Positions 1-36,098 of a stretch of DNA of 36,098 bases are shown here, piece by piece. The translations under genes were made by a program, and so were the position numbers. Under the pieces are notes generated by a model. It saw nothing but the letters and a program-made list of their open reading frames with translations, searched no databases and had not been told where the DNA came from. Origin of the DNA: Candidatus Sulfopaludibacter sp. SbA3 (GTDB taxonomy: Bacteria > Acidobacteriota > Terriglobia > 20CM-2-55-15); the NCBI GenBank assembly GCA_945865815.1, contig CAMBFR010000031.1, positions 1 to 36,098 on the forward strand, given 5' to 3'. Position 1 is the stretch's first letter. The number at the start of each line of letters is the position of its first letter.

Positions 1-720
1 CGGCCGTTTGATGGCATTCCCTTTCTCATCGTAGTAGGAGTCGCGGAAGAGAAACGCCCGATAGCTTTTCCCGTCGTTCACAAGCTCGGCGGCGTGAATG
101 CCGCCGTATTTTACGAACTCGCCTTCGTGGTAGTACTCATCCACCACCATGCGGATCTTATCGCCGGGCTGAATATCGGAGCTGAAGTCCACGTCCCAGG
201 CGAAGATGCTGTTCGCGAGCTGATTGGTCAGCCAGTCGTGCTTCGGATACTGAGCCAACGCATCCCACAACGAACTTCGAATTTCGGCAACAACCGTGGA
301 TTCGCGCGCCTCGAGTTCCAGTTTTTCAACCCGGGCCGCGTAGGACTCCGAGTCCTTCTCAACCTTCAGGACTCGCTCGTCATCGATTTTGTATTCAAAA
401 GTCCGGAGCTCTCCGCCTTCTTTTTCAAGCCGGAACAGATTGCCGGAACGGATTGCTCGAACGTCGAAGACCGGCTTGACGAGAAGCGCTATCTCATTCG
501 CAATCGTTACAGGAACTTCGTAATCGACGAGTGTGGCAACCAGCGTTGTGTTTTCTTCGATCTTGCCTTCGGATACTTCGATCAGCGGCGGTAGGTTGAA
601 TGGCTGGCCTGCGGCGGCTTCGGATACGAATCGAGCCTCCCAATACCGGGGTATGAGCGTCATGATGACGGCCAGGACCAATGCCCAGATACACCCGACA
701 TTGCATTTGTATATTCCCAT
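1..720 (-). CDS. M23-family cell-wall metallopeptidase, N-terminal part (cut by window edge)
   Basis: The frame is open from the ATG at 720 to the window edge, giving 240 codons with no stop. The start has a good ribosome site (GGAGGTG) 3-4 bases upstream. The protein begins with a membrane anchor (about residues 9-24). Its later part, with 'SIFAWDVDFSSDIQPGD' and then 'KSYRAFLFRDSYYDEKG', is the pattern found just before the LytM/M23 catalytic domain in MepM/YebA-type peptidoglycan endopeptidases. The zinc-binding catalytic domain itself (HxxxD and HxH) lies beyond the window and is not seen, so activity is inferred from the family. It follows the phosphofructokinase gene on the same strand after a 92-base gap. 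The likely role is cutting peptidoglycan cross-links in the periplasm. Confidence 0.82.
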   Translation of the reverse strand, partial: MGIYKCNVGCIWALVLAVIMTLIPRYWEARFVSEAAAGQPFNLPPLIEVSEGKIEENTTLVATLVDYEVPVTIANEIALLVKPVFDVRAIRSGNLFRLEKEGGELRTFEYKIDDERVLKVEKDSESYAARVEKLELEARESTVVAEIRSSLWDALAQYPKHDWLTNQLANSIFAWDVDFSSDIQPGDKIRMVVDEYYHEGEFVKYGGIHAAELVNDGKSYRAFLFRDSYYDEKGNAIKRP

Positions 721-812
721 TACACCTCCGGCAAACGTCCCAATACTAAAGCAGTGGCCGGTCTTACGGAAGATCCAAAATTAAGATCCAGCCGTCCAAC
801 TTATAGCCCGGG

Positions 813-1889
813 CTAGTCGCCGAAGCATATTCCGGTATCGCGGGCTGCTAAAAGAAGGTCGTTCTCGAGTGGAACGATCTTCCGGATCGCAATGGCATCC
901 TTGATTGGAACCGACTCCACGTCAGGCGGAATGAGCGCAACCATGCGCCCGTATTGGCCCTTCCGGATCAACCGCGCCGCGGCGGCACCGAATCGAGTGC
1001 CCAGGACCCGATCGAACGTGGTCGGGGGGCCTCCGCGCTGCAGGTGGCCGAGAACGACGGCGCGGGTTTCCTTGCCTGTGAGCGTGGTGATGGCTTTAGC
1101 GACCTGATCGCTGACGCCGCCCAGCCGTTGTTCGCGGCCTGCCTGCTTGGGATCACGGTGGGAAAGGGTTCCACCCGTCGGGAAGGCGCCTTCCGCAACG
1201 ACGATGATGCTGAAATGTTTGCCTTGTTGTTCACGCATGAACACGCACTCGGCGACCTTTTCAATATCGAATGGAATTTCGGGTATGAGAATGCAATCCG
1301 CTCCACCGGCGATTCCGGAATGGACGGCGATCCAGCCCGCATGCCGGCCCATGACCTCGACGACAAGCACGCGCCGGTGGCTCTCGGCCGTCGTATGCAG
1401 CTTGTCGATGGCGTCGCGCGCGGTATTGACGGCGGTGTCAAAGCCGAACGTTATGACCGTACCGCCAATGTCGTTGTCGATTGTTTTAGGGATGCCGACA
1501 AGCGGCATGCCTTTTTCGTAGAATTTCTGGGCGATTCCAAGCGTGCCGTCACCGCCGATCGCAATGAGCGCATCGAGTCCCATTTTGCGGAAATTGGCCA
1601 TCACCGTGTCGGATATGTCGCGTTCCACGGTTTCTCCGCCCTCGACTACTGTCGGGTATGTGAACGGATTGCCGGCGTTGGTCGTGCCGAGAATGGTGCC
1701 GCCCAGATGAAGGATGCCGGAAACGTTGGCAGTTCCAAGCGGTCTCGTCTTACAATGCACCAGGCCGTCGAACCCTTCTTCGATTCCGACGACGTCCCAG
1801 CCGTACGCGACCGAGGTCTTGACGGCGGCGCGGATGACGGCATTGAGAGCAGGACAATCACCGCCACCGGTGAGAATACCGATTCGCAT
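813..1889 (-). CDS. pfkA: 6-phosphofructokinase
   Basis: The product (358 residues) phosphorylates fructose 6-phosphate to fructose 1,6-bisphosphate in the cytoplasm (glycolysis). The sequence shows the N-terminal phosphate loop 'GILTGGGDCPALN' (residues 4-16), 'IGGDGTLGIA' (111-120), 'PKTIDND' (134-140, with the catalytic Asp at 138) and 'EVMGRHAGW' (178-187). Gly in GGDGT favours ATP as phosphate donor. The Lys in PKTIDND is shared with PPi-dependent enzymes and with the ATP-using group that includes actinobacterial PFKs, so ATP is likelier than PPi but not proven. The ATG at 1889 has a strong AGGAGGGG site. The TAG stop lies inside the 12-base palindrome TAGCCCGGGCTA (804-815). Confidence 0.93.
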   Translation of the reverse strand: MRIGILTGGGDCPALNAVIRAAVKTSVAYGWDVVGIEEGFDGLVHCKTRPLGTANVSGILHLGGTILGTTNAGNPFTYPTVVEGGETVERDISDTVMANFRKMGLDALIAIGGDGTLGIAQKFYEKGMPLVGIPKTIDNDIGGTVITFGFDTAVNTARDAIDKLHTTAESHRRVLVVEVMGRHAGWIAVHSGIAGGADCILIPEIPFDIEKVAECVFMREQQGKHFSIIVVAEGAFPTGGTLSHRDPKQAGREQRLGGVSDQVAKAITTLTGKETRAVVLGHLQRGGPPTTFDRVLGTRFGAAAARLIRKGQYGRMVALIPPDVESVPIKDAIAIRKIVPLENDLLLAARDTGICFGD

Positions 1890-1986
1890 GAACCCCTCCT
1901 AGGTATCAGGTCGGTGTGATTCTTCTTGAATCGGAGCGGTTTTCAAAGGTATTTCAGTAAGACTCAGCCAGGAGGTAGTAGTAATA

Positions 1987-2229
1987 ATGAAACGCATGAT
2001 CGTGGCCGTCCTGCTGCTGATCGCCGTCCCAATGGTTTTGGCGCCGGCGTTCTCTCAGGCGAAAAAGACCGAAAAGACGGAGAAAGTAAAAGATCCTGTC
2101 TGCGGAATCATGGTCGAGAAGAATCCGGACCTCTCGGCTTCACACAAGGGTGAAACGTATTACTTCTGCTCCCGTGCCGACATGGACGAGTTCAGGAAGA
2201 ACCCGGACAAATACGCGAACAAGAAATAA
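1987..2229 (+). CDS. secreted YHS-domain protein
   Basis: This 80-residue protein starts with a clear signal peptide (hydrophobic residues 5-20, likely cut after 'PAFSQA'). After a Lys-rich linker it carries one YHS domain: 'DPVCGIMV' near residue 37, then 'GETYYFCS' and a final 'FRKNPDKY'. YHS domains occur in metal-handling proteins such as copper ATPases and in some oxygenases. The paired Cys residues suggest metal binding, but the metal cannot be read from the sequence. The start has a GGAGG site ten bases upstream. The MFS gene follows 27 bases later and may be co-transcribed. It is divergent from pfkA. Confidence 0.85.
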   Translation: MKRMIVAVLLLIAVPMVLAPAFSQAKKTEKTEKVKDPVCGIMVEKNPDLSASHKGETYYFCSRADMDEFRKNPDKYANKK

Positions 2230-2256
2230 ATACCCCTCCCCGTTCCCGCCAAGAGT

Positions 2257-3408
2257 GTGAACCGCAACGTCATCGCCATATCTGCCGCAACTTTTTTGAT
2301 GAGCTTTGGCGAAGAACTGTGGAAGCGGTTTGTTCCGAAATACCTCGAAGCGCTTGGCGCTCCCGTGACGGCCGTAGGTCTCTACGGAACCCTGCGCGAC
2401 TTTGTTGACGGCATTTACCAGTATCCCGGCGGATGGATCACCGATCGATACGGCAGGCGGCGCGCCCTGCTTCTATTCATCGGACTCGCGGCGGCGGGCT
2501 ACGTTGTGTACATGCTGGCGCCGTCGTGGCCGTATGTGATCGCGGGCCTCTTCCTGGTAATGGGCTGGTCGAGCATGGCCAATCCGACTTTGTTCGCCGT
2601 CATAGGCGATGCGCTGCCCAAACAGCAACGGGCATACGGATTCACCATGCAAGCCATATTGAAACGAGTTCCGGTCGCCGCCGCCGCATGGCTCGGCGGA
2701 CTCGCGATCGCTACGTGGGGCGTAATCTCCGGCGTGCGGGCGAGCCTGCTGGCAACGCTGGTGTTCGCCGCGTTGACCGCAATCGCCGCGTTCCAGATTC
2801 GCCTGCCTTCAATTCCGCCGACGCAGCCTCACGCCAATGCCGGACTGTGGGCCCTGCTCCCTTCGCAACTGCGGCGCCTGCTCGCATCCGACATCCTGGT
2901 TCGAATCTGCGAGGGGCTCGTTGATGTGCTGATCGTCCTTTACGCCACCAACATCATCGGCGTCAGCGCGGTTCAGTTTGGCGTGCTGGTGGCGGTGCAG
3001 GCCGTCACATCGATGCTCGTGTACGTGCCTGCGGCGAAGATTGCCGACCGGATCGGCCGAAAACCGTTCGTGATCGTCACATTCCTGTTCTTTGCGCTGT
3101 TTCCGATCGCGGTGGTCTTATCCACGGGTTTTCGATCGCTGGTCGCGGCGTTCATCATCGGGGGACTGCGCGAGATCGGCGAACCTGCCCGCAAGGCCAT
3201 GATCGTGGACTTCGCCATCCCGGAGTTCCGCGGAAGAATGGTGGGCCTGTATTACTTCGCCCGAAGCATTTCGATTACGCCATCGGCCTTGATCGGAGGG
3301 CTGCTGTGGCGAATAACCCCGGCAGTGCCGTTCGTCGCCGCCGGTGTGATTGGAGTGATCGGAATGCTGGTTTTCGCGGCTACGGTCGACGAGCAGTACG
3401 CGTCGTAG
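2257..3408 (+). CDS. MFS transporter
   Basis: This 383-residue, very hydrophobic protein has the twelve-helix layout of the major facilitator superfamily. The loop-2/3 signature appears as 'GGWITDRYGRRRAL' (about residues 58-71) and is echoed in the second half as 'AKIADRIGRKPF', as expected from the internal duplication of this fold. The substrate is unknown. The start is a GTG with no clear ribosome site, 27 bases after the YHS gene, so coupling to that gene is possible. The last 140 bases (3269-3408) recur at 4064-4203, on the far side of a toxin-antitoxin pair. Confidence 0.88.
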   Translation: MNRNVIAISAATFLMSFGEELWKRFVPKYLEALGAPVTAVGLYGTLRDFVDGIYQYPGGWITDRYGRRRALLLFIGLAAAGYVVYMLAPSWPYVIAGLFLVMGWSSMANPTLFAVIGDALPKQQRAYGFTMQAILKRVPVAAAAWLGGLAIATWGVISGVRASLLATLVFAALTAIAAFQIRLPSIPPTQPHANAGLWALLPSQLRRLLASDILVRICEGLVDVLIVLYATNIIGVSAVQFGVLVAVQAVTSMLVYVPAAKIADRIGRKPFVIVTFLFFALFPIAVVLSTGFRSLVAAFIIGGLREIGEPARKAMIVDFAIPEFRGRMVGLYYFARSISITPSALIGGLLWRITPAVPFVAAGVIGVIGMLVFAATVDEQYAS

Positions 3409-3434
3409 CTATCTCTCGCGGTGTTGTGCCGCGT

Positions 3435-3728
3435 CTATGAGGCAAGAGTCTTCTTTGCCGCGGTGAATGCAGACTCTTCGATCTCGACCCGTTCCCGCAC
3501 GATCCGCTCAACCCATTTGTCGACCCCACTCTCACGGTGGAGCTTAGCCAGAAAAGCTGCTCGCGCGGCTAGCGCCGCTGGAATTGATAGTGACATGGAT
3601 TTTGGCCGCTTAACTACCATGGCCTTTCCCCAGGCGGAGTCCTCATCAGCATGCTCAGTGACAAATCGGTCGACTTGGCCCTGAGTCAGTTTCGGCTTCA
3701 ACGACGGTCTTTTTTTGCGCTGCTTCAT
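3435..3728 (-). CDS. BrnA-like / ribbon-helix-helix antitoxin
   Basis: This 97-residue protein has a basic N-terminus ('MKQRKKRPSLKPKLTQ'). Its C-terminal half, 'MSLSIPAALAARAAFLAKL' followed by 'VDKWVERIVRERVE', resembles the beta-strand plus two helices of ribbon-helix-helix DNA-binding antitoxins. It would neutralise the neighbouring BrnT-like toxin and repress the pair's promoter. The ATG at 3728 overlaps the toxin stop as ATGA and was preferred to the GTG at 3737. The toxin-first order matches known BrnTA modules. The family call rests on the partner and on the RHH-like tail, not on a strong motif. Confidence 0.68.
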   Translation of the reverse strand: MKQRKKRPSLKPKLTQGQVDRFVTEHADEDSAWGKAMVVKRPKSMSLSIPAALAARAAFLAKLHRESGVDKWVERIVRERVEIEESAFTAAKKTLAS

Positions 3729-3976
3729 ATCGGCCACCCAGTGATGATTCGAACCACGTTATGTGGCTTGAGTTGAAAGATGATCTTCAGCTTCCTTCCG
3801 CCCAGTGTCCGGCCGAGCAATTGATGACGATCACGATACTTCTTATTCCGGCGAATCTGAAAGTCAGAAAAGAAGCACTCCACGGCTTCATCGAAGGTCA
3901 CGCCGTGTTCAGCGAGTTCGTCCCGCTCGAAGTCATACTCGAAGTCCGAAGGAGTAAAGCGATGCCAATCGACCAC
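3725..3976 (-). CDS. brnT: BrnT-family toxin
   Basis: This 83-residue protein follows the BrnT (DUF497) pattern: an acidic/aromatic start 'FEYDFERDELAEHGVTFDEA', then 'RNKKYRDRHQLLGRT', 'LKIIFQL' and the terminal 'VVRIITGW'. BrnT toxins are RelE-like ribonucleases that act on RNA in the cytoplasm; this function comes from the family. The GTG at 3976 is the only usable start, because an in-frame TGA lies two codons upstream. The antitoxin gene follows with a 4-base overlap. The pair sits in the opposite orientation to the MFS gene whose 3' end flanks it on both sides. Confidence 0.78.
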   Translation of the reverse strand: MVDWHRFTPSDFEYDFERDELAEHGVTFDEAVECFFSDFQIRRNKKYRDRHQLLGRTLGGRKLKIIFQLKPHNVVRIITGWPI

Positions 3977-4063
3977 GGCTCATTCTATCGCGGAGCCAAA
4001 GCTTTTCCGGATTCGAGTCAACGCAACGATCTGAGTTTTGAGCACGCGCGGACTTCGCATCAG

Positions 4064-4203
4064 TTTCGATTACGCCATCGGTCCTGATCGGCGGGCTGCT
4101 GTGGCTAATAACACCGGCAATGCCGTTCGTCGCCGCCGGGGTAACTGGAGTGATCGGAATGCTGGTTTTTGCAGCTACCGTCGACGAGCAGTACGCGTCG
4201 TAA
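4064..4203 (+). pseudogene. second copy of the 3' end of the MFS transporter gene
   Basis: These 140 bases align without gaps to the last 140 bases of the MFS gene (3269-3408), with 13 differences (about 91% identity). They stay in frame for 46 codons up to a stop (TAA instead of TAG). Only four codons change the residue, and the other changes are silent, so the copy diverged mostly while under selection as a gene. No start or upstream part of the gene is present here. It is a displaced or imported gene tail, not a functional gene. Confidence 0.9.
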
Positions 4204-4255
4204 CGTTCCGCTCAAAAAAACCGCGATTGAGCAAATTCCTTTGTTGAATTGCTTT

Positions 4256-4470
4256 CTACGGCCGCAGGGCTTCAATGACGCAAACCGACGAATTTGTCGG
4301 TAAGATGGCATTCAGATCGAATCCCGCGCGAGTGAAAATAGCCTGGAAATCCTCCTTCGTACGTTCGCGGCCACCCGGCAGGGCCAACATTTCGATGTCC
4401 ATGACTTTGCCGAAATCCGGCACGTTGCCGGGGTTGATGACGCTTTCCAAGAGGATGACCTATGACCGCG
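4256..4470 (-). pseudogene. remnant of an O-methyltransferase (C-terminal ~70 codons)
   Basis: Read leftward, about 70 codons give 'VILLESVINPGNVPDFGK', then 'DIEMLALPGGRERTKEDF', 'IFTRAGFDLNAILPT' and 'SVCVIEALRP' before a TAG stop. This is the end of the SAM-dependent O-methyltransferase family (the plant-COMT/hydroxyneurosporene type), where the 'xDLxMLxxxGGRERT' segment is diagnostic. An in-frame TAG lies directly upstream, and the SAM-binding and dimerisation parts are missing, so this is a broken gene. The rest of 4204-4607 holds no other coding feature. Confidence 0.68.
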
Positions 4471-4570
4471 CACAATTTTGCAGGTTCTGCGGACTTTATG
4501 TGCAAAGCCGACGGGACCTGACCCTGTTTAGCCCACAGTAAGCACGCAAACCGGAAAGGTTTTTCTACCA

Positions 4571-4599
4571 TTGATTATCATTTAGATTCCGCGTACATT
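4571..4599 (+). promoter_or_regulatory. possible promoter of the AAA/DUF4143 gene
   Basis: TTGATT (4571-4576) is followed after exactly 17 bases by TACATT (4594-4599), a fair sigma-70 pair with 4/6 matches in each box. Transcription would begin about at the ATG at 4608. The gene has no ribosome site ('TTAAATC' precedes the ATG), so a leaderless message is plausible. Confidence 0.4.
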
Positions 4600-4607
4600 C
4601 TTAAATC

Positions 4608-5774
4608 ATGTTTGATCGGATACTCCGGATTCCGGCGTCCCAAAGTTTCTTCCTCTTCGGCGCGCGTGGCACGGGCAAGTCCACACTTCTATCCGCGCAG
4701 ATTCCCGCCGATCGAGCCATCTGGTTCGACTTGCTGGACCTGGATCTCGAGGCCGAATTCGACGTCCGGCCCATGGCTCTGATCGAGCGGCTGGAACCGG
4801 TGCGCGCCGATCGGCGCATCGAATGGATCGTCATTGACGAAGTTCAGAAAGCGCCCGCGCTCCTCGACGTGGTACAGAAGGAGATGGGCCGGCGCCGATT
4901 CCGGTTCGCCCTTTCCGGATCCAGCGCGCGCAAGCTCAAGCGCGGCGCCGCGAATCTGCTGGCAGGCCGCGCTCTGGAGCACCATTTGTTCCCTCTCACG
5001 CACGTCGAACTGGAGGACCGTTTCGATCTCGGTTTCGTTCTCCGTTGGGGGAGCATGCCCTCTGTCTTCACCATGGAGAATGAATCGGAACGGCAAGGCT
5101 ATCTTCGGACTTACGCCAATACGTACGTTAAAGAGGAGATTCAAGCCGGGCAACTGGTGCGGAAACTCGCGCCCTTTCGCGCTTTCCTCGACATTGCCGC
5201 CGACGCGTCCGGCCAGATCGTCAATTACAGCAAGATCGCACGCGCCGTCGGCAGCGACGCCGTTTCCGTGAAGAGCTATTTCGGCATTTTAGAAGACACG
5301 CTGCTGGGCTTTCATCTGCCCGCTTATGACCAGTCGCTCCGGGCGCGCCAAAGGCAGGCGCCCAAGTTCTATTTTTCTGACCTTGGAGTCCAGGCCGCCC
5401 TCCGGCGCCACCTCCATCTGGAGCTTGCCGAATCCACCTATGAGTTCGGCCGGCGATTCGAGCAATTTGTCGTCACGGAAATCTTCCGCCTGAATCACTA
5501 CAGAAAGGCGGACTATGCGCTCTCGTACCTGCGAACGAAGGATGACGCGGAGATCGATCTGATCGTAGAACGGCCCGGCGTCCCGACTTACCTGGTCGAG
5601 ATCAAATCGACGCGCCGCGTGAATGAAGACGACGTTCGAACCGTCGCGGCGTTTGCCGCCGATCTGCGTAAGTCCGTTCCGCTCTGCCTTTCCCGGGACG
5701 AAGTCAGCCGGACCATTCGAGGCGTCAAGTGCCTGCATTGGCGCAAGGGCATCGCTGAAATCGGCCTGGGATAA
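4608..5774 (+). CDS. AAA_14/DUF4143 ATP-binding protein
   Basis: This 388-residue protein has Walker A 'GARGTGKST' (18-26), Walker B 'IVIDE' (74-78) and the sensor-like 'FALSGSSARKLKRG' (about 98-111). A C-terminal DUF4143 half follows, ending in a nuclease-like fold segment with 'DDAEIDLIVERPG' and 'YLVEIKST', which resembles the D-(x)n-ExK core of PD-(D/E)XK nucleases. The length is normal for the family. These proteins are common in accessory DNA and their role is unknown; a link to mobile DNA or toxin-antitoxin biology has been suggested. It converges with the Cys-rich gene downstream: one base (5775) separates the two stop codons. Confidence 0.85.
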   Translation: MFDRILRIPASQSFFLFGARGTGKSTLLSAQIPADRAIWFDLLDLDLEAEFDVRPMALIERLEPVRADRRIEWIVIDEVQKAPALLDVVQKEMGRRRFRFALSGSSARKLKRGAANLLAGRALEHHLFPLTHVELEDRFDLGFVLRWGSMPSVFTMENESERQGYLRTYANTYVKEEIQAGQLVRKLAPFRAFLDIAADASGQIVNYSKIARAVGSDAVSVKSYFGILEDTLLGFHLPAYDQSLRARQRQAPKFYFSDLGVQAALRRHLHLELAESTYEFGRRFEQFVVTEIFRLNHYRKADYALSYLRTKDDAEIDLIVERPGVPTYLVEIKSTRRVNEDDVRTVAAFAADLRKSVPLCLSRDEVSRTIRGVKCLHWRKGIAEIGLG

Positions 5775-5775
5775 A

Positions 5776-6447
5776 CTAACCCTTCTTCGCAGTCTCAAAA
5801 AGGCGGGAGGCTCGTGTCGGATTGAACACACCGCAACTGCAGAATCGCGCCAGCGTTGTGGACGCCTGATCGGGCGTGCGTCTTCCCTGTTTCACCCACT
5901 CCACCAGCTTGCGCACGAGGTTGAAGGAAATCATTCCATGACCGCACATTGTGGAAAGCTCGAGCGTGTTGCGGTCGGCCATCCGGTCCGTCTGGCCGAA
6001 GAACCCGAGCGAGTATTCGACGCTGTGCCGCTCGAGTCCCGCACGGCGGGCACATTCCTGGGCCTTATCCAGAGCGCCGCTGATATTGATGGAAAGACCA
6101 AGATCCGCCGTCTTGAGTTCCTTGATGAAGGCGACGACGCTGTCCTGGTTATCAAAAACTGCCGCAACCGTGGTTGGACACGACACGCCGCTTTGAACGG
6201 CCTCGAAATTCGTGGTCTCATCGCGGCGCCAATGCACGGTCGGTTTCAGATCTTTGGAAGGCCTGTAGATGCAACCATGGCTCGCGTCGCCCAGGTTCAC
6301 CGGATTGTGCTTTTGCGCTATCTGAAGAAAGCGGCGCTCCTTTTCGACACAGTCCTTGTCGTTATGACCGCGGGCGGGTATCGCAAAAACGATGTAGTCG
6401 TCGCTGAAGCTTTCGGCGGATCCGTACCGGTGCAGTGTGTTGGTCAA
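5776..6447 (-). CDS. conserved Cys-rich protein of unknown function, coupled to a ferredoxin-like gene
   Basis: I do not recognise a named family in this 223-residue protein. It is rich in Cys set in short motifs: 'SHGCIYRP', 'SGVSCPTT', 'ECARRAG', 'STMCGHGMIS' and 'FCSCGVFNP'. This could mean metal, cluster or thiol chemistry. There is no signal peptide and no membrane segment. The start is taken as the TTG at 6447, which overlaps the stop of the ferredoxin-like gene as TTGA; an upstream extension in the same frame has shadow-like composition. The tight coupling suggests the two proteins work in one complex or reaction. Function unassigned. Confidence 0.66.
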   Translation of the reverse strand: MTNTLHRYGSAESFSDDYIVFAIPARGHNDKDCVEKERRFLQIAQKHNPVNLGDASHGCIYRPSKDLKPTVHWRRDETTNFEAVQSGVSCPTTVAAVFDNQDSVVAFIKELKTADLGLSINISGALDKAQECARRAGLERHSVEYSLGFFGQTDRMADRNTLELSTMCGHGMISFNLVRKLVEWVKQGRRTPDQASTTLARFCSCGVFNPTRASRLFETAKKG

Positions 6448-7241
6448 GAAGCGTGCCCCAATCCAAGGTTGGTCTTGCCGCGGACAAAGGAAAGACCTTC
6501 GTCTACCAGGACCGCATCCAAAGCGCTGGCGCCGTCCTGCTCGCACCGCGTGGAGACGCCTACCGCCACGACGGTGTCGAGAGTCTTCGAAACCTGATCG
6601 ACCTTTGCGAGAACGGCCGGCACATTACCAATGGATGTCTTGAACTCGACAATGGCCGAAAGAATCTTCTCGTTGAGGATGTCGTCGCGCAGCTTTCCGG
6701 CGGCCTTGTCGGTCATCATGTGTGTGACCGGATTGTTCGGCTCGAACGCGATACCGATCTTTGCGAGGGCCACCGTCATCTTCTCGATATCCCGGAACCG
6801 GACGCCGACCGTTGGGCGCCCGAATTCCACAACGTACCCGACCTCGCCGATACCCACTCGATTCGTCACATCGTTGGTCTTCACTTCTTCAGTGCCGCGG
6901 CCGTGAACCCCCGTGCTTTCATGCGTCACCTGCGGATCGCTGAAAGCGCGGCGCACGACGCGTGGCCAGGCGAGTTCATCCGGGGTAATAGCGGAAGTCG
7001 GACATACGTCCGGCTCTGGATCGAACCGCAGGCGGAAGAGCTTCAGAAAGGAACGAACACCGCGGACGAAACTGGGATTGAGTTTCTCCATGCTCATGCC
7101 GCGAAAACAGGCATAGCACTCGACGCATTCGTCCGAATTCACGGACGCCCGGTTCGTCGCCGCATCAATGGAAATGGCTCCCATTGGGCAAACAGGGACG
7201 CAGTTGCCGCACGCGACACACTTTCGTTCATCGATCTTCAT
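6444..7241 (-). CDS. ferredoxin-domain protein with long C-terminal region
   Basis: This 265-residue protein begins with a [4Fe-4S] motif, C8-x2-C11-x2-C14-x3-C18-P. A second set, C39-x2-C42-x2-C45, follows, and its fourth ligand appears to be the distant 'VCPTSAIT' (C80), so the second site carries a ~30-residue insertion. The remaining ~180 residues ('VGEVGYVVEFGRPTVGVR' and onward) look like a ligand-binding or regulatory domain that I cannot name. It lies in the cytoplasm and would carry electrons for its coupled Cys-rich partner, which is inference. It is divergent from the desaturase gene, with a dyad between them. No strong ribosome site precedes the ATG at 7241. Confidence 0.74.
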   Translation of the reverse strand: MKIDERKCVACGNCVPVCPMGAISIDAATNRASVNSDECVECYACFRGMSMEKLNPSFVRGVRSFLKLFRLRFDPEPDVCPTSAITPDELAWPRVVRRAFSDPQVTHESTGVHGRGTEEVKTNDVTNRVGIGEVGYVVEFGRPTVGVRFRDIEKMTVALAKIGIAFEPNNPVTHMMTDKAAGKLRDDILNEKILSAIVEFKTSIGNVPAVLAKVDQVSKTLDTVVAVGVSTRCEQDGASALDAVLVDEGLSFVRGKTNLGLGHAS

Positions 7242-7256
7242 AATAAAACACGGAGT

Positions 7257-7279
7257 TTAGCACATGGGTGTCGTGCTAA
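7257..7279. promoter_or_regulatory. dyad (possible operator) between divergent ferredoxin and desaturase genes
   Basis: TTAGCAC (7257-7263) and its exact reverse complement GTGCTAA (7273-7279) flank a 9-base spacer. The site lies midway in the 73-base gap between two divergent starts (7241 and 7315). A dimeric regulator could bind here and control both genes. This is sequence symmetry only; no known operator is recognised. Confidence 0.4.
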
Positions 7280-7314
7280 TATTTGCGCTTTTGCAGACCT
7301 AAGGAGGATACCTG

Positions 7315-8160
7315 ATGAGCAAATCGGCATTCGCCGAGAAACACCCGTGGACGCTCCCGTGGTGGAAAGCTGAAGGCGAAAATTTCTGGGTGTTGGTCTA
7401 CATCTTTACGATTCACATTCTGAGCCTCACAGGACTCGTGCTCTACACTCTGCCAGGTTGGCCTGTGTTTCTTTCTGCCATGTTCCTTGCCTGTCTGGGC
7501 GGACTGGGAACCACCGTTGGATATCACCGGGCGCTGGCGCATCGCGCCGTGAAACTGAATCCGGTCGTCGAACAGATTCTCATTCTGTTTGCCATCTTCA
7601 ATGGCTCCGGCGCGCCGAGCACCTGGATCGCGAACCATCGCAACCATCACGCAGCCGCAGATACGGTCGATGATGTCTCCAGCCCGCGTCATGGCGGATT
7701 CTGGTGGGCGCACCTTCGCTGGTTGTATCAGTGGGAACCGTCGAGCATGCAGAAGTGGTGCCCGGACATGATGCAGAGCAAATACACGTTCTGGGCGAAG
7801 ATCCAGATCCCGATCGTAGCGTTCTCATTGGTATTTGGTTACTTCATCTTCGGCTGGGCAGGCCTGTTGTGGCTCGGCCCGATGCGAATGCTGTACTGCC
7901 TGCACCTTCAGTGTTTCGTCAACAGCCTGCTCCATTTGAAGCCAGGCCTGCCGGAGGGCGTCGATTCCAGCCAGAACATCTGGTGGCTGGGTCCGCTGCA
8001 GGTGACGGCATGGGGCGAGAACTGGCACGGCAACCACCACGCATACCCGGCGTCCGCAAAATTCAGCCGTCATTGGTGGCAAATCGACATCGGGTGGTAT
8101 GTGATTCGAGGATTGAGTGCGGTCGGCCTGGCGTCGAACATCCGATTGCATCCGCGTTAG
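7315..8160 (+). CDS. membrane fatty-acid (acyl-CoA/acyl-lipid delta-9 type) desaturase
   Basis: This 281-residue integral membrane protein puts a double bond into fatty acyl chains with a diiron centre and O2. All three histidine boxes are present: HRALAH (71-76), HRNHH (108-112) and HGNHH (238-242, in 'GENWHGNHHAYP'). Hydrophobic helices lie around 25-65, 85-97 and 165-200. The length is typical of bacterial delta-9 enzymes. The start has a strong AAGGAGG site. The final TAG is also the first three bases of an inverted REP pair. Electron supply is not encoded in this gene; the divergent ferredoxin-like gene is a tempting but unproven partner. Confidence 0.9.
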   Translation: MSKSAFAEKHPWTLPWWKAEGENFWVLVYIFTIHILSLTGLVLYTLPGWPVFLSAMFLACLGGLGTTVGYHRALAHRAVKLNPVVEQILILFAIFNGSGAPSTWIANHRNHHAAADTVDDVSSPRHGGFWWAHLRWLYQWEPSSMQKWCPDMMQSKYTFWAKIQIPIVAFSLVFGYFIFGWAGLLWLGPMRMLYCLHLQCFVNSLLHLKPGLPEGVDSSQNIWWLGPLQVTAWGENWHGNHHAYPASAKFSRHWWQIDIGWYVIRGLSAVGLASNIRLHPR

Positions 8161-8239
8161 CCGCGGGCTTTACGCCCGCGTTCAAGTTCCGAAAGAATTC
8201 TTTCCTGGAGCTTGAACGCCGGCATAAAGCCGGCGGCTA
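8158..8239. repeat. inverted REP pair (BIME-like) between convergent genes
   Basis: Two 29-base elements, 8158-8186 and the reverse complement of 8211-8239, match at 26 of 29 positions. Each folds into a 7-bp GC-rich stem (8162-8168 with 8174-8180; 8217-8223 with 8229-8235). Two of the three differences are at paired stem positions and preserve pairing. The 24-base spacer holds the perfect palindrome GAAAGAATTCTTTC (8191-8204). The outer TAG of each element is the stop codon of the adjoining gene (desaturase; SpoIID protein). It may end transcription from both sides. Confidence 0.85.
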
Positions 8240-9439
8240 CGGAACGCCGATTGAAGTATTCGGATAGTAGTGAAGCAGAATCTCGCCGTACTTCTTACCC
8301 TGGCTCGCCATCACGGCTGCTCCAATCTGGCACAATCCCACGCCATGGCCCCATCCTGCGCCTCGCAGAATAAAGCGATCGGCTTCTCGATCCACGACGA
8401 ATGCCGAGCTATACAGATGGCTTTGCGAGAGCGCGCGGCGGATCTCGAGTTCCTTTCCTATAACGACGGAATCCTTTGCTCCCGAAATCTTCAGCCGGAC
8501 AATGCGGCCGGAATTCCCCCGCTCGAGTGGCTCAATATTTGAAATCGGACCAAGATCCAAACCGGTCTTCGACTTGATAATGCCGGCGAGTTCTCCAGGC
8601 GCGTATGCAACCTTCCAGCGATAAAAGTCCCTGGTCTCCTGGTCGAATCCCGGCAGGATCTGCGCCAGCAGCATCGAGTCATTCGTATTGCAGTAGGCAG
8701 GCGGCGAAGAACGGATCCAGGCTTGAGCGCCGGCCGAAGGCGGTCTACGGCCAGGCCCATCATAAAAGGATATGAGGTACGGAACCTCCCGATCGTCCCA
8801 GGCGGCACGGTAGTCTTCGGTAATGCCTCCACAGCATTTCGAAAATCGGGCATCGCAAATAAAACCCTTATAAAGGAGGAACTGGCCGGCAGTTGCTTCA
8901 ACGGCGCCCGAAACCGCGGCGGAAAACGCCTTCGTGATTCCCTGGTAGCGCTGGCAGTGATCATCGGCACAGACGTCGAAATCAAGATGCGCTTCACGGC
9001 CGTACCAGCGAATGATTTCCCGTCCCCCGCCCTCTGCTGAGGGCTCGCCGGCCTGCGGGGCAAGCAACCAGCTTCGTGAAATGACCGCGTGCGCCTTGAG
9101 CAACTCTGCCGGACAAGACGCGCTCATCTCGGACGAGATCACGCTCGTGACGTAATCCTCCAGATCCACATCGTTGATGATGGTCAGGCCTTCGCGTTGA
9201 ATGATCCGCATTCCGCCACGGAAAACCTGCCGTTCATTGCGTTCCCAATGAAAGCCGATGCCGATCGTGACGTTCTCAATGGCAAACGAACAGGCCGCGC
9301 CGGATGGCGTGAGCGCGATTTCGGTTGTGAAATGGTATCGGCCCGCGGGATACGTTTTTCCGGCGGCGTCGAAGAACGCGCCGCCGAGCTCGACATCGAA
9401 TGCCTCTGCCCGCTGTATCAGGCCAACCGCGATCTTCAT
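8237..9439 (-). CDS. SpoIID/LytB-domain protein
   Basis: This 400-residue protein carries the SpoIID/LytB domain. It shows 'DVDLEDYVTSVISSEM' (90-105, with Glu104 at the catalytic position of the 'GEM' motif) and 'PAELLKAHAVISRSW' (110-124). Near the C-terminus are 'GAGWGHGVGLCQIGA' and 'LHYYPNTSI'. SpoIID of Bacillus cleaves glycan strands stripped of peptide as a lytic transglycosylase. No signal peptide is visible, which is unusual for a wall enzyme, although an N-terminal ~60-residue extra region is present. The ATG at 9439 overlaps the DUF4922 stop as ATGA and was preferred to a start upstream at 9571. It is the last gene of the operon. Confidence 0.86.
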   Translation of the reverse strand: MKIAVGLIQRAEAFDVELGGAFFDAAGKTYPAGRYHFTTEIALTPSGAACSFAIENVTIGIGFHWERNERQVFRGGMRIIQREGLTIINDVDLEDYVTSVISSEMSASCPAELLKAHAVISRSWLLAPQAGEPSAEGGGREIIRWYGREAHLDFDVCADDHCQRYQGITKAFSAAVSGAVEATAGQFLLYKGFICDARFSKCCGGITEDYRAAWDDREVPYLISFYDGPGRRPPSAGAQAWIRSSPPAYCNTNDSMLLAQILPGFDQETRDFYRWKVAYAPGELAGIIKSKTGLDLGPISNIEPLERGNSGRIVRLKISGAKDSVVIGKELEIRRALSQSHLYSSAFVVDREADRFILRGAGWGHGVGLCQIGAAVMASQGKKYGEILLHYYPNTSIGVP

Positions 9440-10326
9440 TGCCGCTCCATGAAGCTCCGCACCTCGTCGAACTGCCGCTCGGGCAGGGTTACCTGCTCCA
9501 GGATTGAACGAATATTCGCCGCCGAGATTCGCTCGAAGTCCTTCTCCACCGGCACTACAAACACTCCACACAAATCGATTGCCGCGGGACTGACCGTGAA
9601 CTCACCCGTGTAGAACACCTGGGGCCGATGCTTGCCGCGCGGAAACAGATAAACGGTCCAGGCTTCTTTGTCGTAAAAAGCCGCAATGTTGATCAGCGGC
9701 TCCGGCATTACACCAGTCACCGTGGAGAGCGCCCTGAAACAAAGTAAAAGTTCATCCTCCAGCGCCTCGCGCGCGCCGTCCCGCAACACGATGACGCGCC
9801 GGCCATAGCCGGAAATCGCCGAACCCGCGAAACTCGAGGCATCCTTTTCGATCGGGAACAGTTGCCGCGAGCAAGCCTGAAAATGCAGATGGTCTGGAGC
9901 GGACGCTCCGCAAGCGGCTCCGTTGTAGATGACAAAGTAACCGGGCAAGGCGCGCGCAAGCTCCAGCATGGCGATGACACTTCCTTCTATCAACTGCGGG
10001 CGATGGTCCTTGTGGACAATCGTGAGATGCCGGTCGAGGATGGGAAACGGGTTGCAATACAGACTGAATCCGTAGTCGAAGGGAATGCCCTCTTCCTCGG
10101 GAGGAAGATTTTTCGTACACAGGAAGCATTGCCGCTTTTCGACAGATTCACGATCGACTGCCGCGGTGGTGCTGGCGATGCGATGCGGAATGTGACGAAG
10201 GAAAACGTCGTACCAGTCGATTCTCACCGTGCGGGTGCGGAGGCGCGACAAATTCTGAACGCCCGCCGCAAGCAGAGGCCATTTCTGAATTTGCCTCTCG
10301 AACAAGGCATCGATTGCGTCTGTCAC
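9436..10326 (-). CDS. DUF4922 (HIT/GalT-like) protein
   Basis: This 296-residue protein matches DUF4922: 'QKWPLLAAGVQNL' (14-26), 'CFLC' (67-70), 'YCNPFPILDRHLTIVHKDH' (90-108) and 'GASAPDHLHFQA' (140-151). The last segment resembles the histidine-triad motif of HIT and galactose-1-phosphate uridylyltransferase enzymes, with H146, H148 and Q150 placed like HxHxQ. Such enzymes transfer or release nucleotides on sugars, so a nucleotidyltransferase or NDP-sugar phosphorylase role is inferred. CFLC may add a structural zinc site. It is cytoplasmic. The GTG start overlaps the glycosyltransferase stop as GTGA, and its own stop overlaps the SpoIID start. Confidence 0.82.
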   Translation of the reverse strand: MTDAIDALFERQIQKWPLLAAGVQNLSRLRTRTVRIDWYDVFLRHIPHRIASTTAAVDRESVEKRQCFLCTKNLPPEEEGIPFDYGFSLYCNPFPILDRHLTIVHKDHRPQLIEGSVIAMLELARALPGYFVIYNGAACGASAPDHLHFQACSRQLFPIEKDASSFAGSAISGYGRRVIVLRDGAREALEDELLLCFRALSTVTGVMPEPLINIAAFYDKEAWTVYLFPRGKHRPQVFYTGEFTVSPAAIDLCGVFVVPVEKDFERISAANIRSILEQVTLPERQFDEVRSFMERQ

Positions 10327-11597
10327 GGTTTCATCCGCGCCTGAATCTCGTTCGTGCGCAGCCAGTCCTTATAGGCATCGTAACGGTTGGCCGTTTCGAG
10401 CGGCAGCGCGCTGTCCGTGTTGCCTTCCCAACGGCGGCAGAAGTACAGCGAGTCGTAGATGCGGCCGATCTCGTACTCGCGGCTGATCCTCAACGCCACC
10501 GCGTAGTCCTCGCCGTAACTGACATTGGGAAAACCGGTCTGCCGCAGTATCCCGGTATCGAAGGCTCGCGGCGCGCCCAGGCCGTTAATTCGGAGGGCAT
10601 TGTTTCTGCCGTTCTCGCGAGTCCATTCGCGATGGTCAATCAGCCCCGGCGGAATCTCCTGAAGCGCGAAATTCACCATCGTGTACGAACCGATAACCAT
10701 TGCGTAGGGCCCGCGCCGCAACTCGGCAACAATGCGGGCGAGAACGTCCTCGCCCGCATACAGATCGTCCGAATCGAGTTGGACCGCGTAACGGCCACAA
10801 TGCGCGGAATAGATTGCGTGGTTCCAGCAACCGCCAATTCCGAGATCCCGCCTTTCGGGAATGATCTGGACAAGCCGGGCGTCTTGAATTTGATCCAGAA
10901 TCTCCGCGGTCCTGTCCGTGGAATGATTGTTGATGACGACGACATTGAAATCGAAATCCGTTTTCTGCTTCAGCGCGCTGACTACAGCGTCGGATATCGT
11001 GCGTTCGCGGTTCCGAACCGGTATGACCACCGTGGCGAGCACGGGGAAAGCGCCTGCCGATTCCGTCACACCCGCGAATTGAGGTTCAAGAAATGCGCCG
11101 ATCCGCTTCAGGTGGGCCGTTGCCGCCTGTTCCATTTCGATCTGGTATTCGCGATTTCGTGGATCGACGTAATCGAATTGCTTTTGTCCGGTGGTCCGGG
11201 AATCGGCAACCGATGCGGCGTAAAGCGGCTCGGGTATCCGCACGATCGGCCGCTTCTCCGAAATGCGAAGCCGCAGATCATAGAGTCCGGCAAATTTCGA
11301 ATTCGGCTCCAGTCCGGCTTCGCGCGCGGCAACCGCCGGCACGGCGATCACCGGACCAAAATCAAAATTGTCCCGAATGCTTCCGAGTTGATAGTCGATC
11401 CTTGGATGCTCCACCGAATCGCTGTAAATGAGGCCTGCGCCGGAATCGCGCATGACCTGGGACATGCGATCGAACATCCGGCCGCCCGGCTCGATCGCCA
11501 CGCGAGGATCGGCCAGAAACAGGACCTCCGCCGTTGCGTTCGCAATAACATCGAGAAGGGCCGCGGAAGAGTGATTCGGCAGAACAGTGAGCTTCAA
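10323..11597 (-). CDS. glycosyltransferase with two GT-A-like parts
   Basis: The C-terminal half of this 424-residue protein is a complete family-2 (GT-A) domain: 'ATVVIPVRNRERTISDAV' (188-205), 'VVINNHSTDRT' (220-230) and the metal-binding 'DSDD' (275-278). The first ~180 residues look like the back half of another GT-A domain ('FLADPRVAIEPGGRM', 'DSGAGLIYSDS') without its nucleotide-binding start. No membrane helix is seen. The enzyme would move a sugar from an NDP-sugar; the acceptor is unknown. The TTG at 11597 overlaps the DUF1460 stop as TTGA. The frame stays open upstream to 11747, but that part runs within the DUF1460 gene and lacks family sequence. Confidence 0.82.
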   Translation of the reverse strand: MKLTVLPNHSSAALLDVIANATAEVLFLADPRVAIEPGGRMFDRMSQVMRDSGAGLIYSDSVEHPRIDYQLGSIRDNFDFGPVIAVPAVAAREAGLEPNSKFAGLYDLRLRISEKRPIVRIPEPLYAASVADSRTTGQKQFDYVDPRNREYQIEMEQAATAHLKRIGAFLEPQFAGVTESAGAFPVLATVVIPVRNRERTISDAVVSALKQKTDFDFNVVVINNHSTDRTAEILDQIQDARLVQIIPERRDLGIGGCWNHAIYSAHCGRYAVQLDSDDLYAGEDVLARIVAELRRGPYAMVIGSYTMVNFALQEIPPGLIDHREWTRENGRNNALRINGLGAPRAFDTGILRQTGFPNVSYGEDYAVALRISREYEIGRIYDSLYFCRRWEGNTDSALPLETANRYDAYKDWLRTNEIQARMKP

Positions 11598-12313
11598 CTG
11601 CGCAGCTCCACGGGCCGGACGACAATCACTCCGGCCATACGGTTCTTCTTCAGGAATTCGGACAACTCCTGCTCGACAACGGCGCCCTGGCTGCGAGACG
11701 CATGGCGAACGAGCAAACGGCCGGAATTCCAGACAAGAATCCCGCAATGAAAAATGTCGAGATGCGGCCTGGTGGATGCGAAAAAGACGAGATCACCTGT
11801 TTTCAGCCGATTCGACAACCGCGGAAGATTGCGCTTGGGGATGCACGCAAATCGCGTGCGAAACGCCGGCAAACCCGGGACCATATCGAGCAGGCGGTTC
11901 TTTGAGATGTGCGGAACAGGCGCTGAGATCTTCCTCACCAGGCCGGCCTTAAGGTTATTTCGAATCCACACCGACATGTAGTGATTCCTGCGGTTCCATT
12001 GAATTCGCCCGCCTTCATAGCGAATCCTCCGCATGAGATCGACAAATTCGTCTGCTTTTGCAGCCTGTGAAAGCGCCAGGACCGTCTCGATGTAGGTGAC
12101 GCAATCGAATCCATCGAGTGAAACGGCGAATGCTTCCGGTGTTTGCGCCGAGCCAATGAGTAGATCTGCCGTGTAGGGACAGTTGAGGAACGTCCGGGAG
12201 ATCTGTTCCATTCGTGCGCCGGCGGATTCGATGGCCTTCGTTTCAGCCAATAACTGCTGAACGCGCCGCCGGCTCAGATCCAGAGGCTGCGCGTGCTTCA
12301 TCAGGGTTGTCAT
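11594..12313 (-). CDS. DUF1460 N-acetylmuramoyl-L-alanine amidase-like protein
   Basis: This protein of about 239 residues belongs to DUF1460, a papain-fold group related to NlpC/P60 peptidoglycan hydrolases. It shows 'SLDGFDCVTYIETVLAL' (65-81, nucleophile Cys71), then 'TGDLVFFASTRPHLDIFHCGIL' with its His, and 'LLVRHASRSQG'. These match the Cys-His core of the family, whose predicted job is to cut stem peptide from muramic acid. No signal peptide is visible with any start, which points to cytoplasmic wall recycling. The start is uncertain: ATGs lie at 12367, 12313 and 12301, none with a good ribosome site. It lies between the HExxH peptidase and the glycosyltransferase. Confidence 0.8.
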   Translation of the reverse strand: MTTLMKHAQPLDLSRRRVQQLLAETKAIESAGARMEQISRTFLNCPYTADLLIGSAQTPEAFAVSLDGFDCVTYIETVLALSQAAKADEFVDLMRRIRYEGGRIQWNRRNHYMSVWIRNNLKAGLVRKISAPVPHISKNRLLDMVPGLPAFRTRFACIPKRNLPRLSNRLKTGDLVFFASTRPHLDIFHCGILVWNSGRLLVRHASRSQGAVVEQELSEFLKKNRMAGVIVVRPVELRS

Positions 12314-12347
12314 TCTAGCATGTGACTTTTTCAGACGGGTGCCATCC

Positions 12348-13235
12348 TCAGTAGTCGAGCCATTCATCCGGGCTCCCGTCTTCCTCCTCGTCCCACTTTC
12401 TTCTCATCGCCGCGTCCTTTTGCCGGCGCCGGCGGATCGCGAGTAACGCGATGATTGTTACCACCGCCCAGACGGCGGCCGATGAGGTGATGATCGGCAC
12501 CCAGGTTGTCCAGATCCTCTGGCGCTGCCAGAACTGCGATTCCGCCTCCCCCGGTGTCTGGCCGGTAATGTCTGTGAATGCTCGAACGAACGGCGCGCCG
12601 CCGCGCATCCGTCCCAGTATCATGCCGGGCGCCGCCTCGCCATGCTGGTCGATCAGATCGCGAACAAGGGCTCCCGACAACGCATACGCGCGATCCTGGC
12701 TGGCCTGATCGCCGCTGAAAAGCCGTCCCAACTCGGCAAGACTTGAAGCAGGTCCAAGCACGAGCTGATACAGCAGCCGGGTCTGGTCCTCAAGGTTCCG
12801 GGTCCTCTCAGCCGCCATCGCAAGCCCCTCGTTAAACCAGCGAGGCACCTGCTCATCGCCGGCCGCGCGCCCGATCAGGACATGGGCGACCTCGTGACGC
12901 AGGACGTCGTCGAGCGAATTGTGAGGATAAGCGGGAGAACGCGACGGGAACATGACCACAACATCCGATCCGCCCCGGACAAAACCGGCAATCCAGGGCG
13001 CGACCTGGCGCGCCATGTCCGAACTTTCGGGAACCAGGTCAACGCGGATAAGCGGCCCCGCACTATCGAGGCCTGCAAGTTCAACAAGGCCCGCAAGGCG
13101 ATTCGGATTTGAAGATTCAAAGCGGGCACGCAGGAATTCCAGTTCCGGCGGCGCTTCGATGACTAGTTGAGGGGGCTCGGAGAATTGCCCGCTTGCGGCG
13201 GCCATGAAGAACGTCAGTATGAAAACTACTGGCAA
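12348..13235 (-). CDS. membrane-anchored zinc peptidase (peptidase MA-like, HExxH)
   Basis: This 295-residue protein has an N-terminal signal sequence (residues 2-16), the zinc motif 'RHEVAHVL' and, about twenty residues later, 'RWFNEGLAMAAE', the usual third-ligand helix of gluzincin 'peptidase MA' proteins. Near the C-terminus is one membrane helix ('SSAAVWAVVTIIALLAI'), followed by a basic stretch 'RRRRQK' and an acidic tail. The topology is therefore a periplasmic catalytic domain held by a C-terminal anchor. The TTG at 13235 has an AAAGGAAG site. It is the first gene of the leftward operon. The substrate is unknown. Confidence 0.82.
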   Translation of the reverse strand: MPVVFILTFFMAAASGQFSEPPQLVIEAPPELEFLRARFESSNPNRLAGLVELAGLDSAGPLIRVDLVPESSDMARQVAPWIAGFVRGGSDVVVMFPSRSPAYPHNSLDDVLRHEVAHVLIGRAAGDEQVPRWFNEGLAMAAERTRNLEDQTRLLYQLVLGPASSLAELGRLFSGDQASQDRAYALSGALVRDLIDQHGEAAPGMILGRMRGGAPFVRAFTDITGQTPGEAESQFWQRQRIWTTWVPIITSSAAVWAVVTIIALLAIRRRRQKDAAMRRKWDEEEDGSPDEWLDY

Positions 13236-13327
13236 ATTCTCTTCCTTTAAGAACGTGGTGGAACGTGAAAGGCTTTGTGTAATGTCCGGGCGCCCGCTGC
13301 CGATAAGTACCGAAGGGGTACTAGACC

Positions 13328-13513
13328 ATGAAAACGAATATCCTGGTATACATCGATTGGGACCGGGGCGTGTGGGCTATGGAGTACCGCAATAACGACG
13401 GCGAGATGATCATCGAGCCGACGCGATTTCCGGCCAGCATGTCGTCACTTGTGGTCTGCGACCTTCTGCAGGAAACATGGCCCAATTCCAGGCTGTTTGC
13501 GAAAGCAAGCTGA
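13328..13513 (+). CDS. small hypothetical protein
   Basis: This open frame encodes 61 residues with host-like codon use and a Trp/acidic-rich start ('YIDWDRGVWAMEYRNNDGEM'). I do not recognise a family. It is divergent from the HExxH peptidase gene and ends 47 bases before the DUF5916 start. The upstream AAGGGGT is a passable ribosome site. There is no signal peptide or membrane helix. It may be real, because the surrounding 325 bases contain nothing else, but it could be chance. Confidence 0.42.
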   Translation: MKTNILVYIDWDRGVWAMEYRNNDGEMIIEPTRFPASMSSLVVCDLLQETWPNSRLFAKAS

Positions 13514-13560
13514 GCCTGAAGAAGGCGTCGAACGGGGGAAAGCTTTACTGCTTTTCACCG

Positions 13561-15816
13561 ATGTTTGATAGCATGGCGCCCATCATGAACCTGGCGGCGC
13601 GAATCCTCGTTCTGTCCCTCGTGACGGGCGTTTCCGGCTATGCGCAGGGCCGGGGTTCCGTCGAAATCGACTACGAAGCGATTCGGCTCACAAAGATCGT
13701 TACCGCCGTTCGAATCGACGGCGGCATAACGCTGGATGGCCGTCTTGAAGAACCGGAGTGGAATCTCGCGATTCCGGCAACAGACTTCAGTCAACGGACG
13801 CCGCGCTCGGGCGAACCCGCCTCGGAACGGACCGAAGCCCGCTTCCTTTATGACAACGACAATATTTATGTCGGCCTGACGTGCTTCGATTCCGATCTCG
13901 CGCACATGATGGTGACGGAACTGAAGGAAGACTTCGACATCAGCCGCACCGACCTCATTCAACTTATCTTCGACAGCCTTCACGATGGCCGGTCCGGATT
14001 CAGCTTTTCAGTCAATCCGGCGGGCGGCAGGCGGGACTCGCAACTGTCGCAGAATGGCACTGTCAACAATGACTGGGACGGTGTCTGGGACGCGAAGACC
14101 AGCCAGAACGATCAGGGATGGTTCATCGAATACAGGATTCCTTTCAAGACCCTCAGGTTCACCAATGAGCAGTCTCAGAAATGGGGAGTCCAAGTCAGCC
14201 GCCGTCTGCTCCGAAACAACGAGGAAAGCAACTGGGCGCCCGTTCCGCTGCGCTTCGGAGCAACCAGGACTGCTCTTGCGGGAACTCTCCTCGGCCTCGA
14301 AGGTATTCGTCAGGGACGTAACCTGAAGGTGAAGCCTTACATCATCGCCCGCACAATCCAGACTCGAGTGGGGAACGGACTTCGAACGACACAGTCCCTG
14401 GGAGACATGGACTGGCAGTGCGCGCTCTGTCCGTACCAGACTGGCTTTGACCTGAAGTACAGCATCACGTCATCGATTACGCTCGACGGGACCTATCATA
14501 CGGACTTCGCCCAGGTCGAAGCGGACCAGCAGCAGGTGAACCTGACTCGCTTCAACCTCTTCTTTCCTGAAAAGCGCGATTTCTTCCTGGAGAATGTCGG
14601 CATCTTTACCTTTGGCGCGGGCGGGAACAACCAGGCGAACAGCAACCTGGTTCCGTTCTTCAGCAGACGCATTGGTCTCAGCTCCGCCGGAACTCCGATT
14701 CCCATTGTCGGCGGGTCCCGGGTTTCCGGCCAGGTCAGCGGTTTCGACTTCGGCGTCCTGGCCATGAAAACCGAGCGTCTCCTGGCCACGCCGTCCAACA
14801 ACTATCTGGTGGGACGGCTCAGGCGGAATCTCTATAGAAATTCCTGGGTCGGCGCCGTCGTCACAAGCCGCGATTCGACGGTGGCCAATGACTACAACCG
14901 CGTCTATGGCGCCGACGTTCACTTCCAGTTCTATGACCGGCTGGAGTTCGATTCATATCTCCTGAAGAGTGACACTTCGCGCTTCGCCAGCGGACTGGGC
15001 AAGGACCAGGCGCGCCGGTTTCAAACGGCCTGGCGCGACGATGAACTGAATATCTCGGCCGAGTACAACGATGTCCAGACGAATTTCAATCCCGAGGCCG
15101 GATTCGTTCGCCGCGCCAACATGTCGCAATACGCCGGTGATGTTTCGTGGAGACCCCGCCTTGAAAGCAGCGACGTGATTCGAAACCTGATTTTTAGCGG
15201 CAGCGCGGACTATTACAACAGCGGCACGACTGGAAAGGTCGAAACGCGAATCCAGGAAGCCACGCTCGGCGTCCAGTTCGAGAACAACGGTTCGGCCAAC
15301 TTCACCGTCAACCAGACGTTTGACCGGCTCGTGAGCCCCTTCCCAATTCGTTCCAACCTCTTTATACGGCAAGGCGATTACAAGTACCTGAGCTACATCG
15401 CCAGTGTTAACACCGGTCAGAGCCGCAAACTTGCGGGAAATGGCACTGTGACGTGGGGCGAATTCTGGAATGGCCACACCAGGGCCCTGAACGGCACTTT
15501 GATCTGGCGGCCCCACTACCATTTCAACGTGGACCTCAATTACAGCCGAAATAACGTGGAACTGCCGAGCGGGAACTTTACGACGAACCTGGTTGGATTG
15601 CGGTTTCTGTACGCGTTCACGTCACGCGCATTCTTTAATGCCTTCCTTCAATACAATGCGGATACGCGCCAGGTGAGTTCGAACATCAGGTTCAACATCA
15701 TCCACCATCCTCTCAGTGACCTCTATCTTGTCTACAACGACCGCCGTGACACAACTAATGGGCAGTTGATCGAGCGGGCCTTCATCATCAAGCTTACGAA
15801 CCTATTCAACTTCTGA
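13561..15816 (+). CDS. DUF5916 outer-membrane protein with CBM9-like N-terminal domain
   Basis: This ~751-residue protein has a signal peptide ('AARILVLSLVTGVSGYAQ'). A CBM9-like beta-sandwich follows ('GGITLDGRLEEPEWNLA', 'RFLYDNDNIYVGLTCFD'), then the long DUF5916 region rich in alternating aromatic strands, ending '...LTNLFNF'. A final Phe is typical of barrels inserted by the BAM complex. The ligand is unknown; the N-terminal domain suggests carbohydrate binding. ATGs at 13561, 13573 and 13585 are all possible and none has a good ribosome site; the frame also extends upstream to 13477, which would hide the signal peptide. The receptor-1 promoter begins 12 bases after the stop. Confidence 0.83.
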   Translation: MFDSMAPIMNLAARILVLSLVTGVSGYAQGRGSVEIDYEAIRLTKIVTAVRIDGGITLDGRLEEPEWNLAIPATDFSQRTPRSGEPASERTEARFLYDNDNIYVGLTCFDSDLAHMMVTELKEDFDISRTDLIQLIFDSLHDGRSGFSFSVNPAGGRRDSQLSQNGTVNNDWDGVWDAKTSQNDQGWFIEYRIPFKTLRFTNEQSQKWGVQVSRRLLRNNEESNWAPVPLRFGATRTALAGTLLGLEGIRQGRNLKVKPYIIARTIQTRVGNGLRTTQSLGDMDWQCALCPYQTGFDLKYSITSSITLDGTYHTDFAQVEADQQQVNLTRFNLFFPEKRDFFLENVGIFTFGAGGNNQANSNLVPFFSRRIGLSSAGTPIPIVGGSRVSGQVSGFDFGVLAMKTERLLATPSNNYLVGRLRRNLYRNSWVGAVVTSRDSTVANDYNRVYGADVHFQFYDRLEFDSYLLKSDTSRFASGLGKDQARRFQTAWRDDELNISAEYNDVQTNFNPEAGFVRRANMSQYAGDVSWRPRLESSDVIRNLIFSGSADYYNSGTTGKVETRIQEATLGVQFENNGSANFTVNQTFDRLVSPFPIRSNLFIRQGDYKYLSYIASVNTGQSRKLAGNGTVTWGEFWNGHTRALNGTLIWRPHYHFNVDLNYSRNNVELPSGNFTTNLVGLRFLYAFTSRAFFNAFLQYNADTRQVSSNIRFNIIHHPLSDLYLVYNDRRDTTNGQLIERAFIIKLTNLFNF

Positions 15817-15828
15817 GCCTCATTTCCT

Positions 15829-15857
15829 TTGACCATCGGACTCGATTGTTGAATAAT
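15829..15857 (+). promoter_or_regulatory. promoter of receptor gene 1
   Basis: TTGACC (15829-15834), 17 bases, AATAAT (15852-15857). Both boxes match sigma-70 consensus at 5/6 with ideal spacing, and the same boxes at the same spacing occur before the second receptor gene. The leader would be about 125 bases. Blocks conserved between the two leaders include CCCCAC/CCCTCAC with ATTTC and AACAAC just downstream, GAGTCTG, GATTG-GAAT and AAGGTGGAGGA. Confidence 0.75.
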
Positions 15858-15989
15858 TCCCCCACTATTTCGTAACAACCCCCTAACTATCCAGGCTGTC
15901 GTGGAGTCGACTCGCGTAAAGTAAAGAGTCTGGAAAGGTCTGATTGCGAATAGAACGGTTTGAAGGACTCAATTAAGGTGGAGGAACAA

Positions 15990-18900
15990 ATGAAGAAACT
16001 GCTGGCAGTGGCTGCAACGCTGTTGTGTCTTCTCTCGACTTCGGCGTTCGCCCAGACGAGCAATGCTACGCTTGGTGGAACCGTTTCCGACGCTACTGGA
16101 GCTTTAATTCCCGGCGTCTCTATCACTGCAACGAATACCGGAACGGGTATCGTCTCGACCGGCATCACGAATGAGGCCGGGGCATACCAATTTGCCAGTC
16201 TCCAGACTGGAACTTACAACGTAACGGCGGAGTTGCCGGGCTTTCAGACACAAACGCGTAACGGTGTGGCGCTGGGAGTCTCGCAGCAGGTGCGTTTGAA
16301 CTTCGCGCTGCAGGTCGGCAGTGTGGCGCAGACGGTTGAAGTGACCGTTGCTGCGGACACGCTCATCGCGACCTCGTCCTCGTCGGTGGGAACCGTGCTT
16401 CCGGAATACAAGGTGCGCGACCTTCCTCTGGGCGGCCGCAACGTCATGGACCTGCTCTCGACAACCGGCGGCGCAGGCCCGACGGAAGACAACTTCGACG
16501 GTAATTTCGCCGGCGGCAGACTCAGTTCCGTTAACGTGACACGCGATGGCTTCAACGTCACGGACGGGCGGTACAACTACGGCGCCCTGACCAGTACCTA
16601 TACGAGTCCCGACCTGGTCGAGGAAGTCCGCGTCATCACGGCCCCTGTGGATGCCGAGTTCGGACGCGGGTCCGGCCAGGTACAGATGGTGACGCGCTCT
16701 GGGACGAACGCCTTCCGCGGCAGCGTCTTCTGGACCAACCGGAATTCCGCCCTCGACGCCAGCAAGTGGTTCAACAATCGCACCAATACCAAGAAGGATT
16801 ACGAGAACCGCAACCAGTTTGGCGCGCGTCTCGGTGGACCCATCATTAGGAATAAAACGTTCTTCTTCGTGCTTGTGGATGAACAGCGCTATTTGATCCG
16901 CCAGACTTTCGTAGGAAACGTCCTGACGAATCAGGCGCGGCAGGGAATCTTCCGGTTCTTCCCTGGAGCCGACAACCAGAACTCAAACCAGCTCAATCCC
17001 GCTGTGGATCGCAATGGCAATCCTGTAAGGCCCACGGGCGCTACAGGTGACGTTCAGCAGTTCAGCATCTTCGGCCGCGACGCATTCCGGCCGGCAATGG
17101 ACCCGACCGGATACATTCAAAGAACGTTCATCGCACGAATGCCGCAGCCGAACGATTACACGATCGGTGACGGCCTGAATACGGCCGGCATCCGCTTTAC
17201 ACGCCGAGTGGAAGGCTATGACCTTGCAGGCTCCAATGGTAACGATACGAATCGCGATCAGTTCAACACCCGTCTCGACCACAACTTCAACGCCAATCAC
17301 AAGTTCAGTTTTGTGTATACCTGGGAACGAGGCCGGAACATGGCCACTCAGGCGGGTATCGCGAATTGGCCGGGTGGTTACAACGGCGTGAATTGGAAAG
17401 ACCCGCGATTGATGACGCTGTCCCTTGTCTCCACGCTCTCTCCGACCGTCGTGAACGAACTTCGCGTGGGCCGGAAATCGGAGGCGAAACTCAGCCGTGC
17501 GCCCTGGTACGTCGGGCGGCCTTCGGGATTTACGCCTGAAGAAGAGAAGGTGGAAACCGGCGAAGAGGGCAAGGAGGCATTCGCTCTCCTTCCCAAAAAC
17601 AACGGGATTCCCTTCCAGGTCCTGACGACGCTGTTCCCAAGCAACCTGGTTGACATGGCCGCCGGACAGGGCACCAACCGCAGCGCCGACAGTCCGCTGT
17701 ACACCTATGGCGACACGCTCAGCTGGAGCAAAGGCGTACACGCGTTCAAGATGGGCGGCGAGTATCGTTACGGCCGTTCCATATCCGCCAACGACAGCAA
17801 CATGACGCCGATCGCACGGCTCGGAGCTGGTGGAGTGGCCGTCCAGGGTATCGACAATGTCGCTATTCCCGGCCTGACTGCGAACAACCAGACACGGGCG
17901 CGGGATCTGTTGACAGACCTGTCCGGTTCGATAAACAGGATCGATCAGGGTTTCGATCTCCGAGATCCGAAAGATCTGGTATTCCGGGGCTATGGCGATG
18001 GAGTGAAGTTCAGAGTACGCGACTGGCGTTCGAAGGATTTCTTCCTTTTCTTCAAGGATTCATGGAAGGCCCATCCGAATCTGACGCTGAACGTGGGCGT
18101 CTCTTACTATTATTTTGGCGTGCCGTATGAGGCGAAAGGTCTTGCCGGCACATTTGTCGGCGGAGAAAAGGGAGCGTGCGGACTTTCCTGCGGTTCCCTG
18201 TCGACCGTGGAATTCGTCGGCAAGAACTCTCCGAATCCGGACAAACAGTTCTTCAATGACGACTACAACAACTTTGCGCCGTCGTTCGGCCTGAGCTGGT
18301 CGCTTCCCTGGTTTGGGCAGGACAAGACCGTTCTCCGCGCGGGATATGGCTGGAGCTATACGGGCAACAATCTGATCGGCGTCAATACCAACCTGGAAAA
18401 TATCGGGAATCCCCCGGGCGTGTTCCAGGGTTCGGCCGGTTCCGGAATTCAGCACACGCAGGCGGCATACCTGTCGCTGGCGAACATCAGTCTGCCGATA
18501 CCTCAGCAGTTCGCGCCTCTGCGGCCCGTCCCGCTGGATGGCCCGCGTGGTGATGCATTGCACGTGGCTGTGGCGAATCGCGTCGCTCCATACACTCAGA
18601 ACTACAACCTGGAAATTCAACGGGAGCTTTCACGCGACATCACGCTGAGCGTCTCCTACGTCGGCACCAAGTCCACAAAGCTTTGGAATGGTTCGGCGCT
18701 CAACGCAGTGGACATTCGCAACAATGGCTTCCTGGATGCGTTCAACGTTACCCGGGCCGGCGGCAACGCGCCGCTGTTCGACACCATGTTGCGCGGCCTG
18801 AATATTCCAGGAGCTGGAGTAGTCAACGGCACGACCGTTACCGGATCTGCGGCGCTCCGCGCGTATACGAGCACCCGATCGTTCCTCGCGAACGGCAACA

Positions 18901-19943
18901 TCGGCCAGCTCGCGGACTTCCTGAACCGCAGCACGAGTATTACCGGCAGGGGCGGCGGATTCGTGCGTAACGGTGGGTTGCCGGAGAATTTCTTCGTGGT
19001 CAATCCCCAGTACAATACTGCGACGTTGCATGGCAATCTGAGCAATTCGACCTATCACTCCATGCAAACGCAGGTGACGAAGCGATTGTCAAACGCGTTC
19101 ACCACTCAGGCATCCTACACATGGAGCCGGGCTCTGGGCGCATGGGATACGGACCAGGCCCTGAACACCCGCGACCCGAGAAACCAGGGGCTGGACAAAA
19201 CCCTCCTCAATTACCATCGTACGCACACCTTCACCAGCAATGGCACCTACGAGCTGCCATTCGGACCGGGCCGGCCCCTGCTCGCGAACGCGCCGGGCTT
19301 CATTCAGCGCCTGGTCGAACGCTGGCAGTTCGGCGGTATCTTCAGCTGGTCTTCCGGACCGCCGCTGAGTATCGTGGCTCCGGTTACCACAATCTGGCAG
19401 GACACCCGAGTGCCTGCGGCATCGCCGGCAGGAACCGCCGCTGCCGGATACAACACCCCGAACCTCGTCGGCAACTTCCCGAAGGACTCTGGAAAAGTCA
19501 CCAAGCTGGCAAACGGAGTGACCTACTTCCCTGGCTTGCGGCAGATCACAGACCCGGCAGTTGCGGGCATCACGACGCTGCAGGGACTCAACGGCCAGTT
19601 CGGCAACAAGGCAATCGCCGACGCGCAAGGCAATATCCTGCTGGTTAATCCCTCTCCCGGACAGGTCGGCAACATGGGCCTGCGGTGGATCGAAGGGCCG
19701 GGCCGAATCGGGCTTGACATGAACATGATCAAGCGCGTGCGAATCACGGAAACCAAGGACTTCGAAGTCCGGATTGACGTGGTCAACGTGTTGAACTCGC
19801 CCCAGTTCGGCTACAACACCAATCGCGACACGCAGGACAACCCGTACCTGCTCAACTTGAACATAAACTCCGGAGATTTTGGATTCTTCAGAGACGCTCA
19901 GGGCGCCCGAAGATTCACGCTCGCGGGACGGTTCAACTTCTAG
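15990..19943 (+). CDS. TonB-dependent-receptor-like (Oar-type) outer-membrane protein 1
   Basis: This 1,317-residue protein has a signal peptide (1-21, 'KKLLAVAATLLCLLSTSAFA'). A carboxypeptidase-regulatory beta-sandwich follows (about 24-115: 'ATLGGTVSDATGALIPGV', 'GAYQFASLQTGTYNVTAELPGF'), then a plug-like region ('LPLGGRNVMDLL', 'FGRGSGQVQMVTRSGTN') and a large barrel ending 'RRFTLAGRFNF'. It probably takes up or binds a polymer or peptide at the outer membrane; the ligand is unknown. The ATG at 15990 has GGTGGAGGA upstream and was chosen over an earlier in-frame start at 15960. The gene has its own promoter and terminator. It is a close paralogue of the next gene, over 90% identical through the plug. 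Confidence 0.88.
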   Translation: MKKLLAVAATLLCLLSTSAFAQTSNATLGGTVSDATGALIPGVSITATNTGTGIVSTGITNEAGAYQFASLQTGTYNVTAELPGFQTQTRNGVALGVSQQVRLNFALQVGSVAQTVEVTVAADTLIATSSSSVGTVLPEYKVRDLPLGGRNVMDLLSTTGGAGPTEDNFDGNFAGGRLSSVNVTRDGFNVTDGRYNYGALTSTYTSPDLVEEVRVITAPVDAEFGRGSGQVQMVTRSGTNAFRGSVFWTNRNSALDASKWFNNRTNTKKDYENRNQFGARLGGPIIRNKTFFFVLVDEQRYLIRQTFVGNVLTNQARQGIFRFFPGADNQNSNQLNPAVDRNGNPVRPTGATGDVQQFSIFGRDAFRPAMDPTGYIQRTFIARMPQPNDYTIGDGLNTAGIRFTRRVEGYDLAGSNGNDTNRDQFNTRLDHNFNANHKFSFVYTWERGRNMATQAGIANWPGGYNGVNWKDPRLMTLSLVSTLSPTVVNELRVGRKSEAKLSRAPWYVGRPSGFTPEEEKVETGEEGKEAFALLPKNNGIPFQVLTTLFPSNLVDMAAGQGTNRSADSPLYTYGDTLSWSKGVHAFKMGGEYRYGRSISANDSNMTPIARLGAGGVAVQGIDNVAIPGLTANNQTRARDLLTDLSGSINRIDQGFDLRDPKDLVFRGYGDGVKFRVRDWRSKDFFLFFKDSWKAHPNLTLNVGVSYYYFGVPYEAKGLAGTFVGGEKGACGLSCGSLSTVEFVGKNSPNPDKQFFNDDYNNFAPSFGLSWSLPWFGQDKTVLRAGYGWSYTGNNLIGVNTNLENIGNPPGVFQGSAGSGIQHTQAAYLSLANISLPIPQQFAPLRPVPLDGPRGDALHVAVANRVAPYTQNYNLEIQRELSRDITLSVSYVGTKSTKLWNGSALNAVDIRNNGFLDAFNVTRAGGNAPLFDTMLRGLNIPGAGVVNGTTVTGSAALRAYTSTRSFLANGNIGQLADFLNRSTSITGRGGGFVRNGGLPENFFVVNPQYNTATLHGNLSNSTYHSMQTQVTKRLSNAFTTQASYTWSRALGAWDTDQALNTRDPRNQGLDKTLLNYHRTHTFTSNGTYELPFGPGRPLLANAPGFIQRLVERWQFGGIFSWSSGPPLSIVAPVTTIWQDTRVPAASPAGTAAAGYNTPNLVGNFPKDSGKVTKLANGVTYFPGLRQITDPAVAGITTLQGLNGQFGNKAIADAQGNILLVNPSPGQVGNMGLRWIEGPGRIGLDMNMIKRVRITETKDFEVRIDVVNVLNSPQFGYNTNRDTQDNPYLLNLNINSGDFGFFRDAQGARRFTLAGRFNF

Positions 19944-19965
19944 AACGGATCGAGACCCAAACCAA

Positions 19966-20001
19966 AACGCCCCTGCCGTTTCGGCAGGGGCGTTCGTTTT
20001 T
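19966..20001 (+). terminator. rho-independent terminator of receptor gene 1
   Basis: A 13-bp perfect stem (19966-19978 with 19982-19994) of the ACGCCCCTGCCG type has a TTT loop and is followed by CGTTTTT. It lies 23 bases after the receptor stop. The flanking sequence is shared with the terminator of receptor 2. Confidence 0.92.
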
Positions 20002-20051
20002 CCGTCAGATTTCGGATACACTCCGCGCCGTTGCTGCCGCGGTTGATTTCC

Positions 20052-20080
20052 TTGACCATCCAAACCGGTTATTAAATAAT
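20052..20080 (+). promoter_or_regulatory. promoter of receptor gene 2
   Basis: TTGACC (20052-20057), 17 bases, AATAAT (20075-20080), identical in boxes and spacing to the promoter of receptor 1. The leader to the ATG at 20219 is about 130 bases. The core promoter lies about 50 bases beyond the first terminator, so each receptor is its own unit. The leader contains GACTC...GAGTC half-sites, as does the leader of receptor 1. Confidence 0.75.
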
Positions 20081-20218
20081 CCCCTCACGATTTCAAAACA
20101 ACGTCTCCGTTACCACTCGGACGGACGTCGCGACTCTTCAATGGAGTCTGAGGCCAGTTCGATTGGGAATGGATAGTCCGGTTTAACTTTAAAGGGATCA
20201 GGGAAGGTGGAGGAAGAA

Positions 20219-23200
20219 ATGAAGAAAATACTCGCAGTGGCCGCAACGCTGATCTGTCTTTTCTCGATTCAGGCATTCGCTCAGACGACCAATGCCACGC
20301 TCGGGGGAACTGTTTCCGACGCAACTGGAGCTTTGATTCCAGGCGTCTCTGTCACGGCAACGAATACCGGAACCGGTATCGTCAGCACGGGCCTCACGAA
20401 TGAGGCCGGCGCCTACCAGTTTGCGAGTCTCCAGACAGGAACATATAACGTCACGGCCGAGTTGCCGGGCTTTCAGACCCAGGCCCGTAACGGAGTCGCG
20501 CTCGGGGTCTCGCAGCAGGTGCGCCTGAACTTCGCGCTGCAGGTTGGCACGGTGGCGCAGACGGTTGAAGTGACCGTGGCGGCCGACACACTGATCGCGA
20601 CGTCGTCGTCCTCGGTGGGTACCGTGCTTCCGGAGTACAAGGTGCGCGACCTTCCCCTGGGCGGCCGCAATGTGATGGATCTGCTCTCGACGACGGGCGG
20701 CACCGGCCCCAACGAAGGCAATTTTGACGGCTTCTTTGCGGGCGGCCGGCTGGACGCGGTGAACGTGACGCGGGACGGGTTCAACGTCACCGACGGCCGC
20801 TACAACTATGGCGCACTGACGAGCACGTATACCAGCCCCGACCTGGTCGAGGAAGTCCGCATCATCTCGGCGCCCGTGGATGCCGAAATCGGACGCGGTT
20901 CCGGGCAGGTGCAGATGGTCACCCGCTCCGGGACGAATGCGTTCCGCGGCAGCGCATTCTGGACGAACCGCAACTCGGCGCTCGACGCCAGCAACTGGTT
21001 TCTCAATCAGAGAGGCGCGGAGAAGGACTACGAGAACCGGAACCAGTTTGGCGTGCGTCTGGGCGGACCCATCATCCGGAACAAGACGTTCTTCTTCTTC
21101 CTGATCGACGAACAGCGCTACATCATCCGTGAGAATTTCGTCGGCAATGTGCTGACGCCTCAGGCGCGGCAGGGCACCTTCCGGTTTTTCCCGGGAGCCG
21201 ACAACCAGAACGCGCTGTCTCTCAATCCCTCCGTCGACCTCAACGGAAATCCGGTGAGGCCCAGAGGTGCGACAGGGGACCTTCAGCAGTTCAGCGTATA
21301 CGGCCGGGATGCATTCCGGCCCGGGCCCGATCCCACGGGTTTTATCCAGAACACCCTGCTTTCGCGGATGCCCGCGCCGAACGATTACACCGTCGGCGAC
21401 GGCCTGAATACCGCCGGCATCCGGTTTACGCGCCGGATCGATGGCTATGACCTGGCCGGTTCAAACGGAAACGACACGAACCGCGACCAGTTCAACACCC
21501 GCATCGACCACAACTTCAACGCCAACAACAAGCTCAGTTTCGTCTACACCTGGGAACGGGGCCGCAACATGGCGACGCAGTCGTTCATCACCGAGTGGCC
21601 CGGCGGCTTCAATGGCGCCAACTGGAAAGACCCGCGGGTGATGAACGTATCGTTCGTCTCCACGCTTTCCCCGACCGTCGTCAACGAACTGCGGGTCGGA
21701 CGGAAAACCGAATACAAACTCAGCCGGCCGCCGTTCCGCCTGGGGAGACCCGCGGGGTTCACAGCGGAAGAAGAGAAGGAGGAATTCGGTGAACTGGGAA
21801 AGGACGCCTATGCGCTTCTGCCCAAGTACAACGGCATTCCGACACAGGTGAGAACGCAGCTTTTTGAGAGAAATTTCTTCAACTGGAATGCCGGACAAGG
21901 AGACAGCCGCAGCTCCGACAGTCCGGCCCTCACGATTGCGGACACGTTGAGTTTTACCACAGGAGTCCATTCATTCAAATTCGGTGGTGAATTTCGCCGC
22001 AGCCGCGCCATATCCGCGAACGACAGCAATATGACTCCGGTAGTTTCGCTCGGCGAGGGTGGAGTGCCCGTGCAGAGCATTACCACTGCAACGATTTCAG
22101 GCCTGACGGGCAACAATGCGACAAGGGCGCGGCAACTGCTGACCGACCTGTCGGGCTCGGTGAATCAGATCCAACAGGGCTTCGATCTCCGGGACCCGAA
22201 GGTTCTGGAATTCCGCGGCTACGATCAAGGCGTGAAGTTCCGGTTGCGCGACTGGCGCACCACGGATTTCAGTTTCTTTTTCAAGGATTCCTGGAAAGTC
22301 AAACCGAACCTGACGTTGAATCTCGGCGCCTCTTACTACTACTTCGGCGTGCCGTATGAGCAGAACGGACTTGCCGGAAGAACGGCAACGGGCGGATACC
22401 AGGGTCTGTGCGGACTGGGGTGCGGCGCCCTGACGACCGCAAAGTTTGTAGGGAAGAACTCGCCCAATCCGGACGAGCAACTTTGGAACAATGACCTGAA
22501 CAACCTTGCGCCGTCCTTTGGCCTGAGCTGGTCGCTTCCGTGGTTTGGGGCCGACAAGACCGTCCTTCGGGCGGGATATGGCTGGTCGTATCCGGGCAAC
22601 AACCTCGTTAACGTGGTTGGAGGTCCCGAAGCGATAGCGGGTTCCACTCCGGGCGCTTTCGGGGGTTCCGGAGGAGGCGGCACGGTATACACGCAACGGG
22701 ATTTCCTGTCATTGTCGAATCTCAGGCTTCCGATAAACCATGGGCTGGTCCCGCTTCTGCCGGTACCCCTGAATGGGTCGCGCGGTGACACCATGCAGGG
22801 AGCCGACACCAATCGTGTGAGCCCTTACACTCAAAACTTCAATCTGGAGCTTCAGCGGGAGATCTCACGAGACCTGTCACTGAGCGTCAGCTACGTGGGA
22901 ACGAAATCAACCAGGCTCTGGCATGCCGTGCCGCTCAATGTGGTCGACATTCGCGGCAACGGTTTTCTTGAGGCGTTCAACACCACGCGGGCCGGCGGCA
23001 ATGCTCCATTGTTCGATCAAATGTTGAGGGGACTCAATATCCCCGGAGCGGGCGTAGTGAACGGCACGACGGTCACAGGATCGGCCGCGCTGCGTTCGTA
23101 TACGTCCACGCGATCGTTTATCGCCGATGGCAATGTCGGTCAGCTCGCGGATTTCCTGAATCGCAGCAGGAATGTCACGGGCGCAGGCGGCGGTTTCGTC

Positions 23201-24169
23201 CGAAACGGCGGACTGCCGGAGACCTTCTTTGTGCTCAATCCCCAGTTCAATCAGGTGCGAATGCACTCCAATCCGTCCAACTCCACCTATCACGCGCTGC
23301 AGGTCCAGATGACGAAACGGCTGTCGCAGGGCTTTACCAGCCAGACGACCTACACGTGGAGCCGCACTTTGGGCGCAACCGATTCGGACAACACATTGAA
23401 CGACACCGTCAACAATCGGGATCCCAACAATCTGGCGATCGACAAAGCGGTGCTTGCGTATCATCGTACGCACAACTTCGCCACCAACGGCACGTACGAA
23501 TTGCCGTTTGGCCCGGGACACCGCTTCCTGAGCGACGCGCCATCGGTTGTGCAGCGGGTTGTCGAACGTTGGCAGTTCGGCGCCATCTTCAACTGGACTT
23601 CGGGACGGCCGCTCACGCTGACGGCTCCGGTGTCCACAGTCTGGCAAAACACGGTAGGCAATCCGGCGCTTCCGTTTAACACGCCCAATATTGCCGGGGA
23701 TTTTCCCAAGAACACCGGTAAGGTCACCAAGCTGGGGAATGCCGTGACATATTTCCCGGGCCTGCAGCAGATCACCGATCCGGCGATTGCCGGCGTGACA
23801 GCGCTGAACGGACTGAGCGGCGTATTCAGCAACAAGGCGATCGTCGATTCTCAGGGCCGGATCCTTCTGGTGAATCCGTCTCCGGGTCAGGTCGGGAACA
23901 TGGGCCTGAGATGGATCGAAGGACCATCGTACCTCGGGCTGGATATGAATCTGATCAAGCGGGTGCGGATCACCGAGACCAAGGAGTTTGAATTCCGCAT
24001 CGATACCGTCAACGTGCTGAACCATCCCAATTTCGGTTACAGCAATGATCGCCTCACGCAGGGCAACCCGACACGCATCGAACTGGATATCAGCTCGCCA
24101 AACTTCGGGCGCATCACCAGCGCAAGCGGCAGCCGCCGATTCACCATCGGCGGCCGTTTGAACTTCTAG
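20219..24169 (+). CDS. TonB-dependent-receptor-like (Oar-type) outer-membrane protein 2
   Basis: This 1,316-residue paralogue of the preceding gene has the same order of parts: signal peptide, carboxypeptidase-regulatory domain, plug-like region and a large barrel ending 'RRFTIGGRLNF'. Changes concentrate in barrel segments such as those after 'RLGRPAGFTAEEEKEEFGE' and around 'GGSGGGGTVYTQRDFL', which would be loop regions, while domain 1 and the plug are almost unchanged. That pattern suggests the two proteins share partners but differ in ligand. The ATG at 20219 has GGTGGAGGA upstream; a GTG at 20207 overlaps that site and is unlikely. It has its own promoter and terminator. Confidence 0.88.
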   Translation: MKKILAVAATLICLFSIQAFAQTTNATLGGTVSDATGALIPGVSVTATNTGTGIVSTGLTNEAGAYQFASLQTGTYNVTAELPGFQTQARNGVALGVSQQVRLNFALQVGTVAQTVEVTVAADTLIATSSSSVGTVLPEYKVRDLPLGGRNVMDLLSTTGGTGPNEGNFDGFFAGGRLDAVNVTRDGFNVTDGRYNYGALTSTYTSPDLVEEVRIISAPVDAEIGRGSGQVQMVTRSGTNAFRGSAFWTNRNSALDASNWFLNQRGAEKDYENRNQFGVRLGGPIIRNKTFFFFLIDEQRYIIRENFVGNVLTPQARQGTFRFFPGADNQNALSLNPSVDLNGNPVRPRGATGDLQQFSVYGRDAFRPGPDPTGFIQNTLLSRMPAPNDYTVGDGLNTAGIRFTRRIDGYDLAGSNGNDTNRDQFNTRIDHNFNANNKLSFVYTWERGRNMATQSFITEWPGGFNGANWKDPRVMNVSFVSTLSPTVVNELRVGRKTEYKLSRPPFRLGRPAGFTAEEEKEEFGELGKDAYALLPKYNGIPTQVRTQLFERNFFNWNAGQGDSRSSDSPALTIADTLSFTTGVHSFKFGGEFRRSRAISANDSNMTPVVSLGEGGVPVQSITTATISGLTGNNATRARQLLTDLSGSVNQIQQGFDLRDPKVLEFRGYDQGVKFRLRDWRTTDFSFFFKDSWKVKPNLTLNLGASYYYFGVPYEQNGLAGRTATGGYQGLCGLGCGALTTAKFVGKNSPNPDEQLWNNDLNNLAPSFGLSWSLPWFGADKTVLRAGYGWSYPGNNLVNVVGGPEAIAGSTPGAFGGSGGGGTVYTQRDFLSLSNLRLPINHGLVPLLPVPLNGSRGDTMQGADTNRVSPYTQNFNLELQREISRDLSLSVSYVGTKSTRLWHAVPLNVVDIRGNGFLEAFNTTRAGGNAPLFDQMLRGLNIPGAGVVNGTTVTGSAALRSYTSTRSFIADGNVGQLADFLNRSRNVTGAGGGFVRNGGLPETFFVLNPQFNQVRMHSNPSNSTYHALQVQMTKRLSQGFTSQTTYTWSRTLGATDSDNTLNDTVNNRDPNNLAIDKAVLAYHRTHNFATNGTYELPFGPGHRFLSDAPSVVQRVVERWQFGAIFNWTSGRPLTLTAPVSTVWQNTVGNPALPFNTPNIAGDFPKNTGKVTKLGNAVTYFPGLQQITDPAIAGVTALNGLSGVFSNKAIVDSQGRILLVNPSPGQVGNMGLRWIEGPSYLGLDMNLIKRVRITETKEFEFRIDTVNVLNHPNFGYSNDRLTQGNPTRIELDISSPNFGRITSASGSRRFTIGGRLNF

Positions 24170-24191
24170 CACGGATCGAGACCCAAACCAG

Positions 24192-24227
24192 AACGCCCCT
24201 GCCGAAACGGCAGGGGCGTTTGTTTTT
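24192..24227 (+). terminator. rho-independent terminator of receptor gene 2
   Basis: The same 13-bp stem as terminator 1 (24192-24204 with 24208-24220) has an AAA loop where the other has TTT, and is followed by TGTTTTT. It begins 22 bases after the receptor stop. Confidence 0.92.
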
Positions 24228-24380
24228 GCGGCAGATTTCCGGAAAACGGGAATATGGACTAAAGCCGCATGAGATCCACGTCCGGCCGTCTGCGGAGCCT
24301 TCCGCGTCAGCCCCTCTGTTCCGGCGATACGCTGTGGATGAAAGGCTCAAGGATACAGCGGGGATTTAACGGCAATCCCC

Positions 24381-24416
24381 CGCTTCAACCGCTTCAACCG
24401 CTTCAACCGCTTCAAC
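24381..24416 (+). repeat. four tandem copies of CGCTTCAAC
   Basis: Four exact 9-base copies run from 24381 to 24416 and overlap the stop codon of the leftward binding-protein gene (24412). Read leftward, the unit gives GGT-TGA-AGC in frame, so the gene meets four successive TGA stops. Slipped-strand copying is the likely origin. Confidence 0.9.
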
Positions 24417-25284
24417 CGACGACCAGCGCCGCGTGCTGGCTTTGACCGTCCGTCATTCCCCGGGCCTTCATCCAGTCGTAGGCGCGGTTGAACAGCTCCG
24501 GATCGTAGTAATCGACGTGCTTGTAGTGGACGAACGCCCGCAGCAGCTCGTTCGGCTTCAACGCTCCCTTAGCGGGGGCGACCACGTGATGGGCGTATTT
24601 GTAGAAGTCGGCGTTGATGAGATCGACGGCCTCGTTCTCTGCGTCGTAGTAGGCCTTGCGCTGCTCCGCCGTCAGCTCGGGCGCCACCACCTCGCCGCCC
24701 CGATAGAACGAAGCGGCGATAATATGGGCGCCTTCCTTGAGGCCAAGACTGATGAACGGCTCCATAACCGCCACCGCGCGGTAAGCGCCGTTCCGGAGAC
24801 CCTCCCAGCGCTTCTGCGGCAACCCGCCGTTTTCGATCTTCACGTGCTCGCGGCCGATGGCGCTCTCGAGCATCTGCAGAGTCGTGTAGTGCGAACCCGT
24901 GAGTTCCTGAACCACGACAGGGACGCCGGCCATATCGCGCGGCGTTTGCAGCTTTTCCTCGAAGGTCAGGATGGCTTGCGCCGCAACCGCGGCGCGCAGG
25001 GCCGCGATGTTGCCGCCGCGCTCGCCGCGCTCGAGCCGGTCGATGCTCGCCCATTCGCAAACGTTGTAGCTGTTGGCCTCGCCGCACTCGAAAAGCTGCT
25101 CCTTGAGCCGCGAGAGAATAGGCTTCTCGGCGCTGTCCTTCTCGCGATCCGCATAGGTCGCCGAGAAGCTCACGGTCAGCCCTGCCCTCGCGAACAGTCC
25201 TGCCTCGATGCCAACGATGACCGGCAAATCAAATACCGGGTTATTCGGCGCAATCTTCACAACCGGATTGGTCTCAGACGCCAT
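24412..25284 (-). CDS. NMT1/THI5-like (SsuA/TauA family) binding protein without signal peptide
   Basis: This 290-residue protein has the type-2 periplasmic-binding fold pattern of the NMT1/THI5 family: 'FDLPVIVGIEAGLFARAGL' at the start, 'DMAGVPVVVQELTGSHYTTLQML' in the middle, and 'GAYRAVAVMEPF' before the C-terminal helices. Relatives bind sulfonates, nitrate or pyrimidines for ABC uptake. No signal peptide or lipobox precedes residue 10, and no permease or ATPase gene is near, so it may work in the cytoplasm. The Cys cluster of yeast Thi5 is not seen. The ATG at 25284 has an AAGGAGAC site. Upstream, 25285-25543 contains no feature I can support. Confidence 0.72.
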   Translation of the reverse strand: MASETNPVVKIAPNNPVFDLPVIVGIEAGLFARAGLTVSFSATYADREKDSAEKPILSRLKEQLFECGEANSYNVCEWASIDRLERGERGGNIAALRAAVAAQAILTFEEKLQTPRDMAGVPVVVQELTGSHYTTLQMLESAIGREHVKIENGGLPQKRWEGLRNGAYRAVAVMEPFISLGLKEGAHIIAASFYRGGEVVAPELTAEQRKAYYDAENEAVDLINADFYKYAHHVVAPAKGALKPNELLRAFVHYKHVDYYDPELFNRAYDWMKARGMTDGQSQHAALVVG

Positions 25285-25543
25285 GGCTGTCTCCTTATGG
25301 ATGCTCCGCCATCCCGACGGTGATAATTTTCAATAGCCTACTCTCGTCCAACGTGCGACCGCAATGGGCCGGACAGCGTCAAAATGTAGTTCAGTCGCGT
25401 CACACAGCTTGCGTTGTCCCCTTGTATGCCAGGCGGCTGCGCGACTGGTATTAGACCGTCATGGGGGTTCTAACGCGAATTCTGTTCTCCCGGCGGTTGC
25501 ACTCGGGCGGGCTTCGTCGATAAACGGCGGGGTCTTCCGCGCG

Positions 25544-26428
25544 TTAAGTGCCGCGGCCCCAGAGCCCGCAGTATCGCCGGAGCACGAGCGGCAAAGCGTT
25601 CTCGTACCCCTGCCAGCCTGCGTATTTCGGCAGCTTGAGATCCCTCTCGACGATATCCCAGCACTTGCCTTCGCGCGCCAGAGGCTTCACTTCCGCGGAC
25701 GCATGTTGCAGGAAAGCGAGGATGTCCCGGGCGTCCTGCCTGGTACCGAGGCGCCCGCCCGCTCCGGGATGGCCGGGAATAAGCCGTTCCCAATCGAGCG
25801 CGGTGATCTTGGAGAGGAATTCCTCCCACTCGAGCGGGTACGAATCGATCATGCTGCGACCCGGCAACGAACCGACCGGTATCGAGTCCACGAGAAAAAT
25901 GATCTTTTCCCGGGGCAGAAACATGACGAGCGAGCTGTCGGAATGGTGCAGACCCATGTAGATCAACTCCAGCACCGTATTACCGAGCCGGATGGTTCTC
26001 CTGTCGTCGACCGTATCATCGGGGATGATCGTGTGCGGATCCTGGAGAATCTGAAGGCGCTCCTTGACTCGGCGGTGAGCGATAAACCGGGCGCCTGCGT
26101 CCTTGAATGGTTTGCCGCCGGCGATGTGGTCGAAGTGGTGGTGACTGTAGATGACATACCGGATCGGCTGGTTTGTGATCTTCCGGATCTCCGCCAGGTA
26201 CGTCACCGTTGCCTCGGGCCGGCCGTAGCCGATCGGATCGGTCGCAATGACGCCCTGGGACGTCACGATGAACATGGCAAGACTTCCCTGGTACCGGAAC
26301 GTATAAACGTTGTCGGTGCCCTCCACCTTTGTCGTCGCGAACTGCGGTTGCTGCTGGCCCTGGACCGATCCGGCCGGAATCAGCGCGATCAGCCCAATGT
26401 ACGAAACGATCCGAAGGATGCGTGACAT
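25544..26428 (-). CDS. secreted metallo-beta-lactamase-fold hydrolase
   Basis: This 294-residue protein starts with a signal peptide (about 1-25, cut near 'SVQGQQ'). It carries the metal motif 'SHHHFDH' (95-101), followed by 'GLHHSDSSLVMFLP' (third His), 'DSIPVG' (bridging Asp) and 'PGHPGAG' (last His). All ligands of the MBL fold are therefore present. Such enzymes hydrolyse esters, lactams, phosphodiesters or thioesters with two metal ions; the substrate cannot be told. It is probably periplasmic. The ATG at 26428 has GAGGAGA upstream. It reads in the same direction as the DUF5916 gene upstream but is separated from it by 324 bases, so co-transcription is uncertain. Confidence 0.85.
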   Translation of the reverse strand: MSRILRIVSYIGLIALIPAGSVQGQQQPQFATTKVEGTDNVYTFRYQGSLAMFIVTSQGVIATDPIGYGRPEATVTYLAEIRKITNQPIRYVIYSHHHFDHIAGGKPFKDAGARFIAHRRVKERLQILQDPHTIIPDDTVDDRRTIRLGNTVLELIYMGLHHSDSSLVMFLPREKIIFLVDSIPVGSLPGRSMIDSYPLEWEEFLSKITALDWERLIPGHPGAGGRLGTRQDARDILAFLQHASAEVKPLAREGKCWDIVERDLKLPKYAGWQGYENALPLVLRRYCGLWGRGT

Positions 26429-26535
26429 TGCCGTCTCCTCTGTTTTTCCATTTATCCGCCTTCCCGCCGACAGAGATGTTCCATTTCATGCGGTCCCGCG
26501 GATTCGTTGCATTCTGTGGCATGCGGGCGCGATCG

Positions 26536-26727
26536 TCAAGCAATGCGCTGACGCCTGAACACCCGGAGACCGCGTGTTCGCGTCTGTACGCAAATTCCCT
26601 CGGCCGCCGCGATGAGCTCTTCGGCAAACACACACTGCTCGATGGTTTTCCGATACCGTTCGGCATCGGTCTGACTGTGATGAACGGGAAGCTGGGAAAA
26701 GATGCCGTAGCGCTGATGCTCGTTTCC
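26536..26727 (-). pseudogene. remnant of a luciferase-like (LLM) flavin monooxygenase
   Basis: Read leftward, codons from about 26718 give 'RYGIFSQLPVHHSQTDAERY' and then 'RKTIEQCVFAEEL', which is the N-terminus of LLM-class flavin-dependent oxidoreductases (first strand, then the helix before the conserved Asp-Ser). The match is then lost ('IAAAEGICVQTRTRG') and the frame ends at a TGA (26536-26538). No ATG is in the expected place. It is therefore a short, decayed gene start. This is the only content I can see in the 324-base gap 26429-26752. Confidence 0.5.
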
Positions 26728-26752
26728 TGCGGAGTACAGTTTCGAAGCGGAT

Positions 26753-28984
26753 CTAAAACCGGTGCGTGTAGACGATCTTGGTGGCGGCGGTTCGGTCCAG
26801 CGTCAGGCGGCGGCCCGCCGGATCTTCCAGCCAGTTGTGCGCGTAGACGAAATAAATGTCGTTGCCCGGCCGCACGATCCATCGAAACCGGGATTGCCAG
26901 CCGAGCAACCGGCTGACCGAATCGAATTGCACATTGTTGGCCACGGAGATCCATGGATTGAACTGAACGTTCGAGGTGAGCCGTTGCACGCTCGTCGAGA
27001 ACTTGCCTTCCGGAAGCTCGATTCGATTCCACTCGTTATTCAGATTGATGAGAACGCCGGTTCGAGGACGGATACCCAGATCCAAATTAAAATCCCGGCG
27101 GGTCCCCGAATAGAAGTTCCCCTTCTCAAGCGTGCTATTTACCTGCAAGACACGACGATTGTTGGTCTGAAACCGCAGGGAATAGCGCGTGAAGTTGTAG
27201 GCGCTGCCTCCAGGCAGGATTATTCTGCGTGAAATCTCGAAATTCCGCTCGAGACGTTCGTAGGTGGGAGTCACATGGACCTGGAAGCTGTCCAACGACT
27301 GGAACTGCACCTGAAATACCTTCAAGCTGGTTTCGCGCGTGAGCGCGCGATTCTGAAGGTCGGTAAACAGGTCCATCCTGGCTTCGAACGAGAAACTCCT
27401 CACGAAGCGGTTGTTCCGCGGCCTGGGAGTAATTGCGAGTCCCGGCGCGTAAAACCGGACATTCCGGCGCTCCACAAAACCGACTGCCGGATCAAATCCC
27501 GGCTGGACCTCGCGCATCGACAGACGCGCGTCCCAGAAGTCGTTGGGATAATCAATCCGGACTCCATAAAGCGCGCGCCTGGCTTCCGTTCCGGTCCGCG
27601 TGTTCCAGAGGTAGTACCCGCTGAATTCCAGATTCTGTGAGCCGCCGAGGCGAGACGTGCTCAACACAAAGTCAGCGCCCGCCGTCTGGCGCGCAGGCGC
27701 GGCGGTCCCACGCTCCGCCCGCCGCGTGTAGATCAGGCCGGCATAGGACTCCAGGAAGAACCGGTGCTTTCCCCGCATGACGGTGAAGTCTTCGCCGATT
27801 TCGCTGGCGGACCCTGCTGTGCGTACCTGCAGCACGCCGACGTCGTTCGCCCCCACCTGGCCGGTGATCTTCGCTCCGTAATCGATCCGTTGAGGCTGGC
27901 TGCTGGCGCTGAGTCCAATCCTCCTGCTGAAGAACGGAATGAACGCATTGCCCGGCTCGCGCGCGAAGTCGAAAAATGTAGTGCCTTCGAGAAAGAATCC
28001 GCGGCGCTCCGGGAAGAACAATGGAAAGCGCGTGAGGTTGACGCGGCGCTGATCGACTTCGGTCTCCGCAAAATCCGTGTTGATGGTGAAGTTGCCTTTG
28101 AGCTGAGGCGTGATGCTGTATATGAAATCAACCCCGGCATCGCCCTTGTAGCTTGATCCGAGATTCCTGCCGGAAAAATCGTTATATGTCCCGGTCGCGT
28201 ATGGTTGAACATTCAAACCGATGCCCTGTGTCACATTCGAGATTCCTTCCAGCAATCCCGCATTCGACATCCGCCGCAAACCCTGATTGCGAACCCATCC
28301 TGTCCACAGACTCTCTTCGTTCTTTCGCCGGACGGTGCGCTGGATATTCAAGCCCCACGCGGGGGCGTTGGGATCGAAGTTCAGCGTTCGAAACGGGATC
28401 TCGATCTCGATCGTCCAGCCGATTTCGCTCCGGTTGACCTTGGCGTACCAGATGCCGTCCCAGGCGCGGCCGTTGTTGTTCTGGGCCTGGCCGCCGCCGA
28501 ACACGGCATCGCCCATGGATCCAACCGGGTTCATTTCGAAGAAGTATCCGGAGCGGCCATCCAGAAATGGATCGAATGTCCACTGGAACCGGTCGCCGGA
28601 GGCGAGTGCAGCATCCCGAAGCATCGTGTTGCCCATCCATCCGTCGGGTTCCGAGTCGAAACAGATCACTCCCATATAAAGATTGTTGCCGCTGAAAGCG
28701 AACCGAACTTCGGTGCGTTCCGTTGCTGGTTCGCCATTGGCCGGGTCCTGCTGCATGAAACTTGTAGCGGGAACGGCACGTTGCCAGATCGGTTCATCCA
28801 GCCGGCCGTCAACGGAGATCGCTTCGTTCTCTTCCAGCCGAATGGCCTTAACGCGAGGCCGGCCCTCATAGGCAGACAAATCACGAGCCGGTGTAACGGA
28901 GTTCGAATCCTGTGCGATTGCGAACTCCACGGCCGCCGAAATTATTAAGGCTAAGAGGCAAATAATGAGGAGCGGCCGGTGCAT
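26753..28984 (-). CDS. DUF5916 outer-membrane protein with CBM9-like N-terminal domain (second)
   Basis: This 743-residue protein has a signal peptide (1-24). The CBM9-like domain follows ('AISVDGRLDEPIWQRA', 'RFAFSGNNLYMGVICFDSEPD'), then the DUF5916 barrel region ('FFPERRGFFLEG', 'FIPFFSRRIGLS'), ending in Phe ('IVYTHRF'). It shares domain order and several motifs with the gene at 13561-15816 but is clearly distant, so the two are old paralogues and not a recent copy. An outer-membrane location is expected; the ligand is unknown. The ATG at 28984 has a weak AAGGATCG site. It is divergent from the membrane/TPR gene across 101 bases. Confidence 0.84.
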   Translation of the reverse strand: MHRPLLIICLLALIISAAVEFAIAQDSNSVTPARDLSAYEGRPRVKAIRLEENEAISVDGRLDEPIWQRAVPATSFMQQDPANGEPATERTEVRFAFSGNNLYMGVICFDSEPDGWMGNTMLRDAALASGDRFQWTFDPFLDGRSGYFFEMNPVGSMGDAVFGGGQAQNNNGRAWDGIWYAKVNRSEIGWTIEIEIPFRTLNFDPNAPAWGLNIQRTVRRKNEESLWTGWVRNQGLRRMSNAGLLEGISNVTQGIGLNVQPYATGTYNDFSGRNLGSSYKGDAGVDFIYSITPQLKGNFTINTDFAETEVDQRRVNLTRFPLFFPERRGFFLEGTTFFDFAREPGNAFIPFFSRRIGLSASSQPQRIDYGAKITGQVGANDVGVLQVRTAGSASEIGEDFTVMRGKHRFFLESYAGLIYTRRAERGTAAPARQTAGADFVLSTSRLGGSQNLEFSGYYLWNTRTGTEARRALYGVRIDYPNDFWDARLSMREVQPGFDPAVGFVERRNVRFYAPGLAITPRPRNNRFVRSFSFEARMDLFTDLQNRALTRETSLKVFQVQFQSLDSFQVHVTPTYERLERNFEISRRIILPGGSAYNFTRYSLRFQTNNRRVLQVNSTLEKGNFYSGTRRDFNLDLGIRPRTGVLINLNNEWNRIELPEGKFSTSVQRLTSNVQFNPWISVANNVQFDSVSRLLGWQSRFRWIVRPGNDIYFVYAHNWLEDPAGRRLTLDRTAATKIVYTHRF

Positions 28985-29085
28985 GTGGATCGATCCTTAA
29001 GGATTGTATTGACAGGCAAAAGAGCGGCCGCAGTATAACCTGCGATTGACCTGGCCCGTTCGGGATATCTAAACTACCCTCAATC

Positions 29086-30948
29086 ATGATGCTCAATGCA
29101 GAACGCCCGGTGGAGAAATCGTCCGTTGATCCGGGTGCGGGGACCAGGCCGGGCTACTGGATTTTCGGCCCCCTGCCGGACATGGCGTTTATCCTTTTGA
29201 CGCCGCTTCCGATCCTGCTGACGTTTGCCCTGGCGCGAAGCGGCGGCTGGATGAATGGCCTTCTCGCCTTCGGGCTGGCGCTTGGAATGGCGCACTACCT
29301 GCCCGGAATGATTCGGGCTTACGGAGATCGCGCGCTCTTCCGCCGGTTCCGCACCCGCCTGATCGTTGCTCCACTATTTCTGATCACGGTCACGACATGG
29401 TTCGCCTACCTGAACCTGCACATCATCATCCTGATTTCCCTGTTGTGGGGCGCATGGCACTGGATGATGCAGATTTACGGATTTGCCCGCATCTACGATG
29501 CGAAAGCTGCCGCTCCCGCCAGAACCGCGGCGCGCCTGGATCAGATGCTCTGCCTGCTGTGGTTCGGCATGTGCGTGTTCGTCCTCAACAGCGGTATGAC
29601 CGGCTATCTCACCCGATTCTATGAGAGCGGCGGGCCACGATTGCCGGCCCAGGCCCTGACGTCGTTTGCGCAGATATGGCTGGCAGTAACGGTGGCAGTC
29701 ACCATCTTTTATATCGCCCAAACTCTGTGGGCCATCCGCGAGGGACGGCGCCCGAACCCGCTCAAGTTCATATTCATCGCGTTCACGTTCCTTTATCTGA
29801 ATTACGCCACTTCCGTGGCGGAGCGGCCGCTCATGGGGCTCGTGCTGTTTGAATCGTGGCACGACATTCAGTATCTGGCGATCGTCTGGATGTTCAACCT
29901 GAGCCGGACGCGGAAGGATACGCAGGCCGGATCCGTCATACGGTTCCTGTTCCGTCCCAAAGCGATCCTGGTCCTTGCGTATGTGGGCCTGTGCCTGGCC
30001 TTCGGAGCGCTGACTCATGCATGGCGCCTCTTCGAAAATGATGCGATCATTCGCGTCCTCGTCGGCATGACGACGGCCACGGCAATGCTGCATTACTACC
30101 TGGATGGGTTCATCTGGAAGATCCGGGAGAAGGAGACAAGCCAGGCGCTGGGCGTGGACTCCCGAACTGAAGAAGCACGGCCTTCTCGCGCCTGGCCGGT
30201 CCGGATTCCTTCCCTGATTCCAGCCCGAATTCCGGCATGGTCCCGCCACGCCTTGCTCTGGCTCCTGTTCGTAATTCCGGCCGGCCTGTTCTTCCTGATG
30301 GAATCGAGAGGCAGCGTCCCCAGGCCGCTGCAGATTCAGGAGAACCTGGTCGAAGCGTTTCCGGATGCAGCCAATCCCCACTACGAACTCGGCAGAGAAC
30401 TCATGGATGGCGGCCGGCTGCGGGAAGCTCGAACCCACTTCGAGCGAGCTCTGGAACTGGCGCCCGATCTGCTTCCCGCCCGGATCATCATGGGCGTCCT
30501 GCTGGCCGATCAACAGGATTTGCATGGAGCCGCTGCCAATTTCGAGCAGGCGCTGCTGCTCGACCCGCACAATGCCGAAGTTCACAACAACCTCGGAATT
30601 GTCCTGGACGAACAAGGTCAACTCGAGACCGCAAAGACGCATCTCGAGCGCTCGGTGGCCCTCAATCCGGAGTATGCCCTCGCTCACAACAACCTTGGAA
30701 TCGTGCTTGCCAAACTGGGCGATGCCGCCCGTGCCCGCGTTCATTTCGAGCGCGCCACCGCGATCCAGCCGGAATTTGCCGACGCCCACTACCAGCTCGG
30801 CACGATCATGATGAACGAAGGCAAGTGGCCGGAAGCCAAAGCGCATTTCGAACAGGCGCTCAAGATCAATCCGAATGACACCCGCGCAAAAGAAGACCTC
30901 GCGAAAGCGGAACAAGCGTTGCGCGGCCAGACGCCCCCCGGCCGCTGA
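29086..30948 (+). CDS. polytopic membrane protein with C-terminal TPR repeats
   Basis: The first ~410 residues of this 620-residue protein form about ten membrane helices. Conserved-looking His/aromatic motifs lie at their edges: 'MAHYLPGM', 'GAWHWMMQIYGFARIYD', 'FESWHDIQYLAIVW' and 'LHYYLDGFIWKIRE'. The His placement recalls membrane metal enzymes, but I cannot name the family. A last helix near 'LLWLLFVIPAGLFFLM' leads to about five TPR repeats from residue ~430 ('NPHYELGRELMDGGRLREA', 'VHNNLGIVLDEQGQLETA'), probably outside the cytoplasmic membrane. No ribosome site precedes the ATG at 29086; TTGACC (29046) and TAAACT (29070) fit a leaderless start. Confidence 0.78.
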   Translation: MMLNAERPVEKSSVDPGAGTRPGYWIFGPLPDMAFILLTPLPILLTFALARSGGWMNGLLAFGLALGMAHYLPGMIRAYGDRALFRRFRTRLIVAPLFLITVTTWFAYLNLHIIILISLLWGAWHWMMQIYGFARIYDAKAAAPARTAARLDQMLCLLWFGMCVFVLNSGMTGYLTRFYESGGPRLPAQALTSFAQIWLAVTVAVTIFYIAQTLWAIREGRRPNPLKFIFIAFTFLYLNYATSVAERPLMGLVLFESWHDIQYLAIVWMFNLSRTRKDTQAGSVIRFLFRPKAILVLAYVGLCLAFGALTHAWRLFENDAIIRVLVGMTTATAMLHYYLDGFIWKIREKETSQALGVDSRTEEARPSRAWPVRIPSLIPARIPAWSRHALLWLLFVIPAGLFFLMESRGSVPRPLQIQENLVEAFPDAANPHYELGRELMDGGRLREARTHFERALELAPDLLPARIIMGVLLADQQDLHGAAANFEQALLLDPHNAEVHNNLGIVLDEQGQLETAKTHLERSVALNPEYALAHNNLGIVLAKLGDAARARVHFERATAIQPEFADAHYQLGTIMMNEGKWPEAKAHFEQALKINPNDTRAKEDLAKAEQALRGQTPPGR

Positions 30949-31057
30949 TACGTCAGCCTTCGTTGAAGTCGATTCTGACGTTCAACGTTCGACTCATTAC
31001 TTACAGTTCGCCGCCGATATCCCGGGGGCATTAATGGAGACGGATAAGGAGGAATCC

Positions 31058-32230
31058 ATGGCTCGAACCACGAAAAAATCCACTACTCGAACAAAAGCGC
31101 GAACCGCGCATACCGTTGTGCTTGTTGCCACGCGCAAGGGAGCCTGGCTGTACCACGGAGATGGGGCGCGAAGAAAGTGGCGGGCCGACGGACCGCACTT
31201 TCTCGGCCACATCATCAATCAAGTCGTGCTCGACCCGCGTGATGGACGGACGCTTCTGGCGGCCGCGAAAACCGGTCACCTGGGCCCCACCGTCTTTCGC
31301 TCCACCAATCTTGGCCGCACCTGGAAAGAGGCACTCAGGCCTCCCGCCTTTGCAAAGGCCTCAGAAGGCGCAAAGGGCCGCGCGGTCGATCATACGTTCT
31401 GGCTCACGCCGGCCCATGCGAACGAGCCGGACGTCTGGTACGCCGGCACCTCGCCGCAGGGGCTCTTCCGTTCCGCGGATGGAGGCGTTACATGGGACCC
31501 CTTCTCGAGTGTGAACGACGATCCGCAGTATCGGGAATGGATGGGAACCGTGCAGGACGGCACGCCCGACGGGCCGAAGATGCATTCCGTCATTGTCGAT
31601 CCCCGCGACCCGAAGCATGTCTACTTCGCCATGTCGAGTGGAGGCGTGCATGAGTCGCTCGATGGCGGACGGAAGTGGAAGCCGCTTGTGAAGGGCATGG
31701 AAGTGGTCGACGGTCTCGACGCGTCGAATATCGCCTTCCACGATCCCCATTGCATCCGGCTCTGCCCCGGCAATCCGGACCGCCTGTATCAGCAGAATCA
31801 CTGCGGCATTTACCGGATCGATCGTCCATCGGATACGTGGGTTCGCATCGGGAAGAACATGCCGAAGCGGGTGGGCGACATCGGCTTTCCGATGGTGGTG
31901 CACCCGCGTGACGCCGACACCGCCTGGGTCTTCCCAATGGACGGCAAGACGGTCTGGCCGCGCACCAGCCCGGACGGCAAACCCGCCGCCTATGTCACAC
32001 GCAACGGCGGTAAGACCTGGCAACGCCTGGACTCCGGCCTGCCCGCGAGCGAGGCATGGTGGACCGTGAAGCGCCAGGCCATGACGGCGGACGCGCAGGA
32101 TCCCGTCGGACTGTACTTCGGTACAACCAGCGGGGATCTGTGGATGAGCCGCGACGAAGGCAGCCGATGGTCGCCGATCGCGCGAAACCTGCCCGAAATT
32201 TACGCCGTCGAGACCGCGGTAGTGGGATGA
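31058..32230 (+). CDS. BNR/sialidase-like beta-propeller protein
   Basis: This 390-residue protein contains repeated Asp-box (BNR) motifs, including 'FRSTNLGRTWKEA', 'FRSADGGVTWDPF', 'HESLDGGRKWKPL', 'VTRNGGKTWQRL' and 'MSRDEGSRWSPI'. These define a sialidase/VPS10-like beta-propeller. No signal peptide is present; the N-terminus is Lys/Arg/Thr-rich. Similar proteins are often labelled exo-alpha-sialidase, but the catalytic Arg triad and Tyr cannot be placed here, so an enzyme role is unproven. The ATG at 31058 has a strong AAGGAGGA site. The MoaD-like gene overlaps its stop as ATGA, so the two proteins are made together. Confidence 0.83.
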   Translation: MARTTKKSTTRTKARTAHTVVLVATRKGAWLYHGDGARRKWRADGPHFLGHIINQVVLDPRDGRTLLAAAKTGHLGPTVFRSTNLGRTWKEALRPPAFAKASEGAKGRAVDHTFWLTPAHANEPDVWYAGTSPQGLFRSADGGVTWDPFSSVNDDPQYREWMGTVQDGTPDGPKMHSVIVDPRDPKHVYFAMSSGGVHESLDGGRKWKPLVKGMEVVDGLDASNIAFHDPHCIRLCPGNPDRLYQQNHCGIYRIDRPSDTWVRIGKNMPKRVGDIGFPMVVHPRDADTAWVFPMDGKTVWPRTSPDGKPAAYVTRNGGKTWQRLDSGLPASEAWWTVKRQAMTADAQDPVGLYFGTTSGDLWMSRDEGSRWSPIARNLPEIYAVETAVVG

Positions 32231-32484
32231 AGGTGCTCATTCCCACTCCGCTGCGTTCCTACACGAACAAGCGTGAGGTCGAAGCGGCCGGCGAAACACT
32301 CGCCGATCTGCTCGCAGACCTGGACCGTCAATACCCCGGACTGCGATTCCGCATGGTCGACGAACAGGGAGAGATACGCCGGCACATGAGGATCTTCGTC
32401 AACGACGAACAGGTCTTCGATATGGGCCGCCCGCTTCTTCCCGGCGATGCCGTGTACATCGTGCAGGCCCTGAGCGGAGGGTGA
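32227..32484 (+). CDS. MoaD/ThiS-family ubiquitin-like protein
   Basis: This 85-residue protein has the beta-grasp pattern of MoaD/ThiS: 'MKVLIPTPLRSYT' at the start, a middle 'TLADLLADLDRQYPGL', 'IFVNDEQV' and a terminal '...VYIVQALSGG'. The final Gly-Gly is the residue pair that MoeB/ThiF-type enzymes adenylate so that it can carry sulfur. No molybdopterin or thiamine genes are near, so its role is not clearly cofactor synthesis. Its 4-base overlap with the propeller gene suggests a dedicated pairing of the two proteins. Confidence 0.85.
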   Translation: MKVLIPTPLRSYTNKREVEAAGETLADLLADLDRQYPGLRFRMVDEQGEIRRHMRIFVNDEQVFDMGRPLLPGDAVYIVQALSGG

Positions 32485-32490
32485 GGTCTT

Positions 32491-32582
32491 TCTAATTCGG
32501 GGTCTGACGGGTGAATTCCCATTTTCATTCAAGGAATCCTTGATCCGAAAATGGAAATTCACCCGTCAGACCCCGAATTAGA
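32491..32582. repeat. 92-base near-perfect palindrome
   Basis: Arms of 36 bases (32491-32526 and 32547-32582) are reverse complements except for one pair (32518/32555). The 20-base centre holds a second 6-bp stem, TCAAGG-AAT-CCTTGA (32529-32543). It lies between the MoaD-like gene and the sorbosone-dehydrogenase-like gene. There is no T-run, so a classical terminator is unlikely. A small non-coding mobile repeat (MITE- or REP-like) fits better. Confidence 0.9.
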
Positions 32583-32608
32583 CGGCCGACTTAATGTAAA
32601 ATGCCGGA

Positions 32609-33799
32609 ATGACAAAATCCTTCTTGATGGTACTCGCGCTGCTGCAAAACCCGCCGGGTTTCAGCCCGATCGATCGGACCAATCAGGCCACCAGTAATCA
32701 GGCGGCGAACCTTGCGCCGCATCCGACGCCGCCGACGGTGACTCCCGTCGAGAGACTTCCACTCGACAGGATCAAATTGCCCGCCGGTTTCAAAGCAGAA
32801 GTCTATTCATTCGGCCATCCGGGCGGGCGCACGATGGCGATTGGCGCGAACGGCACGATCTTCATGGGCACGCGCCAACTTGGCCGCGTTTATGCGATCA
32901 CGAACAGGGACGGAAAACGGGAAGTGAAAGTCCTGCTCCAGGGACTGACCCAGCCGAACGGCATCGTCGTGAAAGACGGCGCACTCTACGTGCTGGCCAT
33001 CAACCGCGTGTTCCGCTACGACGACATCGAGAACAAACTCGACAACCCGGGGCCGGGCGTGGAGTTGACCGACAAGTTCAATCTTCCGACGGAAATCCAT
33101 CACAACTGGAAATACGCCGACTTCGGGCCCGACGGGAAGCTCTACATACAAATCGGCGCGAACTGCAATGTCTGCGAAGTCAACCCGGGCATTCACGGCC
33201 AGATTCGCCGTTACAATCTTGACGGCACGGGCATGGAGATCGTCGCGCGCGGCGTTCGCAACACCGTCGGCTTCGACTGGCATCCGGTGACGAAGGAACT
33301 TTGGTTTACCGACAACGGCCGCGATTGGGCCGGCAACGCGGGTCCCGAGGACGAACTCAACCGTATCGCCGCGGGTCAGGAGGGCGCTTTCTACGGATTC
33401 CCCTATTGCCACGCCCAGGGCATTCCCGATCCGGACATACGAAAACCCAACGCGTGCGCCGGTGTGACGATGCCCGCCGCGCTGATCGGGCCGCACTCCG
33501 CCGGTCTCGGCATCAAGTTCTACACCGGCAACATGTTTCCCCAGAGCTACCGGAACGTGGCGTTCATCGCACGGCACGGTTCGTGGAATCGGGAGCAGGA
33601 GTTCGGCTTCGACGTGGTTGTTGCGAGAATCAACGGCGGCCGGGCCAGGATCGAACCGTTCATGACCGGCCTTCTCGATGAAAAGACCAACATGTTTTAC
33701 GGCCGGCCGAGTTATGTTTTGCAGCTCGCGGACGGCTCGCTGCTGGTTTCGGACGAGACAAACGGCGCGGTCTACCGCATCACGTACCAGGCAAGATGA
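32609..33799 (+). CDS. PQQ-type L-sorbosone dehydrogenase-like protein
   Basis: This 396-residue protein is a soluble-glucose/sorbosone-dehydrogenase-type beta-propeller: 'LPAGFKAEVYSFGHPGGRTM' (start of domain), 'TEIHHNWKYADFGPDGKLYI', 'VARGVRNTVGFDWHP', 'ELWFTDNGRDW', 'FYGFPYCHA' and 'FIARHGSWNREQEFG'. Family members oxidise aldoses or sorbosone with PQQ. A short hydrophobic start ('SFLMVLALL') may export it. The cytochrome c gene overlaps its stop, which fits an electron-transfer pair in the periplasm. The ribosome site is weak, and the 92-base palindrome ends 26 bases upstream of the ATG. Confidence 0.85.
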   Translation: MTKSFLMVLALLQNPPGFSPIDRTNQATSNQAANLAPHPTPPTVTPVERLPLDRIKLPAGFKAEVYSFGHPGGRTMAIGANGTIFMGTRQLGRVYAITNRDGKREVKVLLQGLTQPNGIVVKDGALYVLAINRVFRYDDIENKLDNPGPGVELTDKFNLPTEIHHNWKYADFGPDGKLYIQIGANCNVCEVNPGIHGQIRRYNLDGTGMEIVARGVRNTVGFDWHPVTKELWFTDNGRDWAGNAGPEDELNRIAAGQEGAFYGFPYCHAQGIPDPDIRKPNACAGVTMPAALIGPHSAGLGIKFYTGNMFPQSYRNVAFIARHGSWNREQEFGFDVVVARINGGRARIEPFMTGLLDEKTNMFYGRPSYVLQLADGSLLVSDETNGAVYRITYQAR

Positions 33800-34317
33800 C
33801 CTTTTTTCTCGCCCTATTTCTCGCGCAGGCGTCGTGCAGCTCGTGCCACGGCGAGGACGGCAATTCGAAAATCGCCAACATCCCGTCGCTCGCGGGTCAG
33901 CCGGAGTTTTTCATACTCAACCAGTTGTTCCTGATGCGCGAGGGCGTCCGCCCGATCGAATCGATGAAAACAGTCGTGAGGGATCTCCGGGATGCCGACA
34001 TCGACGCTCTCGCGAAACATTTCGCCGGGCTCCCACCCAGAGCCAGCAGCGAGACAATCGATCCGGCCCTGGTGAAGCGTGGCAGCGAGCTTGCGGTCAC
34101 ACTGCGCTGCGCTTCGTGCCATCTACCCGACTTTGCCGGCCAGAAGCAGATGCCGCGCCTCGCCAGACAGCGCGTCGATTACCTGGTCCATTCCATGAAG
34201 GAATTCCGCGATAACAAGCGGTCCGGCGCCGACACGCTCATGAGCAACGCCGTCGCCGGCCTCTCCGACGCCGACCTCACCGCCCTGGCCCACTACGCCG
34301 CATCGCTGGGAAAATAG
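33796..34317 (+). CDS. diheme cytochrome c (c4-like)
   Basis: This 173-residue protein has two heme-binding motifs, CSSCH (14-18) and CASCH (105-109). Each is followed after 39-40 residues by a candidate Met ligand (M57 in 'IESMK' and one in 'DTLMSN'). Two tandem cytochrome-c domains of about 85 residues each are therefore predicted, as in cytochrome c4. The first heme motif lies directly after a short hydrophobic signal ('TFFLALFLAQA'), which leaves almost no linker. The ATG overlaps the stop of the dehydrogenase gene as ATGA, so it is the likely electron acceptor of that enzyme. It converges with the DUF6152 gene, with 29 bases between the stops. Confidence 0.88.
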   Translation: MTFFLALFLAQASCSSCHGEDGNSKIANIPSLAGQPEFFILNQLFLMREGVRPIESMKTVVRDLRDADIDALAKHFAGLPPRASSETIDPALVKRGSELAVTLRCASCHLPDFAGQKQMPRLARQRVDYLVHSMKEFRDNKRSGADTLMSNAVAGLSDADLTALAHYAASLGK

Positions 34318-34346
34318 CGCGAGGATTAGGAAGAGAAATTCCCGGT

Positions 34347-34766
34347 CTACTTTTTGTTTTGGGGATCGTCCGGGTTCGAGCCCCCAAAAAAGAGTGTTCG
34401 CCCATCGGAGAATGTGATCGACCCGCCGTTGGCGCGTTTCTTCGTCGCATCCTTGGCCAGGTAACCCAAGACCACCACCTCGGCTCCGACCGGCAGGGAG
34501 TTCTTGTTGAACCCCCGCCTGAACATCGAGTTTGGGGCGCCGGCCTCAATCTCCCAGTTCTCCACCGTGCCGTCCGGCTTTTTGACCTCGATGGTCATCC
34601 AGCTATGGGGATTGATCCATTCCATCTTCTTTACCGTTCCCTGCAGCTTGATCGGCTTTTTCTGGTCAAACTCCGCGTTGAATGCGTGATGCGCCCACAC
34701 GGGGACCGCCAATGCCGCGACGAGACCTGCGGCGGCCGCAATGACAACAGACAGCTTGCTTCGCAT
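34347..34766 (-). CDS. secreted DUF6152 protein
   Basis: This 139-residue protein has a signal peptide (1-25, cut near 'VPVWA|HHAF'). The DUF6152 pattern follows: 'HHAFNAEFDQKKPIKLQGTV', 'WINPHSWMTIEVKKPDG' and 'WEIEAGAPNSMFRRGF'. It is probably a small beta-barrel (OB-like) periplasmic protein; the function is unknown. The ATG at 34766 has a strong AGGAGGGTG site and was chosen over 34790. It follows the next gene on the same strand after 52 bases and is likely co-transcribed. Confidence 0.84.
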   Translation of the reverse strand: MRSKLSVVIAAAAGLVAALAVPVWAHHAFNAEFDQKKPIKLQGTVKKMEWINPHSWMTIEVKKPDGTVENWEIEAGAPNSMFRRGFNKNSLPVGAEVVVLGYLAKDATKKRANGGSITFSDGRTLFFGGSNPDDPQNKK

Positions 34767-34818
34767 GGAATTCACCCTCCTGTTTTGCATGTGCTAACCG
34801 TTCGACCTCTGCGTTTCT

Positions 34819-35853
34819 CTACTTGCCGGACTGGGACTGCTTCAGGGCTCGAGACCCGGTGAGGGAGTCTTCCATCATCCTGTAGTTGCCCTCATGACAG
34901 GCGAACTCATAAAGGTCTTCCGGGTTCTGATAATTCGGATCGTCCGACTTCCAGGGAAGGACGACCGTCCATGGGCGAGTCCATATCGCCGGGTCCTCGA
35001 CGGTGACCATGTACTCGATCGTGTTTGCGTCGACTTTCGTGAAGCGCTCGGTGTAACGCATATTGCCCTGAGGAAAGCCGTTCTCGCCGTCGCCGGCCCC
35101 GTCGAACATCTGTTTGTCGGTGAAGTTGGTCCAATTGACGACAAGCGTGTTGCCTTCCCAGCGGCCGCGCGCGTCCCCATTCAACTGCCGGATGTTCGCA
35201 GGCAGATGCGGACGGTTGTCCAGTGGGATGATGCGAACGTCGTGCATGCTCTCGTAGTGAATCACGACCTGTCCGGGCGTCTGAAGAATCTGCAGTCCGT
35301 GGTTGTATGCCTGGCCGATCCGCGGCATCGGGCGGGAAAGGCACCTCGTGTAGGTGGGATGATCCGACCAGATATTGTAAATGGTCTCGTCTCCAATAAG
35401 CCGGGTGGCGCGCTCCGCTTCGATGCCGGCGCGGACTTTCAGTCCATTCGCCGTCAACGCCGGCATGCGTCCATCTTCAGGGTCTATGATCAGCGACGTG
35501 CGGCCGGTCAGCCGCCCGCGCTCAGGGGCCGTCCAGACAGCGTCATAACCGCCTGACGGTCTCTCAGGATCGGGAGCGCGCGACTCGCGCTCGCTGCGCG
35601 CCGCCTCGGACCGCGTGGCCAGTTCCACGAGTTCGGTCTCCGTGTACGCCGCTTTCCCTGCAAGCCCTGTGGGCCGCTGGAGCGGAGTCGGGGTGGCAAA
35701 CGTATACACTCCCTGCAGGTCCGGATCGCCCCACGGCGTCCGAGCCGGAGTCCAATTTGGAGCTTGTTGGCCAGTCACGGGCGCGGGCGCCAGTAACACG
35801 GCCATGATCACAGCCGTCAATAGCACCGCCAAGGTTGGAAATCGATGGCTCAT
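34819..35853 (-). CDS. secreted protein of unknown function, partner of DUF6152
   Basis: This ~344-residue protein has a signal peptide (about 5-28, 'AVLLTAVIMAVLLAPAPVTG'). The segment 'WTPARTPWGDPDLQGVYT' follows, and later come 'TYTRCLSRPMPRIG', 'GRWEGNTLVVNWTNFTD', 'RYTERFTKVDANTIEYMVTV' and 'LYEFACHEGNYRMMEDSL'. This is a family frequently multiplied in Acidobacteriota and usually found beside DUF6152; I know no assigned function. Two separated Cys residues may form a disulfide. The ATG at 35853 has GAGGAG eight bases upstream; a GTG at 35862 is too close to that site. Confidence 0.76.
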   Translation of the reverse strand: MSHRFPTLAVLLTAVIMAVLLAPAPVTGQQAPNWTPARTPWGDPDLQGVYTFATPTPLQRPTGLAGKAAYTETELVELATRSEAARSERESRAPDPERPSGGYDAVWTAPERGRLTGRTSLIIDPEDGRMPALTANGLKVRAGIEAERATRLIGDETIYNIWSDHPTYTRCLSRPMPRIGQAYNHGLQILQTPGQVVIHYESMHDVRIIPLDNRPHLPANIRQLNGDARGRWEGNTLVVNWTNFTDKQMFDGAGDGENGFPQGNMRYTERFTKVDANTIEYMVTVEDPAIWTRPWTVVLPWKSDDPNYQNPEDLYEFACHEGNYRMMEDSLTGSRALKQSQSGK

Positions 35854-35950
35854 CTGAAACACTCCTCTCCAGGGTTCTGCCGTTAGCGGCTTCGTTTGGT
35901 TGCATTACAAATACTACCGGCATGCAAACGCCGCAAGTTTTTTCTGCCTG

Positions 35951-36098
35951 CCTGTCGGTAGCACATGATCTGTCCGGTGCCTGTAGCAAATGAAATGTCC
36001 GGTCTGAAGGGCAGGGTCGACGTAACGTCACATTCGCACTGGAGGTTAAGAGCGGATGGCGTTATATCCGGCCCGAGCTTGGGAGCGGGCCATGAAGA
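35951..36098 (+). mobile_element. left end of an insertion sequence (cut by window edge)
   Basis: Two 20-base imperfect direct repeats, 35959-35978 and 35984-36003 (16 or more of 20 bases shared, both ending TGTCCGGT), precede a transposase start. Such repeats are typical terminal binding sites. The exact outer boundary and any target duplication cannot be fixed, because the right end lies outside the window. Confidence 0.6.
36056..36098 (+). CDS. transposase, first 14 codons (ISNCY-like)
   Basis: ATG at 36056 with GGAGGT upstream gives 'MALYPARAWERAMK' before the window ends. This resembles the start of helix-turn-helix transposases of the ISNCY group, whose N-terminus typically runs 'M-A-x-x-x-AxAWERAMK-(I/V)QEV' into a winged-helix DNA-binding domain. 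Only this short piece is visible, so the family is tentative. Confidence 0.6.
   Translation, partial: MALYPARAWERAMK

Follow-up and report, generated by a model that had tools for sequence, protein, structure and literature searches.

A toxin-antitoxin (TA) operon and its own upstream region appear to have entered the chromosome of Candidatus Sulfopaludibacter sp. SbA3 at the end of a protein-coding gene. Within the window, by which we mean the whole stretch of 36,098 nucleotides that was analysed, a 655-bp operon of the BrnT/BrnA type was probably inserted at the 3' end of a gene for an MFS transporter, with about 140 bp of the target being duplicated in the process. The same kind of scar, made each time from different host DNA, recurs beside TA pairs at unrelated genes in other genomes of the class, and such operons seem to enter chromosomes with target duplications of about 50-170 bp.

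The MFS locus and its two tails

The insertion host is an intact gene of 383 codons (2257..3408, plus strand; an open reading frame with a Pfam MFS_1 match at E=3.9e-32), which stands in a phosphofructokinase - YHS - MFS order conserved in two related genomes, G001 and G006. Its last 45 codons and stop constitute T1 (3269..3408, plus strand), the functional copy of a duplicated tail. Across the cassette from the gene lies T2 (4064..4203, plus strand), a decaying copy recognised from the direct repeat, from the codon positions of its changes and by tblastn. The repeat search returned the two as an ungapped direct repeat of 139 nt at 91% identity (3269-3407 and 4064-4202), with a self-BLAST E of about 1e-51, far beyond chance. 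Counted up to the stop codon, there are 13 differences in 140 positions, in agreement with the first-pass annotation, which had the last 140 bases of the gene recurring without gaps at 4064-4203. These differences fall two, three and eight at codon positions 1, 2 and 3, and they alter four amino acids (A>V, R>L, V>M and I>T) and the stop codon (TAG>TAA). T2 contains MFS codons 337-383 (the last 47) alone, and tblastn found no other MFS sequence in it. That T2 might be longer and internally deleted was considered and rejected, the 12-nt match 5' of T2 being unconvincing and tblastn adding nothing further of the transporter.

The inserted cassette (3409..4063, 655 bp) is bounded by T1 and T2 and consists of the TA operon alone, with no other gene apparent, 26 bp following the antitoxin and 87 bp preceding the toxin. 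No integrase gene is present in these 655 bp, whose content is made up of the two small genes. Terminal repeats or a fixed att sequence of a moving unit were not seen, a crude scan, which is not a validated model, gave no attC-like site at the cassette, and a sigma-70 promoter scan of the cassette gave no match.

Several features of the surrounding DNA deserve mention in their own right. Beyond the cassette, 3' of T2, lies a piece of a dispersed intergenic repeat (4460..4510, plus strand; GACCGCGCACAATTTTGCAGGTTCTGCGGAC), with other copies in both genomes of the genus, G000 (that of the window) and G001 (loci L017, L019 and L020). A dispersed repeat or IS as the carrier of the cassette was rejected, as this piece falls outside it. 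T2 is also adjoined by an orphan gene end (4256-4450, minus strand), a 64-aa remnant corresponding to the extreme end of Methyltransf_2 O-methyltransferases. At 4608-5774 there is an AAA_14/DUF4143 ATPase gene that matches the PADLOC candidate defence models PDC-S01 and is halved in G001. Farther along, window positions 15959-24239 are occupied by two 4-kb genes in tandem, 74% identical in DNA, whose products are outer-membrane beta-barrel proteins (OMP_b-brl_4).

The toxin and its antitoxin-like partner

The BrnT/BrnA-like pair that had been described between the copies, in the opposite direction, was recovered at 3435-3976 on the minus strand. Its first gene encodes a BrnT-like RNase toxin of 83 aa (3725..3976, minus strand), whose match to Pfam BrnT (E=1.6e-7, 32.0 bits) lies slightly below the cut-off of 34.5. 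The AlphaFold model of the toxin (pLDDT 79) was matched by Foldseek most closely to BrnT of Brucella, 3u97 (TM 0.71/0.76, E=2e-3), and to 7vd7 (E=8.5e-4), and on this model the toxin is assigned a BrnT ribonuclease fold with a predicted activity. The end of the toxin gene overlaps the start of its partner by 13 nt. This partner, an antitoxin-like ORF of 100 aa in the position of BrnA (3435..3737, minus strand), belongs to a family common to nine other genomes of the class and gave no Pfam or NCBIfam match, including to the BrnA family PF14384. From codon comparison with the toxin of genome G043 (dN 0.17, dS 2.2), the toxin is under strong purifying selection, and the TA function of the pair is putative. 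With the type II system BrnT/BrnA (PF04365/PF14384; 3u97) the pair shares the toxin fold, the toxin-first operon, the overlapping genes and the pair size; it differs in a toxin just below the Pfam cut-off and an antitoxin without a Pfam match. The pair is thus a diverged subfamily of BrnT/BrnA.

Which of the two tails changed

G001, the sole same-genus genome, was taken as the reference for private changes, of which T1 has two and T2 eight, five of the latter at codon positions 1 and 2. On this asymmetry between the aligned tails, T1 is the gene's own tail and T2 a decaying remnant. The differences had earlier been called mostly silent, which describes the pair well (8 of 13 at third positions) and fails for the changes private to T2. 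The divergence of about 9% had further been read as an argument against a fresh duplication, a reading that does not follow, because T2 is free to decay and a local duplication still fits. The divergence between the tails is of about the order of the split between G000 and G001.

In G001 the phosphofructokinase, YHS and MFS genes stand in the same order, and the genes beyond window position 5776 are also kept, so that the contig of the window is not chimeric. Between them G001 is itself rearranged (L022:2018-3932): its MFS gene has lost the N-terminal half through an in-frame deletion, and its AAA/DUF4143 gene breaks off after the first half, where a second MFS tail and then a DUF2442/DUF4160 pair follow. 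No clean empty site was found for the insertion in the window, because the only same-genus genome is rearranged there; the more distant G006 has one MFS gene with one tail. A five-sequence likelihood test favoured, without significance, trees in which the tails of one genome, either those of the window or those of G001, pair with each other, and the tree joining the first tails of the two genomes to each other, and likewise the second tails, had a p-AU of 0.06. A tail duplication ancestral to the window and G001 was therefore set aside, given that the second tails stand in different contexts and that the quartet favours grouping within genomes, though not significantly.

The same footprint at other genes

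When 399 genomes of the class were searched with the toxin and, separately, with the antitoxin, relatives of the pair turned up in a dozen or so of them, and several of these loci repeat the architecture of the MFS locus. In G043 (L005) the pair comes after a 454-aa gene, and beyond the pair lies a damaged copy of the tail of that gene; the 46-bp BLAST core of the repeat is part of a longer tail copy with an internal deletion. In G183 (L116) the pair stands between two amidase tail copies (94 bp, 84%), and in G206 (L119) a BrnT-type toxin with a CopG-type antitoxin stands between two PfkB tail copies (158 bp, 96%). At all these tail-repeat loci each copy comprises only the last codons of its own gene. 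The proposal that a small TA cassette had moved into the 3' end of a protein-coding gene is thus supported, and the search for such cassettes after other genes that the first-pass annotation recommended was answered at G043, G183 and G206.

A more elaborate case is found in the genome of the window itself, on contig C45 (L184:3388-6462), where the order is a kinase gene, X1, a typical BrnT/BrnA pair, X2, a two-gene cassette, X3 and hrpB. The repeats X1 (70 bp), X2 (174 bp) and X3 (174 bp) are 94-96% identical and consist of non-coding DNA together with the first codons of hrpB. The two-gene cassette encodes proteins of 444 and 281 aa without a Pfam family, presumably AbiEi/AbiEii-like. Across the sites the repeats range from 46 to 174 bp, the duplicated host DNA differs per site and the TA pair occurs in either orientation. 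No constant attachment core is present across these insertions, the repeats being made of MFS, amidase, PfkB and uncharacterised gene tails and of the hrpB start region.

Single-copy sites in sister genomes were found for three of these insertions. The insertion in G206 has its counterpart in the sister G399, where the two flanks are contiguous across a single PfkB tail. This tail is 82.6% identical to the attached copy (T1) and 83.2% to the stranded copy (T2), and the comparison of aligned tails speaks for duplication of DNA that belonged to the host. In the case of G183, a single amidase tail is present in each of the sisters G191, G167 and G103, and the stranded G183 copy runs on into downstream bases common to G167. 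For G043, the single tail of the sister G030 is matched by the stranded copy at 45 of 46 positions and less well by the attached one; the attached tail could here be derived from a donor. An empty site whose single tail lies nearer the downstream copy had been proposed as a mark of cassette insertion. G043 gives that pattern over 46 bp, which is not decisive, and G206 does not, its copies being equidistant.

Other arrangements were met at some of these loci. Beside the stranded amidase tail of G183 lies one of more than 30 near-identical copies in that genome of a repeat of about 140 bp (L116:1138-1279). In G218, on contig C49 (L150:677-2974), a decayed PfkB tail copy is parted from its gene by a glycosyltransferase gene, and it is possible that one insertion point at the PfkB 3' end was used repeatedly, by different cargo, in G206 and G218. 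Since this insert is not a TA pair, the footprint may not be specific to TA systems. In G003, a genome of the same family, BrnT and DUF4160/DUF2442 pairs lie in attC-like repeats (GCATAAC...GTTATGC) at L063, L097, L101 and L105, loci that are probably integron cassette arrays.

How often such repeats bracket a TA pair was surveyed with direct repeats of at least 40 bp, at E of at most 1e-5 and within 250 bp. They bracket four of the nine surveyed loci of the TA type of the window, and four of the five whose toxin is full or nearly full; most loci lacking repeats have lost the toxin. The direct repeats at several TA loci of G003 were left out of the count because they proved attC-like. Control loci gave none in 1414 placements at 43 loci, mostly conserved MFS neighbourhoods and not accessory regions. 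Nor are bracketing repeats a trait of TA loci in general: of 22 further BrnT/DUF4160 loci whose flanks are complete, from G000, G001, G006 and G010, C45 has such repeats and the remaining 21 lack them.

Proposed mechanism and alternative explanations

In the mechanism that we favour, the unit that moves would be the operon with its own upstream region, and the target would be duplicated between two staggered points to give the order gene, T1, TA, T2 and downstream DNA. A duplicated stretch that spans the end of a gene, or its start as at hrpB, would leave that gene intact; T1 would be kept by the MFS gene, and T2, stranded beyond the cassette, would decay. The duplication would be made during insertion from the host's own DNA, for example by two staggered breaks with fill-in or by template switching. 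Direct repeats of this length would normally permit deletion of the insert by recombination. Its persistence may be explained by addiction: a cell that lost the insert through such recombination would lose the antitoxin and be punished by the toxin. What the sequences show directly is the repeat structure, the decay of T2, the recurrence of the scar beside unrelated genes and in further species, and, for three of these cases, a sister genome with a single tail.

The main rival to target duplication is a homology-facilitated illegitimate recombination, in which a donor tail with its TA pair recombined homologously within the gene and was joined illegitimately beyond it, so that T1 would be the donor tail and T2 the old native one. 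We regard this as a less likely but serious alternative. It would account for the near identity of the stranded tail in G043 to the single tail of the sister. It would also suit G218, where the stranded PfkB copy resembles the native tail of G206 and the attached tail, across the glycosyltransferase, is diverged, and G001, where the second tail and the DUF2442/DUF4160 pair sit within another gene. The private changes in the window point the other way, and donors would be required that already had the same TA at each host gene. The two copies in G206 are equally far from the tail of the sister and 96% alike, and the duplicated stretch on C45 is non-coding DNA with a gene start, stacked three times; both observations fit target duplication. 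The related earlier suggestion, that an element brought its own replacement tail, likewise fits less well, as the duplicated piece differs per site and matches the local gene.

A tandem MFS paralogue deleted down to its tail, the other origin that had been proposed for T2, seems improbable. The locus in G001 is one that is actively deleting, as the loss of half of the MFS gene and the halving of the AAA gene attest, but no full second MFS gene was seen in G001 or G006, nor did the protein search bring one up in the rest of the class genomes that were examined, and the sole extra piece in G001 is a tail. No MFS sequence remains 5' of codon 337 in T2, and the tail-only footprint recurs at unrelated genes beside TA pairs. 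Still a little less credible is site-specific integration, whether at a tyrosine integrase att site in the gene 3' end or as an integron cassette, with the integrase since lost. Gene 3' ends often serve as att sites, and attC-like repeats do surround TA cassettes in G003 of the same family. Against it, the repeats come from unrelated host genes, vary from 46 to 174 bp and enclose TA pairs in either orientation, the cassette has no integrase, and the crude scan found no attC-like site at the repeat-bracketed TA loci.

Relation to known systems and significance

Insertion of restriction-modification (RM) systems with long target duplication was reportedly described by Nobusato et al. in 2000 and Furuta et al. 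in 2010. In three published accounts (PMC3874152, PMC3031569, PMC1643837), the insertion of RM systems is reported to be accompanied by a long duplication of the target, variable in length and of the order of 100 bp. The cases described here share with them an addictive gene pair, variable repeats of about 100 bp and single-copy sites in relatives. They differ in the nature of the insert, here a type II TA pair whose toxin is an RNase, so that no enzyme of its own could make the DNA break, and in the repeats, which are old and 4-16% diverged. By analogy, the footprint in the window would work like the RM case, and it is not a member of that class, as the insert is not an RM system. In the literature searched, no report of a long target duplication on TA insertion was found.

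In attachment of phages and islands in gene 3' ends, of the icd/e14 type, the tail of the gene is duplicated with differences and the gene is kept intact, as it is here. Unlike that type, the present loci have no integrase and no constant att core, and the gene differs per site, one insertion being at a gene start. With TA-carrying integron cassettes the MFS locus shares a tiny mobile TA cassette, of which G003 provides attC-like arrays in the same family; it differs in having no attC-like site on the crude scan and in repeats that are host-gene DNA.

A bolder generalisation, which we offer tentatively, is that bare TA operons are themselves mobile units that make target duplications of 50-170 bp without a transposase and are retained by addiction, a cell that deleted them through recombination between the repeats being killed. 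The long duplication would then be a common scar of illegitimate DNA capture, visible at RM and TA systems since no insert other than an addictive one would last between direct repeats.

Outside plasmids, phages and integrons, it is little understood how type II TA pairs come to reside in chromosomes. Were long target duplications to accompany their entry, the scars would date and map their arrivals and provide empty-site tests. Given that BrnT is an RNase, a scar like that of RM systems would mean that the restriction enzyme is dispensable for making it, and the same scar at both would mean that addiction may be what decides which inserts between repeats are kept.

Follow-up and report, generated by a model that had tools for sequence, protein, structure and literature searches.

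An uncharacterised ferredoxin-like protein and its cysteine-rich partner in Acidobacteria and Rokubacteria: a possible two-subunit iron-sulfur oxidoreductase for organic acids

AprB, the beta subunit of adenylylsulfate reductase, contains a ferredoxin domain with extra loops and acts as the electron-transfer subunit of a two-subunit enzyme, in which the other subunit, AprA, is a flavoprotein. The product of the genes iorA and iorB, indolepyruvate oxidoreductase (IorAB), needs a ferredoxin as acceptor, as is established from its biochemistry. Iron-sulfur centres held by three Cys and one His are known from the mitoNEET/CDGSH proteins. The locus described here comes from the Acidobacteria and recurs in the Rokubacteria, both of which abound in soil and groundwater and are poorly cultured. 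A conserved but unnamed iron-sulfur pair tied to organic-acid uptake would mark a step of carbon use in these organisms that annotation has missed, and its genomic context narrows the search for a substrate to a testable class.

The window, i.e. the whole stretch of DNA that was analysed, is 36,098 nucleotides long and holds the genes of a ferredoxin-like protein (P1) and a partner protein (P2) (Table 1). Both are real genes, conserved beyond chance, and their products, probable iron-sulfur proteins, together form an uncharacterised family that is not any named enzyme. No literature on this pair was found, which is weak evidence given that subscription journals were thinly covered.

Architecture of the gene pair

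A sequence-only reading had proposed a dedicated redox pair at 5776-7241, with the two genes overlapping by TTGA. The coordinates are correct, and the start of P2 does overlap the stop of P1 by these four letters; both genes lie on the minus strand, which had been left out of that reading. The dN/dS ratios against the relatives at loci L022 and L023 were 0.054 and 0.045 for P1, and 0.030 and 0.065 for P2. Scanning one genome per species yielded 168 P2 relatives, of which 80 were retained as loci. The 4-nt overlap recurs in 52 of the 78 loci with both genes complete, and P1 and P2 are at most 20 nt apart in 72 of the 78 measured pairs. Over 78 loci, the distances of P1 and P2 are correlated with r = 0.918, a value that also carries the species tree.

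Table 1 Genes and domains of the P1-P2 pair in the window
Feature	Position	Strand	Remark
P1, ferredoxin-like protein	6444..7241	-	ATG at 7241, TGA ends at 6444, 265 aa
2[4Fe-4S] ferredoxin domain, P1 residues 1-88	6978..7241	-	model aligned to 1fdn
Alpha/beta domain, PII/ACT-like arrangement, P1 residues 131-232	6546..6851	-	preceded by GRGTEEVKTND (low model confidence)
P2, partner protein	5776..6447	-	TTG start, 223 aa
Alpha/beta domain, ferredoxin/PII-like arrangement, P2 residues 15-126	6070..6405	-	structural alignment of model
Helical Cys module TMCGHGM...FCSCGxxNPxRA, P2 residues 155-223	5776..5985	-	C168, H170, C203, C205 invariant

The ferredoxin part of P1 is ordinary. Its first site is regular (C8-x2-C11-x2-C14-x3-C18-P), and its second, C39-x2-C42-x2-C45, finds its fourth Cys in C80, 35 residues after the third, just as had been read from the letters (one regular [4Fe-4S] site and another with its fourth Cys over 30 residues away). 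P1 scored 42.9 bits with Pfam Fer4 (PF00037, cut-off 21.1) and 29.8 bits with PF13187 (cut-off 27), and related dicluster Pfam models also match residues 1-47; both by profile and by its two CxxCxxC...C sets it has a 2[4Fe-4S] ferredoxin domain. In the structural alignment, residues 1-88 of the P1 model superpose on the clostridial ferredoxin 1fdn with a Z-score of 7.3 and an rmsd of 1.5 over 54 residues; C80 lies within the range aligned and so fits the role of the displaced fourth ligand. The nine Cys of P1, eight of them cluster Cys and the ninth C233, are present in every one of 79 sequences. C233 is not universal, because it is missing from P1 of two divergent Rokubacterial pairs.

The remainder of P1 (about residues 85-265) had been called a large unknown domain, and no consistent Pfam match was indeed found for it among 27 members. 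It has 59 invariant columns in 27 sequences, and the invariant stretch GRGTEEVKTND precedes its alpha/beta domain. The NCBIfam matches shown for P1 fall on its ferredoxin part only, all of them far below cut-off. A resemblance to 6-hydroxynicotinate reductase, prompted by the KTND motif, was withdrawn, as the sequence of that enzyme appears not to fit.

P2 had been credited with five Cys motifs, including MCGHGMIS and FCSCG. The count does not stand: seven Cys occur in six places (33, 59, 90, 132, 168 and 203/205), most of them unconserved, and only the places at MCGHG and FCSCG are conserved in all. Each of 86 sequences has C168, C203 and C205, and C132 is present in 78 of the 86, in contrast to C33 (12/86), C59 (2/86) and C90 (4/86). 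The expected conservation of the Cys residues thus holds throughout P1 and, in P2, for C168, C203 and C205, a set joined by H170, which all of the 77 sequences compared share. The alignment of P2 has little depth (Neff 2.1). In the two divergent Rokubacterial pairs, which are 38-39% (P1) and 37-40% (P2) identical to those of the window, MCGHGM and CxCG are kept. Judged from these residues, C168, H170, C203 and C205 (CxH ... CxC) are likely to form a candidate 3-Cys/1-His cluster site.

Profile searches assigned neither protein to a known enzyme. P2 had no Pfam match above cut-off, a single NCBIfam match, at 15.8 bits where the cut-off is 223, no PDB sequence match by phmmer or profile, and no match in PHROGs or PADLOC. 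Matches of P2 relatives to DEP (13/77, best E 0.0075) and FeoC (2/77, best E 0.013) were judged to reflect chance or a common helical shape. The P1 C-terminal domain, all of P2 and the combination of the two proteins are unnamed in the libraries searched.

The AlphaFold2 models have a mean pLDDT of 82.8 (P1) and 87.6 (P2), with residues 116-125 of P1 under 50. Foldseek found no match for either model in the PDB at E ≤ 0.001, and no catalytic fold was recognised in P1 or P2 by this search or by structural alignment of the models. Residues 131-232 of P1 align with PII-type proteins at Z about 6-6.6, at the level of the fold arrangement only, and residues 15-126 of P2 align at Z 6-8 with proteins of the ferredoxin fold and with SbtB/PII-like ones, likewise a common arrangement only; the best rows of the latter are a designed protein (Z 8.0) and SbtB (about 7). 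With regard to membership among the PII/ACT-like domains, the Z-scores of 6-8 for P1 and P2 are thus at the level typical of a common arrangement, and the alpha/beta domains of P1 and P2 showed no homology to each other by hhalign (probability 0.1). The P2 fold table contained no known 3Cys-1His protein or Fe-S dehydratase among its rows, which barely cover the C-terminal helices and exclude nothing.

Distribution and gene neighbours

Among 200 genomes of the window's class, the P1 C-terminal domain was found in 26 and the P2 module in 26, with 25 genomes common to both. The sole P1-only genome (G007) has its P2 cut off by the contig end. In the sole module-only genome (G035), in which no P1 was found, a free-standing frame of 88 aa (L107:1480-1743, minus strand) carries a P2-type module with all three Cys and the His, and is plausibly a small protein. 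In a sample of 199 genomes of the phylum, the full P2 profile matches two, namely the window's own genome and one fragment. In a second phylum, that of G235 (Rokubacteria), P1 is present in 21 of 95 genomes and P2 in 22, these being the same 21 (the copy in G312 is cut at a contig end) and G323 with a fused remnant. P2 was also found in two of the four genomes of the small phylum of G330. The 80 loci are nearly all labelled Acidobacteria or Bryobacterales; two are labelled Rokubacteria/Rokuibacteriota (L026, L100) and two Acidimicrobiia (L027, L069). Two Rokubacterial genomes have two pairs in tandem (L125, L126). The pair is thus patchy in its distribution but unbroken. It is inherited together in the class sample and in the second phylum, and gene adjacency and co-occurrence both bear out the dedicated pair first proposed. 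Searches of plasmids by tblastn with P1, P2 and a divergent P2 gave no match, and none of 39 pattern matches in viral contigs was a relative.

Three further candidates for a stand-alone module were set aside. The first, G452:C2 (L202), is without CGHG. In G323 (L203:3324-3569), one frame joins the first Cys motif of P1 to the MCGHGM module of P2, as if nearly the whole pair had been lost in frame or the assembly had joined the two ends; it is a remnant of a P1-P2 fusion. The third, at about 7845-7955 (plus strand) of L059, is a partial duplication of the tail, in which the last codons of P2 are copied downstream of an intact pair.

In the window's own genome, the pair is flanked by a divergent fatty acid desaturase gene and a convergent gene for a DUF4143 ATPase, and none of the organic-acid neighbours of its relatives lies beside it; with these two neighbours, an organic-acid role has no local support in the window. 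P1 and the desaturase gene have a 73-bp divergent intergenic stretch (7242-7314) in common, and a desaturase gene also adjoins the pair in L022, L023 and L024 (3/80 loci). In PADLOC, the AAA_14/DUF4143 ATPase (4608-5774, plus strand) strongly matches PDC-S01, a candidate defence family (207 bits). Further along are a gene for a BrnT-like RNase toxin (3725-3976, minus strand; PF04365, 32.0 bits, just under the cut-off of 34.5), a small gene overlapping it (region 3435-3976, minus strand) that has no Pfam match and is probably its antitoxin, and a gene for a small, exported-looking YHS-domain protein (1987-2229, plus strand; 53.1 bits).

Neighbours in the relatives were identified by marker searches and a gene caller based on G+C position, which can misplace starts; the markers were picked after inspection of the loci, and the counts are raw ones that include any background occurrence of such genes beside random genes. 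The gene of an MFS transporter ends directly upstream of P1 in 42 of the 69 loci (out of 80) whose sequence includes the P1 start with 400 nt or more ahead of it. Among 44 MFS genes whose spacing was measured, 21 overlap with P1, and 42 are no more than 60 nt away from it. For the example tested, the best match was TIGR00893, the model of the D-galactonate transporter, at 279 bits and so under the cut-off of 395. An amidohydrolase-superfamily gene directly follows P2 in 19 of 71 loci; its best NCBIfam match is Xaa-Pro dipeptidase, below cut-off, and on visual inspection its start resembles a signal peptide.

Several neighbours belong to the chemistry of 2-oxo and 2-hydroxy acids. In four loci the MFS gene is preceded, in the same orientation, by a gene for a YdiJ-like FAD/Fe-S 2-hydroxyacid dehydrogenase, and L081 has a shorter match of this kind directly before P1; the score with the YdiJ model NF049975 was 624 bits (cut-off 1350). 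At L199 the order is YdiJ-MFS-P1-P2-FAD oxidase, and at L193 an FMN-dependent 2-hydroxyacid dehydrogenase (lactate-dehydrogenase-like) lies behind P2. The genes of a 4-hydroxy-2-oxovalerate aldolase and an acetaldehyde dehydrogenase, both over cut-off, stand beside MFS-P1-P2-amidohydrolase at L200.

In Rokubacteria, P2 is followed in four of 11 loci by a ThDP enzyme whose nearest match is benzoylformate decarboxylase (444 bits, with a cut-off of 493), and in three of 11 by the TRAP component DctP. The gene iorA lies directly before P1 in four Rokubacterial genomes (G235, G301, G311, G326); with the IOR alpha model, that of G311 reached 565 bits (cut-off 650.9), and the gene of G326 was recognised from a tail that matches. 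The position of iorB directly after P2 was checked in G235 and G301. At L127 (8569-13590, minus strand), genes for an Fe-S protein, a CO-dehydrogenase/prismane-family protein and an FAD/NAD oxidoreductase are followed by a divergent P1-P2 and a TRAP transporter. Tripartite tricarboxylate-type (TTT) transporters occur near the pair in L125, L126, L128 and L132, the last of which also has a relative of sugar-acid dehydratases (MR_MLE) as neighbour. Pfam confirmed TctA, TctB, TctC, DctP and DctM in the examples tested. The 29 loci without markers were each read individually, and several had no telling neighbour. Overall, the gene neighbours of the relatives suggest a substrate of the 2-oxo/2-hydroxy acid kind.

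Possible function of the pair

The theme that recurs at these loci is the import of organic acids together with 2-oxo/2-hydroxy acid chemistry, and the pair is therefore probably a two-part enzyme for such an acid. The sequences themselves show how the genes are paired, which residues are invariant, that P1 has a ferredoxin domain and what the neighbours are; from this we tentatively infer that P1-P2 is an undescribed two-subunit iron-sulfur oxidoreductase acting on an organic acid that the cell takes up, in the most likely case a 2-hydroxy or 2-oxo acid. The acid would be imported by the linked transporter (MFS, TRAP or TTT). The two [4Fe-4S] clusters of P1 would pass electrons between the ferredoxin pool of the cell and P2, whose CGHG/CxCG module, with three Cys and one His, may hold a catalytic or gateway cluster. 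The acid would bind at an interface of the two subunits that is predicted to be lined by the invariant GRGTEEVKTND of P1 and by the TNTLHR start and the RHS stretch of P2. The proposed chain would thus lead from the ferredoxin pool through the P1 clusters and the three-Cys/one-His centre of P2 to the acid, and electrons may run along it either way. Where the transporter is the sole attachment, the pair must itself be the enzyme, or serve one elsewhere.

Several points speak against the oxidoreductase: neither protein has a recognised catalytic fold, organic-acid neighbours are missing beside the pair in the window's own genome, some loci have no telling neighbour, and the P2 alignment is of little depth. 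The neighbouring enzymes also differ by locus, which fits a general electron carrier as well. P1-P2 could then be a dedicated electron-transfer adaptor, with P1 as the ferredoxin and P2 as a docking or sensing protein, that serves different 2-oxo/2-hydroxy acid oxidoreductases according to lineage. The pair would be the constant and its partner the variable: an indolepyruvate oxidoreductase, a CO-dehydrogenase-family protein with an FAD/NAD flavoprotein, a YdiJ-like protein, an FMN dehydrogenase or a ThDP enzyme. The nesting of the pair between iorA and iorB suits such a role, as do the PII/ACT-like arrangements of both proteins, at the level of a common fold. However, in most acidobacterial loci (the 42 of 69 mentioned above) the transporter is the sole constant attachment, which leaves the pair as the natural candidate enzyme, and the P1 C-terminal domain is conserved to a degree that would be surprising in a carrier. 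As different loci have different partner enzymes, the adaptor follows closely on the oxidoreductase, although we consider it somewhat unlikely.

Another function would involve no redox chemistry. Aconitase-type or serine dehydratases have an open-sided cluster held by three Cys, and a P2 cluster of this type, for which three invariant Cys are available, could act as a Lewis acid on a hydroxy acid in a hydro-lyase or isomerase reaction, the P1 clusters serving only to maintain or repair it. The sugar-acid dehydratase relative at L132 and the 4-hydroxy-2-oxo acid aldolase at L200 would be fitting neighbours. On the other hand, P2 has no profile match to such dehydratases and no Foldseek match at the threshold used, a fourth ligand is suggested by the invariant His that adjoins the first Cys, and a two-cluster ferredoxin subunit would be unusual for such an enzyme, all of which makes this function improbable. 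That P2 is a Cys-based racemase or epimerase is very hard to believe: MCGHGM, just before a helix in the P2 model, resembles the proline racemase motif MCGHG(T), but this short motif is the only likeness, Pfam Pro_racemase (PF05544) matches none of 77 P2 members at E ≤ 5, P2 has CxCG as its second motif, and a racemase would have no use for a ferredoxin partner.

A bolder form of the oxidoreductase proposal is that P1-P2 represents a new class of two-subunit enzymes, driven by ferredoxin and acting on 2-oxo/2-hydroxy acids, with a new Fe-S site as the active centre. This site, CGHG...CxCG with three Cys and one His, would reside in a small helical domain that also occurs free-standing. We regard this claim as rather doubtful.

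Comparison with known systems

Clostridial-type 2[4Fe-4S] ferredoxins (Fer4) are like residues 1-88 of P1, which contain both Cys sets. Unlike them, P1 has an insertion that displaces the fourth Cys of the second site, a conserved C-terminal domain of 180 residues and an obligate partner gene. With regard to HgcB, the ferredoxin of mercury methylation, this family gave the best NCBIfam E-value of P1, on the ferredoxin part; the score with NF040864 was 32.9 bits against a cut-off of 99 and covered residues 2-52 only.

The genes of P1 and P2 lie inside or behind the iorA-iorB set in some Rokubacteria. By sequence, however, the two proteins are not IOR subunits: the ThDP-binding and POR domains are found in the neighbours, P1 matches only Fer4-type families and P2 none, and most P1-P2 loci have no adjoining IOR. 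In the case of the mitoNEET/CDGSH proteins, P2 has an equal count of conserved possible ligands, but differs in their order and spacing (CxH ... CxC), and no profile of CDGSH or other 3Cys-1His proteins matched any of 77 P2 members at E ≤ 5. As to AprB, the P1 model aligns to 1jnr_B with a Z-score of 6.6 and an rmsd of 3.0 over 65 residues. P1 reached 20.1 bits with TIGR02060, against a cut-off of 135.65, and P2, unlike AprA, matches no flavoprotein profile.
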